DNA from: Marinoscillum sp. MHG1-6
GTDB taxonomy: Bacteria; Bacteroidota; Bacteroidia; Cytophagales; Cyclobacteriaceae
Assembly (NCBI RefSeq): GCF_024714475.1
Contig: NZ_JAMZMI010000001.1
Coordinates: 620,001 to 684,000, forward strand
DNA: 64,000 bases
Direction of reading: 5' to 3'
The position numbers and the translations under genes are program-made. Numbering within the stretch: position 1 is the stretch's first letter; each line of letters begins with the position of its first letter. This document shows, piece by piece, positions 1 through 64,000 of the stretch. A model generated the notes under the pieces. It had not been told where the DNA came from. It did not search any database and was given only the letters and a program-made list of their open reading frames with translations.

Positions 1-150
1 TCCAACGATCATATAAAACGAAGTAGTCTTACCTGCTCCGTTGGGACCCAGCAATCCGACAATTTCGCCCTGATTAACAGATACGGAAATCCCTTTTACT
101 ACCGTTCGCTTCTTGTATTTTTTAATGAGTGTATCTGCTCTTAGCTCCAT
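1..150 (-). CDS. lptB: LPS export ABC transporter ATP-binding protein LptB (N-terminal part)
   Basis: This is the first 50 codons of an ABC ATPase; the rest lies beyond the left edge. The translation starts [12 protein letters not shown] and contains the Walker A segment [16 protein letters not shown], which closely matches LptB, including the aromatic residue after the P-loop. LptB powers the LptB2FG complex, which extracts lipopolysaccharide from the inner membrane for transport to the outer membrane. The start is the ATG whose complement lies at 148-150. Only the N-terminus is visible, so another ABC ATPase cannot be fully excluded. Confidence 0.8.
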
Positions 151-220
151 GACGTTTTGCGGTTTGTCCGAAAGGTTTGCATTTTATAACGAAACCATGA
201 CCTTTTGCGCATGCAATTTA

Positions 221-1924
221 TCAATCAAATTTTATATCCTTAATCATTAACTGTAGCCTTTTGTTTCCTCTGAAGTTGTTTTCTTCAATGTGATAAGCGA
301 GGCTAAAGGGGCGTCCAGACTTAATCTCTTCATAAAACCCGACCATCCCAAATCCAATAGCATCAAAAGAGTTTTTCGGGTTCGTTTGAAACACATTCAG
401 TTTCAAATGCTTCTCTTTCAACAGTCGCGGTTCAAAAGCACATCTAACTTCTTTAGTTGAGAAAACAGGTTGAAGGTTATGTGGTCCAAAAGGAGCCATT
501 TGATTAATAATGTTGTATGACTTAAAGTTGATAAAGTCAAAGTCGATTTCAAGATCTATATCCAGCTTGGGAATGAGTAACTCAGGTGCAATGGATGATG
601 CCACGGTCTCCTCAAACTTCTGCTGGAAGTCCTTAATTTTTTCAAGACTCAAGGTCAATCCTGCGGCATGAGTATGTCCTCCGTATTGTTCCAGGAGGTC
701 ACTACAGGAGGAGATGGCCTCATAGATGTCAAAACCTTCTACTGATCGGGCAGATCCCGTCGCTTTATTGCCGGATTCGGTAAGAATAATGGTGGGTCGG
801 TAATAGGTTTCTATACAGCGTGAAGCCACGATGCCAATGACACCCTTGTGCCAGTCATTTTTGAACAAAACAGTGGTTTTGGCATCTGCCAACCGACTAT
901 CCGCTTCAATCATTGCCAGGGCTTCCTTTGTTATGTTTTGATCAAAGGTTTTCCGCTCTGTATTTTTTGCATTGAGACTATCAGAAAAATTTACCAAATC
1001 GTGATCTTCTTCGGCCAGCAAGAGCTTCACAGATTCTTTTGCGTGGGTGAGTCGACCGGCAGCGTTGATCCTTGGCCCGATGTAAAAGACAATATCAGAG
1101 ACCGATACAGGAGGCTTCAAATTACTGATCTCCATCAGCGAGGCCAGTCCTTTGATGGGTGATTGATTGAGTTTTTTGATTCCAAAATGTGCCAGCACTC
1201 GGTTTTCACCAGTAATAGGTACAATGTCAGAGGCGATACTAACGGCTACCAAATCCAAAAACTCATACAGTAGCTCAATGGGAATGGTATTTTGAATACA
1301 AAACCCCTGAAGAAGTTTAAAACCTACACCGCAGCCGGACAATTCTTTATAAGGATATTCGTCATCGTTTTGTTTGGGATCAAGGATCGCATAGGCGTCA
1401 GGTAATATGTCCCCGGGGAGGTGGTGATCGCAGATGATCAGGTCAATTCCAAGTTCTTTGGCAAGAGCCGCTTTTTCAACGGCTTTGATCCCACAATCCA
1501 GACTGATAATTAAGTTGATTCCCTGGTCCTTCGCATAATGGATGCCCTTTTCGGAAATACCGTAACCTTCTGAATATCTATCGGGAATGTAGTATTCGAT
1601 TTGGTCCGTAAACTTTCTTAGAAAGCCATAAACCAGGCTGACCGAGGTGGTTCCATCGACATCATAATCACCGTAAATAAGTATCTTCTCATGGTTGAAA
1701 ATTGCCTCGCAAAGCCTGTTTACAGCCCTTTCCATTCCCTTCATGAGAAATGGGTCGTGCAATTGATCCAATGACGGTCTAAAGAAATCACGCGCGTCAT
1801 CAAATGTATTGATTTCTCGCTGTGCAATTAATTGAGCTAAAGTCGTGTTGATATTTAGGGAAGTGGACAATTCCTGCACTGTTTCCTCATTTGGTACCCT
1901 TTTGTACATCCACCTTTTTTCCAT
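221..1924 (-). CDS. recJ: Single-stranded-DNA-specific exonuclease RecJ
   Basis: RecJ is a 5'-3' exonuclease on single-stranded DNA that acts in recombination and mismatch or base excision repair. The 567-residue product has the DHH phosphoesterase motifs in order: DYDVDG at 86-91, SLDCG near 141, DHH at 166-168, GPRINAAGRL near 285 and the DHHA1 signature GGHTHAAG near 415, then an OB-like C-terminal part. The length is normal for the family. It starts at an ATG and lies 70 bp downstream of lptB on the same strand. A short divergent spacer separates it from the next gene. All metal-binding motifs look intact. Confidence 0.95.
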   Translation of the reverse strand: MEKRWMYKRVPNEETVQELSTSLNINTTLAQLIAQREINTFDDARDFFRPSLDQLHDPFLMKGMERAVNRLCEAIFNHEKILIYGDYDVDGTTSVSLVYGFLRKFTDQIEYYIPDRYSEGYGISEKGIHYAKDQGINLIISLDCGIKAVEKAALAKELGIDLIICDHHLPGDILPDAYAILDPKQNDDEYPYKELSGCGVGFKLLQGFCIQNTIPIELLYEFLDLVAVSIASDIVPITGENRVLAHFGIKKLNQSPIKGLASLMEISNLKPPVSVSDIVFYIGPRINAAGRLTHAKESVKLLLAEEDHDLVNFSDSLNAKNTERKTFDQNITKEALAMIEADSRLADAKTTVLFKNDWHKGVIGIVASRCIETYYRPTIILTESGNKATGSARSVEGFDIYEAISSCSDLLEQYGGHTHAAGLTLSLEKIKDFQQKFEETVASSIAPELLIPKLDIDLEIDFDFINFKSYNIINQMAPFGPHNLQPVFSTKEVRCAFEPRLLKEKHLKLNVFQTNPKNSFDAIGFGMVGFYEEIKSGRPFSLAYHIEENNFRGNKRLQLMIKDIKFD

Positions 1925-2054
1925 GGGATGAAATTAGGTAAATCAGATCAAATAAGAGGTTTCATTTTGTCTCTCAAGTAGGGGCTTTTTGATCCATACC
2001 CCCTTTTAATTGAATTGAATTGGTTAATTTGTATTTTCTAGCGGACATATCTTT

Positions 2055-2714
2055 ATGAGGGTTACATTAAGTGAGGTTTGGAATTTTGCGGACATTATCA
2101 AAAATGACGAGAAAGGCTGGTCATTTGCGCTTCATGCAGGCAATGCCGTGGTGGATAGTATTTCGAAAGAGACCCTTCAGCAATTACGAGATGACAATGA
2201 TTTCAACACGGAGCTTCTTCCGGAAATTTTCACTTTTCGTGATATCCTTTGGCAGCCGGATGTTTTTATAGAAGCCACCCAAAGTCTACCAAGTCTGCGG
2301 GTTTTGCAGGCGTATTGTGAAGGTCAGGCAAGGGTTAATGAGGAAACGGGTGGAGAGTTAGGAAATATTTATGCAGAGCTTCTCCGAATGTTGGGAAAGG
2401 AAACAGGCAATGCGGTAGAGCAATTGGGCAAGGAGAATCCAAATGTTACAAACGTGTTGGGGACCCTTCGAAAAAACACATTTCCGATCATTAAATTCTT
2501 TATTGTTCATCCTCGAAATCGACTGGATTATTACCGTGATGCGGTCAACAGATTGAATTATGCGGTGAAGGTCATCATTACTGAATTCAACGGTAAATAC
2601 ACCGACTTACAAGACCCTTTTTGGGAAGTTCTCTACGATAAACACAAAACGAGTCATGCAGAAGACAAAGCAGTCCAGCCGAAGGGAAAAGAGCGGATAG
2701 AAAAAGAGGGATAA
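2055..2714 (+). CDS. Uncharacterised soluble protein
   Basis: I do not recognise this 219-residue protein. It has no signal peptide or membrane segment. It looks mostly helical, with a charged, lysine-rich C-terminal tail that ends after GKERIEKEG and may be disordered. The ATG at 2055 follows an AT-rich divergent spacer shared with recJ. The gene lies 58 bp before a VTT-type membrane protein gene and may be cotranscribed with it and hemH. Coding is supported by a long open frame, balanced codon use and co-orientation with its neighbours. Confidence 0.7.
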   Translation: MRVTLSEVWNFADIIKNDEKGWSFALHAGNAVVDSISKETLQQLRDDNDFNTELLPEIFTFRDILWQPDVFIEATQSLPSLRVLQAYCEGQARVNEETGGELGNIYAELLRMLGKETGNAVEQLGKENPNVTNVLGTLRKNTFPIIKFFIVHPRNRLDYYRDAVNRLNYAVKVIITEFNGKYTDLQDPFWEVLYDKHKTSHAEDKAVQPKGKERIEKEG

Positions 2715-2772
2715 GCTTTAACACACAAAATTTTGATCGTAATTTCGGGTTCATTTCTCAAATTCCATTTGA

Positions 2773-3378
2773 ATGAGTGAAGCCGAAGACAATCTTCCAA
2801 CGACCGAGCGAAGTGAACGCATCAGATTTTTCCTTCAAAATCTGGCGAAAGGTCTTGTTTGGCTGACGGTCATCGTGGGTGGATACTTTTATCTGAAACA
2901 ACATTTCAACTTTACTCTGGAGGATGTGTTGGGCTCTTTTTATGATCGGCCCGACATTATTTTTTCAATTTTTTTTGTTTCTGAGGCCGTTTTCGGAATT
3001 ATTCCTCCGGAGCTGTTCATGTTATGGTCATTACGAGATGAGGTGCTAAAACTGTACATCCTCAATGTTACGGCTCTTGCATCCATATCCTATATGGCGG
3101 GAGTGATGGGCTATTTCATTGGGTCACATTTTAGTACTACAAAGATTTATCGGCTGCTTAGGCGAAACTATTTAGGGAGACTGGATAAACATCTCAACCG
3201 CTTTGGTGGTTTCCTGATTATTGTTGCGGCATGGACTCCATTACCATTTTCAGGAGTGTGTATGCTCATCGGCGCGGTGAAATACCCGGCGAAAAGATTT
3301 TTGATTATCTCTCTGAGCAGGTTCTTGCGTTACGCAACTTATGCTGCGATCATTTGGGAGGCTAATATTTTGCAATGA
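2773..3378 (+). CDS. VTT/DedA-like (SNARE-associated) membrane protein
   Basis: A 201-residue integral membrane protein with about four to five hydrophobic segments. The segment around residues 60-85, with FGIIPPELFMLWS, and the later WTPLPFSGVCMLIGAVKYP fit the re-entrant-loop pattern of the VTT/DedA superfamily. Bacterial members support lipid flipping and membrane homeostasis. The exact role here is unknown. Its TGA stop overlaps the ATG of hemH in an ATGA arrangement (3375-3378), which implies translational coupling. The N-terminal 25 residues are polar and probably cytoplasmic. Confidence 0.7.
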   Translation: MSEAEDNLPTTERSERIRFFLQNLAKGLVWLTVIVGGYFYLKQHFNFTLEDVLGSFYDRPDIIFSIFFVSEAVFGIIPPELFMLWSLRDEVLKLYILNVTALASISYMAGVMGYFIGSHFSTTKIYRLLRRNYLGRLDKHLNRFGGFLIIVAAWTPLPFSGVCMLIGAVKYPAKRFLIISLSRFLRYATYAAIIWEANILQ

Positions 3379-4385
3379 GTAAAAAAGGAGTTTTACTGGT
3401 CAATCTGGGAACACCCGATTCTACGAGTGTTTCTGACGTAAGGAAGTATTTAAGGGAGTTTTTGTCGGACAAGCGTGTCATTGATATTCCCGATTTACCA
3501 AGATGGATGCTGGTGAACCTGATCATTGCACCATTTCGAGCTCCTAAATCTGCTGCGGAGTATCAAAAGCTATTTACTGAGAGAGGGTCCCCATTGAAAT
3601 ATTACACAGAAGATTTGCTTGACCCGTTAAGAAAGCGGTTAGGTGATAATTATGTTGTGGAATATGCCATGAGATATCAGAACCCGAGCATTGAGGAGGG
3701 GTTGAAAAAACTAAGTGGCGAGAATGTAAGTAGTATTCATGTGATCCCATTGTTTCCGCAGTATGCTTCCGCTACAACAGGTTCGGTCATCGATAAGGTG
3801 ATGGAGATCACCAAAAACTGGCAGGTAATTCCGGAGATAAAGTTTACTTCACAGTTTTTGGAAAACGACCTGTTTATTGACACCATCGTGAAAAAGGGAA
3901 AAGCCCGGATGGACGAGCATGAATATGACCATTTTGTATTTAGCTACCATGGTTTACCCGAGCGACAAATCAAAAAATCCTCGGTTGGTGATCAATGTCA
4001 ACTCGGATCATGCTGCTATGAGTTTCACAGCAGCAACCAGTTTTGCTATCGTGCGCAGTGTTTTCATACTACGCGATTATTAATACAGAAGCTGGGCATA
4101 TCGGAGGATAAATACACGGTATGTTTTCAGTCACGCTTGGGTAAAGATCCCTGGGTTCAGCCCTATACGGAAGAGACGTTGCACAATCTTGCCAAAAGTG
4201 GTGTGAAGAAGGTACTGGCCTTTTCTCCAGCCTTTGTTTCGGACTGTCTGGAAACCACCATCGAGGTGGGGGAAACCTATCATGAGGAATTCCTTGAAGC
4301 CGGGGGAGAGCGTTGGGATCTGGTTGAGAGCCTAAATGACGACCCCATGTGGATCGAATGCTTGAAAGACCTGGTACTGGACTAG
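3375..4385 (+). CDS. hemH: Ferrochelatase
   Basis: Ferrochelatase inserts ferrous iron into protoporphyrin IX (or coproporphyrin III in the coproporphyrin branch) at the end of haem synthesis. The 336-residue protein opens with KGVLLVNLGTPDS. It carries FSYHGLPERQ, which holds the catalytic histidine, and later FSPAFVSDCLETTIEVG, which matches the family signature with the conserved glutamate. A cysteine cluster (QCQLGSCCYEF, then CYRAQC) lies after the histidine. The start overlaps the preceding stop by four bases. The TAG stop lies in a CTAG shared with the convergent cysteine desulfurase gene. Confidence 0.95.
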   Translation: MSKKGVLLVNLGTPDSTSVSDVRKYLREFLSDKRVIDIPDLPRWMLVNLIIAPFRAPKSAAEYQKLFTERGSPLKYYTEDLLDPLRKRLGDNYVVEYAMRYQNPSIEEGLKKLSGENVSSIHVIPLFPQYASATTGSVIDKVMEITKNWQVIPEIKFTSQFLENDLFIDTIVKKGKARMDEHEYDHFVFSYHGLPERQIKKSSVGDQCQLGSCCYEFHSSNQFCYRAQCFHTTRLLIQKLGISEDKYTVCFQSRLGKDPWVQPYTEETLHNLAKSGVKKVLAFSPAFVSDCLETTIEVGETYHEEFLEAGGERWDLVESLNDDPMWIECLKDLVLD

Positions 4386-5527
4386 ATCGTCGATTCTCTC
4401 TTAAGAATATCTGAGAGTTTATTGACCGCATATTCAGCTTCTTCCAAAGTGCTATTTCGACTAAAAGAAAAACGTATAGCTCCTCTTTCGGGATCGGCAC
4501 CTATGGCAGTCAAAACATGCGAACCAATATTCGAACCGCTACTACAAGCGCTGCCTCCTGAAACAGAAACTCCTTCGATATCCAGGTTGAAAAGCAGCAT
4601 TTCGTTGGCATCCGATGGAGGAATAGAAACATTAAGGACCGTATAAAGACTGTTGTTTAGGTCAGCACCACCTCCATTGAAAGCCACCCCTTCAATTTTA
4701 TCCTTGAGCAGCGTGATCATATGCGATTTCACCGATTCAATTTGCTTTTGGTGAGCTTCCATATTTTCATAAGCCAATTCCAATGCCTTCGCCAGGCCTA
4801 TGATCCCATAGACATTTTCGGTGCCTCCGCGCATGTTTCGTTCTTGTGCTCCACCATGGATATAGGGAGCAATTTTTTTCTCGTGGTTTATGTACAGGAA
4901 TCCTACTCCTTTTGGGCCATGAAATTTATGAGCGGATCCGACTACAAAATCGACTTTGGTATTCTGAAGATCGTGACGAAAATGAGCCATAGACTGAACG
5001 GTGTCTGAGTGAAAGATGGCATCATGTTCCCGACATATTTCTCCGATAGTATGAATGTCGTTCAGATTGCCAATCTCATTATTCGCATGCATCAAAGACA
5101 CGAGACAATTTTTTTCTTGAGTCAAAAGTGCCGTAAGCTGATCAAGTAAAATATTCCCTAAAGGATCGACATCAAGTAGTTGCAGTTTTACGCGACCCGT
5201 CTTTTCGAGATATTCCGCCGTGTGAAGGACCGCATGATGCTCTAAGGGTGAAGTTATGATGTTCTTGACGCCATACTGTTCGGTTGCATTGATTAGAGCA
5301 GTGTTGTCCGCTTCGGTACCTCCGGAGGTAAAGAATATTTCCGATGGAGAAGTGTTAAGCAGTTCCGCAACTCTTTTGCGGGATTTTTCAATCGCAACCC
5401 TAACCTGCCTCCCATGAGAATGGATGGAAGAGGGGTTTCCGAAGTGATTGACCATGAAAGGCATCATTTCATCTATGACTGCCTGATCAAGAGGAGTAGT
5501 AGCTGCATTGTCAAAATAAACCTTCAT
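4382..5527 (-). CDS. Cysteine desulfurase (NifS/IscS family, class V aminotransferase fold)
   Basis: A PLP enzyme that takes sulfur from cysteine for Fe-S clusters or tRNA thiolation. The 381-residue protein starts MKVYFDNAATTPLD, typical of NifS/IscS. The PLP lysine lies in GSAHKFHGPKGVG, and the catalytic persulfide cysteine in the loop VSGGSACSSGSN. No isc or suf partner genes are adjacent, so whether it serves Fe-S assembly or tRNA modification is not shown. The gene is convergent with hemH; both TAG stops lie in the palindrome CTAG at 4382-4385. Confidence 0.93.
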   Translation of the reverse strand: MKVYFDNAATTPLDQAVIDEMMPFMVNHFGNPSSIHSHGRQVRVAIEKSRKRVAELLNTSPSEIFFTSGGTEADNTALINATEQYGVKNIITSPLEHHAVLHTAEYLEKTGRVKLQLLDVDPLGNILLDQLTALLTQEKNCLVSLMHANNEIGNLNDIHTIGEICREHDAIFHSDTVQSMAHFRHDLQNTKVDFVVGSAHKFHGPKGVGFLYINHEKKIAPYIHGGAQERNMRGGTENVYGIIGLAKALELAYENMEAHQKQIESVKSHMITLLKDKIEGVAFNGGGADLNNSLYTVLNVSIPPSDANEMLLFNLDIEGVSVSGGSACSSGSNIGSHVLTAIGADPERGAIRFSFSRNSTLEEAEYAVNKLSDILKRESTI

Positions 5528-5554
5528 GGCTCAATATTCTTACTTTTGGTCTCG

Positions 5555-5588
5555 CAAAACTAAACATATTACATGGGCGTACGAACAA
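5555..5588 (-). promoter_or_regulatory. Putative Bacteroidota promoter of the cysteine desulfurase gene
   Basis: On the minus strand TAGTTTTG (5555-5562) matches the -7 consensus TAnnTTTG. A TTG at 5586-5588 lies 23 bases further upstream as a possible -33 element. Its distance of 27 bp from the ATG is suitable. The call rests on motif match only. Confidence 0.4.
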
Positions 5589-5589
5589 G

Positions 5590-6213
5590 ATGAATATGCG
5601 GTTAGGAATAGAAGTATTGGATTATTTAAAGCGGGTTCAGGCGATGGCTAAAACCGGGTTGAGCTATACAGAAAACCCTTATGATGTGGAGCGCTATGAA
5701 GAGTTGAGGGATTACACTAACAAGATGATTAGCTTGATATCCGGAATGCAGAATGAAGAAGTCAAAGCCTACTTTGATCATTTGGATCGGTACCCAACTC
5801 CGAAGGTGGATGTGCGCGCTTTTGTGGTGAAAGAGGAAAGACTTCTCATGGTTTGCGAGAATACAGATGGTAAGTGGGCGATCCCGGGAGGTTGGGCTGA
5901 TATTGGCGTTTCCCCTGAAGAGAATGTCATCAAAGAGGTGAAGGAGGAGACAGGGTTTCAGGTTAAGGTGAAAAAGCTGTTGGCCGTTTGGGACAAAAGA
6001 AAACATGATCATCCACCGGCAGCGGAGTATGTCTATAAACTAAATTTCCTTTGCGAGATTACAGGGGGATCTTTGAATCCCGGCCATGAAACTTTGGGAG
6101 CGGATTTTTTTGAATTTGAGAATTTGCCTGAGTTGTCCCTGGATAGGAACACAACCAAACAAATCCTCAAATTAAGGGAGCTGGCACGATCCTCTGAAAC
6201 AGCCTTTGACTAG
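5590..6213 (+). CDS. NUDIX hydrolase with helical N-terminal domain
   Basis: A 207-residue Nudix enzyme that would hydrolyse a nucleoside diphosphate linked to another group. The first 65 residues form a helical N-terminal domain like that of the YjhB/CDP-Chase group (Nudix_hydro_N). The Nudix box lies around residues 98-120 (GWADIGVSP then KEVKEETGF). The catalytic glutamates of the E-x2-EE core are present. The usual Glu after G-x5 is Val, and the usual Arg of the REVxEE core is Lys. Two ATGs lie six bases apart (5590, 5596); I took the first. It is convergent with glmM, sharing a CTAG at 6210-6213. The substrate cannot be told from sequence. Confidence 0.88.
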   Translation: MNMRLGIEVLDYLKRVQAMAKTGLSYTENPYDVERYEELRDYTNKMISLISGMQNEEVKAYFDHLDRYPTPKVDVRAFVVKEERLLMVCENTDGKWAIPGGWADIGVSPEENVIKEVKEETGFQVKVKKLLAVWDKRKHDHPPAAEYVYKLNFLCEITGGSLNPGHETLGADFFEFENLPELSLDRNTTKQILKLRELARSSETAFD

Positions 6214-7592
6214 GCCGAGATCAACTCTTTTATATCCATCATGAGCTTTTGTGCCAGATGGTCGGCGGTAGACGCACTTTCCGACTCTGCATAGATCCGT
6301 ATAATGGGTTCAGTGTTGGATTTTCTTAAATGAACCCACTCATTGGTAAATTCTATTTTTAGACCATCAATGGTAGTGGACGGATTCTTGGCATACTTTT
6401 CCTGAAGCTGGGCTAGCACCTTATCCAGGTCCAACTCTGGGTCCAGCTCAATCTTATTTTTCGAGATATGGTAGCCTGGGTATTTGGCCTTCAGCATGGA
6501 ACAACTTTTCCCGAACTCAGCTAAATGAGAAAGGAATAAGGCAATCCCTACAAGGGCATCCCTACCATAGTGAAGCTCTGGTAAAATGATTCCGCCATTC
6601 CCTTCACCGCCGATGACGGCGTTGACCTCTTTCATTTTGGTCACTACATTGACTTCTCCTACTGCAGCACTTGAATACTCACATCCATGCTTGAGGGTAA
6701 TGTCTTTGAGAGCCTTAGTGGATGAAAGGTTTGAGACCGTATTTCCTTTCTTTTTGCCAAGTACATAGTCGGCTACTGAAACAAGGGTATACTCTTCTCC
6801 AAAAGGCTCTCCATCCTCTGTGATCATCACCAAACGATCTACGTCAGGGTCCACAACGAACCCAAGATCGAGATCTCCGCCTTTTACTTCACTACAGATA
6901 TGTTGAATATTCTCAGGTAGTGGCTCGGGATTGTGTGGAAATACTCCATTCGGTTCGCAATAAATTTCTTTTACCTCAACACCCAGTTTTTTTAGCAGCT
7001 TAGGCACGGCGATACCCCCGGTACTATTCACGGCATCAACGGCAACTTTAAATTTTCTGTCTTTTATCGCCTCGATGTTAATCAGGTCAAGCGCTAAAAT
7101 TTGATCAATATGCCAGTCGATATAGGTATCATTAACGGTGTAAGACCCAAATTTTTTAGGTTCTGTAAAAAGTATTTCGGGAGACTCCGCCCATTCCAAT
7201 ACTTTTTCCCCATCCCTGGCCGAGATGAATTCTCCTTTTTCATTGAGTAATTTCAGTGCATTCCAACCTGAAGGGTTATGACTTGCGGTCAGAATGATCC
7301 CTCCCTGAGCTTCTTCAGCTACTACTGCCATCTCAACGGTTGGAGTTGTGGACAGGTCAAGATCAATAACATCGATTCCCTGTGCTCTTAGCGTATTGGA
7401 AACAATAGACCTAAACAAAACACCAGAAGGGCGTGCGTCCCGACCAATGACAACTTTGGGTTTATCGCAAGTTTCTTTTAGCCACATGCCATAGCCTGCG
7501 CTAAATTTTGCGACATCTATTGGGGTGAGCGTTTCACCTACTTTTCCCCCTATGGTCCCTCTCAGACCTGAGATTGATTTAATGAGTGACAA
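6210..7592 (-). CDS. glmM: Phosphoglucosamine mutase / phosphohexomutase
   Basis: A 460-residue alpha-D-phosphohexomutase, probably interconverting glucosamine-6- and -1-phosphate for peptidoglycan and LPS precursors. Visible motifs are the catalytic phosphoserine loop TASHNPSG (Ser about 104), the metal-binding DPDVDRL near 245, the sugar-binding GEGNGG near 330 and the C-terminal phosphate-binding RKSNTEPIIRIY. The start is a TTG at 7590-7592: the conserved N-terminus SLIKSISGLRGTIGG begins right there, an in-frame stop lies six codons upstream, and no ATG intervenes. Phosphomannomutase activity is a possible alternative, because this subfamily is hard to split by sequence. Confidence 0.88.
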   Translation of the reverse strand: MSLIKSISGLRGTIGGKVGETLTPIDVAKFSAGYGMWLKETCDKPKVVIGRDARPSGVLFRSIVSNTLRAQGIDVIDLDLSTTPTVEMAVVAEEAQGGIILTASHNPSGWNALKLLNEKGEFISARDGEKVLEWAESPEILFTEPKKFGSYTVNDTYIDWHIDQILALDLINIEAIKDRKFKVAVDAVNSTGGIAVPKLLKKLGVEVKEIYCEPNGVFPHNPEPLPENIQHICSEVKGGDLDLGFVVDPDVDRLVMITEDGEPFGEEYTLVSVADYVLGKKKGNTVSNLSSTKALKDITLKHGCEYSSAAVGEVNVVTKMKEVNAVIGGEGNGGIILPELHYGRDALVGIALFLSHLAEFGKSCSMLKAKYPGYHISKNKIELDPELDLDKVLAQLQEKYAKNPSTTIDGLKIEFTNEWVHLRKSNTEPIIRIYAESESASTADHLAQKLMMDIKELISA

Positions 7593-7679
7593 ATCTTGAT
7601 TCTTTGATTATAGGCAAAAGTGGATAGGACTTTGCCAGCGATAGTTAAACTTACTTAAGCTACAGGATGTAGCCCATAC

Positions 7680-7910
7680 CTATGCGAATTTCTCCAGTAC
7701 TTTGTTGACTTCTGAGTCCGGGTTACCACAGGAATCCCCTGATTTGAGCGTTTTCCCGCAATAGCCACAGGTTGTGCCTTCTTTATTCAAAAATGGGCTT
7801 TGAGAAGCACATGTGCCCTTAAACTCTCCATTCTTCTTCAATATTAGACGCACTGACATCAAAATGAAAAACAGCGCGACAAATCCAACTCCAAGTAATA
7901 CAGTAGGCAT
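7680..7910 (-). CDS. Small membrane-anchored cysteine-rich protein
   Basis: A 76-residue protein with one N-terminal membrane helix (about residues 3-24), a short basic stretch and a C-terminal part with four cysteines, including CGYCG. The pattern suggests a membrane-anchored metal- or cluster-binding module facing one side of the membrane, but no function is assigned. Similar small membrane or secreted proteins are common in Bacteroidota. It follows the start of glmM on the same strand with an 87-bp gap. It begins at an ATG, 47 bp from the divergent TTG-initiated frame of mazG. Confidence 0.6.
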   Translation of the reverse strand: MPTVLLGVGFVALFFILMSVRLILKKNGEFKGTCASQSPFLNKEGTTCGYCGKTLKSGDSCGNPDSEVNKVLEKFA

Positions 7911-7990
7911 AAGCGTACGATTTGATGCAAAAATAAAGAATCTTTGCGTCCTATTGGTTGCAACAAAGAAATACTCCTAAAAATTTCAAA

Positions 7991-8806
7991 ATGGCTAGTT
8001 CCTTATCAAAACCTGACCTTAATCGCTCGAATAAACTGAAGGCCTTTGATCGGCTTTTGACCATTATGGATGAGCTCCGGGAAAACTGTCCGTGGGATAA
8101 AAAACAAACCATGGAAACGCTACGTCACCTAACCATTGAGGAGACTTATGAGTTGGGAGATGCTATTCTGGATGACGATCTGGAGGAGGTGAAAAAGGAG
8201 TTGGGCGACCTAATGCTACATATGGCTTTTTATGCGCGGATTGGAGATGAAAAAGGAGCCTTTGACATGGCTGATGTGCTCAACGAAGTTTGTGAGAAGC
8301 TGATACGAAGACACCCACATATTTATGGCGATGTCAAAGCAGAGGATGAAAAGGCTGTAAAGGAAAACTGGGAGAAGATTAAGCTAAAGGAAAAGGGGAA
8401 TAAATCTGTGCTGGGAGGAGTGCCGGGTTCTCTTCCAGCCATGGTGAAGGCTATGAGAATTCAGGAGAAGGCGAAGGGAGCCGGCTTTGACTGGGAAAAA
8501 AAGGAACAGGTTTGGGAGAAAGTAGAGGAGGAGATGCAGGAGTTCAAAAGCGAATTCAACATTGAAGACGAGACACAAGTCAATAAGGAAAGAGCTCAGA
8601 ATGAGTTCGGGGACCTGCTCTTTTCATTGATCAATTATTCACGCTTTATTGATATTAATCCCGAAGAGGCCCTGGAAAGAACAAACAAAAAGTTCATAAA
8701 ACGATTTACCTATCTGGAAACCCAATCAAAGAAAGACGGGAAGCGTCTTGATGAGATGTCCCTGGCCGAAATGGATGAGTATTGGGAACGAGCCAAAAAT
8801 GTATGA
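7991..8806 (+). CDS. mazG: Nucleoside triphosphate pyrophosphohydrolase MazG
   Basis: MazG hydrolyses (d)NTPs to NMP and pyrophosphate and helps clear aberrant nucleotides. The protein has two MazG repeats. The first holds CPWDKKQTMETLRHLTIEETYELGDAI and the EE..ELGD metal-binding glutamates. The second holds the EEEMQEFKSE and EFGDLLFSLINY segments. I place the start at the ATG at 7991 (271 residues). An upstream in-frame TTG at 7958 adds eleven poorly conserved residues and is less likely. mscL follows 29 bp downstream on the same strand. Confidence 0.92.
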   Translation: MASSLSKPDLNRSNKLKAFDRLLTIMDELRENCPWDKKQTMETLRHLTIEETYELGDAILDDDLEEVKKELGDLMLHMAFYARIGDEKGAFDMADVLNEVCEKLIRRHPHIYGDVKAEDEKAVKENWEKIKLKEKGNKSVLGGVPGSLPAMVKAMRIQEKAKGAGFDWEKKEQVWEKVEEEMQEFKSEFNIEDETQVNKERAQNEFGDLLFSLINYSRFIDINPEEALERTNKKFIKRFTYLETQSKKDGKRLDEMSLAEMDEYWERAKNV

Positions 8807-8835
8807 CAATTTTTTAATCACTTAATTAATCGAAC

Positions 8836-9234
8836 ATGTGGAAGGAATTTAAAACCTTCATTATGAAGGGAAACATCCTGGATTTGGCAGTAGCGGTTAT
8901 CATTGGTTCTGCTTTCAAGTCTATTGTAACATCCTTTGTTAAGGATATCATTATGCCGCCAATAGGTGTTGCACTTGGGGGAGTTGATTTTCGGGATTTG
9001 ACGATTGAGCTGGTCACTACTACTGATGAAGTGGCAGCAGTTACCATCAACTATGGTATATTTCTTCAGACGATTATTGACTTTTTAATTATCTCTTTTG
9101 TCATTTTCATGGTGATCAAAGGATATAATAAAATGCAAAGGAAGAAAGAGGAAGCTCCTGCTCCACCTCCAGAACCGTCCAAGGAAGAATTGTTGCTGAC
9201 AGAAATTCGAGATATCCTCAAACAGGCCAAATAA
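8836..9234 (+). CDS. mscL: Large-conductance mechanosensitive channel MscL
   Basis: A 132-residue pentameric channel subunit that releases solutes on hypo-osmotic shock. It opens [31 protein letters not shown], with the N-terminal amphipathic helix and TM1 pore helix. The second membrane helix is [17 protein letters not shown] near residues 80-100. After it come a proline-rich linker and a C-terminal bundle helix, as usual. Length and motif order are typical. A strong hairpin terminator follows directly. Confidence 0.96.
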
Positions 9235-9238
9235 AAAA

Positions 9239-9260
9239 GGGGCTAACGAGCCCCTCTATA
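9239..9260 (+). terminator. Intrinsic terminator after mscL
   Basis: A six-pair stem GGGGCT/AGCCCC with loop AACG (9239-9254) is followed by TCTATATTTT. An A-run lies upstream, so it may also work for the minus-strand thioredoxin gene that ends at 9280. Confidence 0.75.
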
Positions 9261-9279
9261 TTTTAAGTCAACAATGATT

Positions 9280-9921
9280 TTAAACATCTTTCCACTTGAT
9301 GGTACATCCTATAGCTCTTTGATTCGTTACTGTAGGCTTATTTCCTGAAAGCAAGGCATTCACGGCGTCTTCCACGTAGGTTTCCTGAACGTCTGCGGCT
9401 TCTCTAGGGCTATCATCAATTGCGCCAATATATTCAACTTTGAATTTGCCGGCAGACTCTCTATTAAGAACATATACGTGTGGGGTTTTTGCCGCTCCGT
9501 AGGCTTTGGCCACTTCCTGTGTATCGTCTCGAAGATAAGGGAATGAATAACTTTTTGCTTTGGCTTGAGAAGCCATTTCATCCATGCTATCTCCCGGTTT
9601 TTGACCTACATCATTAGGGTTGATGGCAATGACCGGAAAGCCTTTACCTCTGAATTTTTTATCCAGTTCAATAACGCGGTCTTCATATAGTTTAGCGTAA
9701 GGGCAGGTATTGCAGGTAAATACAACGATAAACCCTTTGGCATCCGGGTAATCAGACAGACTTACCGTTTTTCCTGTGGTGCTAGGAAGTTTGAAGTCTG
9801 AAACGTAATCGCCAACTTCATATCCCTCCATCACATTTTCCGAGGCATTGACATATAGTACGGCCACAACCACTAGCAGACCGGTAATCATTAACATTGT
9901 CTTCTTCATAGATCGATTCAT
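9280..9921 (-). CDS. Thioredoxin-like redoxin, AhpC/TSA-type, exported
   Basis: A 213-residue protein with an N-terminal hydrophobic segment (about residues 8-25), so probably periplasmic or membrane-tethered. The thioredoxin fold follows: KLPSTTGKTVSLSDY, then FTCNTCPYAKLYEDR with a CxxC pair. The CNTC motif differs from classical CGPC, so the redox partner is uncertain. The ATG at 9921 overlaps the stop of the upstream redoxin gene in an ATGA (9918-9921), indicating coupled translation. An internal ATG at 9909 is possible. Confidence 0.8.
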   Translation of the reverse strand: MNRSMKKTMLMITGLLVVVAVLYVNASENVMEGYEVGDYVSDFKLPSTTGKTVSLSDYPDAKGFIVVFTCNTCPYAKLYEDRVIELDKKFRGKGFPVIAINPNDVGQKPGDSMDEMASQAKAKSYSFPYLRDDTQEVAKAYGAAKTPHVYVLNRESAGKFKVEYIGAIDDSPREAADVQETYVEDAVNALLSGNKPTVTNQRAIGCTIKWKDV

Positions 9922-10382
9922 TTTGAGGTAATATTATTCACTAACTCTTCCAATTCCGCTTCCGAGAATGATTTTTCATAAAAATACCTACTACCATTAC
10001 TCGCTACAATGAGTGTTGCCGGGATGGCGCCGCTCCAGGTCTTATCAATTTGTTCAACGAAATTTTTTTCATCGAGCAGATAGGATTGAGATTTAATATT
10101 TTTTTTCTGTAGCAACATTTCGGCCTTCGCTTTATCCTGAATAAAGTCTACACTTACCAGATAAACATCGACATTCGGTTTTTTACTCAAATTGTCGAAA
10201 TAGGGAAGTTCTTTTACACACGGGCCACACCAGGAAGCCCAGAAATTGATGACTGATAGATTGGTTGCATTGGGTTTCGACAATTCTGATAGTTCATCCA
10301 ATTTGATGGGAACTATTGATTGTGCTTTAAGCTGTAGAGATAAAAGCAAAATTAATACTGAAAGGCCCGTAATCTTCATCAT
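9918..10382 (-). CDS. TlpA/ResA-like exported thioredoxin
   Basis: A 154-residue secreted thioredoxin. The signal peptide is about residues 1-20 (MMKITGLSVLILLLSLQLKA, then QS). The active site is FWASWCGPCVKELPYF, the WCGPC motif of TlpA/ResA proteins, and the cis-proline is in GAIPATLI. It probably keeps exported cysteine proteins or cytochrome c haem sites reduced. It is the first gene of a two-gene redoxin operon, and its promoter must lie in the gene-free stretch to its right. Confidence 0.85.
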   Translation of the reverse strand: MMKITGLSVLILLLSLQLKAQSIVPIKLDELSELSKPNATNLSVINFWASWCGPCVKELPYFDNLSKKPNVDVYLVSVDFIQDKAKAEMLLQKKNIKSQSYLLDEKNFVEQIDKTWSGAIPATLIVASNGSRYFYEKSFSEAELEELVNNITSK

Positions 10383-10812
10383 AAGCTAAAACGAAACATG
10401 AATAACAAGGTTATCAAAAGTTTAAAAATAGCACTATTTTAATATAGCAAATAGATATGCCCTGGCATCTTTGATACGAACTTCTCATATTCTTAACATA
10501 ACGTTGGAATGTCTGGGCTGGCAACCGTTTGTGCTTAGAAGTTTTGAAACGGGAATTGGCGTGAATGGCTCTGTGCCTCAATAAATTAATAGAATTTTGG
10601 AAATCTCTTAAATCCTAAATTTTGAAAAATAGTTATTCACATTTTATCCATTTTATCCACACATTTCTAATGAAACAGTTTATCCGTCTGAAAAACAGAA
10701 AGTTAGCAACTAGATATTAAATTGGGCTATTGTGGATAAGCGCTAAGAAAAATTAAATTTAATTCTTTGAATGATCCAATTGTCGTTATCTATGAAAATT
10801 GCTGAATATGGA
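10383..10812. other. Gene-free AT-rich region with DnaA-box cluster (candidate oriC)
   Basis: 430 bp without a credible gene. It holds three perfect TTATNCACA DnaA boxes: TTATTCACA at 10633-10641, TTATCCACA at 10653-10661 and its complement TGTGGATAA at 10731-10739. A partial box, TTATCCATT, starts at 10644. An AT-rich tract (AATTAAATTTAATT) follows at about 10750-10763 and could be an unwinding element. Such clustering fits a bacterial replication origin or a DnaA-binding locus. No dnaA or dnaN is adjacent, and gene orientation does not switch here, so the origin call is inference. The promoter of the TlpA-like gene also lies here. Confidence 0.5.
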
Positions 10813-12591
10813 TTATTCCTTGGTTTGGCGTATCAATTTGGTTCTGTAAGCATTGAAAATTCGCGCTTTAGAGATGAATCCAAGGTATTTTTCCTCTTCG
10901 ATCACAGGAAGGTTCCAAGCTTGTGTTAACTCAAATTTATTCATCACAGATTGCATTTTTTCTTGAGGGCTTACGAATGCAGGGGGTTTATGCATGATGG
11001 TCTTCACCACAACATTATTCTGTTTTTCGGCGTCAAACATGATTTCCCGGATATCATCAAGCGTTACAATGCCCTGCAGCTTTTTATTTTCGTCTACCAC
11101 AGGAAAGATATTCCGCTTGCTCTTTTTGACCAGCTTGACAAGTTCAGCTAAGGAGGCATCCGGGTGAATAGAAAGGAGGTCTTTTTCAATGATCTTTTTG
11201 ATGTTGATCTGGCTAAGGATCATCATGTCACGATCATTTTGAATGATCTGTCCCTTTTCTATCAGACGCTTGGTGTAGATGGAGTGTTTTTCGAAATAAG
11301 AGATGGTAACAAATGAAAGAGCAGACACCAGCATGAGTGGGACAAATAGCATATATCCACTGGTGATCTCAGCTATCAGGAATATACCCGTCAGTGGAGC
11401 ATGAAGCACCCCACTAAGCACCCCACACATACCTACCAGGGCGAAATTGCTTGCGCTGATAGCAAGTGTTGGGAACATAATATTAATAGCCTTCGCAAAA
11501 AGAAAGCCGGTGAAGCCACCCATGAATAATGATGGGGCAAAAACTCCTCCGCTACCTCCGGATCCAATCGTAAAGGCACTTGCGATGGGCTTGGCGATGA
11601 GTATGACAAGTAGAAAAAGAAGCACCAAATACTCATTGTCTTGTGAGCCATAAAGTGGCGTAGACTCTAGTAGGTTGGTAACATTCCCAAGTAGTAAATC
11701 TTTAATGGAATTATATCCTTCTCCGTAGATTGGAGGAAAGGTGAAAACGATAAAAGCCAGCCCGAGTCCACCCAGGAGTGCCCTGAGATAAATATTCTTG
11801 ATTTTTTGAATTAGGCCCTCAACCTTAAATAGCGTGCGGAAGAAGTAGAGTGAAACCAATCCGCAGACAACACCCAGCAACGCATAAAATGGAGTGTCTT
11901 GTGCGGTAAAGGGATCAGTCAGCTTAAACGAGAAAAGGATGTCTTCTCCAAGAAGAATAATGCTTACAAGTTGGCCACATACAGAGGCAATCAGAATCGG
12001 AATGAATTTGCTGATCTTAACCTCATTGAGAATAACTTCAATGGCAAATATGACCCCCGCTATGGGAGAGTTGAATATGGCGGATATGGCACCTGCGGCA
12101 CCGCAACCAATAAGAAGCGTTCTTTTCTTGTAATCAAGATGAACCAGGCTGCCCACATTGGCGCCAATGGCAGATCCGGTAACCACGATTGGGGCCTCGA
12201 GTCCTACAGACCCACCAAAGCCAACCGTAATCGCACTTTTCAACATGTTGGAGACCATGTAGCGCTTTCTAATTCGGCTGGAACTAATCGATATGGCCCG
12301 AAGTATTCGGGTGATTCCATGTCCCGGAGTATCCCTGACGATGAAGTACCTAACCAGCACGGTAAGCAGAATACCGACAGCCGGATATACAATATATAAA
12401 TAGCTGATATTAGTAATATCTATATTCTGCTGAAGGAGATGCTGAATAAGATGGACAGAGCTTTTTAATGTAACGGCCGCTAGACCGGCAATGAGGCCAA
12501 CTATACCCGCAATAATGAGTGTAAAGTTATTATCGTTGATGTGTTTTAGTCGCCAGACTAAAAACTTCATGATCGGGTTGGACTGTTCCAT
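10813..12591 (-). CDS. ClC-family chloride channel/transporter with C-terminal CBS pair
   Basis: A 592-residue membrane protein. About ten to twelve hydrophobic segments carry the ClC selectivity motifs GFGGSVGLEAPIV (around residue 125) and GSGGSGGVFAPSLF (around residue 345). A cytoplasmic pair of CBS domains follows, about residues 450-580. Positions equivalent to the gating glutamate (GLEAP) are present. Whether it is a channel or a chloride/proton antiporter cannot be decided. The CBS pair suggests regulation by adenosine nucleotides. It starts at ATG 12591, just after a hairpin downstream of map. Confidence 0.9.
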   Translation of the reverse strand: MEQSNPIMKFLVWRLKHINDNNFTLIIAGIVGLIAGLAAVTLKSSVHLIQHLLQQNIDITNISYLYIVYPAVGILLTVLVRYFIVRDTPGHGITRILRAISISSSRIRKRYMVSNMLKSAITVGFGGSVGLEAPIVVTGSAIGANVGSLVHLDYKKRTLLIGCGAAGAISAIFNSPIAGVIFAIEVILNEVKISKFIPILIASVCGQLVSIILLGEDILFSFKLTDPFTAQDTPFYALLGVVCGLVSLYFFRTLFKVEGLIQKIKNIYLRALLGGLGLAFIVFTFPPIYGEGYNSIKDLLLGNVTNLLESTPLYGSQDNEYLVLLFLLVILIAKPIASAFTIGSGGSGGVFAPSLFMGGFTGFLFAKAINIMFPTLAISASNFALVGMCGVLSGVLHAPLTGIFLIAEITSGYMLFVPLMLVSALSFVTISYFEKHSIYTKRLIEKGQIIQNDRDMMILSQINIKKIIEKDLLSIHPDASLAELVKLVKKSKRNIFPVVDENKKLQGIVTLDDIREIMFDAEKQNNVVVKTIMHKPPAFVSPQEKMQSVMNKFELTQAWNLPVIEEEKYLGFISKARIFNAYRTKLIRQTKE

Positions 12592-12599
12592 ATTTTTAA

Positions 12600-12619
12600 A
12601 AGGCCTGGACCTGGGCCTT
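12600..12619 (-). terminator. Possible hairpin between map and the ClC gene
   Basis: AAGGCC/GGCCTT with an eight-base loop; on the minus strand it is followed by TTTAAAAAT. It lies in the 44-bp gap before the ClC start, so it may be a weak terminator for map or an attenuator. Confidence 0.35.
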
Positions 12620-12635
12620 GCCAGATTTTGTATTG

Positions 12636-13427
12636 TTAAATAAAGACTCCATTAACTTTTTTGAGTGCTTCTTCTATATAATCAAAAGTTGAAAGTATCT
12701 CAGGCTTCCCATCCACTATGGCCACATCATGTTCAAAATGCGCAGAAGGCATTCCATCTGCCGTCACGATCGTCCATCCATCTGCTTTTTGCACGACGCG
12801 TCTTGTTCCCATATTGATCATTGGCTCAATTGCTAATACCAACCCCTCTTTTAAAAGAGGGCCTCGTCCTCGTTTTCCATAGTTTGGTACCTCTGGTGAT
12901 TCATGCATCTTTTTCCCGAGCCCATGTCCTACCAGCTCGCGAACCACCCCATAGCCAAAACTCTCCGTATAGCTTTGGATGGCATAACTGATATCTCCCA
13001 TTCGGTTGCCTGCTTTCATTTGCTCAATCCCCAGATAAAGGCTATCCTTGGTTACTTTGAGCAGCTGTTTCACCTCATGTGAAATTTCCCCCACGGCAAA
13101 AGTGTAGGCATGGTCTCCATAGAAACCATTTTTTAATGCGCCGCAATCCAAACCCACAATATCTCCTTCCTCAAGCGGTCGGTTTGTAGGCAGTCCGTGT
13201 ACCACTTGCTCATTTACAGAAGTGATGATGGTATTGGGGTAATCATAGAGACCCAAAAATCCCGGTTCTGCACCATGATCCCTAATAAAGTTCTCGGCGA
13301 GTTTGTCCAGCTGAAGTGGCGTAATACCCGGCTTGATTTCTTCTGCCATCAGGCCAAGGGTTTTTGATACGATCAGGGCACTTTCCCTCATCAGTTCAAT
13401 TTCTTCTCTGGACTTGTAATAAATCAT
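12636..13427 (-). CDS. map: Methionine aminopeptidase, type I
   Basis: Removes the initiator methionine from nascent proteins. The 263-residue enzyme has the metal ligands of the pita-bread fold in order: Asp and Asp in LDCGALKNGFYGDHAYTF, His in VGHGLGKKMHESPEVPNYG, Glu in LAIEPMINMG and Glu in AHFEHDVAIVDG. No N-terminal zinc finger or insert is present, as is usual for bacterial type Ia. The ATG at 13427 follows a plausible promoter. The ClC gene follows 44 bp downstream. Confidence 0.96.
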   Translation of the reverse strand: MIYYKSREEIELMRESALIVSKTLGLMAEEIKPGITPLQLDKLAENFIRDHGAEPGFLGLYDYPNTIITSVNEQVVHGLPTNRPLEEGDIVGLDCGALKNGFYGDHAYTFAVGEISHEVKQLLKVTKDSLYLGIEQMKAGNRMGDISYAIQSYTESFGYGVVRELVGHGLGKKMHESPEVPNYGKRGRGPLLKEGLVLAIEPMINMGTRRVVQKADGWTIVTADGMPSAHFEHDVAIVDGKPEILSTFDYIEEALKKVNGVFI

Positions 13428-13451
13428 CTATTTGTTGCGCTAAAGTGGCTG

Positions 13452-13485
13452 CAAAAGTAATGAAAACAAAAAACCCCCCGAACAA
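13452..13485 (-). promoter_or_regulatory. Putative promoter of map
   Basis: On the minus strand TACTTTTG (13452-13459) matches TAnnTTTG, with a TTG at 13483-13485 at 23-bp spacing. The -33 element falls in the terminator loop of the upstream gene, so the call is tentative. Confidence 0.35.
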
Positions 13486-13494
13486 TACGGGGGG
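13474..13494 (-). terminator. Intrinsic terminator of the SPOR-like gene
   Basis: A perfect seven-pair stem CCCCCCG/CGGGGGG with loop AACAATA. On the minus strand it is followed by TTTTTTGTTTT. It lies 28 bp after the stop of the 13523 gene. Confidence 0.85.
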
Positions 13495-13522
13495 CTTATC
13501 AATATTATGAATAAAGAAATTA

Positions 13523-14131
13523 TCAGGACTTGGATACGCCTTCCAGAACTTCTTTGATGTTTACTCTTTGACCATCTTTATAAGAAACAATGAAAGCATC
13601 TTTCACTCCCATTTCTCTAAGGTACTTTTTGAAGGTATCGGCTTCCCAGTAATCACGGAAGATACCAAGGGTAAACTTGTTTAGTCCACTCTCAGTGTCC
13701 TGATTAAAGTTCTCCTGACCATCATACTTAGCCAAATCCTTTTTCGCAAATGCACCGATCTGTACTTTGAAAACCACTCCAACAGCATCATTAATTCGGC
13801 CACCCGTATCCATGGGCTTCGGCTGAGCTGCTGCTTTCTTGGCCTCTGACAATTGAGATCTCAATTCAGAGATTTGAGATTCATATTGTGCTATCTGATC
13901 GTCCTTATCCGCCAGTTTGTTATCAACGCCGGAGAGTTCGCTTTGAAGACTGCTTACCTGACCTTTCAAGGATTTGTTTTCTTCTACCAAATTCTTAAAA
14001 TCCTCAGGCTCAGCCTTTTTGAGTCTTTTTTTCCACTCTTTCTTCTCTTTCTTAGACAACTTCTGAGCAGAAGCCTCAAATGCGAATGCTACACATAATA
14101 CAAGGGCGGTTAGGAGTAGTATTCTTTTCAT
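13523..14131 (-). CDS. Exported coiled-coil protein with SPOR-like domain
   Basis: A 202-residue secreted protein. The signal peptide (residues 1-22) ends FAFEASAQ. A basic stretch comes next (KKEKKEWKKRLKK), then a heptad-rich coiled coil about residues 45-95. The C-terminal domain (about 115-190) contains VFKVQIGAFAKKD and FTLGIFRDYWEADTFKKYLREMG, the beta-alpha-beta pattern of SPOR peptidoglycan-binding domains. It probably binds the cell wall in the periplasm, perhaps at the division site. It is a single gene with its own terminator, so it is probably transcribed alone. Confidence 0.75.
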   Translation of the reverse strand: MKRILLLTALVLCVAFAFEASAQKLSKKEKKEWKKRLKKAEPEDFKNLVEENKSLKGQVSSLQSELSGVDNKLADKDDQIAQYESQISELRSQLSEAKKAAAQPKPMDTGGRINDAVGVVFKVQIGAFAKKDLAKYDGQENFNQDTESGLNKFTLGIFRDYWEADTFKKYLREMGVKDAFIVSYKDGQRVNIKEVLEGVSKS

Positions 14132-14208
14132 CTTTTAAACAATTGAATATTAATAATTTACACTTGTCCCACTAAAGTACAATAATAACTTTTAAAAAAG
14201 CAAGAATT

Positions 14209-15612
14209 CTATTTTTTGAGTGAGCCAATCATGTCCTCTGGTTTTACCCAGGCATCGAATTCGTCACTAGTCAAAAATCCAAGCTCTATGGCTGCTTTTC
14301 TTAGTGTTGTGCCTTCCTTGTGAGCCTTTTTGGCGATTTTGGCTGCTTTTTCATAACCGATGTGCGTATTAAGCGCAGTTACAAGCATTAGCGAATTTTC
14401 TAGCTTTTCTTTGATAACGGGATAGTTAGGCTCGATACCATACGCACAGTTATCGTTGAATGATTCACAGGCATCTCCGATCAATCGGGCAGAAGTCAAT
14501 AAGTTGTAAACCATCATTGGCTTGAATACATTCAGTTCGAAATGACCATACATCCCTCCGGCAGAAACTGCCACATCGTTACCAATAACTTGTGCACAAA
14601 CCATGGTAAGTGCCTCGCACTGAGTTGGGTTGACCTTTCCTGGCATGATAGAAGAACCCGGCTCATTTTCAGGAATGATGATTTCTCCTATTCCACTTCT
14701 TGGTCCTGAACATAACATTCTGATGTCGTTGCCGATCTTCATCAAGCTTACCGCCAATTGCTTTAATGCTCCATGCGTTTCAACAATGGCGTCATGGGCT
14801 GCCAAAGCTTCGAACTTATTCTTAGCAGTTACAAAAGGAAGCCCGGAATTGTCAGCTATTTTCTTGGCAACAAGTACGTCATATCCGGCTGGAGTGTTTA
14901 ACCCTGTTCCTACGGCAGTGCCTCCCAATGCGAGTTCTGACAAATGCGAAAATGTATTTTCTAATGCCTTTAATCCATGATCAAGCTGGGCAACATAACC
15001 TGAAAACTCCTGACCAAGGCTTAAAGGTGTGGCATCCATGAAGTGAGTTCTTCCAATTTTTACCACATCCATGAAAGCTTCGGATTTAGCCTTAAGCGTA
15101 TCTCTCAACTTTTTCACCTTTGGAATGGTGATATCCACTACCATTTGGTAACTGGCAATGTGCATCGCTGTTGGAAAGGTATCATTCGATGACTGTGATT
15201 TATTTACATCATCATTTGGATGGATAATTTTTTGATCGTCCGAAAGCTTTCCACCGTTGATGACGTGGGCTCGATTAGCCACGACCTCATTACAGTTCAT
15301 ATTTGACTGGGTACCACTGCCTGTTTGCCAAATAACTAATGGAAACTGATCATCAAGATCCCCTGCAAGTATCTCATCACAGACTTTCCCAATCAATTCA
15401 CATTTTTCCTTTGTGAGTACACCAAGCTCATGGTTGGCTTCAGCTGCTGACTTCTTTAGAATGGCAAAAGCTCTTACCACTTCCATAGGCATTTGCATAT
15501 TTGCTCCACCTATTTTGAAGTTGTCTCTTGATCTCTGAGTTTGTGCTCCCCAGTATTTGTCGGCAGGTACTTTTACCTCGCCCATTGTGTCGTGTTCTAT
15601 TCTGTACTCCAT
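14209..15612 (-). CDS. fumC: Class II fumarate hydratase
   Basis: Interconverts fumarate and malate in the citric acid cycle. The protein contains the superfamily signature [15 protein letters not shown] (with the flexible SS loop), [13 protein letters not shown] and the [14 protein letters not shown] and [13 protein letters not shown] segments of class II fumarases. I place the start at the ATG at 15612 (467 residues, [13 protein letters not shown]). An upstream in-frame TTG at 15624 would add four residues without support. Aspartase is an alternative in the superfamily, but the N-terminus and length favour FumC. Confidence 0.95.
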
Positions 15613-15804
15613 GATTTTTGGCAATGGTTATTAATTGACCGCAATATAGCAACAGTACAAATTCCATCTCCTAAAAATGGCTAATTGAGGAAGATTTCAT
15701 ATCGAGCAACTCACTAGTTATAGTGACTCGTCCCTAGAGATAGCGAGCACGCATTTGCCTATTAGTAGCAATTGAGAATTTGAGTAGATAGAACTTTTTT
15801 TGCC

Positions 15805-15827
15805 TTATTTAGATTTGCTCTAAATAA
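15805..15827 (+). promoter_or_regulatory. Palindromic operator (probable metal-responsive box) before imelysin gene
   Basis: A perfect inverted repeat, TTATTTAGA, five-base spacer TTTGC, TCTAAATAA, ends 20 bp before the ATG at 15848. It overlaps TAGATTTG (15810-15817), a match to the -7 consensus, so a bound repressor would block transcription. A near copy precedes the DUF4856 operon at 22138-22160. The architecture is Fur- or DtxR-like, but the regulator is not identified. Confidence 0.7.
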
Positions 15828-15847
15828 CAAGTTAAAAGAATTGCAAA

Positions 15848-16921
15848 ATGAGGAATGGACTGATATTGGTTTGTGTTGTTTTTACGATTTTGTCCTGTGA
15901 TGATAAAGGGGATAATCAAAGAGTGGATAACTTCGATAGAGGTCCAATGCTGACCAATATGGCAGAGAATATCATCATGCCGGCATACGCTGACTTTGCT
16001 ACCAAAACGGGTGCTTTGACAGACTCAATAGATCTACTACTTGATACCGTAACGGCAGAAAACCTGGAAGCCACACAAGCAGCCTGGCTGGATGCAAAGC
16101 TTTCATGGAAATATGCCCAGATTTTCAACTTTGGTCCGGTAGATACGGAGCTGTTAGAAGCCAACATTGATTATTGGCCGACAAGTGGGGTAGGTATAGA
16201 GAATGAAATCATGGATTTTGATGGTTCCACCACTTACCTGGATCTTGTAGGAGCAAACAAAAAGGGACTGGTAGCTGTTGAATACATATTATTTCATGCG
16301 GATTCAACAACTGTGATCGGAGAATTAAAGGAGGGCAAGCGGTTATCTTATTTGTCTGCGGTATCAAAAGAGCTGGAAACCAATGCGGATTTGATATTGA
16401 GCTTGTGGAATGGCGGTTACAAGTCTTCATTTGTAGAAAACACAGGGAATGACGTTGGGTCGAGTGCCACCGCTTTGGCTAATGAATTGATCATGCTTGT
16501 TGAGAAGATCAAAAATTATAAAGTTGCTTTGCCAGCGGGCATAAGTACCGGGGGAATTCTATCTCCACAAAGTGTGGAATCTTATTACGCCAAGGAATCG
16601 ATGGCTATGATCCTTAAAAACCTTGATGCGATTGAAGATGTATTCGCAGGCAAAGCTGGTCAGGGTTTTGATGATTATCTGGATACGCTGGCACTTGATA
16701 ATGGTGTCGAAAAACTTTCTTCAAAAATTATAGCTCAAATTGAGAAATGTCGCACCACCGCAGAGTCAATTGACGGACCACTTCAGGATGCATTGGATGC
16801 TCAGTCAGCAACCATAGAGCAGCTATTCATCGATTTGCAAGGCCTGACTGTGCTGATGAAAACAGATATGATGTCCAGACTCGGCCTGATCGTCACCTTC
16901 AGCGATAACGACGGGGATTGA
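15848..16921 (+). CDS. Imelysin-family (peptidase M75-like) lipoprotein
   Basis: A 357-residue lipoprotein. The lipobox FTILSC puts the lipidated cysteine at about residue 18. The imelysin fold is recognisable from SWKYAQIFNFGPVDT, IDYWPTS and KGLVAVEYILFH. Imelysins are outer-membrane or periplasmic proteins linked to iron regulation and uptake; most lack proven peptidase activity. The gene stands opposite a four-gene minus-strand operon encoding DUF4856, HTTM and a TonB receptor, and shares its operator. It probably acts in the same metal-uptake system, most likely iron. Confidence 0.88.
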   Translation: MRNGLILVCVVFTILSCDDKGDNQRVDNFDRGPMLTNMAENIIMPAYADFATKTGALTDSIDLLLDTVTAENLEATQAAWLDAKLSWKYAQIFNFGPVDTELLEANIDYWPTSGVGIENEIMDFDGSTTYLDLVGANKKGLVAVEYILFHADSTTVIGELKEGKRLSYLSAVSKELETNADLILSLWNGGYKSSFVENTGNDVGSSATALANELIMLVEKIKNYKVALPAGISTGGILSPQSVESYYAKESMAMILKNLDAIEDVFAGKAGQGFDDYLDTLALDNGVEKLSSKIIAQIEKCRTTAESIDGPLQDALDAQSATIEQLFIDLQGLTVLMKTDMMSRLGLIVTFSDNDGD

Positions 16922-16974
16922 AACCCAATTGAATTTATTGTCCGGACGTTTCAGTTCTAAAGAAACGGTTCGAA

Positions 16975-17181
16975 TTAATCTTCCTCGTATATCTCTTTAA
17001 CCCTTCCTACCTCTCCGGTTTCAAGTAGTACCTTGATGCCATGAGGATGTGTAGCTGATTTGGTAAGGATCCTTTCTACAAATCCCCGAGTGAGTTCATC
17101 AGTACGCTGATTGTGTTTTTCTACAATATCGACCTCTAGTCCAATACTGATGTTTTTACGTTCGGTTCCCGAAAGGTTCAT
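16975..17181 (-). CDS. ywbE: YwbE family protein
   Basis: A 68-residue protein matching the YwbE family (DUF2196) almost over its whole length: RKNISIGLEVDIVEKHNQRT, then LTRGFVERILT and the end HPHGIKVLLETGEVGRVKEI. It is probably a small beta-barrel of KOW or SH3 type. Its function is unknown. It starts three bases after the stop of the TonB receptor gene, so it is the last gene of that operon. The link may be only positional. Confidence 0.88.
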   Translation of the reverse strand: MNLSGTERKNISIGLEVDIVEKHNQRTDELTRGFVERILTKSATHPHGIKVLLETGEVGRVKEIYEED

Positions 17182-17184
17182 GTG

Positions 17185-19635
17185 TTATCTATCAAAGTTA
17201 TAACCCAGCGTAAAATAGAAACTTCTTCCATCTGAAGGCAGGATACCCGGCCCTGGGTACCCGGCCGCTCTTCTGGTAAAGTATCTGGAATCAGTTAGGT
17301 TATTAACTCCTGCCTGAACATTGAAGCTTTTGCCCAAAACATATTTAGCTGAAAAGTCCATTACCTGGTAAGCGGGGATCAGTCCTTCCACTGCGCCTGG
17401 GACAGGGCCTGCTGCATTGGAGGCATCGGAATATTGCTTGGCAAATGAGGTAATCTGAAGGGTAGATGAAAATCTGGAGGCTTTGTAACTAATTCCGGAT
17501 TTGACGCTATAAAGTGGAACAAGCTCCACCTGGTTGCCTTCAATGGCCGTCTCCTGTGAATGATGGTATTCAGATCCAATCACACCAATATTTAAGAAAA
17601 TGGACAACTGGTCTTCGCGTTTCTGGAATCTATTAATTAGACTGAACAAATTAGCTTCCATAAATGCTTCCACTCCATAGGTGCGAGCATCGGCAATATT
17701 GGTGCGGTATCGATAAGTCCTGTCAACCAGATTGTTGAATCTCGGATCCGGTTCCCTTACGAGAATAGTACCTATTTTGTCATTGTAGTTGAGCCAAAAA
17801 ACACTTACATCGAAATTGACCACGTTTTGCAGATTTCCTCTAACGCCTAGATCAAAGTTGTTTCCGAACTCATCTTTGATGTTTTCATCTACCTTCAGGG
17901 AAGGGTTGTTTACGCGGATATCATTGAAATTGATAGACCTGTAATTCTGAGAGAAGTTACCGTAGAATTCAACATCCTCGCTCATCTTATAGCTCACACC
18001 CACACCACCAAAAAGGAAGTCTCTTTTTCTCTCCAGCGTTTCAAGTATGGTCGTATCAAACAAAACATTCCCTGCGAGATCACTGGTGGTTTGTCGATAA
18101 TAACCGTCAGCCTTTGTGTTGATGTACTCGTATCTTACGCCTGGAGTAATGCTGAGTTTTTCTGAGAGTGTAATGATGTTTTCTGCGAAAACGGCCATGT
18201 TGATTCCCGGAAGATCAAAATCTGAGCCCTCAAGCATATTCGGATTATTGTATCGAAAGCTGGGCTGGTCACCATTAGGTCCAAGTCCCTGTCTACGATG
18301 CGTAAATCCTTTGTAATACCTGGTTCCAATTAAAAAGGCCGATTGTTTTCCTCCAATCAGGTAATTGTAAATGAGCCTTGTTTCATTACCCCAGTTGGTA
18401 AATCGGTCAGCCAGCAAATCTCTTTCTTCATTAATGTCGTCCGGGCGGTCAATTCTTCCAAGGTTACCCAGGGCCTCTTTATTACCAACCAGTGAGAAGG
18501 TTCGGCTATTCAATTTGAGGTTCGGCCCAAAACTATAATCCATGTGCAGGGTCAGAAGATTCCATCCCACCTGGAACCAGTTGCGATCCCGAATGGATTG
18601 TTTGGCATCTTGTTCAAAAAGCTGTTCGGTTAGTCCTCCCGGTTGCCGGGCCAGGTAATTCATCCGAGTGTATTCAATTCCCGCCTTGAAGGCATCGCTG
18701 AAATCGTAATGAATATCAACGTAGGAGGTGACAGAATTGAAATCCGTATTGCATCGCCAGCAATTACCTACTGCCGTACGGTTGAAAAAGAAATAGCTCA
18801 GCTTACCTTGTGTACCCCCGGCATCCACGTAGCTATTATAAAAACCAAGGGTGTTATAAGTCTGCTCAGTTGAGATTTCGAGCACTTTATCGTCCGGTGC
18901 CTGTTTGATTTTGAAGTTAACAAGCCCTCCGAATTGGGTTCCATATTGAAGGGATGCGGCACCACGTACCAACTCTACTTTTTCAACGGCCTGAATAGGT
19001 GGGGTATAATAACTTTCAGGGTAGCCTAATGCATCTGCAGAAATGTCAAAGCCATTCTGGCGGGTATTGAAGTTGGCGTTTCGATTGGGACTCAGGCCAC
19101 GTGTAGCTACGCCAATCTGTAGGCCCGCACAATCACTTTCCCAGATATTGGCACCGGGAATTTTGGCAAAAATTTGGCGAGTGTTGTTCGCCGCTTTGTT
19201 CGCAACCATGTCCTCCAGGACAATGACCTCTGTCTTCTTGGCTTCATAGATTCCGGTACCGTCGATGGCCTTCAGCCTGGTGATACCAAAGGAGTTGTCC
19301 TTCTGTCCTTTGACAACAACCTCATCAAGCTCCGTTTCCAACAACTTCATGTCAATCTTTATCGAGGTATTTCCATCGACAAATACTTTTTTGGTTAGGG
19401 TTTGATAACCCTCCATGAACACGGTAAGCGAATGGTTTCCCTTAGATACATTTTTAAATAAAAACTCACCGTTAGCATCGGCCTCTTCGAATCGGTCGCT
19501 TTGATCCAATATCAAAGTGGCTCTTTCTGAAGCATTCTTTTCAGTATTTACACTACCGCTTAATTGGTACTGGGCAAATGCAAGGTTTGACAGCATCAAT
19601 AAAAACAGGGCGCTATAATATTTAAATGCTTTCAT
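17185..19635 (-). CDS. TonB-dependent receptor, FecA-like
   Basis: An outer-membrane receptor of about 816 residues. Order: signal peptide ending NLAFAQ, a carboxypeptidase-regulatory-like beta domain about 25-105, the plug with VVVKGQKD and VELVRGAASLQYGTQFGG, then a 22-strand barrel ending in FYFTLGYNFDR. Plug and barrel resemble ferric-citrate-type receptors. I take the ATG at 19635, which overlaps the HTTM stop as ATGA. The in-frame ATG at 19659 would place polar residues before the signal peptide. Two cysteines (ESDCAG and NCWRCN) are unusual. It probably imports a ferric or other metal chelate delivered with the imelysin and DUF4856 proteins. Confidence 0.92.
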   Translation of the reverse strand: MKAFKYYSALFLLMLSNLAFAQYQLSGSVNTEKNASERATLILDQSDRFEEADANGEFLFKNVSKGNHSLTVFMEGYQTLTKKVFVDGNTSIKIDMKLLETELDEVVVKGQKDNSFGITRLKAIDGTGIYEAKKTEVIVLEDMVANKAANNTRQIFAKIPGANIWESDCAGLQIGVATRGLSPNRNANFNTRQNGFDISADALGYPESYYTPPIQAVEKVELVRGAASLQYGTQFGGLVNFKIKQAPDDKVLEISTEQTYNTLGFYNSYVDAGGTQGKLSYFFFNRTAVGNCWRCNTDFNSVTSYVDIHYDFSDAFKAGIEYTRMNYLARQPGGLTEQLFEQDAKQSIRDRNWFQVGWNLLTLHMDYSFGPNLKLNSRTFSLVGNKEALGNLGRIDRPDDINEERDLLADRFTNWGNETRLIYNYLIGGKQSAFLIGTRYYKGFTHRRQGLGPNGDQPSFRYNNPNMLEGSDFDLPGINMAVFAENIITLSEKLSITPGVRYEYINTKADGYYRQTTSDLAGNVLFDTTILETLERKRDFLFGGVGVSYKMSEDVEFYGNFSQNYRSINFNDIRVNNPSLKVDENIKDEFGNNFDLGVRGNLQNVVNFDVSVFWLNYNDKIGTILVREPDPRFNNLVDRTYRYRTNIADARTYGVEAFMEANLFSLINRFQKREDQLSIFLNIGVIGSEYHHSQETAIEGNQVELVPLYSVKSGISYKASRFSSTLQITSFAKQYSDASNAAGPVPGAVEGLIPAYQVMDFSAKYVLGKSFNVQAGVNNLTDSRYFTRRAAGYPGPGILPSDGRSFYFTLGYNFDR

Positions 19636-20966
19636 TGATTTGGATAAGGTAAGATCCATGATTTATTAGCCCAGCTTTCTTTTTGTGCTGCGAGGTTGAC
19701 AGAATTATCGATAAAGGGTTGACTCATTTTTCCATTAAGGGTCACATAGCCTTCTGCGGTTACCGTAGGGTTTTGAATGCCTAGGGAGGTGTATTCTTCC
19801 TCCAGAAAATGAGCAAATTGGAGAATCATATCTGGTTGTGTACTCATTTCACGCTCCTGAAAAGGAGTTAGAAAATCACGATTGTTGACCAGGAAGTTTT
19901 TGTTGCTTGCTTTATCCCTGACAGAGAAAGTGACATTCCCCAATTTCTCCATGAGCATGACTCTCCATGAAAACCGGTAGCCTTGTTCATGCCAAAACAG
20001 ATGATCCGGGTAGGCCAGGTATCTGAACGGGAATGCCAATTGAATCAGACAATAGGTTCCAAGGGCAAACCCAATAAGTCTGTAAGGTCGGTTGCCGGTT
20101 TGATAACCATACTGTCTGCCAACATTTAGAAGATTTTCAAAGAAACTAATCACTTGTTCATGAAACGCCGACGAAAAGAATATCAGCGTAGAAAGGATCA
20201 TAATGTACGGGAACATTCCGATAGGGAACAGTATAGCTGTAGTGACGTGAAATATGACCACCATGAGGAAGGCGAATGGCCTCGTTTTTCTTCCTAAGAG
20301 TAGGAAAGGGATACAGAGGTCGTAAAGGGCGCCACACCAGCTAAAGAAATAGGCGGCCGCTTCATATTTTAAATATGGCCCAAGGATGGGCAAATGCGAT
20401 TTTGCCGGAAGCCAGATCTTAAGCGGCATCGCCTCCAGTAACCAGTCCGGGTTGATTTTGGCGAGACCCGCATAAAAGTAGACCACACAAAGTTGAAACT
20501 TTATAATGTTGATCGTCCAGGCAGAGACTTCATGAGAAGCAATTCCTTTAAACAATTTGCAATCAAAGGAGAATCTCGAATTCGCAGGAAGCCAAATCAT
20601 TAGAAATGCGATAAGACTGACGAAGTAGTAATGGTTAAGGTAGGTGGTCTTATCGATGAGCTCGATGTAGGTAAACGTCAGGAAAAATCCTATAATAGCG
20701 ATTCGGTAAAATAGCCCAACGGCAACCATCAGGGCCAGAATGATCAGGGCGCCAAACAGCCAGTACATTCCTGTTCCCGGCAAGGCTTTTACCCACTCAA
20801 AACCGTAATAAGTAAAATGAAATTTTGGGAGAATATAGAATTCTTCGATCCATCCCTTAGCCCAAAAACGCACTCCTCCCAGGGCCATCATAAAGCCAAA
20901 AAGCACCCTGAAAAAAATCAAGGGTGCTACTGGGATCTTTTGCGATATGAGCTTTTCAAAAAGCAC
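19632..20966 (-). CDS. HTTM domain membrane protein (vitamin-K-dependent gamma-carboxylase-like)
   Basis: A 444-residue protein with several membrane helices in the first 290 residues and a soluble C-terminal domain of about 150. The segment LIDKTTYLNHYYF (Lys106, Asn111, His112) resembles the conserved stretch around the catalytic lysine of vertebrate gamma-glutamyl carboxylase, which makes Gla residues using reduced vitamin K. The start is a GTG at 20964-20966: an in-frame TGA lies one codon upstream and no ATG fits. It sits 16 bp after the DUF4856 stop and overlaps the receptor start. Carboxylation of a partner is a hypothesis; bacterial HTTM proteins are uncharacterised. Confidence 0.85.
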   Translation of the reverse strand: MLFEKLISQKIPVAPLIFFRVLFGFMMALGGVRFWAKGWIEEFYILPKFHFTYYGFEWVKALPGTGMYWLFGALIILALMVAVGLFYRIAIIGFFLTFTYIELIDKTTYLNHYYFVSLIAFLMIWLPANSRFSFDCKLFKGIASHEVSAWTINIIKFQLCVVYFYAGLAKINPDWLLEAMPLKIWLPAKSHLPILGPYLKYEAAAYFFSWCGALYDLCIPFLLLGRKTRPFAFLMVVIFHVTTAILFPIGMFPYIMILSTLIFFSSAFHEQVISFFENLLNVGRQYGYQTGNRPYRLIGFALGTYCLIQLAFPFRYLAYPDHLFWHEQGYRFSWRVMLMEKLGNVTFSVRDKASNKNFLVNNRDFLTPFQEREMSTQPDMILQFAHFLEEEYTSLGIQNPTVTAEGYVTLNGKMSQPFIDNSVNLAAQKESWANKSWILPYPNQ

Positions 20967-20982
20967 GGATCAATTAGTCAAA

Positions 20983-22122
20983 TTATAAAGTGTCAGCAAT
21001 TGAAGCCAAATCAGGGTATGCTGTAGTTAATGTTGACTTGGCACTGGCAAGGCTTTCTGCATCTACCTCCCAGAAGTTTCCATCTGTTCCGAAATCAACG
21101 GTTAGGATAGTGTTGATTTCAGTAGCTGATATCTGTGCATTTGGGATGTACTTAAGAGCGTTGATAAATCCATAGCCTTCAGAAAGGTGGTGGAACATGT
21201 TACCCTGATCCTGAGCATTAAGATCAGTAAGCGCGCTGTTGATATAATGGATACCTGTAGCAGCAGCTACCAATTCCAGCCCCTCTGCAATCACGTCGAT
21301 CTGAGCCATTTTCGTTTCATGGTCATTCGCCACGATCGCTGCACGGCCTGTGATATATGCAGTCATGATTTTATCAGCTACTCCAAGGTCGGCATCACGG
21401 CTTTCAGTATACTCAGCCCAAAATCTATCTTCACTTTCTTCAAGCACCGGACTGCCTTGTGGGAAATCTACAGGTACACCCCAATAACCGAATGCTTCAT
21501 CCCAGTGATGCTCCATGGTGGTGTAATTTTTACCGTCAACGATGACAGTGTTATCGACATCCGCACCGATTTTTGTTTCAGTAAGGTATGAGTTGAAGAT
21601 TTGGTTGTAGATCAATGCGCCCATGAGGCCTTTTTCTACCATTTGAGTGAACTCCCAGCCTTTAGCATTTACGTTAATGTAAGCCTGGCTTGAAACCCTT
21701 AGCATTTGACCTCCAGTGCCGATGGATGCATCCACAGTAGTTTTGCTAACTGCTTCAGCTTCTTCGAAAAGGTTTTTATAGAAAGTAACATCAGCAGCAG
21801 AAGTCTTATCTTCGATTTGTTTGCCTGATGTATTCAAAGCCTCATCAGAAAAAGGGTTTCCTGTATTCGAGAACATGTTCAAAAGAACGGCAGCATCTAG
21901 TTGCTGACCAGAGTCTCCTGTTTTCAAATAAGCTTTGATCTCAGCCAGCATATCCAATCTGGCAGTTTGTCCTGAAAATGAAACAGATGACGAACCATCA
22001 CGCTCAAAGGTGTAAGTTGAAGGGATATCGTATTTTACATCTTCCTTTTCATCGCAGCTCGTAAATAATGATGCTGAAATGGCGCAGACTATAAGTAGCT
22101 TGTTTGGAAATGTGAATTGCAT
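20983..22122 (-). CDS. DUF4856 lipoprotein
   Basis: A 379-residue lipoprotein with lipobox SLFTSC, so the mature protein starts near residue 23 with CDEKED. The following YDIPSTYTFERDG and the later EHHWDEAFGYWGVP and GYGFINALKY are typical of DUF4856, a Bacteroidota family that often sits beside imelysin genes. It has many conserved aromatic and acidic residues and may bind metal or a metal complex. It is the first gene of the DUF4856-HTTM-receptor-ywbE operon. An operator copy overlaps its upstream region, 16 bp before the ATG. Confidence 0.82.
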   Translation of the reverse strand: MQFTFPNKLLIVCAISASLFTSCDEKEDVKYDIPSTYTFERDGSSSVSFSGQTARLDMLAEIKAYLKTGDSGQQLDAAVLLNMFSNTGNPFSDEALNTSGKQIEDKTSAADVTFYKNLFEEAEAVSKTTVDASIGTGGQMLRVSSQAYINVNAKGWEFTQMVEKGLMGALIYNQIFNSYLTETKIGADVDNTVIVDGKNYTTMEHHWDEAFGYWGVPVDFPQGSPVLEESEDRFWAEYTESRDADLGVADKIMTAYITGRAAIVANDHETKMAQIDVIAEGLELVAAATGIHYINSALTDLNAQDQGNMFHHLSEGYGFINALKYIPNAQISATEINTILTVDFGTDGNFWEVDAESLASAKSTLTTAYPDLASIADTL

Positions 22123-22137
22123 GTATGTCTATTAGTT

Positions 22138-22160
22138 TTATTTAGAATAATTCTTAATAG
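22138..22160 (-). promoter_or_regulatory. Second copy of the palindromic operator, before the DUF4856 operon
   Basis: TTATTTAGA, five-base spacer ATAAT, TCTTAATAG. The left arm is identical to the box at 15805-15827; the right arm differs at two positions. It lies 16-38 bp upstream of the DUF4856 ATG, so the two units are probably coregulated. Confidence 0.6.
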
Positions 22161-22247
22161 TGCAAAATTGTATGCAACCTTCACCTCCAACAATACCTAT
22201 GTATAGTCAAAATTTTCACTATAAGTAGTGATTCACATTTGCGACTC

Positions 22248-22772
22248 TCAGGATTTAGAAAAGAAATCCCAAATCACGATTCCCATGCTTACTGATATGT
22301 TCAAAGAATGCTTGGTGCCAAACTGAGGGATCTCTATTACCAGGTCAGAGTTGCTCACAACCTCGTCGTTGACTCCAAAAACCTCATTTCCAAAGATGAA
22401 GGCATACTTTTTATGAGGATCAGGACGGAACTGATCTAGCTTGGTACTCTTGTCAGCTTGTTCCACACTGGCAATCACATATCCCTTTTGACTTAGTTCC
22501 TTGATTAATGCGTGAACATCTTTTTGATATTCCCAGTCTACAGATTCTGTTGCACCGAGCGCTGTTTTGTTGATTTCTCGATGAGGGGGGGTGGCGGTGA
22601 TACCACACAGAAAGATTTTTTCGACCCGAAATGCATCTGCCGTTCGAAATGCGCTACCAACGTTGTTCATGCTTCTAATGTCATCCAGAACGATACATAG
22701 ATTGGATTTTTCTGCAGACTTATACTCTTCTTCTGATATTCTGTTAAGCTCTTCGTTTTTTAGTTTTCTCAT
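22248..22772 (-). CDS. TrmH/SpoU-family RNA methyltransferase
   Basis: A 174-residue SPOUT methyltransferase without the extra N-terminal substrate domain. It has the three family motifs: NNVGSAFRTADAF near 37, IFGNEVFGVNDEV near 130 and IPQFGTKHSLNISVSMGIVIW near 147, which form the knotted SAM site. It probably 2'-O-methylates a tRNA or rRNA ribose; the exact target is not clear. The ATG at 22772 lies 63 bp from the divergent mutS start. Confidence 0.88.
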   Translation of the reverse strand: MRKLKNEELNRISEEEYKSAEKSNLCIVLDDIRSMNNVGSAFRTADAFRVEKIFLCGITATPPHREINKTALGATESVDWEYQKDVHALIKELSQKGYVIASVEQADKSTKLDQFRPDPHKKYAFIFGNEVFGVNDEVVSNSDLVIEIPQFGTKHSLNISVSMGIVIWDFFSKS

Positions 22773-22835
22773 GCCCTGTGCATTCCTTAATATTGTCGAC
22801 GAAAAATATTTTCAAAACTACCACCATTTTCAAGG

Positions 22836-25439
22836 ATGTCGAAAATCACCAAGGGCTCAGAAACCCCATTGATGAAGCAGTACAATGCTATCAAATCTCG
22901 TTATCCGGGGGCATTACTTTTATTTAGAGTCGGCGACTTTTATGAAACCTTTGGTGAGGATGCTGTCAAAGCCAGCAAGGTATTGGATATTGTCCTGACT
23001 AAACGGGCTAATGGTTCGGCATCACACATCGAGTTGGCGGGGTTTCCCCATCACTCACTGGACACCTACCTTCCTAAGCTTGTTCGAGCTGGCAATCGTG
23101 TGGCGATATGCGATCAGCTGGAGGACCCAAAATCTGTGAAGGGCATCGTTAAACGAGGCGTCACAGAGCTTGTTACTCCCGGCCTTTCGCTAAATGACAA
23201 CGTGCTGGAGCAAAAGCGAAACAACTTTTTGGCGGCTTTGCATTATCATGACGATAGTATGGGTGTCGCTTTTCTCGACCTATCCACCGGTGAGTTTATG
23301 GTATCTCAGGGATCGGAGGCCTACGTTGATAAGTTGATCCAGGGTTTTCAACCTTCAGAGATCATTTATTCAAAAGCTAAAAGAAAGGACTTTGAGGCCC
23401 GGGTTCCGAATGCTCAGAGTAATTATTCTCTTGAGGACTGGATATTCACACTTGATTACGGATACGAGAAGCTCATTCGCCATTTTCAAACCTCCAACCT
23501 GAAAGGTTTTGGGATTGAGGACTTGAAGGATGCCATTATCGCCGCAGGGGCGATCTTGTTTTACCTCGAAGAAACGGAGCACAAGGAAGTTGGTCACATT
23601 GGCCAGATCTCGCGTATTGATGAACAACAATATGTTTGGCTGGACAAGTTTACCATTAGAAACCTGGAGCTGATACAACCGGCCCTGTCTGATGGTACTG
23701 CGCTGATTGATATTCTTGATCAAACAGAAACGGCCATGGGAGCCCGGCAACTTAGGAAATGGATGGTGTTGCCGTTAAAGGATCAGTCAAAAATTAATAC
23801 AAGGCTTGATGCAGTTGAAGCATTGGTAGCTGAAGCCGAGATAAGAGAGTCAACCCGTGAGCATCTAAAACAGATCTCGGACGTTGAGCGGCTCGCATCC
23901 AAAATATCGACAGGAAGGGTCAATCCCCGTGAGTTGTTACTCTTGAAGAAAAGCCTGAGTCAGATAGCTCTGGTTAAGAAACAGCTTGTCAGCGAATCGG
24001 TCTTTGCCCCATACGTGGATGTGCTGAATCCATGCGAAGAGCTGGTTAAGAGAATTTCTGAAACGCTGAAAGATGAAGTTCCTCTTAATACCAATCAGGG
24101 AAATGTCATTCGAGACGGGGTAGACGATCAATTGGACGAATACCGGAGCATAGCGTTTTCAGGAAAGGATTTTCTTAAGGGCATTCAGGAGCGTGAAATG
24201 GAGCGAACGGGGATTGCTTCTTTGAAAATTGCTTATAACAAGGTTTTCGGATATTACCTCGAGGTGACCAATGCCCACAAGGATAAGGTTCCCCAGGAAT
24301 GGATTCGTAAACAGACCCTGGTGAATGCAGAAAGATATATTACCGAAGAGCTCAAAGTGTATGAAGAAAAAATCCTGAAAGCAGAAAGCGAGATTTTCGG
24401 CATTGAAAACAGGTTATACCTTGACCTTGTTTCCTTTGCGTCCAATTACATTGAAGTAATCCAGCAAAATGCCCGGGCCATTGCTTCTTTGGACTGTCTG
24501 GCTTCATTCGCTCAGCTAGCAGCTCAAAACAATTATATTAAACCTCATATTCATGAGGACCCGGTCCTCGATATCAAGCAGGGGCGTCATCCGGTGATTG
24601 AACAAAACATGCCTCCCGAGGAGGAGTACATCCCTAATGATGTTTTTCTGGATACCGAAAGCCAGCAGATCATGATCATTACTGGTCCTAATATGGCGGG
24701 TAAGTCAGCCCTGTTAAGGCAAACGGCTTTGATTGCACTCATGTCACAGATGGGCAGTTTTGTTCCTGCAGGATATGCTAAGGTGGGACTGATCGATAAA
24801 GTATTCACGAGAGTAGGGGCCTCTGATAATTTGAGTAGAGGAGAGTCAACGTTTATGGTGGAGATGACGGAGACTGCCAGTATCCTCAACAACCTTAGCG
24901 ACCGATCGCTTGTATTGATGGATGAAATTGGTCGCGGAACGAGCACTTATGATGGGATATCCATAGCCTGGTCTATTGTCGAGTACCTACACAATCATCC
25001 CAGCTTCAAAGCGAAGACACTTTTTGCCACGCATTACCACGAGTTGAATGAGCTGGCAAAAGATTTACCTCGAGTGAAGAATTATAATGTGTCGGTGAAG
25101 GAGCTTGAAAACAAAGTGATTTTCCTGAGAAAACTACAAGAAGGGGGAAGTGAACACAGCTTTGGCATTCATGTGGCTCAAATGGCAGGAATGCCAAATC
25201 AGGTAGTCATAAGGGCTAATACTATTCTGAAACAGCTTGAATCAGATAAGCTTTCCGAAAAGGATAAAGAAAAATTGGCGGAGTTACCAAGTTCGCAGTT
25301 TCAACTCAATCTGTTTGAGTCGGACCCTAGATTCGAAAAATTACTTCAAGTTCTCAGGGAAGCGGATATCAACACCATTTCACCAGTTGAAGCCTTACTT
25401 AAGCTCAACGAAATGAAGGAGTTGCTGAGTGCAAAATGA
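22836..25439 (+). CDS. mutS: DNA mismatch repair protein MutS
   Basis: Recognises mismatches and starts repair. The 867-residue protein has the N-terminal Phe-x-Glu mismatch-reading motif in RVGDFYETFGEDA, connector, lever and clamp domains. The ATPase follows: Walker A GPNMAGKSALLRQ near 615, the MSH signature with GESTFMVEM, Walker B LVLMDEIGRGTSTYDG and FATHYHELNEL. Its length is typical of MutS1, and it has no Smr domain, so it is not MutS2. No mutL is adjacent. The ATG at 22836 lies directly after AAGG. Confidence 0.97.
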   Translation: MSKITKGSETPLMKQYNAIKSRYPGALLLFRVGDFYETFGEDAVKASKVLDIVLTKRANGSASHIELAGFPHHSLDTYLPKLVRAGNRVAICDQLEDPKSVKGIVKRGVTELVTPGLSLNDNVLEQKRNNFLAALHYHDDSMGVAFLDLSTGEFMVSQGSEAYVDKLIQGFQPSEIIYSKAKRKDFEARVPNAQSNYSLEDWIFTLDYGYEKLIRHFQTSNLKGFGIEDLKDAIIAAGAILFYLEETEHKEVGHIGQISRIDEQQYVWLDKFTIRNLELIQPALSDGTALIDILDQTETAMGARQLRKWMVLPLKDQSKINTRLDAVEALVAEAEIRESTREHLKQISDVERLASKISTGRVNPRELLLLKKSLSQIALVKKQLVSESVFAPYVDVLNPCEELVKRISETLKDEVPLNTNQGNVIRDGVDDQLDEYRSIAFSGKDFLKGIQEREMERTGIASLKIAYNKVFGYYLEVTNAHKDKVPQEWIRKQTLVNAERYITEELKVYEEKILKAESEIFGIENRLYLDLVSFASNYIEVIQQNARAIASLDCLASFAQLAAQNNYIKPHIHEDPVLDIKQGRHPVIEQNMPPEEEYIPNDVFLDTESQQIMIITGPNMAGKSALLRQTALIALMSQMGSFVPAGYAKVGLIDKVFTRVGASDNLSRGESTFMVEMTETASILNNLSDRSLVLMDEIGRGTSTYDGISIAWSIVEYLHNHPSFKAKTLFATHYHELNELAKDLPRVKNYNVSVKELENKVIFLRKLQEGGSEHSFGIHVAQMAGMPNQVVIRANTILKQLESDKLSEKDKEKLAELPSSQFQLNLFESDPRFEKLLQVLREADINTISPVEALLKLNEMKELLSAK

Positions 25440-25442
25440 ATG

Positions 25443-25676
25443 TCAGGAAGCCAAAACAGACATGGCGCACATATCAAGTCGGTCCTGATAGAATCTAATA
25501 AGTGATTCTAACACTTCAAGATTACGCTCGTAATTTCTGATACCTGCTGCATGGTGTTTCACCATTTGATTGTAAACCTTGTTCACGCATTCAAGTGCAG
25601 TCAAAATCTCGTCTTTGGTTAAGTCATCGGCGATCATCTCATGATCCTCAATGACAGCTCTACTGGTTGTGGTCAT
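25443..25676 (-). CDS. Small helical protein, paralogue of the 25886 gene
   Basis: A 77-residue protein of unknown function without signal or membrane segment. The core LTKDEILTALECVNKVYNQMVKHH, then RNYERNLEVLESLIRFYQDRL, is matched position by position with the protein encoded at 25886-26131. It is probably a two-helix hairpin. It is convergent with mutS (3 bp apart). It starts at an ATG followed by an AT-rich spacer of 209 bp. Confidence 0.55.
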   Translation of the reverse strand: MTTTSRAVIEDHEMIADDLTKDEILTALECVNKVYNQMVKHHAAGIRNYERNLEVLESLIRFYQDRLDMCAMSVLAS

Positions 25677-25885
25677 TGCTGGTTAAACAATTTATTTGTT
25701 CTAAAATACATAATGAAATCAATAAATTGATGAAAATATCACAAATTTTCATCAATTATGTTTGATACATCACATTTAAGATTGCTGGTTCTTAAAATGG
25801 GAGGAAAAGATGAGGGACCTCATGACTGATAAGCCCCATCGTCTTGGTATTTAAAAGGTTGGTTGATGATATCTTGTGCCCTTGA

Positions 25886-26131
25886 TCAACCGGCCTGACG
25901 CCCGGAGTTAAGGATGTTAGTACGATGAACGTGAATAATACCCTCGATCAATTTGATATTTTTTGTATGCCGGCTGTAGCGGCTTTTCAGGATATCATCA
26001 TTTTGGTGTCTTTTCAGATGAGACAGAACCTTCTCGGCACATTCAATTGCCAGGAGATTTTCATCAAATGAGAGACGATCAGACATAGTTTCAATGTCAT
26101 TTAGGTTGTTGGTTAGTACACTGGTGTTCAT
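25886..26131 (-). CDS. Small helical protein, paralogue of the 25443 gene
   Basis: An 81-residue protein sharing the pattern L-x2-DE-x-L-x-A-x-EC-x2-KV, then a charged stretch and a second amphipathic helix, with the 25443 protein. The shared layout supports both being real genes from a local duplication. No known domain is recognised. The leader contains a perfect 15-bp tandem repeat. Confidence 0.55.
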   Translation of the reverse strand: MNTSVLTNNLNDIETMSDRLSFDENLLAIECAEKVLSHLKRHQNDDILKSRYSRHTKNIKLIEGIIHVHRTNILNSGRQAG

Positions 26132-26145
26132 ATAGCTGTTGGTAG

Positions 26146-26175
26146 TTGGTTGTTTATAACTTGGTTGTTTATAAC
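26146..26175 (-). repeat. Perfect 15-bp tandem repeat in the leader of the 25886 gene
   Basis: TTGGTTGTTTATAAC occurs twice in tandem (26146-26160, 26161-26175), 15-44 bp upstream of the ATG of the minus-strand gene. It may be a slippage product or a repeated regulator site. Confidence 0.7.
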
Positions 26176-26510
26176 GCTGTTTTTATGGTTTCTGAAATAA
26201 AAATTGGTTTTTTTATGATTTTCAATTGAAAGATAATGTAAATGTGATAAAAACACAATAAAATAATGACGTAAAATTGACGTTTTAATAATGAGAGTGA
26301 TTATTTATGACAATACCGTAATGAAATTGAATAAATCTAATATTCATTGAATTTTGCTTTTGCGAAGGCTACACATTACTACCCCTTGTAATAACTCCCG
26401 ACGCGTAGCGTTTTATCTTAAGTAGCTGCAGACATAACCATCTGATGATCTTTTCGTAAAGTATGCTGTACTCATTTTTAGGGAGTGCCATTTTAGATTA
26501 AAACCCGTCT
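26176..26510. other. Gene-free spacer before the efflux operon
   Basis: 335 bp, very AT-rich up to about 26360, then more mixed. I see no credible small gene, tRNA or hairpin terminator. It must hold the promoter of the ABC efflux operon at 26511 and that of the minus-strand small gene, but no clear TAnnTTTG element with correct spacing was found. Confidence 0.5.
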
Positions 26511-27212
26511 ATGATTTCCCTTTCCAATATTTACAAATCCTATCAAACCGGTCAATCCACTCTTCAGGTACTAAAGGGTATAGACCTGGAAATAGCCCAA
26601 GGAGAAATGGTGGCTATCATGGGTTCATCGGGCTCCGGAAAATCTACCTTGCTGAACATTCTCGGAATTTTGGACGAAGCTGATCAGGGAAAATATGTTT
26701 TGGACAATACCTTGATTGAAAATCTTAGTGAACGGAAAGCAGCGCTCTATAGGAACAGGTTTTTAGGATTCATCTTTCAATCCTTTAATCTTATCAATTA
26801 CAAGACAGCGCTGGAGAACGTAGCTATGCCATTGTATTATCAGGGGCTTCCGCGGAAGGAACGTATAGAGAAAGCTAACTATTACCTGGAAAAGGTCGGT
26901 CTCGCCGATTGGGCAACACACTTGCCTGGAGAACTTTCCGGAGGTCAAAAGCAGCGGGTGGCCATAGCTCGGGCATTGGCGGCTGACCCTAAGGTATTAC
27001 TTGCGGATGAACCTACAGGAGCTTTAGATTCGGCCACTTCTTATGAGGTCATGGAGCTTGTTCGGAAAATTAATGAGGAAGGGAAAACCATACTGATCGT
27101 AACTCACGAGAATGACATCGCTCAAATGTGTAAGCGGCTGGTTCATCTTAAGGATGGGGTGATAATTGAAGACAAGCTAGTGCAAAGCCAATCACCCAAA
27201 GAATATGTTTGA
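26511..27212 (+). CDS. ABC transporter ATP-binding protein, MacB/LolD type
   Basis: A 233-residue ATPase. Walker A is GSSGSGKSTLLN near 39, the Q-loop is in FIFQSFNLI, the signature is LSGGQKQR near 144 and Walker B is VLLADEPTGALDS. It is the first gene of a five-gene operon with two permeases, a periplasmic adaptor and a TolC-like channel. The ATPase presumably drives mechanotransmission export across both membranes. Its stop overlaps the next start by 8 bp. It begins at ATG 26511. Confidence 0.93.
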   Translation: MISLSNIYKSYQTGQSTLQVLKGIDLEIAQGEMVAIMGSSGSGKSTLLNILGILDEADQGKYVLDNTLIENLSERKAALYRNRFLGFIFQSFNLINYKTALENVAMPLYYQGLPRKERIEKANYYLEKVGLADWATHLPGELSGGQKQRVAIARALAADPKVLLADEPTGALDSATSYEVMELVRKINEEGKTILIVTHENDIAQMCKRLVHLKDGVIIEDKLVQSQSPKEYV

Positions 27213-28434
27213 TCGGGACCGCTGGGAAGAGATTTTTCAAACGATAGCCAAAAACAGGTTGCGTACTTTTCTATCGGGCTTCACTGTTGCGTTGGGTATC
27301 TTCATTTTTGTCATATTATTCGGATTGGGAAATGGGTTGAAAAATACCTTTCAGGAGTTCTTTTTGGACGATGCCACCAATATTATAAGGCTATACCCAG
27401 GAAATACTAGCAAACCTTATAAGGGATACAAAACAGGACGTAATATCCAATTCACCAATGAGGATGTCGAGGCAATAGAGAAGGCGTTTCCGCAGTATGT
27501 CGATTACCTGACGGTCAGGATTTATAGAAATGGTGAGGTGAGATACGGTACTCACTCTAACTCCTATTCAGTAAGAGGGACCAGTCCCGAACATCTTTTT
27601 GCCGAGAATACTATCATAATGAAGGGGCGTTACCTGAACTATAGTGACATAGCTAACGCTGAAAAGCATGCGGTGATTGGGAGACTCGTGGAGAAAGATC
27701 TTTTTGAAGAGGAAGATGCAATAGGAAAGTATATAAGAATTCGCGGTAGCACATTCAAGGTCATTGGAGTATTTCAAGATCAGGCGGGTGATAATGAGGA
27801 GAGGAATATCTATGCCCCTTATTCTACAGTGCAATTGCTAGATGGCGGTCATGAATATGTGGATCAGATCATCGTCGCGTTTAAACCGACCCTAAGTTAT
27901 GGGACCGTGTTAATGTTTGCTGAAGAACTGAACAAGTATATGCGCGAGCGACTAATTATTCATCCTGATGATAATGGTGGCATCTACTTACGAAATGTGG
28001 CCAAGGATTATCAGCAAAACCAGCAGTTTGCCACTGTGCTCCAGATCATCGTGAGTTTTGTTGGACTGGGAACCCTTATTGCTGGGATTATTGGCATTAG
28101 TAATATCATGGTATTTGTCATCAAAGAAAGAACTAAGGAGCTGGGCATCAGAAAGGCCTTGGGAGCCACTCCGTCTTCCATCATCGGAATGGTACTTCAG
28201 GAGTCCATTCTCATCACAATTGTCTCAGGCTACTTAGGATTGATGGCAGGTGTTGGGGTGCTCAGTTGGGTCGGGGATACCCTGAAACCTTATTTCATTC
28301 GTAACCCTGAGATTGATTTGGGAACGGCACTGGGGGCCACCATCATATTGATTATTTGCGGAGGGATTGCTGGGTATATCCCAGCACGAAGGGCGGCGAA
28401 AATAAAACCAATTGTGGCGTTAAGGGACGAATGA
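27205..28434 (+). CDS. MacB-like ABC transporter permease (first of two)
   Basis: A 409-residue permease. TM1 near residues 20-45 is followed by a large MacB periplasmic core domain (about 50-240) and three C-terminal helices of the FtsX type with KERTKELGIRKALGATP, the usual coupling segment. It lies between the ATPase and a second similar permease, and overlaps both (27205-27212, 28431-28434). The substrate is unknown; such systems export macrolides, peptides or lipoprotein-like molecules. Confidence 0.9.
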   Translation: MFDRDRWEEIFQTIAKNRLRTFLSGFTVALGIFIFVILFGLGNGLKNTFQEFFLDDATNIIRLYPGNTSKPYKGYKTGRNIQFTNEDVEAIEKAFPQYVDYLTVRIYRNGEVRYGTHSNSYSVRGTSPEHLFAENTIIMKGRYLNYSDIANAEKHAVIGRLVEKDLFEEEDAIGKYIRIRGSTFKVIGVFQDQAGDNEERNIYAPYSTVQLLDGGHEYVDQIIVAFKPTLSYGTVLMFAEELNKYMRERLIIHPDDNGGIYLRNVAKDYQQNQQFATVLQIIVSFVGLGTLIAGIIGISNIMVFVIKERTKELGIRKALGATPSSIIGMVLQESILITIVSGYLGLMAGVGVLSWVGDTLKPYFIRNPEIDLGTALGATIILIICGGIAGYIPARRAAKIKPIVALRDE

Positions 28435-29702
28435 GGATAGTTAAGATCATATTGAGTCAGGATACCTGGTCGGAGATTTTGGGGTCTATTCGAAAGAATA
28501 AAGTCCGTACCCTCATTACTATTGTGGGCGTTCTTTGGGGCATCTTCATTTACATCGCCCTTTCCGGTTCAGCAAGGGGTCTTTATAATGGTTTTCAAAA
28601 GGAGTTTGAGTCGATCAGTGTCAATAGTTTTTTTATTTGGTCCAATCGAACGAGTGTACCATATGCGGGATATAAGATTGGGCGTCGTGTAATTCTGAAT
28701 TTGGAGGACGTTGTTGCCATTAAAAAACGCGTACCGGAAGTTGAACATATAGCTCCACGCATCAGAAATGGAAACTGGGGAAAGCCACCCGCTAGGGTAA
28801 TCAAAGGATCCAAAACTGGTACGTATTCCGTTTATGGGGATTTCCCATCTGTATCTCGAATAAGCGTTATTAAAATTTACGATGAAGGAAGGTTCATCAA
28901 CCAACGTGATATAGAGCAATCCAGAAAAGTATGTGTGATTGGCGAAAGAACTCAAGCTGAGCTTTTTGAGAAAGGCGTCAAACCAGTCGGTGACTACATA
29001 CGAATTGATGGAATCTACTTTCAGGTTATAGGAGTACATGAGTATTCCGAAGAAGGTGGATTTTCAAGTGATAGTGATATTTTCATCCCATTTTCAACCT
29101 ATCAAAAACTCTATAATACCGGAAACCGGGTCGACTGGTTTGCCATTTCTGCGCATGCTGATGCTGATATTGTTGAGGTGGAGCAACATGTTAAAACGGT
29201 GTTGAAAGACCTGCATGATGTATCGCCAACGGATGAGCGTGCCATTGAATCTTTTAACCTCGGCCAGATGTTTGAACGGATCACCGGTTTTTCAAAAGGG
29301 ATGACTTTCGTATCACTGGTGGTTGGGTTTGCCACGATTCTGGCAGGGGTGATTGGTATTGGCAACATCTTACTTATATCTGTTAAAGAGCGGACCAAGG
29401 AACTGGGAATCCGTCGTGCACTTGGGGCTACTCCAGGTGAGATTAGGAGCCTAATATTGCTTGAATCAGTTTTCCTGACGCTTATATCCGGAATAATGGG
29501 AATTATCCTGGGAGCATTGACCCTGGCAGCTGTAAATAATGCCACCCAGGGAATTGATTTTCCATATTACAATCCTACGGTTCCGATTTTATGGGTGGGC
29601 GGGGCATTATTGATCATGGTGGTGTTAGGCTCGTTGATTGGATTGTTGCCAGCTCAGAGAGCACTAAGCATAAAACCAATAGAAGCTTTAAGAGAAGAAT
29701 AA
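28431..29702 (+). CDS. MacB-like ABC transporter permease (second of two)
   Basis: A 423-residue protein with the same layout as its neighbour: N-terminal helix, MacB core domain and three FtsX helices with KERTKELGIRRALGATP. It is clearly divergent from the first one, so the two probably form a heterodimer with the shared ATPase. I chose ATG 28431, which overlaps the preceding stop as ATGA. A longer in-frame version from 28356 lies inside the previous gene and lacks support. Confidence 0.9.
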   Translation: MRIVKIILSQDTWSEILGSIRKNKVRTLITIVGVLWGIFIYIALSGSARGLYNGFQKEFESISVNSFFIWSNRTSVPYAGYKIGRRVILNLEDVVAIKKRVPEVEHIAPRIRNGNWGKPPARVIKGSKTGTYSVYGDFPSVSRISVIKIYDEGRFINQRDIEQSRKVCVIGERTQAELFEKGVKPVGDYIRIDGIYFQVIGVHEYSEEGGFSSDSDIFIPFSTYQKLYNTGNRVDWFAISAHADADIVEVEQHVKTVLKDLHDVSPTDERAIESFNLGQMFERITGFSKGMTFVSLVVGFATILAGVIGIGNILLISVKERTKELGIRRALGATPGEIRSLILLESVFLTLISGIMGIILGALTLAAVNNATQGIDFPYYNPTVPILWVGGALLIMVVLGSLIGLLPAQRALSIKPIEALREE

Positions 29703-29713
29703 AGACTGAATAA

Positions 29714-30835
29714 ATGACAAAAAAGATCATTATTTACCTGGGTGTTATTTTGCTAATTTCCGGAGCGGGTTATGCCGGATATTATTTCATATCGACCAAC
29801 AATAAACCGGTAGAACCCTTTGAAACCTCAACACCATTTATAGCCACAATAGAGAAAAAATCCGTGGCCACCGGCAAGGTTATTCCGGAGGATGAAGTGG
29901 AGATCAAGCCCAATCTGTCGGGTATTATAGACAAAGTCTTTTTGGAAGAGGGTCAGCAGGTGAAAGCTGGCGACCTCATCGCTCTCATCAAAGTAGTGCC
30001 TAATGAAGCGTCGATCAACCAGGCTAAAGGCCGGGTAAGCTCTGCTCAAATCGTACTGAAAAATGCAAAAACGGAATATGAAAGGAATCTTGCGCTATAT
30101 GAGAAGGGTGTGATCGCGGATCAGGCCTTTAGAAATGCTGAACTAAATTATCTACAGGCCGAACAGGAGTTGAAAAATGCTCAGAGCGATCTTCAGATCA
30201 TTGTGAAAGGTACGGCTGGAGGAGGTACAGCCAATACTCAAATCAGATCGACAGTGGACGGGACCATATTGGAAATCCCCGTGAAGGCGGGAGATCAGGT
30301 TATTGAGAGCAATAACTTCAATGAAGGGACCTCGATTGCTACAGTGGCGAATTTGGATCGGATGATTTTTGAAGGTCAGGTAGATGAGTCGGAAGTTGGT
30401 AAACTAAAGCCTGGAATGGCATTGGAGGTAAGCTTAGCTGCAATTTCAGATGAGACTTTCGAAGCAAAATTAAAGTTCATTGCTCCAAAAGGGACAGAGC
30501 AGGAAGGGACCGTGCAGTTCAAGATCAAGGCGGATGTGGATTTGAAAGAAGAATTTTTCATCCGGGCAGGATATAGTGCTAATGCATCAATGATTACCGG
30601 GCGAAAGGATAGTGTTTTGTCCGTGAAGGAAGCCTGGCTACAGTACGATAAAAAAACCGATGAACCATTTGTAGAAATTGAGACAGGAGAGCAACAATTT
30701 GAAAGGAGGAATGTCAAATTGGGCCTTTCAGATGGATTGAATGTGGAAGTGATTGGAGGTGTCAAGGAGACTGATAAAATCAAAATCTGGAATAAGACTG
30801 TCGCTGAGAAGATTAAAAACATCGAGTACGACTAA
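29714..30835 (+). CDS. Periplasmic adaptor (MacA/HlyD family)
   Basis: A 373-residue membrane-fusion protein. One N-terminal membrane helix (about residues 4-26), then a biotinyl-lipoyl half with VEIKPNLSGIIDKVFLEEGQQVKAGD, a coiled-coil hairpin about 95-160, the second lipoyl half and beta-barrel, and a membrane-proximal domain. It links the ABC permeases to the outer-membrane channel. It starts 11 bp after the second permease and ends one base before the channel gene. Confidence 0.92.
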   Translation: MTKKIIIYLGVILLISGAGYAGYYFISTNNKPVEPFETSTPFIATIEKKSVATGKVIPEDEVEIKPNLSGIIDKVFLEEGQQVKAGDLIALIKVVPNEASINQAKGRVSSAQIVLKNAKTEYERNLALYEKGVIADQAFRNAELNYLQAEQELKNAQSDLQIIVKGTAGGGTANTQIRSTVDGTILEIPVKAGDQVIESNNFNEGTSIATVANLDRMIFEGQVDESEVGKLKPGMALEVSLAAISDETFEAKLKFIAPKGTEQEGTVQFKIKADVDLKEEFFIRAGYSANASMITGRKDSVLSVKEAWLQYDKKTDEPFVEIETGEQQFERRNVKLGLSDGLNVEVIGGVKETDKIKIWNKTVAEKIKNIEYD

Positions 30836-30836
30836 A

Positions 30837-32177
30837 ATGAATAGGATGCGTATTTCAAAAATTACTTTTCTAATCCTGACCCTGATTTCAGTACAATCAG
30901 TTTTGGCCCAGGGTAAGAGATGGACATTGCGTGAATGCATAGATTATGCTTTGGAGAATAATATTTCTATACAGCAAAGCAAGCTCGATGAAGAGAGTGC
31001 ACAACTGGATCAATTAAGAGCAAGAGGGAATTTTCTTCCGGGAGTAAATGCAAGCGCCAGACATTCATGGAATGTTGGGCTCACCGAAAACGTGACGACC
31101 GGAACGCTCCAGAACATAACCACTCAAAACTCCTCGATGGGTGTTTCGGCAGGGGTTGATTTATTTACCGGATTGCGAAATTTGAACACTTTGCACCGCT
31201 CTAATTTATCAGTGCTTGCCAATCATTACCAGATTGGGGCGATGAAGGATGACATTTCCCTATTCGTGGCTAATTCTTACTTGCAGATCCTTTTTAATGT
31301 TGAAACACTCAAAGTGCTTCAACTTCAGTCGGAGGTAAATCAAAAGGAGATCGTCAGGACGCAGGAGCTCATTGCTCTTGGTCAACTACCCCAGGGGGAA
31401 ATATATCAGCTCGAGGCAATAGCTGCCAGCCTGAATCAACAAATGATTGTGGCTGAAAATAACCTTAGGCTGTCTAAAATTTCTCTTGCTCAGACGTTAC
31501 TTCTGGAGGACTATTACAATTTTGATATTGTCGTAGAGGAGATGGAATTGCCTGATTCAGAGGTCATGCAAATGAAGGCCTCAGAGATCTATGAGGCCGC
31601 CTTGAAAAATCGGAATGATGTTAAAGCCTCATTGACTAATATCGATATTGCTCAAAAGGAGTATAAAATTGCTACGGGTGGGAGACTGCCAACATTGAGT
31701 GCTTTTTACCAGTTCAGTACTGGTGCAACAAGTATCATAGATATTTCCTACGGGGAGCAATTCAGATCCAACCGTGGGCATATTTTTGGATTGAGTCTGA
31801 GTGTTCCAATATTTAATCGATTTGCCAATGATGTGAATATTGAGAAAAGTAAAGTGTTTTTAGAGAAGGCAAAATTGAATCTAATGAGCACAAAAATTGA
31901 CCTGGAAAATCAGGTTCATCAGGCTTATTATGATGCAAGAGGTGCCTTCGTTGCTTTTGAGGCCGCTCAAACGACTGTTGAGGCGCGTGAAGCAGCCACT
32001 GATTATGCGCGTGAACGTTTTGAAGCAGGAGTGATCAATTCTTTTGATTTCACGCAGGTAAAACAAGATCAGACTACTTCCGAATCTGACCTGATCCGGT
32101 CAAAATATGATTATATCTTTAAGCTGAAGGTCCTGGAGTTTTATTTTGGACTTCCGGTGCATAACCTAAATGATTAG
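30837..32177 (+). CDS. TolC-family outer-membrane efflux protein
   Basis: A 446-residue outer-membrane factor. The signal peptide ends LISVQSVLAQG. Two OEP repeats follow, with the typical LRECIDYALENNISIQQSKL start and long helices with Asn-Asp-Val and Ala-rich turns. It is the exit duct of the tripartite pump. I place the start at ATG 30837 immediately after the adaptor stop. An upstream in-frame start at 30753 would lie inside the adaptor gene and remove the signal-peptide position. Confidence 0.92.
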   Translation: MNRMRISKITFLILTLISVQSVLAQGKRWTLRECIDYALENNISIQQSKLDEESAQLDQLRARGNFLPGVNASARHSWNVGLTENVTTGTLQNITTQNSSMGVSAGVDLFTGLRNLNTLHRSNLSVLANHYQIGAMKDDISLFVANSYLQILFNVETLKVLQLQSEVNQKEIVRTQELIALGQLPQGEIYQLEAIAASLNQQMIVAENNLRLSKISLAQTLLLEDYYNFDIVVEEMELPDSEVMQMKASEIYEAALKNRNDVKASLTNIDIAQKEYKIATGGRLPTLSAFYQFSTGATSIIDISYGEQFRSNRGHIFGLSLSVPIFNRFANDVNIEKSKVFLEKAKLNLMSTKIDLENQVHQAYYDARGAFVAFEAAQTTVEAREAATDYARERFEAGVINSFDFTQVKQDQTTSESDLIRSKYDYIFKLKVLEFYFGLPVHNLND

Positions 32178-32189
32178 AAGTTAGTCTGC

Positions 32190-33236
32190 CTATTTAATCC
32201 CCGTTTTGTAGATAATCTCCCCTTTAAAAGAGACCACTTGCAGATAAATGGAATCAGCCGTCATGGAGGCAATAGTGAAAGCAGATTCCGAGGCCGCGAA
32301 AACCGTTTCAGGGATACTTGGTGCCGCCGAGACTTTTGAGCCTGTACCTGATGTGATGTAATGTGTAGGCCCTTCAGCTTTTGCATGATGAATCACGTGT
32401 TCGTGGCCGTTGAAGTAAATGTTTACACCATTGGAATCAAAGTGAGAAGTCAGGTGATTTCGGATCGAAAGCATTTCATCGGTCCGTGAATCTCCAGAAT
32501 AAATGGGGTGATGGCCAACAGCAATTTTCCAGTTTTTCGTTTCATCAGAAAAAAGGGAATCCATCCATTGGATGCGGTAGGTAGTGTCTTGTAAAATAAC
32601 CTTGTCTTTAAGTTTCCCCTCCGAGTAATACGGATCGATAAATGGGTTCGTGTCGAGGAAAACGATCCGCATGAAAGTGCCATTTTTCTCAAAATCCTTG
32701 TAGTAGTAATTGGACGGTAATGTCCATCGTCCACTGAGATCAGAATAATCTATCTGAGCCTGAATGCTTCCATGGTAATCATGGTTGCCCAATGTCATAT
32801 ACCAGAGACAATTCAACCCATTTGCGCTCGAATATATATTTTCAAATGACGAAGTCCAATGGGCGTCAGAAGTGCTGGTAACGCCATCCGGATAAAAATT
32901 ATCACCTGTTCCGACAATGAAGTCAGGAGGAAGTACCGTGCTGACAGTGTCCATCATGTGGGCCATTTCGGATTGGCCATCAAGTCCGTTTCGTCCAAAA
33001 TCTCCAAAGACATAAAAATGGATGGCGTCATTGAGAACGATCAGGTCTGCTGGGGGTGCATATATTGGATTTTCGGGGAGGGTGTCTTCAGGCATTGTGT
33101 CGCCTATTTGTATCGAGTCGCCATGGTCCAATGAATCAGGCATCAGGTTGGTGTCATCGACTTCCATCTGTGTATCTTGCTTACAGCTGAGGAAGAGGGC
33201 CGTAAGGATAATCAATGGACCTAAAAAGCGAGTCAT
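32190..33236 (-). CDS. Lipoprotein metallophosphatase (purple acid phosphatase-like)
   Basis: A 348-residue lipoprotein (lipobox LFLSC) with a calcineurin-type fold. Metal-binding motifs are in order: VFGDFGRNG, VGTGDNFYPDG, TLGNHDYHG near 150, VGHHPIYSGD near 243 and FNGHEHVIHH near 280. The set resembles tartrate-resistant acid phosphatases. It may release phosphate from organic esters outside the cell or in the periplasm. It is convergent with the TolC gene (12 bp apart) and monocistronic. Confidence 0.88.
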   Translation of the reverse strand: MTRFLGPLIILTALFLSCKQDTQMEVDDTNLMPDSLDHGDSIQIGDTMPEDTLPENPIYAPPADLIVLNDAIHFYVFGDFGRNGLDGQSEMAHMMDTVSTVLPPDFIVGTGDNFYPDGVTSTSDAHWTSSFENIYSSANGLNCLWYMTLGNHDYHGSIQAQIDYSDLSGRWTLPSNYYYKDFEKNGTFMRIVFLDTNPFIDPYYSEGKLKDKVILQDTTYRIQWMDSLFSDETKNWKIAVGHHPIYSGDSRTDEMLSIRNHLTSHFDSNGVNIYFNGHEHVIHHAKAEGPTHYITSGTGSKVSAAPSIPETVFAASESAFTIASMTADSIYLQVVSFKGEIIYKTGIK

Positions 33237-33302
33237 ATTGTTTTGGTTATCAGGACAGAATGAAGTTAGTAAAAAAGAATGTCAAATTATTTTTGTCGTG
33301 TA

Positions 33303-33332
33303 TTGTGAATTTGATTCATTCAATTAAATTTG
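33303..33332 (+). promoter_or_regulatory. Bacteroidota-type promoter of tRNA-Gly
   Basis: TTG at 33303-33305, a 19-base spacer and TAAATTTG at 33325-33332: a perfect match to TTG-N19-TAnnTTTG. Transcription would start near 33338, about 20 bp before the tRNA. Confidence 0.75.
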
Positions 33333-33359
33333 CAGTCCTTTTGAACGAAGAAGGATCAA

Positions 33360-33432
<73 letters not shown>

Positions 33433-33441
33433 CAAGATTGA

Positions 33442-33475
33442 GCCGTCCCGATAGCTATCGGGACGGCCTTTTTTT
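33442..33475 (+). terminator. Terminator after tRNA-Gly
   Basis: A perfect 26-bp palindrome at 33442-33467, arms GCCGTCCCGATA and TATCGGGACGGC, followed by CTTTTTTTATA. Confidence 0.85.
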
Positions 33476-33499
33476 ATATAGACTACAAAGTAGTCTGCT

Positions 33500-33585
33500 G
33501 CCTCGGTGGTGGAATTGGTAGACACGCAGGACTTAAAATCCTGTGACCCTTAAAGGTCGTGCGGGTTCAAGTCCCGCCCGAGGTA
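33500..33585 (+). tRNA. tRNA-Leu (anticodon UAA)
   Basis: 86 nt with a long variable arm. Acceptor GCCTCGG/CCGAGGT (G1-U72 wobble, usual in Leu tRNAs), anticodon stem CAGGA/TCCTG with loop CTTAAAA, variable arm GACCCTTAAAGGTC, T-arm GCGGG/CCCGC around TTCAAGT. The 3' end is a frequent integration target. CCA is not encoded. Confidence 0.95.
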
Positions 33586-33588
33586 CTT

Positions 33589-33625
33589 AAAGCCTGATAA
33601 TCGCTTGATTATCAGGCTTTTTTGT
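33589..33625 (+). terminator. Terminator after tRNA-Leu
   Basis: A perfect 14-pair stem with arms AAAGCCTGATAATC and GATTATCAGGCTTT (33589-33620), loop GCTT, then a T-run. Confidence 0.85.
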
Positions 33626-33629
33626 TTAT

Positions 33630-33652
33630 TGGGTGACAGAATGGGTGACAGA
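33630..33652. repeat. Direct repeat after tRNA-Leu, possible integrase-site remnant
   Basis: TGGGTGACAGA occurs at 33630-33640 and 33642-33652 (period 12), 45 bp past tRNA-Leu. No integrase gene follows. Such short direct repeats next to a tRNA 3' end fit recombinase arm sites, but this is inference. Confidence 0.4.
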
Positions 33653-33734
33653 TTATTTTATGTTTAAATACCAGAACTATTTTATTTTGTAATGAACGTT
33701 TAATTTTAGCAAAAAAGAGCTAGCCGCCATAAAT

Positions 33735-33947
33735 ATGTCTGAACTGAACGATTTAACGGAAGTAAGATTTCACTTTGCTTCTTTAAAATTCACTCCCTAT
33801 CAAGATAAAGCTACCAATAGCAACCAAATATTAAGAGACATCCTTAACTTCATTAGAGCGGAAAAAAATGAAAAACGTGGGGTGTTGATCAATCGCCATG
33901 AAACAAGGGATTCAGAACCACCTAGAGAACTCTTTGTTAAAGTGTGA
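33735..33947 (+). CDS. N-terminal part of an apparently frameshifted unknown gene
   Basis: A 70-residue frame starting at ATG 33735. It begins like a complete N-terminus (MSELNDLTEVRFHFASLKF) and ends RELFVKV at a TGA. The next frame continues with VRFHPREQR in a way that reads as one protein. Removing one TG from the GTGTG at 33942-33946 joins the frames as VKVRFHP, giving a protein of about 318 residues. Either a dinucleotide duplication broke the gene, or the two frames are coupled by the GTGA overlap. No known family is assigned. Confidence 0.5.
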   Translation: MSELNDLTEVRFHFASLKFTPYQDKATNSNQILRDILNFIRAEKNEKRGVLINRHETRDSEPPRELFVKV

Positions 33948-34693
33948 GATTCCACCCAAGAGAGCAACGGATATCATGTTCAATAGCGTTGTTAAGAGCA
34001 GGGAAAATGCCTAAAATAAAGCCAAAAGATAAACTGCAGCTTGTTCCATTCGATAGTACAATTGGTTCAATTGCTGAAGAGACCCATTTTTTTATAGACT
34101 ATTCGAATCACTACGCCGTTTTATGCGTCGAGTATAATTATCATGGGCCCAGAATCTCTGATATCGAATACTACTTCAGAAATATCGCCAGATACAAGCT
34201 TAAGCTTTCTAAAAAGACCGAAGTTGCTTTTTACATGGATGCAGCGTTAGATACGGCCTTAAATGATTTGGAAAATGTATTGAACATTGATGTCAAGGTT
34301 AAGCCTAAAAAATTGGCGCAGGTAGATACGGATATAGTGGGGAGTTATTTTACTGGGATTTCGACTCTTGGCCAAAAACTTCAGCCGAAGTTCGTAAAAT
34401 TGGAAATGATGTACCAGACTGCGGGATCTTCCAAAATGACCAATGGAAATACGGAAGCGAAAAAGATGGTTAAGAATATCATGAGACGGTTCAAAGCCAA
34501 GCCTTATAATATTGATGGCTTTGAAAACTTTGTTGTGAAATACGAGGATAAAGACGGTGCTGAACAGGTATTTAATCTTTTGAAGGGCAAAAAAGAATTG
34601 ATATTACAGGTTGATTTAAAAAAGATTCAAAGCTTGGGAGACTGGTATGAGCTAATTGAAGAACAGTTTACTGAGACCTTAGCAGTATTATGA
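33944..34693 (+). CDS. C-terminal part of the frameshifted unknown gene
   Basis: A 249-residue frame opening with a GTG that overlaps the preceding TGA. The body has IAEETHFFIDYSNHYAVLCVEYNYHGPRISDIEYYFRNIA, which looks like a conserved core. No enzyme motif is recognised. It has no signal peptide and is presumably cytosolic. Its stop overlaps the ATG of a four-helix membrane protein gene (34690-34693), so the two probably form one module. The soluble-plus-membrane layout resembles several antiphage systems, but function is unproven. Confidence 0.6.
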   Translation: MRFHPREQRISCSIALLRAGKMPKIKPKDKLQLVPFDSTIGSIAEETHFFIDYSNHYAVLCVEYNYHGPRISDIEYYFRNIARYKLKLSKKTEVAFYMDAALDTALNDLENVLNIDVKVKPKKLAQVDTDIVGSYFTGISTLGQKLQPKFVKLEMMYQTAGSSKMTNGNTEAKKMVKNIMRRFKAKPYNIDGFENFVVKYEDKDGAEQVFNLLKGKKELILQVDLKKIQSLGDWYELIEEQFTETLAVL

Positions 34694-35220
34694 ATCGCGC
34701 GCTAGATTTCTATTTTTTGCGACCAGTGCTTACGGATTATCTATTGATGGGGCTAGTATGTTCAGCAATTTATTATTTGGTATGTACGGGTATTCTAATT
34801 ATTCCAGATCCCAAATATGTTTTACCAATTAGGTCAGATTTGACAATGGTCAGCTTAACTTCAGCGGGGTTTATTCTGACATTGCTAACAGTTTTTATAA
34901 CTTTTAAATCTGGCGTAAAGCGTTACTCAAAGAATGACGAAGGAGAAATAATAAATCTTTTTGATGCCTTCTTTTCGACTAATTTATATTTTGAGACAGT
35001 ACGCCATTTCAAGAACTGCATTAAGTCGCTGGTATTATTGGCAATTCTAGGATATGGGCTTAAAATTGGGTTTCAAGAATCACGTTATGAGGTGATTTAT
35101 TTTTATAATATTCTAGCTTTAGGGATTATAATTCTCACTCTTTGGAGGTCCATGCTTATTCTTAGTAAGATTTTACACCTTCAAAAGGACGAGATTCACG
35201 ATGGAGCTGAAAAGAATTGA
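34690..35220 (+). CDS. Four-helix membrane protein of the accessory module
   Basis: A 176-residue protein with four predicted helices, roughly at residues 18-38, 54-75, 110-128 and 133-155. The segment LTSAGFILTLLTVFITFKSGVKR is the most striking. A conserved-looking acidic loop (KNDEGEIINLFDAF) lies between helices two and three. No known family is assigned. It overlaps the preceding stop by four bases (ATGA). The surrounding DNA is more AT-rich than the rest of the window. A membrane effector role is a guess. Confidence 0.65.
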   Translation: MNRALDFYFLRPVLTDYLLMGLVCSAIYYLVCTGILIIPDPKYVLPIRSDLTMVSLTSAGFILTLLTVFITFKSGVKRYSKNDEGEIINLFDAFFSTNLYFETVRHFKNCIKSLVLLAILGYGLKIGFQESRYEVIYFYNILALGIIILTLWRSMLILSKILHLQKDEIHDGAEKN

Positions 35221-35324
35221 ATCTCAAACTTTGATAGATTAGATGCCAACTGTGTTATTGTTGACACCTCATGCAACAAATGAGAGGTATTTGCTATTTT
35301 CGTATGAAACCTAACTGCCTAACC

Positions 35325-36239
35325 ATGAGAAAGTACTTTTTGCCATTATTGGCATGTATCATTTTCGTCGCTTGTGATTCTATTCAAAAATCAGAAGGAG
35401 AAAAACAGGAAACGAAAGCCTACTCTCAACAAGGAAATGTTTTCATATTATATCCAGACAGTACAATTAAACAATTGACATTTTCTGGAAATGACATTTC
35501 TCCAATCTATTTAGAAGGCAGGAACAGTGTTGTATTTGTTAGAAGCAAACAGGGAGATCAATCAATCATTGTTGTTAATGATTCCACTTTATCAGAAGGA
35601 GTATTAGTACAGAATGTAAGGGGCCTAAAATCGATAGATGCATCAATGGATCAAAATTGGGTTTTATTTTCAGACTCAGCGAATTTAAAATCCGTGGATA
35701 TTAGTACTTCTTCGAATAAGGATTTTGGTCAAGTAACAGATTACATATTGGTTAAGGAAAGTCAATACGCAGACCATTTAATCATTTTGAATATCATTCA
35801 GGATAAGGAGACAAGAGGGCTTGAATTCAAATTAAAGGATATTGATGGGAGCACCAAAAAGGAATTCAGCGATGCAGGAAATCTCAAGTCTTTTGTTAAT
35901 CAGAATATTCCCTCAGTGTATTCAGAGCTTGAAGATAAGTTAATGATCACCCAAAGGAAACTTGCCTATTTGGACTCAATACATATAAGTAAACTAAGAT
36001 TAAATGAGTTGGACATTCAACTTGCTAAAGCTGAAACGGATTTGTTAAAAGCCAAGAAGAGGCTAAGCAAAATTTATGAGTTTCAAATTGGACGAAGCTA
36101 TTCTGAAAAGGAGAGGCAAATTAATGATCAGAATAAACTAATTGACTTCAAGACACAAGTCCTTGAGGAAGTCAGATTGAAACATAATACTGAAAGAAAA
36201 ACATACTTTGATCTGGAGCGACGACTTAATAGCCTTTAA
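35325..36239 (+). CDS. Lipoprotein with C-terminal coiled coil, unknown function
   Basis: A 304-residue protein starting at ATG 35325, whose signal peptide MRKYFLPLLACIIFVAC ends in a lipobox cysteine. An earlier in-frame ATG at 35271 would precede it with a polar, signal-less stretch. Residues about 35-190 look like beta-propeller-type repeats with many Asp-Ser turns (NVFILYPDSTIKQLTFSG). Residues 205-300 are a charged coiled coil. No family is assigned. It is followed by a strong terminator. Confidence 0.6.
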   Translation: MRKYFLPLLACIIFVACDSIQKSEGEKQETKAYSQQGNVFILYPDSTIKQLTFSGNDISPIYLEGRNSVVFVRSKQGDQSIIVVNDSTLSEGVLVQNVRGLKSIDASMDQNWVLFSDSANLKSVDISTSSNKDFGQVTDYILVKESQYADHLIILNIIQDKETRGLEFKLKDIDGSTKKEFSDAGNLKSFVNQNIPSVYSELEDKLMITQRKLAYLDSIHISKLRLNELDIQLAKAETDLLKAKKRLSKIYEFQIGRSYSEKERQINDQNKLIDFKTQVLEEVRLKHNTERKTYFDLERRLNSL

Positions 36240-36240
36240 A

Positions 36241-36264
36241 AAAAAGGGGGCTAGGCCCCTTTTT
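36241..36264 (+). terminator. Terminator after the lipoprotein gene
   Basis: AAAAAGGGG/CCCCTTTTT stem with a six-base loop GCTAGG. The symmetric A and T runs allow use from both strands. Confidence 0.8.
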
Positions 36265-36266
36265 AT

Positions 36267-36437
36267 CTAATCATACATACTCTTAAATTGCTGTTTGGTT
36301 TTCAGCAAATCCTTGCATTGGTAGTTTTCAATTACAGTCTTTAATCCTATCTTCTCATGATCTTGCATGCGCTTTTCACAGAATGGATAAAGGACAGATC
36401 GGTCTTTTAAAAAATCCTTCAAATAACGTTCCTTGTT
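36267..36437 (-). pseudogene. Possible gene remnant or small ORF
   Basis: An open minus-strand frame of 56 codons with protein-like composition (YLKDFLKDRSVLYPFCEKR, then ENYQCKDLLKTKQQF) that ends at a TAG beside the bidirectional terminator. It has no ATG near its 5' end; a TTG at 36422 is the only plausible start. It may be the tail of a decayed gene. No family is recognised. From here to 36640 I see no other feature. Confidence 0.3.
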
Positions 36438-36640
36438 CGTTTAATTAGGATTTTTTTATCTAAAAGACTGATTAACAGAAATCCGATCAAAAAGCCGCCT
36501 AACCTACATTTTGAAGGCTTCCATGAATATATATCACTATTTTCATAAAAATTTGTGATATTTGGCAGAATTATAAAGGACTTTGGCAGGATTTATACAC
36601 TCCAATTACCCAATTTAGCCAAGTCTTTACAACGACGCCT

Positions 36641-36838
36641 ATGATGTATATCTGGTATAACCCTGACTCCAAGTACTACCAAGTTGGTTCTCAAATGGAA
36701 TATGATATTGCAGTTTCCAACTGCAAATCTCCAGATGATATGATGATCTTGTATGAGTTGGATCAAATGACCTCCAGACTGGCACAAAAGATAGTTTCAG
36801 AATTGAACGCTGCCAGAACGGAGCTTAGAAGTGCTTAA
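36641..36838 (+). CDS. Small soluble protein, unknown function
   Basis: A 65-residue protein starting at ATG 36641 (MMYIWYNPDSKYYQVGS). It is a single helix-rich domain with YELDQMTSRLAQKIVSELNAAR at its C-terminus. I recall similar short proteins in Cytophagales, but no function is known. A terminator follows 47 bp downstream, which supports a real transcript. Confidence 0.55.
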   Translation: MMYIWYNPDSKYYQVGSQMEYDIAVSNCKSPDDMMILYELDQMTSRLAQKIVSELNAARTELRSA

Positions 36839-36885
36839 AAATATTCTGATTGTTTAATCGGAATTCTTGTCTATAGCTGGTTGGG

Positions 36886-36918
36886 ACCCTGGCGTTTTTC
36901 GCCAGGGTTATTTTTTTT
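36886..36918 (+). terminator. Terminator before arsR
   Basis: A nine-pair stem ACCCTGGCG/CGCCAGGGT with loop TTTTT, followed by a TTATTTTTTTT tract. Confidence 0.85.
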
Positions 36919-36926
36919 AAAGAGAG

Positions 36927-36963
36927 TTGTAACCATAGTATTTATTTATCGTAATATTGCGAT
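36927..36963 (+). promoter_or_regulatory. arsR promoter with ArsR operator
   Basis: TTG at 36927-36929 and TAATATTG (one mismatch to TAnnTTTG) at 36952-36959, spacer 22. The near-palindrome ATCGTAATATTGCGAT (36948-36963) covers the -7 element and ends two bases before the ATG. ArsR binding would block its own transcription; the mRNA may be leaderless. A near-identical sequence lies at 37314-37329. Confidence 0.6.
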
Positions 36964-36965
36964 AT

Positions 36966-37295
36966 ATGGGGGTTTCTAAAACTGATTTATTCACTGCAGA
37001 GCAAAATGAGCTTGCACTTATTGCGAGGGCTTTTGCACATCCTGCCCGGATCGCGATCCTTGAGCATCTTGCTCAGGCCAATACGTGTATCAATAGTGAC
37101 CTCGTGCAGGAATTAGGATTGGCACAGGCTACCATCTCACAGCATTTAAAGGAATTGAAAACCCTGGGAGTGATCAAGGGAACGGTAGAAGGGACTTCTA
37201 TGTGTTATTGTATAAATGGTGAGGTATGGGAAAAGATCCGATCAAGATTTGAAGGGTTGTTTACAGGCTATGATCCATCCTCAGACTGCTGCTGA
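36966..37295 (+). CDS. arsR: ArsR/SmtB-family arsenic repressor
   Basis: A 109-residue winged-helix repressor that releases DNA on binding arsenite or antimonite. The helix-turn-helix is around HPARIAILEHL, then LVQELGLAQATISQHLKELKTLGV. Cysteines include NTCINSD, MCYCING and a C-terminal CC, so the arsenite site differs from the classical ELCVCDL. I chose ATG 36966; an upstream in-frame TTG at 36957 is inside the promoter. It regulates itself and the downstream cluster through the two matching operators. Confidence 0.92.
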   Translation: MGVSKTDLFTAEQNELALIARAFAHPARIAILEHLAQANTCINSDLVQELGLAQATISQHLKELKTLGVIKGTVEGTSMCYCINGEVWEKIRSRFEGLFTGYDPSSDCC

Positions 37296-37313
37296 GTTTT
37301 TTTGACTTAAAAC

Positions 37314-37329
37314 ATCGTAATAATGCGAT
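37314..37329 (+). promoter_or_regulatory. Second ArsR operator, before arsI
   Basis: ATCGTAATAATGCGAT matches the arsR operator at 15 of 16 positions and the flanking ATAT is the same. It lies 35 bp before the arsI start, so arsI, arsC and acr3 probably form a separate ArsR-controlled unit. Confidence 0.65.
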
Positions 37330-37364
37330 ATATAAATAAAGTTTAACTAAAATTGTTCATCATT

Positions 37365-37778
37365 ATGGAAACATCTAAATTTCATCTAAGCCTGTTTGTA
37401 TCTGATATTGATAAGACCATTCAATTTTACACCAGGTTATTTGGTTTCGAACCAGTAAAAACCAAATCCGATTATACGAAGTTTGAGCTGGACAATCCGG
37501 GGCTGGTCATCTCATTCATCGAAAGCGGTGACAAAGTGAGTCCGCAGTTTGGTCATCTTGGTTTTCGTGTGTCAAATGATGCTGAGCTTGAAAAGAAGAA
37601 ATCTGAATTGAGTCAATACCTGGAGATTGAGTTGGAAGAGCAAAATGTTGCTTGTTGCTATGCCAAGCAGAATAAATTCTGGGTCAATGATCCGGATGGT
37701 TATGAGTGGGAAGTATACCACTTCATTGAAGATGTAGAACAAAACGAGCCGAAGTATTCAGCAGCACCATGCTGTTAG
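37365..37778 (+). CDS. arsI: ArsI-like C-As lyase (VOC superfamily)
   Basis: A 137-residue dioxygenase-like enzyme. ArsI cleaves the C-As bond of trivalent organoarsenicals such as MAs(III). Residues in the expected places: iron ligands His7, His64 and Glu116, and the vicinal cysteine pair Cys97-Cys98 (NVACCYA) for substrate binding. A further pair ends the protein (APCC). CadI is a close relative, so cadmium response is an alternative. Start at ATG 37365; an upstream TTG is not needed. Its place in the ars cluster favours ArsI. Confidence 0.85.
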   Translation: METSKFHLSLFVSDIDKTIQFYTRLFGFEPVKTKSDYTKFELDNPGLVISFIESGDKVSPQFGHLGFRVSNDAELEKKKSELSQYLEIELEEQNVACCYAKQNKFWVNDPDGYEWEVYHFIEDVEQNEPKYSAAPCC

Positions 37779-37804
37779 TAAACAAAAACTATTATTCAAA
37801 TTAG

Positions 37805-37827
37805 AAAGGGACCATTCTGTCCCTTTT
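37805..37827 (+). terminator. Hairpin between arsI and arsC
   Basis: An eight-pair stem AAAGGGAC/GTCCCTTT with a six-base loop, followed by only a few T. It is perhaps a weak terminator or mRNA-processing hairpin within the operon. Confidence 0.45.
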
Positions 37828-37845
37828 ACTGTATCCTTTAAAATC

Positions 37846-38448
37846 ATGAATGCACAAATTTCCGCGTACATCCAGGAGTTTGAATTATTGATCGGATTGA
37901 TCGATCCGAAGAGAAAACAATTATTGGACGAAATCGCTGGAGAAATCGCCAGTCGATCATCAAAAGCCAAATTGAATTTTATCTGTACTCATAATTCGCG
38001 TAGAAGTCATATGTCGCAAATTTGGGCGGCAACTTATGCTGATTACTTTGGTCTTTCGGAAATCGAAACATTCTCAGGCGGAACGGAAGTCACAGCAATG
38101 AATGTGCGGGTAGTTAACGCATTGCTAAAGGCGGGTTTTTCTGTGGTTGACCCCAGGGGTACTAATCCAAAATATGAAGTTGCGTTTGACCGAAATAGGC
38201 CGCCTATTATCTGTTATTCGAAAGTTTACGATGCACCGGAAAACCCCCAGTCTCATTTTATTGCGCTGATGACCTGCTCTGAAGCTGATGAATCATGTCC
38301 CAACATACCAAACGCGGACAAGCGATACCCCCTTTATTACAATGATCCAAAGGAGGCCGATGATACTCCCTGGGAAGGAGAGCGATACGAGGAGCGCTTG
38401 AAGCAGATTGGGGTGGAGCTTTATTATTTGTTTTCTAAAATCAAATAG
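37846..38448 (+). CDS. arsC: Arsenate reductase, low-molecular-weight phosphatase type
   Basis: A 200-residue protein. The P-loop CTHNSRRS (Cys47-X5-Arg53) is typical of LMW-PTP-derived arsenate reductases. A helical extension of about 40 residues precedes the fold. The general-acid region is near VYDAPENPQ, and [17 protein letters not shown] completes it. It would reduce arsenate to arsenite for the ACR3 pump that follows 5 bp downstream. A tyrosine phosphatase role is the alternative. Start at ATG 37846. Confidence 0.85.
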
Positions 38449-38453
38449 AACTG

Positions 38454-39506
38454 ATGCGAGTGGGCAAGAAAAGACTGGGTTTTTTAGATCAATACCTGAC
38501 CCTCTGGATTTTTCTGGCGATGGGTACAGGGGTAGGAATAGGCTACCTTTTTCCTTCCAGTTCCAATTTTATAGATCAGTTCAGTAGGGGGAGTACGAAT
38601 GTTGCGATAGCCATAGGGTTGATCCTTATGATGTATCCCCCATTGGCAAAAGTGAACTACAGGCTTTTGCCGCAAGTGTTCCGGAATTGGAAGATACTTT
38701 CTGTTTCATTGGTTTTGAATTGGCTGATAGGACCGGTGCTGATGTTTGTTTTGTCACTGATCTTCCTGCAGGATTATCCGGAATATATGGTTGGTTTGAT
38801 ATTGATCGGACTTGCTCGTTGCATTGCCATGGTCCTTGTCTGGAATGATCTGGCTGAAGGGAGTAGCGAATATGGAGCTGGCCTGGTAGCCTTAAATAGT
38901 ATTTTCCAGGTCTTTGCTTATAGTTTTTACGCGTGGTTGTTCATCACCAAATTGCCTCCATTATTTGGATTTCAGGGAGCGATCGTTGAGATCTCAATCA
39001 TGACCATCGCCGAGAGTGTGGCCATTTATTTAGGCATCCCCTTTCTGGCAGGTTTGCTGAGTAGGGTCTTTTTGGTCAAACTAAAAGGAGAGGATTGGTA
39101 CAAAGCCAAATTTATTCCGACCATCTCTCCGATGACCTTGATTGCCTTGCTTTTTACCATTGTGGTCATGTTTTCGTTGAAAGGAGAACTGATCGTTCAG
39201 ATTCCTACAGATGTGCTGAGAATAGCCGTTCCTTTATTGATCTACTTTGCCCTGATGTTCTTGATTGGCTTTTTCATCAATAAGTCAATGGGTGCTGAAT
39301 ACGATAAAAACACTTCCATTGCCTTTACTGCAGCGGGAAACAACTTTGAGTTGGCGATTGCTGTGGCCATCGCGGTTTTTGGACTTAACTCTGGACAAGC
39401 CTTTGCCGGGGTTATCGGTCCACTGGTGGAAGTACCTGCTTTGATTTTGTTGGTAAAGGTGTCATTTTGGTTAAAGAAAAAATACTATCCAGCGCAACCT
39501 CAATAA
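38454..39506 (+). CDS. acr3: Arsenite efflux transporter ACR3
   Basis: A 350-residue, roughly ten-helix carrier. The conserved arsenite-binding cysteine is in [18 protein letters not shown], and [20 protein letters not shown] is the C-terminal ACR3 signature. It removes the arsenite made by ArsC. It is the last gene of the ars cluster, and its ATG lies 5 bp after arsC. Length and topology are typical, and no ArsA-type ATPase is present. Confidence 0.95.
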
Positions 39507-39647
39507 GGGATATTACAAAGTTTAATTAACCATTCTTAACAATTAAATGCCTTAATCTAAACCCGATCTCCTGATTGTCGTTTTTCGTTTTGTATTTTCA
39601 CGGGTAATTTTACGATCCCGAAATTTAAATGTGTTAACGTACTAAAA

Positions 39648-40637
39648 ATGAGCGAGGTAATAGATCAGGAACTAAAGAAGGTACATCAGCAAAAGATCAG
39701 CGAGGTAATCAGCGAAGTTGGTAAAGTAGTGGTTGGCCAAAGTTACATGGTCAACAGACTGTTGATTGGCTTATTCACCAATGGGCATATTCTATTGGAA
39801 GGGGTTCCTGGTCTGGCCAAGACATTGACCGTAAACACCCTTGCTGACGTCATGAAGCTTGATTTCAAAAGAATTCAGTTTACCCCGGATCTGTTGCCAG
39901 CGGATCTCATTGGTACCATGATCTATAATCAGCAGAAGTCGGAGTTTGAAGTAAAGAAAGGGCCGATCTTCTCTAACCTCATTTTAGCTGATGAGATTAA
40001 CCGATCTCCTGCCAAGGTTCAGTCAGCATTGCTGGAGGCTATGCAGGAGAAGCAAGTGACGATTGGCGAGACCACCTACGGTCTGGATAAGCCATTTCTG
40101 GTGCTGGCAACCCAAAACCCGGTAGATCAGGAAGGAACCTATCCTCTACCAGAGGCACAGGTCGACAGGTTTATGTTAAAAGTTCATGTGAACTATACCA
40201 GCAAGCAAGAAGAGTTGGAAGTGATGCGAAGAATGTCCAATCTTTCGTTTGCTCCGGAGCTGAAGACCTTGTTGACCAAGGAGGACATTATGTCCATTCG
40301 AAATGAGATCAATCAGGTGGCCATCTCAGAATCACTTGAGAAATATATCATCGAATTGATTTTTGCGACGAGAAATCCATCTGATTACGGATTGAAAGAT
40401 GAGGCTCAGTATATCCAGTTTGGAGCATCTCCTCGGGCTTCCATCAACTTGAATCGTGCTGCGAAGGCCATCGCTTTCTTTGATCAGCGTGATTACGTAC
40501 TTCCGGAGGACATTAAGGAAATTGCTGATGATGTGCTCAACCACAGGATCATGCTCAATTATGAAGCGGAAGCTGACGGGGTATCTGCACATGACATTAT
40601 CCGTTCTATTTTAGGTAAGGTGCAGATTGCTAAATAG
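39648..40637 (+). CDS. MoxR-family AAA ATPase
   Basis: A 329-residue AAA+ protein. Walker A-like segment GVPGLAKTLTVN near 60, Walker B LADEINRSP near 120, then ATQNPVDQEGTYPLPEAQVDRF (sensor 1) and SPRASINLNRAAKA. MoxR ATPases act as chaperones for metal or complex assembly, often with a DUF58 and VWA partner; none is adjacent here. Its ATG is at 39648, and the 140-bp spacer before it shows no clear regulatory motif. Confidence 0.9.
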   Translation: MSEVIDQELKKVHQQKISEVISEVGKVVVGQSYMVNRLLIGLFTNGHILLEGVPGLAKTLTVNTLADVMKLDFKRIQFTPDLLPADLIGTMIYNQQKSEFEVKKGPIFSNLILADEINRSPAKVQSALLEAMQEKQVTIGETTYGLDKPFLVLATQNPVDQEGTYPLPEAQVDRFMLKVHVNYTSKQEELEVMRRMSNLSFAPELKTLLTKEDIMSIRNEINQVAISESLEKYIIELIFATRNPSDYGLKDEAQYIQFGASPRASINLNRAAKAIAFFDQRDYVLPEDIKEIADDVLNHRIMLNYEAEADGVSAHDIIRSILGKVQIAK

Positions 40638-40849
40638 GTTATCGAACCCACTTTAGTTCATTTTTAACCTCACATTTCAACTAACTGACCCTGTTTTCAT
40701 ATTTAGTTAACAAAGGTAACGTTGAAGTAAAATTCTCCATTCTAGTTTAATGATATCGTAATACGGCTCATTCTATGAGTTAACATTAGTAGCTCACATT
40801 TGTGTTGAGTTTTGAAAACGATAAAACGAAAAATTAAACAGGATAAAAA

Positions 40850-42142
40850 ATGAGAAAATTATTCACACTTGCGTTTGCGCTAACTAACCTGATATTTATC
40901 GTGTCATGTAGCGATAATGACCCTGAAAAGAAAAAATCATACGAGGAGATTGCTGATGAATCAGTAATTTCTGCTCAAACTGCTGTTGACGCTGCAGCTG
41001 CTGTTGACGCTACTGCAACCGGAGTTACTGATGCTTCCGTATTTGACGGATGGACTGCGGCTGCAATTCATGGCCAACTTGGTGGTGCTAACACTGCTCC
41101 TACTTCTGCCATCGCACCTAATTCTGCTATCGAAGTAGATGTGACTTCAAACATTTCTGTCAACACTACCTGGGATGCTGATTCAGTTTATATCCTAAAA
41201 ACCAGAGTAACTGTACTTGATGGAATTACTTTGACTATTGAGCCAGGTACTATCATCAAAGGAGATGCTTCTAAAAGTGGTGCTGATGCTGCTGTTCTAA
41301 TGATTGCTAAAGGTGGTAAAATCATGGCTGAAGGATCTCTTGCCAGCCCTATCATTTTCACCTCAACTGAGGATGACATTCAACCGGGTAACCTTTCTGG
41401 CTCTACTTTAGTAAATACCGATAATGCTAAATGGGGTGGTTTGGTAATTCTTGGAAAAGCTCCAGTAAGTGCTAAAACGGATAATCCTCAAATCGAAGGA
41501 GTGGATGCTCAAGATACAAATGGACAATATGGTGGGTCTGATGCAGCCGACGACTCTGGTGTTTTGAAATATGTATCCATCAGACATGGTGGTGCTGAAC
41601 TTGCAGATGGTAATGAGATCAACGGACTTTCTCTTGGTGGAGTGGGTTCCGGTACTTCTATTTCTTACATCGAGGTTTATGGAAACAAGGATGACGGTAT
41701 CGAATTTTTCGGTGGTACGGTAGACGTAACCAACGCACTTGTCTACACCGTAGGTGATGATGCTCTCGATGTTGACCAGTCTTATGCTGGAACTATTGAT
41801 AACTTCCTGGTTTATGTTGACAATGCTTCTGACGAAGGTCTGGAGATCGATGGAAGAGAAGGTACCCTCGATGATAGCTTCGTAATCAAAAATGGTTCAA
41901 TCATGTCTGTTGGATCAGCATCCACTACTGCGGACTTCAAAGCAAAAGCTAAAGGTGAAGTTAACAACGTGGTATTCGAAGATGGTGCGATTAAACTATC
42001 TGCTTCATTCGACACTGAAACTTACATTGAGACTGAAGATGCTGCTTCTAATGTGGCATCCGGGTCACTTAAATTCACAAAAGTTTCAGCTACTGAATTT
42101 GCAGTATATACTAAAAGCTTCGACGACCTTATAGGTCTGTAA
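40850..42142 (+). CDS. Beta-helix lipoprotein, partner of the following TonB receptor
   Basis: A 430-residue lipoprotein (lipobox FIVSC). An Ala-Val-rich linker covers residues about 45-60. The rest is a parallel beta-helix with repeated short hydrophobic coils: LTIEPGTIIKGD, IIFTSTEDD, LVILGKAPV and ISYIEVYGNKDDGIEFFGGTVDV. It is likely surface-exposed or periplasmic and binds a large or polymeric ligand. A large receptor gene follows after a terminator and 137 bp. Known gene pairs of this kind in Bacteroidota lack experimental data. Confidence 0.72.
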   Translation: MRKLFTLAFALTNLIFIVSCSDNDPEKKKSYEEIADESVISAQTAVDAAAAVDATATGVTDASVFDGWTAAAIHGQLGGANTAPTSAIAPNSAIEVDVTSNISVNTTWDADSVYILKTRVTVLDGITLTIEPGTIIKGDASKSGADAAVLMIAKGGKIMAEGSLASPIIFTSTEDDIQPGNLSGSTLVNTDNAKWGGLVILGKAPVSAKTDNPQIEGVDAQDTNGQYGGSDAADDSGVLKYVSIRHGGAELADGNEINGLSLGGVGSGTSISYIEVYGNKDDGIEFFGGTVDVTNALVYTVGDDALDVDQSYAGTIDNFLVYVDNASDEGLEIDGREGTLDDSFVIKNGSIMSVGSASTTADFKAKAKGEVNNVVFEDGAIKLSASFDTETYIETEDAASNVASGSLKFTKVSATEFAVYTKSFDDLIGL

Positions 42143-42173
42143 TAAAAGTTCAAAGAGCAATTCTCTGAATAAT

Positions 42174-42205
42174 AAAGGCGCATACACTTCGGTGTGGCGC
42201 CTTTT
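42174..42205 (+). terminator. Terminator after the beta-helix gene
   Basis: Stem with arms AAAGGCGC..ACAC and GTGT..GCGCCTTT around a TTCG tetraloop, ending in TTTT. It separates the lipoprotein from the receptor transcript unless read-through occurs. Confidence 0.7.
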
Positions 42206-42341
42206 GCTTTAGAGATCATATTATCCGAATGTTAATCATCATTCTTCCAAAGGCCATTTTCGTAACCAAATGTTAAAACTCCGGAATTATTAGGGCAAAT
42301 GTAGCAATCTAGCTTTGCGGTATATTCAGAGTATTCAGAGA

Positions 42342-45149
42342 ATGAAAAGAGTAATTATTTCTATGCTAATGTTAAGCCTAAGCACATTAGCTTTTTCGCA
42401 AAACGGTTACCTCAGAGGTAAAATTATCGACGCTGCGACTGGCGAAGGTCTCTTTGGTGCGACAATCACTAAGACAGGAACTACGCAAGGTGCAGTAGCC
42501 GATTTCGATGGTAACTACTCAATTACCCTTGAGCCAGGTATCCACAGTGTAGTGGTACAGTTTGTTTCATACCGTCCAACATCCATTGAGGAGGTAGAAA
42601 TCAAAGCTGGAGAGGTTACAACTTTGGATGTATCCATTGCAGAAGATGTTCAGCAATTGGAGTCTGTTGTAGTAACTGCAACTCAAATTCAGGATAATGA
42701 GGCTGGAGTTCTTTCAGTTCAAAAGAAATCGGTAAACACGGTTGATGGAATTTCATCGTCTGCCTTCAGAAAAGTAGGGGATAACAACCTTTCTTCTGCT
42801 ATGAAAAGGGTTACAGGAGTTACTGTTCAGAATGATAAATATGTATATGTTAGAGGTCTTGGTGACAGGTATACCAAAACGGCTCTAAATGGCATGATCG
42901 TTCCCGGATTGGATCCGGATAGAAACGATGTTCAGATTGATCTGTTCCCTACAGGGATCCTTGAAAACGTAATTGTATATAAGACCTTTACACCAAACCT
43001 ATCAGGTGATTTTGCCGGAGGTTTGGTTAACATTCAAACCAAAGCATTTCCGGAAGATAAATCAACTTCAATTACTGCTGGTTTTGGATACAACCCTAGC
43101 ATGCATTTCAATTCAAATGCCGTGTCCTACAAAGGTTCATCCACTGACATACTTGGTTTCGATAACGGCGTAAGAGAGCTTCCTATTGCCAGCGATGCAA
43201 GCATTGCTTCTAGCCCTGACAGTGAAGTCGAGACAATTACAAAACAGTTTTCTCCTCAGTTGGGAACGGAAAGAGCTACCAATTTCATGAATACCAACTT
43301 TTCTTTTTCTCACAGAAATCAGGTTCAGCGTCAAAAGGTAACATGGGGTTACAACGTAATCTTCAACTATAGAAATACAAATACCTATTACGAAGATTTC
43401 CAAAGAAAGCGATACGAGGTTGACAGAACTACCACGCAGTTGGGTATGGTTAGAGATTTTAGCGGTACTGGTGATTTAAGCTCCAATAATGTAATATGGA
43501 GTGGTCTTGGAACTCTTGCAGCTAAAGTTAAAAACCATACAGTGGGAACCACTTTGCTTCATACTCAAAATGGCATTTCAACTGCAGTGGATAGAACCTT
43601 GAGTTTTACGGCTTTGAACAATCCGACCAGGATTTATAATGATATTCTTGCGTACACGCAAAGGAGCATGACAAATAATATCACTTATGGGAAGCACAGC
43701 TTCGGTAAGTTGAGAGTTGACTGGTCAAATTCATTGTTATTCTCGGACATAAGCGATCCTGACTACAGAGACACTAGAATTAACTATGATGATGGTGAAT
43801 TGAAATTCGCCAATGGTGGAACTATTAGCCGTTTTTGGAGACAACTAAATGAAGTTAGCGAAAGCTTCAAGCTTGATTTCGAATATGAGTTAAATGACAA
43901 CAACAAGCTGAAAGCCGGAGGCCTTTTTACAGTTAGAAACAGAACTTTTGATGTTAATAACTACGCTTATGAGCCTTTAACCCTATTCAATGTTACTTCT
44001 ACTGATCCAAACGATCTATTGGTAGACGAAAATCTCTACGCTACGGATAATCCAAATGGGCTTTACATTCAGGATAATAGCAGCGATTACAATGACTATG
44101 AAGGTCGTCAAAACATCTATGCAGGTTACTTAATGAATGAAATGCAACTTTCTGAAAGATTGAAGTCAATCTATGGAGTGAGAGTGGAGAATGTTCAGAT
44201 GTACTATACGGGTATTAGAAAATTTGAGGATAATTCTTTCCAGGCGCAGGACAATGTTAAAACCATGAATGCGACAAACATTTTGCCTTCAGCGAGTTTG
44301 ATCTATTCTCTCAAAGATGATATGAACCTTAGAGCATCATTCAATAAAACTGTTGCCAGACCGTCTTTCAAAGAGAAGTCATCTGCTTTTATTGAAGATC
44401 CAATCACGAGAATACAGTTCTCTGGTAATCTGGACATCAATCAGGCACAAATTCTGAACTATGACTTGAGATGGGAATATTTCTTTACAGCGAATGAAGT
44501 GTTTGCAATTTCAACATTCTATAAAGACTTTACAGATCACATCGCTTTGATTTTCTTCCCGAACGTGACTGGTCAGGTTAAGCCAAGAAACGTTGGTGAG
44601 GCTCAGGTTTATGGAACTGAGGTTGAATTCAGAAAGGACCTAGGGTTCATTAGTGATGTTGTGAGAGACTTCTCGATAGGTTCGAACATTTCATTAGTAA
44701 TGTCTCGCGTAAACAGACAAACGGTAGAAGTGAGTGAGGCAGGAGAAACAGAATATGAAAGCTTGGTATCATACCAGGGTTCTGCTAATGGGGTAAGCAA
44801 ATACAGAGAAATGACTGGTCAGTCACCTTATGTGGTGAATGCTTATTTGAGTTACAGAAACAACGAATCTGGTATTTCAGGTAACCTCTCTTATAACGTG
44901 CAGGGCGAAACGCTTACTTTCGTTGGTGTATCTAACGTGCCAAGTGTTTACGCTAAGCCATTCAACAGTTTAAACTTGAAATTGTCTAAGGAATTTGGAG
45001 CAGCGAGAAATTCTTCTTTGAGTGTCACTGTTAAAAACATTCTTAATGACGAAACTGAGCAGGTTTATAAATTCAAAAACGAAGAACAGTTATTCTCCCT
45101 TTATAAGCCGGGCAGGCAGTTTTCAGTAAGCTACACGTACAATTTTTGA
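42342..45149 (+). CDS. TonB-dependent receptor with CarboxypepD-like domain
   Basis: A 935-residue outer-membrane receptor. The signal peptide ends LSLSTLAFSQN. A regulatory-like beta domain (about 23-100) has GYLRGKIIDAATGEGLFGATI. The plug has VVVTATQIQDN and the barrel ends in GRQFSVSYTYNF. The start is ATG 42342, preceded by two tandem copies of TATTCAGAG (42323-42340). The in-frame TTG at 42315 is not credible. Substrate is unknown; it is not SusC-like in context because no SusD gene follows. Confidence 0.9.
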   Translation: MKRVIISMLMLSLSTLAFSQNGYLRGKIIDAATGEGLFGATITKTGTTQGAVADFDGNYSITLEPGIHSVVVQFVSYRPTSIEEVEIKAGEVTTLDVSIAEDVQQLESVVVTATQIQDNEAGVLSVQKKSVNTVDGISSSAFRKVGDNNLSSAMKRVTGVTVQNDKYVYVRGLGDRYTKTALNGMIVPGLDPDRNDVQIDLFPTGILENVIVYKTFTPNLSGDFAGGLVNIQTKAFPEDKSTSITAGFGYNPSMHFNSNAVSYKGSSTDILGFDNGVRELPIASDASIASSPDSEVETITKQFSPQLGTERATNFMNTNFSFSHRNQVQRQKVTWGYNVIFNYRNTNTYYEDFQRKRYEVDRTTTQLGMVRDFSGTGDLSSNNVIWSGLGTLAAKVKNHTVGTTLLHTQNGISTAVDRTLSFTALNNPTRIYNDILAYTQRSMTNNITYGKHSFGKLRVDWSNSLLFSDISDPDYRDTRINYDDGELKFANGGTISRFWRQLNEVSESFKLDFEYELNDNNKLKAGGLFTVRNRTFDVNNYAYEPLTLFNVTSTDPNDLLVDENLYATDNPNGLYIQDNSSDYNDYEGRQNIYAGYLMNEMQLSERLKSIYGVRVENVQMYYTGIRKFEDNSFQAQDNVKTMNATNILPSASLIYSLKDDMNLRASFNKTVARPSFKEKSSAFIEDPITRIQFSGNLDINQAQILNYDLRWEYFFTANEVFAISTFYKDFTDHIALIFFPNVTGQVKPRNVGEAQVYGTEVEFRKDLGFISDVVRDFSIGSNISLVMSRVNRQTVEVSEAGETEYESLVSYQGSANGVSKYREMTGQSPYVVNAYLSYRNNESGISGNLSYNVQGETLTFVGVSNVPSVYAKPFNSLNLKLSKEFGAARNSSLSVTVKNILNDETEQVYKFKNEEQLFSLYKPGRQFSVSYTYNF

Positions 45150-45177
45150 TTTAGGACGTTTAAGACGTGAAAATACT

Positions 45178-45201
45178 AAAGCCCCATTTGGGGCTTTTTT
45201 T
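45178..45201 (+). terminator. Terminator after the TonB receptor gene
   Basis: Stem AAAGCCCC/GGGGCTTT with loop ATTT, followed by a run of T. Confidence 0.85.
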
Positions 45202-45246
45202 ATTGCTATTCGGGAAGGTTTCCTAACTTAATGGTTATTCATTGTT

Positions 45247-46143
45247 ATGGGTAGAATACTAATTACCGGAGCAAGTGGATTGGTGGGTAAGCCTTTGAGC
45301 TGGAATTTGATCAGGTTTGGCCATCATGTCGTTCACCTAAGCAGGAGAAAACGACCGACTTCACCTTTCGAAACTTTTTTGTGGAACCCTGAGGAGGGTT
45401 TCATTGATGAAAAGGCGTTTGAAGGGGTCAATCATATCATTCATCTGGCTGGAGCAGGTGTCGCAGATAAGCGATGGACGACGAAACGAAAAAAGGAAAT
45501 TCTTGAAAGTCGGGTTGGGTCAACTGAATTATTATTTGATTACGTCGAAAAGCTGGATCTCAAGCTCAGGTCTTATATCAGCGCTTCAGCCATTGGTCTT
45601 TACGGAGACACAGGCGATGAATGGGTAGATGAAGACACACCGCCCGGTAAGGATTTTTTGGCCCAGGTGGTAAAGGATTGGGAGGGTGCGGCGGATATGT
45701 TCAGCTCACGAACCAGAGTCGCAAAGGTCAGAATCGGTATTGTACTTTCAGAAAATGGAGGGGCGCTTACTGAAATCGCCAAGCCTGTCAAATTATTTGT
45801 AGGAGCCCCACTTGGCAATGGGAAGCAATATCTGAGCTGGATACATATTAAGGACCTTGTGGGGATATTTCAACACATACTAGATGAAAATCTGGAGGGT
45901 CCCTTTAATGCTGTTGCGCCCCAACCTGCAACTAATAAGGAATTGACACAGGCTATAGCTAATGCCTTGAATAAGCCTCTGATGATGCCTAATGTGCCTT
46001 CATTCGTGATGAAGAGCTTACTTGGGGAAATGGCTTCAATGGTCCTCAGTGGCTCGAAAGTTTCCGCGAAAAAAATTCTATCTCAGGGGTATGAATTTCA
46101 ATACGCAGAACTACAAAAAGCTGTGAACGATTTATTAGTTTGA
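45247..46143 (+). CDS. NAD(P)-dependent epimerase, TIGR01777 (YfcH-like) family
   Basis: A 298-residue short-chain dehydrogenase/reductase-type protein. It has the Rossmann motif ITGASGLVG at residues 5-13, NHIIHLAGAGVADKRWT near 60 and ISASAIGLYG near 115, where the catalytic Tyr is in YG. The C-terminal DUF1731-like part has NAVAPQPATNKELTQAIA. This family is linked to cell division (SulA-like) by name only. Substrate unknown. Confidence 0.88.
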   Translation: MGRILITGASGLVGKPLSWNLIRFGHHVVHLSRRKRPTSPFETFLWNPEEGFIDEKAFEGVNHIIHLAGAGVADKRWTTKRKKEILESRVGSTELLFDYVEKLDLKLRSYISASAIGLYGDTGDEWVDEDTPPGKDFLAQVVKDWEGAADMFSSRTRVAKVRIGIVLSENGGALTEIAKPVKLFVGAPLGNGKQYLSWIHIKDLVGIFQHILDENLEGPFNAVAPQPATNKELTQAIANALNKPLMMPNVPSFVMKSLLGEMASMVLSGSKVSAKKILSQGYEFQYAELQKAVNDLLV

Positions 46144-46194
46144 ATCCGTAGAAGGTGTTGACTCGTTTTTTGAGAGTACGATTAAGTAAGAGAT

Positions 46195-46929
46195 ATGAAT
46201 AAGATAGATGAGAATGATCCTCGCAGCGAGGAGGAGAAAATTAGGGAAGCATTTAAGGAAAGAGATTGGAATGAAATCAAAACTTCGGACTCATGGGTAA
46301 TTTTTAAAGTAATGTCGGAGTTCGTCCAGGGTTTTGAAAAACTAGCCAAAATTGGACCCTGTGTTTCCATTTTTGGTTCAGCCAGAACGACCAGTGATAA
46401 TCCTTACTATAAGACAGCGGAGGCAATAGCAGCCAAATTGGTTGGTCATGGCTATGGAGTCATCACAGGAGGTGGTCCGGGGATCATGGAAGCAGGAAAT
46501 AAGGGTGCCTACAGCAGAGGAGGTCGCTCCGTTGGTCTAAACATCGATCTGCCATTCGAACAATTTGAAAACCTGTACATCGACCGTGACAAGCTGATCA
46601 ATTTCGATTATTTCTTTGTTCGCAAGGTCATGTTTGTGAAATATGCCCAGGGATTTATAGTGATGCCTGGCGGATTTGGGACCCTGGATGAGTTGTTCGA
46701 AGCGATAACTTTGATTCAAACCCAGAAAATTGGAAAATTTCCAATCATCCTCGTAGGTCATAGTTTTTGGGATGGATTGATCGACTGGATTAAAAAAGTG
46801 CTTTTAGATCAGGAAAATAACATTAGTGAGGAAGACCTTGATTTATTTTGCGTCGTAGAAACTTCAGATGAAGCTGTGGATAAGATCAACGAGTTTTACA
46901 GCAAGTATCTGTTGAGCCCGAACTTCTAA
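46195..46929 (+). CDS. LOG family protein (TIGR00730)
   Basis: A 244-residue Rossmann-fold enzyme. It has VSIFGSARTT near 57, GYGVITGGGPGIMEAGNKGA and the family motif PGGFGTLDELFEAIT near 160. Plant LOG proteins release the cytokinin base from its nucleotide; bacterial ones are nucleoside-5'-monophosphate phosphoribohydrolases. The first 50 residues are an extension found in the longer TIGR00730 type. It lies 51 bp after the epimerase gene, probably cotranscribed. Confidence 0.9.
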   Translation: MNKIDENDPRSEEEKIREAFKERDWNEIKTSDSWVIFKVMSEFVQGFEKLAKIGPCVSIFGSARTTSDNPYYKTAEAIAAKLVGHGYGVITGGGPGIMEAGNKGAYSRGGRSVGLNIDLPFEQFENLYIDRDKLINFDYFFVRKVMFVKYAQGFIVMPGGFGTLDELFEAITLIQTQKIGKFPIILVGHSFWDGLIDWIKKVLLDQENNISEEDLDLFCVVETSDEAVDKINEFYSKYLLSPNF

Positions 46930-46953
46930 TTCAATGCACTTGTTGATCTCGGG

Positions 46954-46961
46954 TATCTTTG
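46954..46961 (+). promoter_or_regulatory. Putative -7 element for uvrA
   Basis: TATCTTTG matches TAnnTTTG. No well-spaced TTG lies upstream, so only the -7 box is called. It overlaps the alternative TTG start at 46959, which argues against that start. Confidence 0.4.
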
Positions 46962-46997
46962 TTCGCCTGTAATGGCAAAATTCTAAAAAGGACTCAA

Positions 46998-49859
46998 TTG
47001 AAGGATCAGTCAGCTACTGCCGAAAAACAAATACCCAGAAGTAAATCAACTCCGGTGATTGAGGTTTTTGGTGCTCGGGAACATAATCTAAAGGATATCA
47101 ACCTTACATTTCCACGGAACAAGCTGGTAGTAATTACCGGGATTAGTGGAAGCGGTAAGTCGTCTTTGGCTTTTGATACGATCTATGCCGAGGGTCAGCG
47201 ACGCTACATGGAGAGTTTCTCTGCCTATGCCCGATCCTTTATAGGAAACATGGAGCGGCCGGATGTGGATAAGATCAATGGTCTGAGTCCTGTGATCTCC
47301 ATAGAGCAGAAAACCACGTCAAGAAATCCGCGTTCCACGGTTGGCACGGTAACAGAGATCTATGACTTTTTAAGGTTGCTTTATGCTCGTGCCGGGGAGG
47401 CCTATTCATATATCACTGGGAATAAAATGGTTCGGCAAACCGAGGAACAAATTCTCGAACACATCCTGAAGACTTATGACGGAGGCAAGTTGACCATTCT
47501 GGCTCCGGTAGTAAAAGGTAGAAAAGGCCATTATCGTGAGCTTTTTCTTCAAATCCGGAAAATGGGCTTTACCAAAGCCCGTATCGATGGTGAGATCATG
47601 GAGATCGAACCCAAAATGCAGGTGGACCGGTATAAGACCCATGATATAGAAATTGTTATCGATCGCATCATTGTACAGGCCAAGGATGAAAAGCGTATTC
47701 GCCAATCACTGATCACTGCCTTCAAACAAGCTGATGGTGTGTTGATGGTTCTCGACGCAGAGGGTAAGGTGGCCCACTTCTCCCGTAACCTTATGGATCC
47801 GGAATCCGGACTTTCGTACGATGAGCCTGCACCCAATAGTTTTTCTTTCAACTCGCCATATGGTGCCTGCCAAAGCTGTAATGGTTTAGGTCAGATAGAA
47901 GAGATCTCGCAAGAGTCAGTCATTCCAAATCCTGAATTGAGCATTAGCCGGGGAGGGATTGCTCCATTGGGTGAATACCGTGACATTTGGATTTTCAAAA
48001 AGATTCAGGCGATACTCAAGAAGAATGGGGCTGACCTGACTACACCAATCAATAACCTGTCAGAGGAAGTGGTGCATGTATTACTCTACGGGGACGATGT
48101 GCCTGTGGCTGTAAGCTCGGTCAAATACCCCGGCACAGACTGGAATACGCGATTTGAAGGGATTATCAATTTCCTGGAGAAACAGAAGGATTCCGGTTCT
48201 GAAAAAATGCGTCAATGGATCAGCGATTATACAGATATCAGAACTTGCCCGGAATGCGATGGCTATCGACTGAAAAAGGAATCATTACATTTCAAGATCG
48301 ATGATCATCATATCGGTCAACTGGCTGAGAAGAGTATAGATGCACTCGCGGACTGGATGGTTGGTTTGGAAGACCGCTTGTCAGAAAGGCAAAATGTAAT
48401 AGCCAAAGAAGTGCTTAAGGAGCTGAGAAAGCGTGTAGGGTTTTTGTTGGACGTGGGACTGGATTATTTGAGCTTAAATCGTTCCCTAAGAACACTTTCA
48501 GGAGGCGAGGCACAGCGAATCAGGCTGGCCACCCAGATTGGCACCCAGCTAGTCAATGTGTTGTACATACTTGACGAGCCAAGTATTGGATTGCACCAGC
48601 GTGATAATGTCAAGCTCATCAAAGCGCTAAAGGACCTTCGGGATTTGGGAAATACAGTCATTGTGGTCGAGCACGACAAGGACATGATGCTGGAGTCGGA
48701 TTTTATCATTGATATCGGACCAGGAGCGGGAAGACATGGTGGGCAAATTATGGCGGCAGAACCCCCTACGGATTTTGTCAGGAACCAGACCCTAACAGCA
48801 AGCTTTCTCAACGGAGAAAGTAAGATTGAACTTCCGGAAAAGAGACGTGATGGCAATGGAAAATGGCTGATGCTAACCGGAGCTACCGGTCATAACCTGA
48901 AGAGTGTAGACTTGAAATTACCATTGGGTAAGATGATTTGTATCACAGGAGTTTCCGGAGGAGGAAAGTCAAGTTTGATACACGAGACATTATATCCGGT
49001 GTTGAAAAGGCATTTTTATAAATCGCGGACAGAGCCGCTTCCCTATGAATCCATAGAAGGGATTAAAAACGTGGACAAGGTGATCGAGGTTGACCAGTCT
49101 CCCATCGGACGGACACCAAGATCAAATCCCGCTACTTATACCGGCGTATTCACCGACATTCGAGCGTTGTTTTCCGAATTGCCGGAGGCGAAGATCCGAG
49201 GGTACAAGCCTGGCAGATTTTCATTCAACGTCAAAGGCGGAAGATGTGAAACATGCCAGGGTGGAGGTATGCGAGTGATTGAGATGGACTTTCTGCCGGA
49301 TGTTCATGTGCCTTGTGAGACCTGTAAAGGCAAGCGATATAACCGGGAAACGCTGGAGGTAAGGTTTAAAGGGAAGTCTATCTCTGATATCCTTGATATG
49401 ACTGTGGAGCAAGCCGTTGATTTCTTTGAAAACCAGCCAAAAATCCTCAATAAAATTCAAACATTGTTTGATGTTGGATTAGGCTACGTTTCACTCGGTC
49501 AGCATGCTACCACTTTATCAGGAGGCGAGGCCCAAAGGGTGAAACTTTCTACAGAGCTCTCGAAAAGGGACACAGGTAAAACTTTTTACATTTTGGATGA
49601 GCCTACCACGGGTCTGCATTTTCAGGATATCCAGCATTTATTGGAAGTGTTAAATAAACTCGTGGATAAGGGCAATACAGTTTTGATCATTGAGCATAAC
49701 CTCGATGTGATCAAAGTGTCTGATTACATCATTGATCTTGGCCCGGAAGGGGGGCATGGTGGAGGGAAAATAGTAGCTGAAGGAACGCCTGAGGAGGTAG
49801 CCAAATCAAAAGAAGGTTATACCGGGAAGTTCCTGAAGTCAGAGCTGGAACTTTCCTAG
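46998..49859 (+). CDS. uvrA: Excinuclease ABC subunit A
   Basis: UvrA scans DNA for bulky damage and loads UvrB. The protein has two ABC ATPases. Walker A motifs are [13 protein letters not shown] and [11 protein letters not shown], with two LSGGEAQR signatures. The zinc modules are present: the CQSCNG and CPECDG pairs, and [19 protein letters not shown] with CETCKGKR. No ATG fits. I chose TTG 46998 (953 residues), with AAAAAGGA six bases upstream as ribosome site. The in-frame TTG at 46959 overlaps the promoter box. Its partner uvrC lies at the right edge; uvrB is not in the window. Confidence 0.95.
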
Positions 49860-50072
49860 TCAAATCATTCATTTTATAAGAACGCCCATCAATATTTAAA
49901 TGTTGACTAATTTAAGCAAGCGCTTGGGGGTACTTCACTTTTAATAAGCGGTGTTGTAAGCACCAAGGTACCACTCAGGGCGTATTTTGTCTGATCATGG
50001 AGCCTAATAAGGCTTTCAAATAACATTGTCAGATTAGCTCGAGCATTCTGAATTACTTTGCCCAGCTAAATT

Positions 50073-51098
50073 ATGAGTAAGACCAAGATTTATTGGCTTT
50101 GTCAGGTAATCGGCTGGTCACTATACGGCCTGCTTCAGATTGTTTTGTATGCGATTGCTCAGCAACCTGATGTTAACCATGTGGTTGGTGAAGTATTATT
50201 GGTGCTTTTCTATATCAGCACTACACACTTCATCAGATACATCCTTATTAGCCGGGGATGGTTGGTCAAAACACTGTCTATCCTGATTCCCAGACTGATT
50301 GGATTAATAAGTGTTCTGAGCTTATTCAATTTCACCTTTCTCACTGTTTATACCTTACTATTAGGAGAGCTCAGTACCCGGGATTTTATGCTGGTACCGG
50401 TTGTACTCAATTATTTTGGGCCTTTTGTGATATACACGCTATGGACGATTCTTTATGTTTCCTTCTATTACTTCGAAAGCTATAATAACTCCCTCAAGTA
50501 TGAGGCAGCAGCCCGGGAAATAGAATTAAGGAATTTGCGGTCCCAATTGAACCCTCATTTCATGTTCAATGCCTTGAACAGTATCAGAGCGCTGGTGGAT
50601 GAAAACCCGGCTAAAGCCAAGGTGGCGATTACTCAGCTGTCAAACATTCTAAGGAATTCTCTTGCCGTGGATCGGCAGCGACTTATTTCATTTTCAGATG
50701 AACTGACTACCATCAAGGACTATTTGGCATTAGAATCAATAAGGTATGAAGAAAGATTAAAGACTGTATTTGAAATTGAGCCACAGTCTGAGGGTTTCAT
50801 GATCCCTCCTTTGATGATCCAAACCTTAGTCGAAAATGGAATTAAGCATGGAATTTCGACGTTAAAAAACGGTGGAGTGGTACACCTGAAAACGATAGTG
50901 GTGGATAATGCGCTTTCAATTGAAATCAGGAATTCGGGTCAGCTTGTGAATGGGAAATATAGGAGGAACAAAGGTTTTGGAATAAACAACACCAAAAAAA
51001 GGCTGGAATTGATCTATGGGAATCAGGCCAGCTTTGAAATCCGAAATGAAACGAATGATACAGTATTGACCAAAATCAATATTCCTAGATATCTTTAA
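50073..51098 (+). CDS. LytS/YpdA-type sensor histidine kinase
   Basis: A 341-residue membrane kinase. About four membrane helices fill residues 8-135, then the His_kinase domain with LNPHFMFNALNSIRALVDENP, in which His is the phosphoacceptor, and an ATPase domain with MIQTLVENGIKHGI and GFGINNTKKRLELIYG. It pairs with the LytTR regulator that starts 23 bp downstream. The signal is unknown. The preceding 213-bp gap has no clear promoter. Confidence 0.92.
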   Translation: MSKTKIYWLCQVIGWSLYGLLQIVLYAIAQQPDVNHVVGEVLLVLFYISTTHFIRYILISRGWLVKTLSILIPRLIGLISVLSLFNFTFLTVYTLLLGELSTRDFMLVPVVLNYFGPFVIYTLWTILYVSFYYFESYNNSLKYEAAAREIELRNLRSQLNPHFMFNALNSIRALVDENPAKAKVAITQLSNILRNSLAVDRQRLISFSDELTTIKDYLALESIRYEERLKTVFEIEPQSEGFMIPPLMIQTLVENGIKHGISTLKNGGVVHLKTIVVDNALSIEIRNSGQLVNGKYRRNKGFGINNTKKRLELIYGNQASFEIRNETNDTVLTKINIPRYL

Positions 51099-51121
51099 TA
51101 GAACAAGACAATTGAAGAAAT

Positions 51122-51835
51122 ATGAAAGCACTGATTGTAGATGATGAGCGTTTAGCCAGAAAGGAGCTAACCACCCTGCTCGATCAACACAAAGACATCG
51201 AAATCGTAGGGGAAGCGGCTAATGTTGATGAAGCGCTAAGCCAGATTACCAAACTGAATCCTGAATTGATCTTTTTAGATATTCAAATGCCCGGAGAATC
51301 GGGATTTGATTTATTGGAAAAATTAGAGAAGGTTCCTGATGTCATCTTTACCACGGCTTATGATGAATTTGCCATCAAGGCCTTCGATGTAAATGCATTG
51401 GACTACCTGCTTAAACCAATTCAACCCGATCGTCTTGGTGCAGCGATCAATAAAATCCGGAAGGAAAATACTACCGATAAGGCTTTGAATCGTGAGACGT
51501 TGGCTAACGATGATCAGGTTTTTGTAAAAGACGGGGACCGGTGCTGGTTCGTCAAATTATCGGATGTCCGACTTTTTGAATCCGATGGTAATTATATCAA
51601 GGTTTACTTCGGAACCAACAAACCGATGATCCATAAATCCCTAAACGCCCTGGATGAGCGATTGGATAGTAGACATTTCTTTCGAGCCAGCAGGAAGCAT
51701 ATCATCAACCTGGCCTGGGTTGAGAATATTGATACCTGGTTCAATGGGGGACTACTTGTTCAACTTAAGGGAGGTGAAAAAATAGAGGTAAGTCGTCGGC
51801 AGGCAGCTAGATTTAAAGAGCGTATGAGCCTTTAA
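51122..51835 (+). CDS. LytTR-family response regulator
   Basis: A 237-residue regulator. The receiver domain has acidic pocket DDE at residues 7-9, phosphoacceptor Asp in LIFLDIQMPG near 55, TTAYDEFAIKAF and the Lys in YLLKP. A LytTR DNA-binding domain (about 140-235) has FVKDGDRCWFVKLSDVRLFESDGNYIKVY and HKSLNALDERL. Its TAA stop shares TTAA (51832-51835) with the convergent gene. No target gene is evident. Confidence 0.93.
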   Translation: MKALIVDDERLARKELTTLLDQHKDIEIVGEAANVDEALSQITKLNPELIFLDIQMPGESGFDLLEKLEKVPDVIFTTAYDEFAIKAFDVNALDYLLKPIQPDRLGAAINKIRKENTTDKALNRETLANDDQVFVKDGDRCWFVKLSDVRLFESDGNYIKVYFGTNKPMIHKSLNALDERLDSRHFFRASRKHIINLAWVENIDTWFNGGLLVQLKGGEKIEVSRRQAARFKERMSL

Positions 51836-52197
51836 TGGTTTATATGCTGAAGAAATTCTTTCTGTATTTTCCAATCCTGTGACAAGTGGATCATGGCGGA
51901 GGTCTCCATTTCCGTAACATAGCCCTTCACGTAATTTTCTTCCCATACTTCAGTAAGTTGGTGAAGGCGCTCTTGTTTGTCCAGCTTTAGGAAAACCTTG
52001 GATAAGAAGTCTCTGGAGCGCTCAAAGGCAGAAAGGTAGTCCTCTGCGAGAAAGTCATTGGACCAGTTCAACTGCTCTTTGGCATCGTATTTTTTTGCAG
52101 CATCCTCCAAAAGCTGAGTTTCTTCAGCATCCAATCCATGATAGTGGAATACGAGTGATTTTAGAAGCATGACTGCTTTCTTTTGTTCCAGATCCAT
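51832..52197 (-). CDS. Uncharacterised helical protein
   Basis: A 121-residue soluble protein that is nearly all helical, with acidic patches (LDAEETQLLEDAAKKYD). The alternating helix layout resembles TerB-like folds, but that is a guess. No signal or membrane segment. It is 22 bp from hemW's 3' end and shares strand with it, so they may be cotranscribed with hemW first. The stop is in the TTAA shared with the regulator gene. Confidence 0.6.
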   Translation of the reverse strand: MDLEQKKAVMLLKSLVFHYHGLDAEETQLLEDAAKKYDAKEQLNWSNDFLAEDYLSAFERSRDFLSKVFLKLDKQERLHQLTEVWEENYVKGYVTEMETSAMIHLSQDWKIQKEFLQHINH

Positions 52198-52219
52198 GTC
52201 TTAAAATTAGCAGATTTAG

Positions 52220-53350
52220 TTATTCATCATAGAATAATCGTAGCGCAATATCATCGGCAACCATAAACCCTGCCGTCGTAAGAGAGAGTTGGCTATTCTC
52301 TAATTTGACGAAATCTGAACGCAATAAATTGTCGATTTCTTCTTTTTGATCATTTAAAAGGTCTTTTCTCCATCGAATTTTGAGCGAGTTCAGGTCAATT
52401 CCTTCAACAGTTCGGAGTTCGGTTAATATGATCTCGTTAATTCTTTGAAGATCACTTAGGGTCTCGACGGTCTCAGGTATTTCTCCACTTTGGATGGCCT
52501 CAATGTATTTGTGATTGTGTCGAATGTTGTAGGAGCGATGTTGACCATCAAAAGAATGGGCACCGGGGCCTATTCCCAGGTAGCTCTTACCTGACCAATA
52601 GGCACTGTTATGTCTGGATTCATATCCGGGTTTTGCGAAATTGGAGACCTCATATTGTCTGTATCCCAGATCAGATAAGTATTCAATGGCATATTTATAT
52701 TGGTTAGCGGCAAGATCTTCAGAGGTTTCTTGTAGTTTTCCTTTTGCTACCCAATTACCAAAAACAGTTTTTTCTTCGATCGTAAGGCCATAAAGTGAAA
52801 TGTGAGGGAGTTTGAGCGCGACCATCTGTTGAAGATCATGTTTCCAATAGTCCATTTCTTCAGGTGGTAAGGCATAGATCAGGTCAGCGGTCAGGTTGTC
52901 AAAACCGATCTCCTGGGCATTTTTGATGCAGTTAATAGCTTCCCGGGCGGAGTGAGTTCTGTTGATTAGCTTAAGTCGATCATCTTGAAAAGTTTGAATG
53001 CCTACACTCAAACGATTTATACCTGCGGCCTTCAATCCTGCCAATTTTTTACTGTTGAGATCATCAGGATTGGCCTCCAGGGTAATCTCGGGAGATGTGC
53101 CGACAGAATGATTTTTCCGAATTCGATTGAGGATCATTGCGATGTGGGCCTCTTCTAAAATTGACGGGGTTCCGCCACCAAAGTAGATGGTTTCGATAGT
53201 CTCAGAGCCCAGATAATCTTTTCTAATAGCTAATTCAAGTAGGATGGCGCGAACCATCTCGTTGGTATTAGTCAGATTCGTACTGAAGTGGAAGTCACAA
53301 TAGTGGCATGCCTGTTTACAAAAAGGGATATGAATATATATTCCAGCCAC
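52220..53350 (-). CDS. hemW: Radical SAM protein HemW
   Basis: A 376-residue radical SAM enzyme. The CxxxCxxC motif is in PFCKQACHYCDFHF at residues 9-22, and the extra cysteine pattern plus IYFGGGTPS, LEANPDD and LSVGIQTFQDD are typical of HemW, a haem chaperone or coproporphyrinogen III oxidase-like protein that inserts haem into respiratory enzymes. It lacks the N-terminal extension of HemN. The start is GTG 53350: MAGIYIHIPFC is conserved from the very start, and an in-frame TAA lies eight codons upstream with no ATG between. Confidence 0.9.
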   Translation of the reverse strand: MAGIYIHIPFCKQACHYCDFHFSTNLTNTNEMVRAILLELAIRKDYLGSETIETIYFGGGTPSILEEAHIAMILNRIRKNHSVGTSPEITLEANPDDLNSKKLAGLKAAGINRLSVGIQTFQDDRLKLINRTHSAREAINCIKNAQEIGFDNLTADLIYALPPEEMDYWKHDLQQMVALKLPHISLYGLTIEEKTVFGNWVAKGKLQETSEDLAANQYKYAIEYLSDLGYRQYEVSNFAKPGYESRHNSAYWSGKSYLGIGPGAHSFDGQHRSYNIRHNHKYIEAIQSGEIPETVETLSDLQRINEIILTELRTVEGIDLNSLKIRWRKDLLNDQKEEIDNLLRSDFVKLENSQLSLTTAGFMVADDIALRLFYDE

Positions 53351-53387
53351 AGAGGTTGATACTTTTAATTAATCACTAATGAGTGTG

Positions 53388-53406
53388 ATTATCTTGCGAA
53401 GATAAT
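53388..53406. promoter_or_regulatory. Inverted repeat overlapping the start of the Omp85-like gene
   Basis: ATTATCTT, spacer GCG, AAGATAAT: a perfect eight-bp palindrome that includes the first bases of the ATG at 53405 and lies between divergent hemW and the outer-membrane gene. It may be an operator or a translation-blocking hairpin. Confidence 0.45.
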
Positions 53407-55054
53407 GAGGTGTGCATGGATTTTTTTGTTTTTAGTCCAACTGTTGAGTCTGGGAAGGACCACTCTCGCACAGCACGTCGTATATCTGGACAGTCAAAGA
53501 GTAAAAGTATTTGACTCGGGGATATCTCAGACAGATATTGAATTTTATCTAAGGGAATTGCAGCTGGCCCAATGGTCCAAAGGGTATCTATTCTGTCAAA
53601 TTTTCGGAGCCTCAGACTCTTCCTCTTACCTGCATCGTGGTAAAAAATACTGGTTCGAAGTTGACTCCATTTATGATTTGGATGAGAACAAAATGGTGGA
53701 TCGGTGGCGTCCAATAGCATACAAGAATTTAAGAAAGGAGGTTAATGAATTTTGGATCGACAAGGGGTATCCCTTTGCAACATTTCAGCTTAATGATATT
53801 CATCCTCAATCAGGCGGATATAGGGCGGCTTTGGAACTTTGTAAGGGGCCATACATTGTATATGATAGTCTCTATCTAATAAATCCTATTAAAAGCGATC
53901 TGGAGTATGTTGAAAAGCTTTTGGATATTGAAACAGGGCAACCATTTAAGGAATCTGACTACAAAGCACTTTCGCAAAAATTGAGCAGGCTACCCTATGC
54001 TACCTTGAATGCACCTCCGGATGTGTCCTTTAGTGACGGGAAATCAATCATCTATCTTGATATTGAGGAACAATCTTCTAGCTCCTTCGAAGGAATAATT
54101 GGGTTTCTTCCCAATCAGGCGAATGGAGGGTTGTTGGTTACGGGATATTTAGACTTATACCTTAGTAATCTTTTTGGCTCAGGAAAGGAGTTTTCATTTC
54201 AGTGGAATCGGTTTGCTCAACAATCACAATCAATAGACCTTAGTTACCGGCATCCATATTTGATAAAATCCAATCTGTTGTTGGATGTAGACTTTCATTT
54301 ATTTAAACAGGATACGGGGTTTTTAAATCAAGATTGGAAACTAAAGTTGGGGGCATATATTGGTACTTCAACCACATTGAAAGCTACTTATCATCGGTCC
54401 AATACAAATCTGATCACGCTCGATCAACAATATGCTGAATCACAAAACATTATTGATTTCCAAAGGGATTTCTATGGGTTGGAGTTGAATAATAATAGTT
54501 ATGAATGGCCATTTGATTTTAGAGGAGGATTTAAATGGAAGGCTTTGGCAAGCCTTGGTCAAAAGCAAATTCAAAGGAATCCAAACTTCCCGGATAATTA
54601 TTATGACTCTATTAAATTGAAAACGAACATCGCCAGATTTCAGCTGGATGTCAAAAACCAATTCGCTTTTGATGATCAACTGGCGTTCTTCAACGAGGTT
54701 TCCATGGGCTGGCTTGAGAATGAATCAGTATTAAATAATGAAGCCTATAGAATTGGCGGTTTCAGATCAGTTAGAGGATTTAACGAAAATGAGTTCTATG
54801 CCAGAAAATATTTGATGAGCAGAATGGAATTGCGTCAATACTTTGAGCGGTCATCCTATTTTATGCTCTTTTATGATCAGCTGTTGTATCAAGGAAAATC
54901 CATCACTGATTATCCTTTTGGACTTGGATTGGGATTTGCCCTTTCCACAAAATCCAGTTTGTTTAATTTCGCCATGGCCGTCGGCAAGTCTGAAGGAAAC
55001 CCAATGAGTTTTTCCACGGCCAAAATTCATTTTGGATACATTTCCAGGTTTTAA
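53405..55054 (+). CDS. Omp85/BamA-TamA superfamily outer-membrane protein
   Basis: A 549-residue protein. The signal peptide ends TTLAQ. One or two POTRA-like domains (about 100-235) precede a barrel of about 310 residues. The L6-loop motif is GGFRSVRGFNENEF near 455, diagnostic for the superfamily, and the C-terminal strand ends KIHFGYISRF with a terminal Phe. It is shorter than BamA, which suggests a TamA-like or two-partner-secretion-like role. Its stop abuts the DUF4271 ATG, so it may lead the long T9SS block. Confidence 0.85.
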   Translation: MRCAWIFLFLVQLLSLGRTTLAQHVVYLDSQRVKVFDSGISQTDIEFYLRELQLAQWSKGYLFCQIFGASDSSSYLHRGKKYWFEVDSIYDLDENKMVDRWRPIAYKNLRKEVNEFWIDKGYPFATFQLNDIHPQSGGYRAALELCKGPYIVYDSLYLINPIKSDLEYVEKLLDIETGQPFKESDYKALSQKLSRLPYATLNAPPDVSFSDGKSIIYLDIEEQSSSSFEGIIGFLPNQANGGLLVTGYLDLYLSNLFGSGKEFSFQWNRFAQQSQSIDLSYRHPYLIKSNLLLDVDFHLFKQDTGFLNQDWKLKLGAYIGTSTTLKATYHRSNTNLITLDQQYAESQNIIDFQRDFYGLELNNNSYEWPFDFRGGFKWKALASLGQKQIQRNPNFPDNYYDSIKLKTNIARFQLDVKNQFAFDDQLAFFNEVSMGWLENESVLNNEAYRIGGFRSVRGFNENEFYARKYLMSRMELRQYFERSSYFMLFYDQLLYQGKSITDYPFGLGLGFALSTKSSLFNFAMAVGKSEGNPMSFSTAKIHFGYISRF

Positions 55055-56128
55055 ATGAAAAAATTGATTCTCTCGTGCTTACTGTTAATAATATCTTTTG
55101 GGCTCGTTGCCCAGACTGATACTGTATTACTTGAGGATTTGAGATACCAATGGGTATATCTTAATGAAGGAGAAACCACCCCGGCAACAGGAACCAGTGG
55201 AATTGAATTGGTCTCGTTTAATACGGTTCTCAAGGAAAATCAGATTATAAAGATATGCAATGATGAGCCATACGATATTTGGGTGAACCTGCGAATGTTT
55301 AAGCACCAGGTGAGTTCATGCGTATCTCTTCAGCTTGAAGATTTTGAGGAGCTTCCCTCTGATACTTTGAATATACAGATTAGTGGACCAAGAGGGTTGA
55401 CCAGTTTGACTACGGAATTAAACCATGTGGTTGCAATCGAATCTGATGATTTGGAGATAGAATATAAGTCGGGCAATAGTTTAAGGGACTATTATTTGAT
55501 CAGTTTGCTGATTTTGCTTGTGTTTGGAGCGATTTTACGCCGGTACTATACGATAAGGTTTGATAAGCTTTTTTCTAATCCACTGGCCATCAGAAGGAGA
55601 TCTTCGTATGATGATTTTTATCCTGATTTTTTCAGTGCGGACAATATCCTAATACTGTTATATCTAGCATATTTGGTAGCGGTGCCCGTGGTTTATATCA
55701 ATTACCGGGTTCAGTTGATTGGTTCGGGAATATCTTTCGGTGGTCTGATGGCGGAGCAACTGTTTTTTACTGGACTGGTGGCAATATTAATTTTGGGTAA
55801 GCACCTCATATCTGTCATTTTATCATCATTTTTCAAGTTTAGGGAAGTAAGTAACATCCAAAATCAGGATTTTATGAATTACTTTTCCTGGGTAGCCCTT
55901 TTTATTTTATTGATAACTGTTCTGGACCTTGCATATCTAGTCCTTAATAGCTCTAGCTGGTTCAGTTTTATCGGTTATATCCTGACATTTTCGGTAGCAA
56001 TATTTCAGCTTATCTCTTATTTTAAAATAGATAGAGTTACCTCACTGAAAAAAATTATGATTATTTCCTACCTTTGCACAACTGAATTTTTACCAGGGTT
56101 TATTTTGATATATCTGCTAATCAAATAG
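55055..56128 (+). CDS. DUF4271 membrane protein
   Basis: A 357-residue protein: signal peptide ending GLVAQT, an extracytoplasmic domain of about 110 residues, then five to six membrane helices. The last segment, KKIMIISYLCTTEFLPGFILIYLL, is the signature of DUF4271. This family is almost always encoded next to hemD in Bacteroidota, as here. Function is unknown. It starts one base after the Omp85-like stop, so coupling is likely. Confidence 0.85.
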   Translation: MKKLILSCLLLIISFGLVAQTDTVLLEDLRYQWVYLNEGETTPATGTSGIELVSFNTVLKENQIIKICNDEPYDIWVNLRMFKHQVSSCVSLQLEDFEELPSDTLNIQISGPRGLTSLTTELNHVVAIESDDLEIEYKSGNSLRDYYLISLLILLVFGAILRRYYTIRFDKLFSNPLAIRRRSSYDDFYPDFFSADNILILLYLAYLVAVPVVYINYRVQLIGSGISFGGLMAEQLFFTGLVAILILGKHLISVILSSFFKFREVSNIQNQDFMNYFSWVALFILLITVLDLAYLVLNSSSWFSFIGYILTFSVAIFQLISYFKIDRVTSLKKIMIISYLCTTEFLPGFILIYLLIK

Positions 56129-56169
56129 ATAGGTTAGATCAAAGGTTCTCATATTTAGGATAGATAGGA

Positions 56170-56958
56170 ATGAGCGAAGAATTGTTACTAACATCTCAGG
56201 AGAGATTAAATAAAGTCTCTTCAATACTGGTTTCACAGCCAGAACCACAAACAGAAAATTCTCCTTACGAAAAGCTTGCGTCGAAATACAATGTAAAAAT
56301 TGATTTCAGGCAATTTATTGCCATCGACCCAGTGGGCATTAAGGAGTTTAGAAAGCAAAAAATCGATATCCTCGATCATTCGGCGGTGATATTCACTAGT
56401 CGAAATGCTGTTGATCATTTCTTCAGATTAGCGCAGGAAAGCAAGGTGGAGATTCCTGCTGACATGAAATATTTCTGTATTTCTGAACAAACGGCTAACT
56501 ATCTTCAGAAGTACATCGTAATCCGAAAAAGAAAAATATTTACAGGGCTTAGGACTGCTCAGGACCTGCTTGAGGTGATGAAGAAGCACAAAGGTGAAAA
56601 GTATCTTTTCCCTTGTTCTAATATCCGTAAGGATGACATTCCGAATTTCCTCGAGGAGAATAATTATCAATATACCGAGGCCATTATTTACAAGACGGTA
56701 GCAGCTGATCTATCAGATCTTTCTGATATTACCTATGACATTATTGCTTTTTTTAGTCCATCAGGTATCAGTTCATTGTTTGATAATTTTCCTGATTTCA
56801 AGCAAAACAAAACGCGTATTGCTGCTTTTGGGCCTACCACTGCAAAGGCAGTCAAAGATGCCGGTTTGATTCTTGATATTCAGGCGCCTCTTCCAAATGC
56901 CCCATCAATGACAGGTGCATTGGAACTTTATATCAAAAAGGCAAATAACATAATGTAG
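56170..56958 (+). CDS. hemD: Uroporphyrinogen-III synthase
   Basis: Cyclises hydroxymethylbilane to uroporphyrinogen III in haem synthesis. The 262-residue protein has the two-lobed HemD pattern: SAVIFTSRNAVDHFF in lobe one, KYLFPCSNIRKDDIPNFLEENNYQYTEAIIYKT at the hinge, and IIAFFSPSGISSLF with AAFGPTTAKAVKDAGL. The family is weakly conserved, but these segments fit. It lies between DUF4271 and a PorP gene, the usual Bacteroidota order. Confidence 0.88.
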   Translation: MSEELLLTSQERLNKVSSILVSQPEPQTENSPYEKLASKYNVKIDFRQFIAIDPVGIKEFRKQKIDILDHSAVIFTSRNAVDHFFRLAQESKVEIPADMKYFCISEQTANYLQKYIVIRKRKIFTGLRTAQDLLEVMKKHKGEKYLFPCSNIRKDDIPNFLEENNYQYTEAIIYKTVAADLSDLSDITYDIIAFFSPSGISSLFDNFPDFKQNKTRIAAFGPTTAKAVKDAGLILDIQAPLPNAPSMTGALELYIKKANNIM

Positions 56959-57005
56959 TATTCTTTATCGCGGGTATTTTTGTTTCCGTACCTTTAGGAT
57001 AGGTT

Positions 57006-57947
57006 ATGAGACGAATTATCCTCTTGCTTATATTAATGATATGTTTTGGGCAGTTGAAAGCCCAAAACAGTCTTTTTTTGAGCCACCAGATGTTAGTCCC
57101 AAGTAGCTTCAATCCGGGAGCTCTAGGTGCTGAATCTGTTTCCAATCTCATTTTTGTCTACAGAAATCAGTGGACGGGGTACTCCCCTAATTTTTATTCT
57201 AACGGCGGGGCTCCAAATACTCAGATGCTTTGTTTTAATGTTCCTATCCAAGGCATTCCACTTACTGGCTTCGGATTGAATATTTCAAATGATAATCTGG
57301 GTGCGGAAAACAATTTCCAAATACATTTTCAGACCGCTTTTCAGATCAGATTGAATTTTGCCTCGCTTTATTTAGGCGTTACTTCGGGTTTATACTCCAA
57401 GGTGTTGAGAGGAAATGAGCTCAATTTTAATGACCCTGAGGACCCGTTAAAGTCTGAGATAACACAATCACAGTTAAAACCGGATTTTGGTTTTGGAGCC
57501 TGGTATGTTTCTAATCAGGGGTATTATCTTGGTCTAAGTACGTTAAATACTTTAGAGCCGAATTTTGATTTTGGCTATGGGAAGATAGAGCGCTCCTATA
57601 CTTTGAGCGCCGGAACTCAATATAAACTAACCCCGGATTTCATTTTAAGACCAAATCTTAACGTGCGATCCGATCTATCGGAAGTGACATTTGATGTCGG
57701 TTCAATGGTTTATTATCAAACGAAACTTTGGACCGGTGTTTCATATAGATTGGAAGAGTCGCTAATGGCGTTTGTTGGTTATGGGTTGTTACAAAACCAA
57801 CTCAAGGTGGGATATGCTTTCGAATATATTGTCCACAACCGCGCAGCGAAGAACTCAACGTCACACGAAATACTCATCAAGTATTTGTTGCCTGAACTGG
57901 TTTTTGGTGGAAGGAAAAGTGTTAAAACCCCAAGGTTTAGTTTCTAG
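57006..57947 (+). CDS. PorP/SprF-like type IX secretion outer-membrane protein
   Basis: A 313-residue beta-barrel protein. The signal peptide ends CFGQLKAQ. The segment LVPSSFNPGALG, then VYRNQWTGY, is the hallmark of PorP/SprF proteins. A TATTTTTG box (56975-56982) may be its promoter. Within the T9SS it would anchor or secrete specific surface adhesins. It is directly upstream of gldK on the same strand. It is paralogous to many SprF genes, so its cargo cannot be named. Confidence 0.9.
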   Translation: MRRIILLLILMICFGQLKAQNSLFLSHQMLVPSSFNPGALGAESVSNLIFVYRNQWTGYSPNFYSNGGAPNTQMLCFNVPIQGIPLTGFGLNISNDNLGAENNFQIHFQTAFQIRLNFASLYLGVTSGLYSKVLRGNELNFNDPEDPLKSEITQSQLKPDFGFGAWYVSNQGYYLGLSTLNTLEPNFDFGYGKIERSYTLSAGTQYKLTPDFILRPNLNVRSDLSEVTFDVGSMVYYQTKLWTGVSYRLEESLMAFVGYGLLQNQLKVGYAFEYIVHNRAAKNSTSHEILIKYLLPELVFGGRKSVKTPRFSF

Positions 57948-58111
57948 CTTATACAGCTTTTGAAAAAAGCTTGTTTAAAACTGAAAATTGGATAATTTGC
58001 AAATCAAACTTGCGTGGTAACCTTATAACCATGTATATTTAGGTCTTTAGACACAATATATTTTGTTAAAGTTTGTTTATTTTACATACTTGCAAGTTCA
58101 AATTAGGTGTT

Positions 58112-59152
58112 ATGATTAAGATGCGTGTATCAACGTTAAATTCTTTAACAGTATTGTCTCTTTGCGGTATTCTACTGCAAAGCTGTGGATTGTTCGGTGG
58201 AGGTGGTACCAGCGATCAGGGTGAGCTTATTGGCGTACCCAATCGTGAAGGATGGGAGATGACCAGACCCTATGGTATGGTTGCATGTCCTGCAGGTACT
58301 TTCCATATGGGGCAGGCAGACGAAGATGTAGCTGCTACCCAGATTAACTTTAATAAACAGATAACTATCGGAGCATTCTTTATGGATGATACCGAAATTA
58401 CGAACAACGAGTATCGTCAGTTTACGACGGCTATTACCGAGGGATCTGAAGTGGATTTGCCTGCGGGATATTCCGTTGCAGACTTGATGCCAGACACAAT
58501 GGCATGGGTGAGAGATTACACTCACCACATGGGCGATCCGTTGGTTGTTTATTATTGGTCTCATCCTGCTTTTGATGATTATCCCGTTGTTGGTGTTGAT
58601 TGGAATGCTGCCCAGTACTTTTGTAAATGGAGGACTCAGCATTTGAATGAATACAGACAAAGTGTTGGTATGCCTATCATGCCTAACTTTAGATTGCCAT
58701 CTGAGGCTGAATGGGAATATGCCGCAAGAGGAGGTCGCGATATGGCTAAATATCCTTGGGGTAATCCTTATATAAGGAATCAAAAAGGATGTTTGTTGGC
58801 TAACTTTAAACCAGGACGAGGAAATTATTTTGACGATGGCTTTGCCTACACGTCCCCGGTTGCGACTTATTTCTCCAATGACTATGGACTTTTTGACATG
58901 GCGGGAAATGCTGCGGAATGGTGTGAAGATGCCTATAATCCTGCGGCAATGCCTGTGGTATGGGATTTGAACCCGACCTACTATGACGAAAGAATTGATT
59001 TCAAGATCATCCGTGGAGGATCTTGGAAGGATATAGCATATTATTTGGAAACCGGAACTAGAACTTACGAGCACAGAGATACAGCTCGATCATCTATAGG
59101 ATTCAGATGTGCAATGACTTATCTTGGTCGATCATCTGGGTACGAATTTTAA
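58112..59152 (+). CDS. gldK: Gliding motility/T9SS lipoprotein GldK
   Basis: A 346-residue lipoprotein with lipobox GILLQSC. The FGE-sulfatase domain spans about 60-340, with EITNNEYRQF, RLPSEAEWEYAARGG, FDMAGNAAEWCED and IIRGGSWKD. GldK forms the periplasmic ring of the T9SS with GldN. I chose ATG 58112 (MIKMRVSTLNS); an earlier in-frame codon at 58073 lies in the promoter region, and ATG 58121 is a close alternative. It is the first gene of gldKLMN. Confidence 0.95.
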   Translation: MIKMRVSTLNSLTVLSLCGILLQSCGLFGGGGTSDQGELIGVPNREGWEMTRPYGMVACPAGTFHMGQADEDVAATQINFNKQITIGAFFMDDTEITNNEYRQFTTAITEGSEVDLPAGYSVADLMPDTMAWVRDYTHHMGDPLVVYYWSHPAFDDYPVVGVDWNAAQYFCKWRTQHLNEYRQSVGMPIMPNFRLPSEAEWEYAARGGRDMAKYPWGNPYIRNQKGCLLANFKPGRGNYFDDGFAYTSPVATYFSNDYGLFDMAGNAAEWCEDAYNPAAMPVVWDLNPTYYDERIDFKIIRGGSWKDIAYYLETGTRTYEHRDTARSSIGFRCAMTYLGRSSGYEF

Positions 59153-59184
59153 TTTGACATTACTAACCTAAATATTAGAAACAA

Positions 59185-59994
59185 ATGAGCAAAAAAGGCG
59201 GATTTCAGGAGCTTCTCTTTTCAACCATAATGCCGAAAATTTACGGTATCGGTGCTGCGATTGTAATTGTAGGAGCGATGTTTAAAATTCTTCACCTTCC
59301 AGGTGCAGGAGCCATGTTGGGTATTGGTTTGACAACAGAAGCAGTAATCTTCTTCTTTAGTGCCTTTGAACCAAAACACAAAGATCCGGATTGGGCAAAA
59401 GTTTATCCAGAGTTGGCTGATGATTACGATGGTCCTGTTGCAACTCCGAAAAGAGTTACTTCTGGGAGCAACAGCGGAGCTTCTGCTGCAATGGATAAAA
59501 TGCTCGAAGACGCAAAAGTTGGTCCTGAGTTACTAAAAAGTTTGGGTGATGGAATGAAAGGTCTGGCAGACTCTGCCAATAAAATGGCAGCGTTAGGTGA
59601 TGCTTCTGTAGCTACTAACGAATATGCTAAAAACGTTAAGACTGCGTCAGGCTCATTAGTTGAAATGAATAAATCTTATGCTGTTTCTATTCAGGCTATG
59701 TCTGAAATGGCCGAAGCGTCTAAAGACACGAAGGAATATCATACTCAGGTACAAAATGTTACCAAAAGCCTTGGAGCGTTGAATGCTGTTTATGAAATGG
59801 AACTTAAAGATGCCCACAGTCATGTGAAGTCTATGAATAAGTTCTATTCCAATGTAAGTGAGGCCTTGGAAAGCATGGGTGAGGCTGGTAAAGAAACAGC
59901 TGCATTCCAGACACAATTGAATCAACTTACAACCAATATTGCAAGCCTTAATAAGGTTTACGGTAGCATGTTGAGTGCTATGAAACAAGGTTAA
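59185..59994 (+). CDS. gldL: T9SS motor protein GldL
   Basis: A 269-residue inner-membrane protein with two helices near residues 14-60 (KIYGIGAAIVIVGAMFKILHLPGAGAML). It then has a long helical cytoplasmic tail with repeated KTASGSLVEMNKSY-type segments. GldL and GldM form the proton-driven rotary motor that powers secretion and gliding. A conserved glutamate in TM2 (TTEAVIFFF) is the expected proton site. It starts 32 bp after gldK. Confidence 0.95.
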   Translation: MSKKGGFQELLFSTIMPKIYGIGAAIVIVGAMFKILHLPGAGAMLGIGLTTEAVIFFFSAFEPKHKDPDWAKVYPELADDYDGPVATPKRVTSGSNSGASAAMDKMLEDAKVGPELLKSLGDGMKGLADSANKMAALGDASVATNEYAKNVKTASGSLVEMNKSYAVSIQAMSEMAEASKDTKEYHTQVQNVTKSLGALNAVYEMELKDAHSHVKSMNKFYSNVSEALESMGEAGKETAAFQTQLNQLTTNIASLNKVYGSMLSAMKQG

Positions 59995-60025
59995 TTTTCC
60001 AATTAAAAGCTAAACAGAAGAAATT

Positions 60026-61672
60026 ATGGCTGGAGGAAAAGAGACACCAAGACAGAAGATGATCGGGATGATGTATCTGGTGTTAACAGCATTGTTAGCG
60101 CTGAACGTTAGTACAACGGTCATTGATAAGTTCGTATTCCTGAATGATTCGTTGGTTCGTGCAAATCTTGAAACCGCTGAGCGAAATCAGGCGATTATCG
60201 AAAATATTGTCAAAACTGTAGATGATTCCGGGAATCGAGAAGATGATGTGAAAGTTGCAGATGCAGCTAAAAAACTTCATGATGAGACTAACCGTGTTAT
60301 GGAAGAGCTGACCAATCTTAAGGTTCAGATGGTCGAAGTAACCGGGGGTTATCTTGAAGGAAATAAAGGAGAGTATCCTGGTGATGCTAAGCACCTTGAA
60401 GGTAAGACAGACTATGATAAGGTTGGTAATTATATGATGCCTGTCGAAGAGGGTGGTGAAGGACACGGAGAAGAGCTAAAAGAGCTTCTCAACGGATATG
60501 CAGAAATGGTCAAGAGTACCCTCAAAACAATTGGTGCCGATGAGAAGGAATTAGCTCATTTTATGCCAATAGCTTTGGATGCAGATGAAGATCCGGTTTA
60601 TAATCAGGATCCGAATCAAAAGGGGAAAGTATTTTCTGATTTGGCATTCCATAGCTCACCAACTCCTGCAGCACTTGCTACAGTGAGTGAGTTTCAATCC
60701 AGAGTTTTGGGTTATGAAACAAGAGCACTAGATTATGCTAAAGGTAGAGTTGGTGCTGGTGATTTGAAATTCGATGTTATTGTACCTATGGTAAAACCAG
60801 AGTCAAAATATGTGGCTGCTGGTGCTAAATATTCTGCTAAGATGTTCATTGCGGCATCTTCCTCAGGGGTTACACCTACAATGACTTACAACGATAAGGA
60901 ATTAGAGGTTGATGCTTCGGGTCAGGGTTTGGTTGAGTTTACTGCTTCAGCTAAGACTTATGACAAAGAAGGATTAAGTCGTCAGACGTATAAAGCGGCA
61001 ATCACCGTGAACACAGGTGGACGTGATACTACGTTTACAGATGAAATAGAATATTTTGTTGTGAAACCAGTTATTCAAATTCAATCACAATCTGTTAATG
61101 CGCTCTACCTGAATTGTGGAAATAAATTGGATGTACAGGTTCCGGCTTTAGGAACAAGTTATAACCCATCCTTTACTGCAAGTAATGGTGTAGCGCTTAA
61201 AGGTTCTGATAAAGGTCAGGTTACAGTTGTGCCTACCTCTCTTAAAGAGGTAACACTGAATGTTTCAAGTAGCGGAAACTTTATTGGTTCAAGATCTTTT
61301 GGAGTTAGAAGGATTCCTCAACCATCAATAAAAGCATTTACTGATCAAGGGGAAGTAAATATGAAATCTGGTATTTCTGCTAAGTCTCCAAGATTATATT
61401 TAAGAGCTATACCTGATGAAAGTTTCCAACAATTCCTTCCTGATGATGCTAAGTTCAGGGTGGCTCAAGCAGAAATCACATTAGTTAGTGGAGGTATTGG
61501 AAGAACTACTATACAGGCAGGTGAGCGAGTAAATCTGGCAGGGATTGCTTCACAGGCAAGAAAAGGAGATGCATTAGTTATTGAACTGAAGTTGATTCAA
61601 CGACAGAATTTTAGAAAGCAAGTTGAGACATTTCCTGTTGTCACCAGGTTCCTGACTATACCATTGAATTAA
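60026..61672 (+). CDS. gldM: T9SS motor protein GldM
   Basis: A 548-residue protein. It starts MAGGKETPRQKMIGMMYLVLTALLALNVST, with the single membrane helix at about 12-30. The periplasmic part has a helical D1 and three Ig-like domains, which form the long shaft reaching to GldK and GldN. The helix carries the conserved Arg-Gln-Lys before it and packs in the GldL ring. It starts 31 bp after gldL, in the standard order. Confidence 0.95.
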   Translation: MAGGKETPRQKMIGMMYLVLTALLALNVSTTVIDKFVFLNDSLVRANLETAERNQAIIENIVKTVDDSGNREDDVKVADAAKKLHDETNRVMEELTNLKVQMVEVTGGYLEGNKGEYPGDAKHLEGKTDYDKVGNYMMPVEEGGEGHGEELKELLNGYAEMVKSTLKTIGADEKELAHFMPIALDADEDPVYNQDPNQKGKVFSDLAFHSSPTPAALATVSEFQSRVLGYETRALDYAKGRVGAGDLKFDVIVPMVKPESKYVAAGAKYSAKMFIAASSSGVTPTMTYNDKELEVDASGQGLVEFTASAKTYDKEGLSRQTYKAAITVNTGGRDTTFTDEIEYFVVKPVIQIQSQSVNALYLNCGNKLDVQVPALGTSYNPSFTASNGVALKGSDKGQVTVVPTSLKEVTLNVSSSGNFIGSRSFGVRRIPQPSIKAFTDQGEVNMKSGISAKSPRLYLRAIPDESFQQFLPDDAKFRVAQAEITLVSGGIGRTTIQAGERVNLAGIASQARKGDALVIELKLIQRQNFRKQVETFPVVTRFLTIPLN

Positions 61673-61683
61673 TCAAATAGGTT

Positions 61684-62526
61684 ATGAATAAGATTTGTTA
61701 TGCACTTTTGATCGTTCTCATGATCCTGTCGATTGATCTACAGGCTCAGGAAACATCAATACCAATTATTAAAGCCGAAGTAGCGGATTATCAAATGATG
61801 TTCAAGCGCACGGTTTGGAGACGTATGGATTTAAAGGAGCGACAGAATCGCACACTTTTTTCTAAAAATAGAGAACTCACGAGACTGTTAATCGAAGCTG
61901 TTCAGGAAGGTCTGATTAAGGCTTATAAGTCGGATTCATGCCTTAACTTGATGGATGATGATGAATTCCAGGGAAATATTCAGGTGGAAAGACCTGATCT
62001 TGGTGGCGGTGGATTTGATGGCGGATTCGGTGGCGGATTTGGTGGTGGATTTGGTGAAAGCACCACTACTACAGAGAGTTCTGGAGCTAAATTCGATGCA
62101 ATTCCAAAGGATTTGTTTTCGGTTCTTTATCTAAAGGAAGATGTCATTTTTGATCGTAACAGGTCAAGAATGTACTGGTACATTAGAGCGATTTCTATTG
62201 CCCTTCCGGGTTCTGCGGGTACAACCTGGAATCCTGCAGGGTTTGAGAAAATGATCGCGCACTTCAAATATGAAGATGTAGTTAATTTGGTGCGAGGTCC
62301 GTATGCTGATAAGGCAATATGGTACAATGAACAGAATCAGGCGCAACATAGAAATATGGGTGACGCACTTGAGTTGAGGTTGTTTAACGCACCTATTATT
62401 AGGTTGTCTAATGCCGACAATTTGGATGTTCGCCAAATTACTTCGGATCCTTACGATGCTATTTTGCTACAACAGAAGTATGAATACGATCTGATGGAGT
62501 ATGAAAGTGAGCTTTGGGAATACTAG
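61684..62526 (+). CDS. gldN: T9SS ring protein GldN
   Basis: A 280-residue periplasmic protein. The signal peptide ends IDLQAQE. VWRRMDLKERQNRTLF and LKEDVIFDRNRSRMYWYIRAI are typical GldN segments. A glycine-rich stretch at about 101-122 (FDGGFGGGFGGGFGE) is an odd flexible insert. GldN completes the periplasmic ring with GldK. Start ATG 61684, 11 bp after gldM. Its terminator overlaps the end of uvrC. Confidence 0.93.
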   Translation: MNKICYALLIVLMILSIDLQAQETSIPIIKAEVADYQMMFKRTVWRRMDLKERQNRTLFSKNRELTRLLIEAVQEGLIKAYKSDSCLNLMDDDEFQGNIQVERPDLGGGGFDGGFGGGFGGGFGESTTTTESSGAKFDAIPKDLFSVLYLKEDVIFDRNRSRMYWYIRAISIALPGSAGTTWNPAGFEKMIAHFKYEDVVNLVRGPYADKAIWYNEQNQAQHRNMGDALELRLFNAPIIRLSNADNLDVRQITSDPYDAILLQQKYEYDLMEYESELWEY

Positions 62527-62548
62527 TTATGTTCCAATGAAAATATTA

Positions 62549-62574
62549 AGGGGGCTTTTAGCCCTCTTTTTTTT
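62549..62574 (+). terminator. Terminator of gldKLMN, overlapping the uvrC 3' end
   Basis: AGGGGGCT/AGCCCTC stem with loop TTT and one bulged G, followed by eight T. The stem includes the uvrC stop codon (62558-62560) and its last codons. Confidence 0.75.
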
Positions 62575-64000
62575 GCCTGAAATATTGCAAAATGGACTGG
62601 GCCTTCGAATGACCTATGAGAGAAGCAAGTTGGTCCTCAGAAGCCTGCTTCATTCTAGTGAGGCTCTTGAAGTGTGTGAACAGCTTTTTTTTCGTTTCCG
62701 TACCGATACCCGAGATATTGTCTAATTCGGAAGTTGTTTGTCCTTTACTCCTTTTGTTTCTGTGAAAGGTAATTGCAAAACGGTGAGCTTCGTCTCTAAT
62801 ATGTTGCAATAGTTTCAAGGAAGGTGACTTTTTGCTGATGTGCAAGGGAAATTGGTCGTCGGGATAGTAGATTTCTTCGAGACGTTTAGCAATTCCAATT
62901 ATCGGTATTTCTCCATAAAGGTTTATTTCTTTTAAAGCTTCACAAGCTGCATTTAATTGACCTTTCCCACCATCAATCACAATGAGCTGTGGGAAGGGCA
63001 AATTCTCTTCTTGTAATCGCTTATACCTTCTTCCGACGATTTCTTTCATTGACGAAAAGTCATCTGGACCGACCACCGTTTTGATGTTGTACTTGCGATA
63101 ATCATTTTTGGAAGGCTTCCCGTTCTTGAAGCAAACCATAGAGGCGACCGGATTGGTGCCTTGAATGTTGCTATTGTCAAAGCATTCGATTTGAACGGGA
63201 AGTTCCTTTAGGTTTAAATCGGATTGTAGTTGTTCTATCACCAGGTTTTTCCGATCCTGTTTTTTTAGCTTTTTGACCTGTAGGTCATGCTGATGATATT
63301 GCACATTTTTGATTGAGAGGTCAAGCAGTTTCTTTTTGTCTCCAATTTTTGGTTGAACAATTTCTAATCCATCCCAACCGGAAATGGCTTGATTGCATAA
63401 AGCCTCTGTCGATTTAGCACTGAACTGTTTTCTTAATCCAAATAATATGGATTGAAGCGTTTCTTTATCTTCATCTTGGATGGCCTTCTTGATCTCCTTA
63501 GTTTCTGAAAGTGTGATTGCACCTTGAGAAATCTGCATATAATTGACATAATAATGCGTTTGGGTGGCAATCACTCCAAACACATCTATATCACCTATAT
63601 TGGGATTTACAACCAGTGATTTGATTTGAAATTTATCCAGGAGATCAATTTTTTCCTTGTATGATTGGGCTACCTCAAAGTTTAAAGAACTTGAGGCCTG
63701 GCTCATTCTGTTTTTGAATTCATCCTTGACGATGTGGATTTTTCCGCTAAGAATTTTTCTGGCACTATGGACATCCGCTAAATAATCTTCCTCACTTTGT
63801 AATCCTTCGCATGGTCCAAGGCAATTTCCAATATGGTATTCAAGACAAACTTTGAATTTTCTGCGACTGATATTATTGTGGGTTAAGTTGAGTGTACAGG
63901 TTCTGATCTTATATAGCTTCCTAATGAGGTCCAATACCCCATTCATAGCTTTAACACTGGTATAAGGGCCAAAATACTCTCCTATTTTGGGGTCTATATG
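62558..64000 (-). CDS. uvrC: Excinuclease ABC subunit C (C-terminal part)
   Basis: The 5' part lies beyond the right edge. The visible 480 residues begin HIDPKIGEYFGPYTSVKAMNG, the end of the GIY-YIG domain. After it comes the cysteine region (CLEYHIGNCLGPC), the UVR motif near KNRMSQASSSLNFEVAQSYKEKI, the RNase H-like nuclease domain with IECFDNSNIQGTNPVASMV and VIDGGKGQLNAA, and the C-terminal helix-hairpin-helix ISGIGTETKKKLFTHF. It incises both sides of UvrA/B-marked lesions. It is convergent with gldN. Confidence 0.95.
   Translation of the reverse strand, partial: HIDPKIGEYFGPYTSVKAMNGVLDLIRKLYKIRTCTLNLTHNNISRRKFKVCLEYHIGNCLGPCEGLQSEEDYLADVHSARKILSGKIHIVKDEFKNRMSQASSSLNFEVAQSYKEKIDLLDKFQIKSLVVNPNIGDIDVFGVIATQTHYYVNYMQISQGAITLSETKEIKKAIQDEDKETLQSILFGLRKQFSAKSTEALCNQAISGWDGLEIVQPKIGDKKKLLDLSIKNVQYHQHDLQVKKLKKQDRKNLVIEQLQSDLNLKELPVQIECFDNSNIQGTNPVASMVCFKNGKPSKNDYRKYNIKTVVGPDDFSSMKEIVGRRYKRLQEENLPFPQLIVIDGGKGQLNAACEALKEINLYGEIPIIGIAKRLEEIYYPDDQFPLHISKKSPSLKLLQHIRDEAHRFAITFHRNKRSKGQTTSELDNISGIGTETKKKLFTHFKSLTRMKQASEDQLASLIGHSKAQSILQYFRQKKEG

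What the first reader, a model, noticed from the sequence alone, without database searches (positions are those of the whole stretch)
19632..20966. HTTM carboxylase-like enzyme with the catalytic-lysine motif inside a metal-uptake operon
The product keeps a DKTTYLNHYYF segment (Lys106) like that of vitamin-K-dependent gamma-glutamyl carboxylase. It is translationally coupled to a receptor and sits beside two lipoproteins. One testable idea: it modifies glutamates of the imelysin or DUF4856 protein into metal-binding Gla residues, using menaquinone. This would be an undescribed bacterial uptake mechanism. The motif is seen; the reaction is pure hypothesis.
Basis: partly seen in the sequence, partly recalled or inferred. 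Interest (0 to 1): 0.7.

Follow-up and report, generated by a model that had tools for sequence, protein, structure and literature searches.

The report
Vitamin-K-type carboxylase in bacterial iron operon
A bacterium carries a structural relative of the human enzyme that uses vitamin K to activate clotting proteins, placed beside iron-uptake genes, and the same arrangement recurs in many members of its phylum, which suggests that this chemistry serves iron uptake, although its target is still unknown.

Summary
On the minus strand, 19632-20966 encodes a 444-residue relative of vitamin-K-dependent gamma-carboxylase (VKGC): HTTM plus VKGC lumenal domain, phmmer E 2.7e-31 to human GGCX, model aligned to GGCX over 429 residues, rmsd 2.8 A, Z 31.6. 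Catalytic Lys218 is Lys170 and His160 is His112, each 81 of 81. The setting is an iron-type operon: around 80 homologues, imelysin lies upstream in 77, DUF4856 in 76, a FecA-like receptor downstream in 79. In the window the imelysin has moved to a convergent site, yet both units carry the same Fur-like palindrome. Among 98 relatives, 49 of 49 genomes with this carboxylase lineage have an imelysin, 6 of 49 without it do. The substrate is unknown: no Gla-like glutamate cluster is typical of the partners, and no well-conserved glutamate tracks the enzyme. Best reading: menaquinol-dependent Glu carboxylation of an iron-uptake lipoprotein, probably the imelysin. Catalysis is inferred.

The parts
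19632..20966 (-). VKGC homologue (HTTM domain residues 10-266, VKGC lumenal domain residues 298-443), 444 aa
20457..20459 (-). Codon of Lys170, equivalent of GGCX catalytic base Lys218 (81 of 81 sequences); position computed from the GTG start
   Evidence: role of K218 from PMC12589487
20631..20633 (-). Codon of His112, equivalent of GGCX His160 (81 of 81)
   Evidence: role from PMC12589487
20649..20651 (-).
17185..19635 (-). TonB-dependent receptor, FecA-like by weak model matches; ATGA overlap with the VKGC stop codon
20983..22122 (-). DUF4856 lipoprotein (PF16148 E 5.6e-66), weakly similar to FEA1-related lipoproteins (NF038033 E 8.6e-9, below its cut-off); first gene of the unit
15848..16921 (+). 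Imelysin-like lipoprotein (PF09375 E 3.6e-37), the only imelysin match of the genome; displaced, convergent with the receptor
22140..22158 (.). 19-bp Fur-like palindrome upstream of the DUF4856-VKGC-receptor unit
15807..15825 (.). The same palindrome (0 mismatches on one strand) upstream of the displaced imelysin gene

Best explanation
The gene encodes a bacterial member of the vitamin-K-dependent gamma-carboxylase family, of a lineage ('class A', my label) tied to an iron-uptake system made of a FecA-like outer-membrane receptor, an imelysin-like lipoprotein and usually a DUF4856 (FEA1-like) lipoprotein. Most likely mechanism: the enzyme sits in the inner membrane with its active site facing the periplasm; Lys170 deprotonates menaquinol from the cell's own quinone pool; reaction with O2 gives a strong base that removes a gamma-proton from a glutamate of a passing lipoprotein, and CO2 adds to give Gla; the Gla then serves as a metal ligand, for iron(III) or calcium. 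The likeliest target is the imelysin. Shown here: family, fold, conserved active-site residues, conserved gene group, shared box, near-perfect co-occurrence with imelysin, a menA gene. Inferred: topology, catalysis, O2 and CO2 use, Gla formation, target, regulation by Fur.
For: Homology and fold. Residues in 81 sequences (window and 80 homologues): K218>K170 81, H160>H112 81, N159>N111 81, A214>A166 81, W223>W175 81, F286>F239 81, F299>F252 81, M402>M337 81, F294>F247 80, V210>V162 80, G259>G212 80; residue roles from PMC12589487. Gene group: imelysin 77, DUF4856 76, receptor 79 of 80 named loci; 44, 37 and 41 of 48 class A loci from the relatives. Co-occurrence: 49 of 49 class A genomes have an imelysin against 6 of 49 without class A, Fisher 2.3e-21, kinship not corrected; where the class A gene stands apart from imelysin (G022, G077, G079, G094, and G098 and G099, the genomes of L059 and L077) an imelysin lies elsewhere in the genome. 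Box: 96 of 114 upstream regions over 8 bits, log-likelihood 779 against 28 after base shuffling; both window units carry it; other strong sites lie around feoB and before sufB and a multihaem cytochrome. menA present.
Against: No activity data. The homology ends near GGCX residue 508, so about 250 residues, with much of the propeptide-binding region, are absent. In all 81 sequences N158 is Leu, N290 Thr and M401 Val; K217 is Ala or Ser; R436 is replaced; of the six listed contacts to the quinone tail only A214 and G259 are kept. Partners have no typical Gla-like cluster (median of the largest glutamate count in 45 aa: imelysin 5, DUF4856 6, receptor 7). The glutamates of imelysin and DUF4856 conserved in over 93% are all kept in G010, G070 and G075, which have these genes without a class A enzyme; G070 and G075 do have a class B enzyme, so only G010 is a full absence. 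Three class A genes have none of the partners beside them (L123, L125, L145). No VKOR in the own genome, and VKOR does not track class A (14 of 49 with, 10 of 49 without; my tally).
Confidence: 0.5

Rival explanations
1. The enzyme is catalytically active, but its target is the FecA-like receptor, carboxylated while it crosses the periplasm unfolded.
For: The receptor is the next gene, overlapping by ATGA, and is the most constant neighbour in the named set (79 of 80), also in two loci where imelysin and DUF4856 were not found beside the enzyme (L059, L166).
Against: A receptor over 80 bits is missing downstream of 7 of 48 class A genes of the relatives. The one receptor glutamate that seemed to track the enzyme (E136, 114 of 115 linked receptors) is also Glu in 14 of 17 receptors from genomes without class A by score.
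Confidence: 0.15
2. The enzyme is a menaquinol-dependent base generator that acts on a small molecule (for example an iron carrier), or only epoxidises menaquinone, without modifying protein.
For: About 250 C-terminal residues of GGCX, with much of its propeptide-binding region, are absent, and the partners have no typical Gla-like region.
Against: Asn159 and His160 of the Glu pocket are kept in 81 of 81 and Tyr395 is Tyr in 64 and Phe in 17. No further gene was seen to recur in the loci whose genes were printed, but I did not cluster all neighbours of the class A loci.
Confidence: 0.2
3. The protein has no catalytic role any more and serves as a membrane assembly factor for the lipoproteins or the receptor.
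For: G010, G070 and G075 keep imelysin and DUF4856 without a class A enzyme, so it can be dispensed with.
Against: The equivalents of K218, H160 and N159 are invariant in 81 of 81 sequences, while a non-catalytic lysine (K154) drifts, 63 of 81.
Confidence: 0.1

Closest known systems
Human gamma-glutamyl carboxylase GGCX (VKGC)
   Same: Same fold over model residues 1-444 (GGCX 44-508, Z 31.6, rmsd 2.8 A, 429 aligned, 25% identity); Lys218, His160, Asn159 and 6 of 7 listed quinone-ring contacts kept
   Different: Lacks about 250 C-terminal residues; N158>L, K217>A, N290>T, M401>V, tail tunnel mostly changed; iron-type gene group; no VKOR found in the genome
Leptospira glutamyl carboxylase homologue
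   Same: Bacterial VKGC homologue, presumed acquired by horizontal transfer (PMC4555120, passage seen)
   Different: Not compared here; I looked at no sequence of it
Class B bacterial VKGCs (my label)
   Same: Same two domains; K218 28 of 28 and H160 27 of 28
   Different: Solitary, no neighbour family shared by more than 4 of 28 loci; mostly keep the human-like N158, N290 and M401; outside the class A clade except one row
Imelysin operons under Fur (P. aeruginosa PA4370-PA4373) and Tenacibaculum FecA with imelysin-like lipoproteins
   Same: Imelysin-like lipoproteins linked with iron uptake; a GxxxxE variant family is known (PMC3143127, passages); a FecA homologue and four imelysin-like lipoproteins abundant in vesicles (PMC10288586, passage)
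   Different: The word HTTM occurs in neither main text
FEA1-related lipoproteins (NF038033) and algal FEA1
   Same: The DUF4856 protein matches NF038033 weakly (E 8.6e-9); FEA1 is induced by iron deficiency (PMC8098128, passages)
   Different: 34.6 bits against a cut-off of 250; no solved structure matches clearly

Membership tests
Vitamin-K-dependent gamma-carboxylase (VKGC) | HTTM transmembrane domain followed by VKGC lumenal domain | tested here: met
   PF05090 and PF22777 far above cut-off
Vitamin-K-dependent gamma-carboxylase (VKGC) | Catalytic base Lys218 | tested here: met
Vitamin-K-dependent gamma-carboxylase (VKGC) | His160 and the Glu pocket (N159, Y395) | tested here: met
   H112 81 of 81, N111 81 of 81, Y330 position 64 Tyr and 17 Phe; N158 and R436, which hold the substrate backbone in GGCX, are replaced
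Vitamin-K-dependent gamma-carboxylase (VKGC) | Pocket for the vitamin K ring (F286, F294, F299, H160, V210, M401, W223) | tested here: met
   6 of 7 kept in 80-81 of 81; M401 is Val in 81 of 81
Vitamin-K-dependent gamma-carboxylase (VKGC) | Tunnel for the vitamin K tail (A214, G258, G259, V254, V255, N290) | tested here: not met
   Only A214 and G259 kept; a contact list of the human enzyme, not a proven family mark
Vitamin-K-dependent gamma-carboxylase (VKGC) | GGCX fold | tested here: met
   Z 31.6, 429 residues; Foldseek E 5.1e-21; predicted model
Animal GGCX subtype | Complete two-lobed propeptide-binding domain and arch | tested here: not met
   Homology ends near GGCX 508
Vitamin-K-dependent gamma-carboxylase (VKGC) | Makes Gla from Glu with vitamin K hydroquinone, O2 and CO2 | not testable with these tools
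   No biochemical data
Vitamin K cycle | VKOR to recycle the epoxide | tested here: not met
   No PF07884 match in the own genome; no link with class A in relatives
Imelysin (M75) family, partner protein | PF09375 domain | tested here: met
   E 3.6e-37
Imelysin (M75) family, partner protein | GxHxxE motif | tested here: not met
   GLVAVEY in the window; Pro at the His position in 65 of 78; a GxxxxE family is known
Iron-regulated (Fur) operon | Conserved operator-like palindrome | tested here: met
Iron-regulated (Fur) operon | Binding by Fur or response to iron | not testable with these tools
   Needs expression or binding data

The most novel reading that the evidence does not exclude
Vitamin-K-type carboxylation is a widespread bacterial device for iron acquisition: in many Bacteroidota a menaquinol-driven carboxylase puts Gla on the imelysin (or DUF4856) lipoprotein of a FecA-type uptake system to make an iron(III)-binding site, in place of the lost GxHxxE histidine, and the chemistry of blood clotting descends from, or runs parallel to, a metal-uptake chemistry of bacteria.
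Probability: 0.35. Interest if true: 0.93.

Novelty: new variant of a known kind. Interest (0 to 1): 0.75.

Why it matters
What the bacterial relatives of the clotting-factor carboxylase do is, as far as I know and as far as my paper searches show, an open question. Here one lineage has a clear setting (iron uptake), a short list of candidate targets, active-site residues that single substitutions can break, and named free-living hosts, so the question can be tested directly. If Gla is found, protein gamma-carboxylation would be an established bacterial modification with a role in metal uptake, and bacteria would offer smaller carboxylases for mechanistic work.

Tried and rejected
1. Lys106 as catalytic lysine: rejected.

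2. A glutamate that tracks the enzyme: receptor E136 looked promising (Glu in 114 of 115 linked receptors; Ala and Asp in G070 and G075), but 14 of 17 receptors from genomes without class A by score also have it (40 of the 49 such genomes searched, 19 places found, two further copies of one G043 receptor dropped; one of the 17, G085, has an enzyme that falls in the class A clade). Imelysin E118, Glu in 82 of 121, is Ala in G070 and Asp in G075, but already varies. Only three genomes allowed the comparison, and two of them have a class B enzyme.

3. Gla-like clusters in imelysin, DUF4856 or receptor: not typical; single orthologues reach 13, 12 and 11 Glu in 45 residues, not followed.

4. VKOR as part of the system: not linked.

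5. Solved structure for the DUF4856 fold: no clear match (phmmer; Foldseek, none at E 0.001; VIA-align best Z 7.8 to a catenin-like domain). The relation to FEA1 stays weak.

6. Conserved neighbours of class B enzymes: one ORF family in 4 of 28 loci, no family in more (ORFs of 110 aa or more within 5 kb).

7. Place of human GGCX in the tree: unresolved, long branch.

8. Two-mismatch genome scan of the palindrome: hardly above its reversed control (15+14 against 12+12); the one-mismatch scan (7+6 against 3+0) and the window test do better.

9. Literature (listings seen unless a passage is cited): HTTM with TonB-dependent and iron, 0 papers; two of DUF4856, imelysin, HTTM, 0 papers; bacterial carboxylase searches and imelysin with TonB and iron (20 of 274 listed) showed no description of this gene group; DUF4856 occurs in none of the 15 of 99 papers listed. 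The library is open-access PMC only.
Full report
WHAT IS THERE. The ORF at 19632-20966 lies on the minus strand, starts with GTG and has 444 residues. It carries the HTTM domain (residues 10-266, E 1.8e-79) and the VKGC lumenal domain (298-443, E 1.2e-55). It is the only HTTM match of its genome. The nearest solved proteins are human GGCX chains (E 2.7e-31, query 7-440 against GGCX 55-504). An AlphaFold2 model from 26 sequences (pLDDT 86, pTM 0.86) matches 16 GGCX entries first: best VIA-align Z 31.6, rmsd 2.8 A, 429 residues over GGCX 44-508; the next, unrelated, entry has Z 7.4. Foldseek agrees (E 5.1e-21, TM 0.83 on the query). The model's stretch 322-338, with Y330, V336 and M337, has pLDDT under 50, so that part of the pocket rests on sequence.

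THE LYSINE. In an alignment of GGCX, the window protein and 80 homologues, Lys170 (=K218) and His112 (=H160) are present in 81 of 81 bacterial rows, Lys106 is Lys in 63 of 81. [quoted passage not shown] Of its seven ring contacts (F286, F294, F299, H160, V210, M401, W223) six are kept in 80 or 81 of 81 and M401 is Val in all; of its six tail contacts only A214 (81) and G259 (80) are kept, N290 is Thr in all. N158 is Leu in all 81, K217 is Ala (77) or Ser (4), R436 is replaced in all. Homology stops near GGCX 508 of 758; by the paper's account the propeptide groove involves residues beyond that (I532), so substrate recognition should differ.

THE GENE GROUP. The unit reads DUF4856 (20983-22122), carboxylase, FecA-like receptor (17185-19635), all minus; carboxylase stop and receptor start overlap as ATGA. 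The imelysin gene (15848-16921) is on the plus strand beyond the receptor. The exceptions: L040 and L103 are cut by the contig end upstream; L046 has imelysin but no DUF4856 upstream; L059 has neither lipoprotein beside it; L077 has DUF4856, but neither imelysin nor receptor beside it. The hosts, by name, are Bacteroidota of several classes and Rhodothermota, at 50-58% identity.

TWO LINEAGES. PF22777 occurs in 58 of 98 relatives, up to three per genome, 80 places with the own one. All 79 others were fetched. With an HMM of the window enzyme and the 80 named ones, 48 of 79 reach 480 bits ('class A', lowest 497); the rest stay at 416 or below ('class B'; L130 and L158 are in two frames). In a tree of 68 rows (window, 27 of the 80 named, 12 class A and 27 class B of the first 40 fetched loci, human GGCX) class A is one side of a branch with support 100/100, with one low-scoring row inside (L147). 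Class B enzymes of those 40 loci stand alone, without a common neighbour, but keep K218 in 28 of 28 and H160 in 27 of 28. In the 48 class A loci imelysin is just upstream in 44, DUF4856 in 37, the receptor downstream in 41. In L133, L148, L152 and L190 DUF4856 is missing and a second imelysin lies further upstream.

CO-OCCURRENCE. Class A is in 49 of 98 genomes, imelysin in 55. All 49 class A genomes have an imelysin; 6 of the other 49 do (Fisher 2.3e-21, kinship not corrected; lists read by eye). Of the six, G008 holds the start of a carboxylase gene directly after its imelysin, cut by the contig end; G085 has the enzyme that falls in the class A clade (L147); G076 has only a weak imelysin match (1.2e-5). 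G010, G070 and G075 are clear exceptions; G010 has no PF22777 match, the other two have class B enzymes. Where class A stands apart from imelysin (G022, G077, G079, G094, and the genomes of L059 and L077) an imelysin lies elsewhere. DUF4856 is in 40 of 49 class A genomes and 5 of 49 others. The link with imelysin is thus the tightest and does not rest on adjacency alone.

REGULATION. A palindrome search by expectation maximisation upstream of 114 DUF4856 genes (window included) gave ATTTAGAnTAAnTCTAAAT: over 8 bits in 96 of 114, against 47 of 114 for the best motif in base-shuffled sequences, log-likelihood 779 against 28. In the window the pattern with up to 2 mismatches occurs at two places, 15807-15825 before the imelysin and 22140-22158 before DUF4856, counted as 4 matches on two strands; 0.44 expected, at most 3 in 100 shuffles. 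So the displaced imelysin has the same box. Genome-wide at one mismatch there are 8 places (7+6 strand matches, reversed control 3+0): the two of this system, two around the feoB cluster, one before sufB, one before a multihaem cytochrome c, one before a sigma-factor gene, one inside a long ORF; a 2-mismatch site lies before a ferritin gene. At two mismatches the total is hardly above control (15+14 against 12+12). That the regulator is Fur is inferred from the company; one paper search for such a box in Bacteroidetes found none.

MECHANISM. The cell has menA (E 2.1e-84), so it should make menaquinone; GGCX itself was solved with menaquinone-4 hydroquinone. By analogy with GGCX the active site faces the periplasm, through which lipoproteins and receptor pass. 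The most economical reading is Glu carboxylation of one of them in the service of metal binding. The imelysin is the best candidate: it is present in 49 of 49, and its GxHxxE motif has lost the histidine (GLVAVEY here; Pro at that place in 65 of 78). That loss is not specific: a GxxxxE imelysin family was described (PMC3143127, passages).

RESULTS AGAINST. No partner has a typical Gla-like glutamate stretch. Well-conserved glutamates of imelysin (E244, 116 of 121; E219, 104 of 121) and DUF4856 (E157, 108 of 112; E315, 112 of 112) are kept in G010, G070 and G075, which lack class A. A receptor glutamate that seemed to track the enzyme does not. VKOR is not found in the own genome and does not follow class A, so the epoxide would have to be reduced otherwise. 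Three class A genes have none of the three partners beside them.

KNOWN OR NEW. The family is known: a deposited record attaches 'peptidyl-glutamic acid carboxylation' to such a protein (Paracoccus albus), and a Leptospira homologue is mentioned in print (PMC4555120, passage). Iron roles of imelysins, and a FecA homologue with imelysin-like lipoproteins in Tenacibaculum vesicles, are in print (PMC3143127 and PMC10288586, passages). I found no paper that connects the carboxylase with this gene group (open-access library, mostly listings seen). I therefore file it as a new variant of a known kind, with a bold but testable reading attached.

Noticed in passing
L113-L116, L118-L120, L122, L124, L126, L128-L132 and others: A second, solitary group of VKGCs (class B) with conserved active-site residues and mostly human-like N158, N290 and M401 occurs in some of the same genomes, without a common neighbour; function unknown.
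   Followed up: partly
L133, L148, L152, L190: In these loci DUF4856 is missing and a second imelysin lies upstream; in L133 and L148 an ORF of 465 or 483 aa sits between the two imelysins.
   Followed up: no
L249 (G010), L251 (G070), L252 (G075): DUF4856 and imelysin (with receptor in G070 and G075) without a class A VKGC: natural absences useful for comparison, though G070 and G075 have class B enzymes.
   Followed up: partly
window 20983-22122: The DUF4856 model is confident (pLDDT 90) but has no clear match among solved structures.
   Followed up: partly
L260 and window 10813-15624: In G028 the gene group, with an extra imelysin upstream, lies near ORFs whose starts resemble the window's fumarase-like, methionine-aminopeptidase-like and chloride-channel-like genes, so the chromosomal neighbourhood seems shared (gene names by my reading).
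   Followed up: no
L079: Two DUF4856 genes in tandem before imelysin and VKGC.
   Followed up: no
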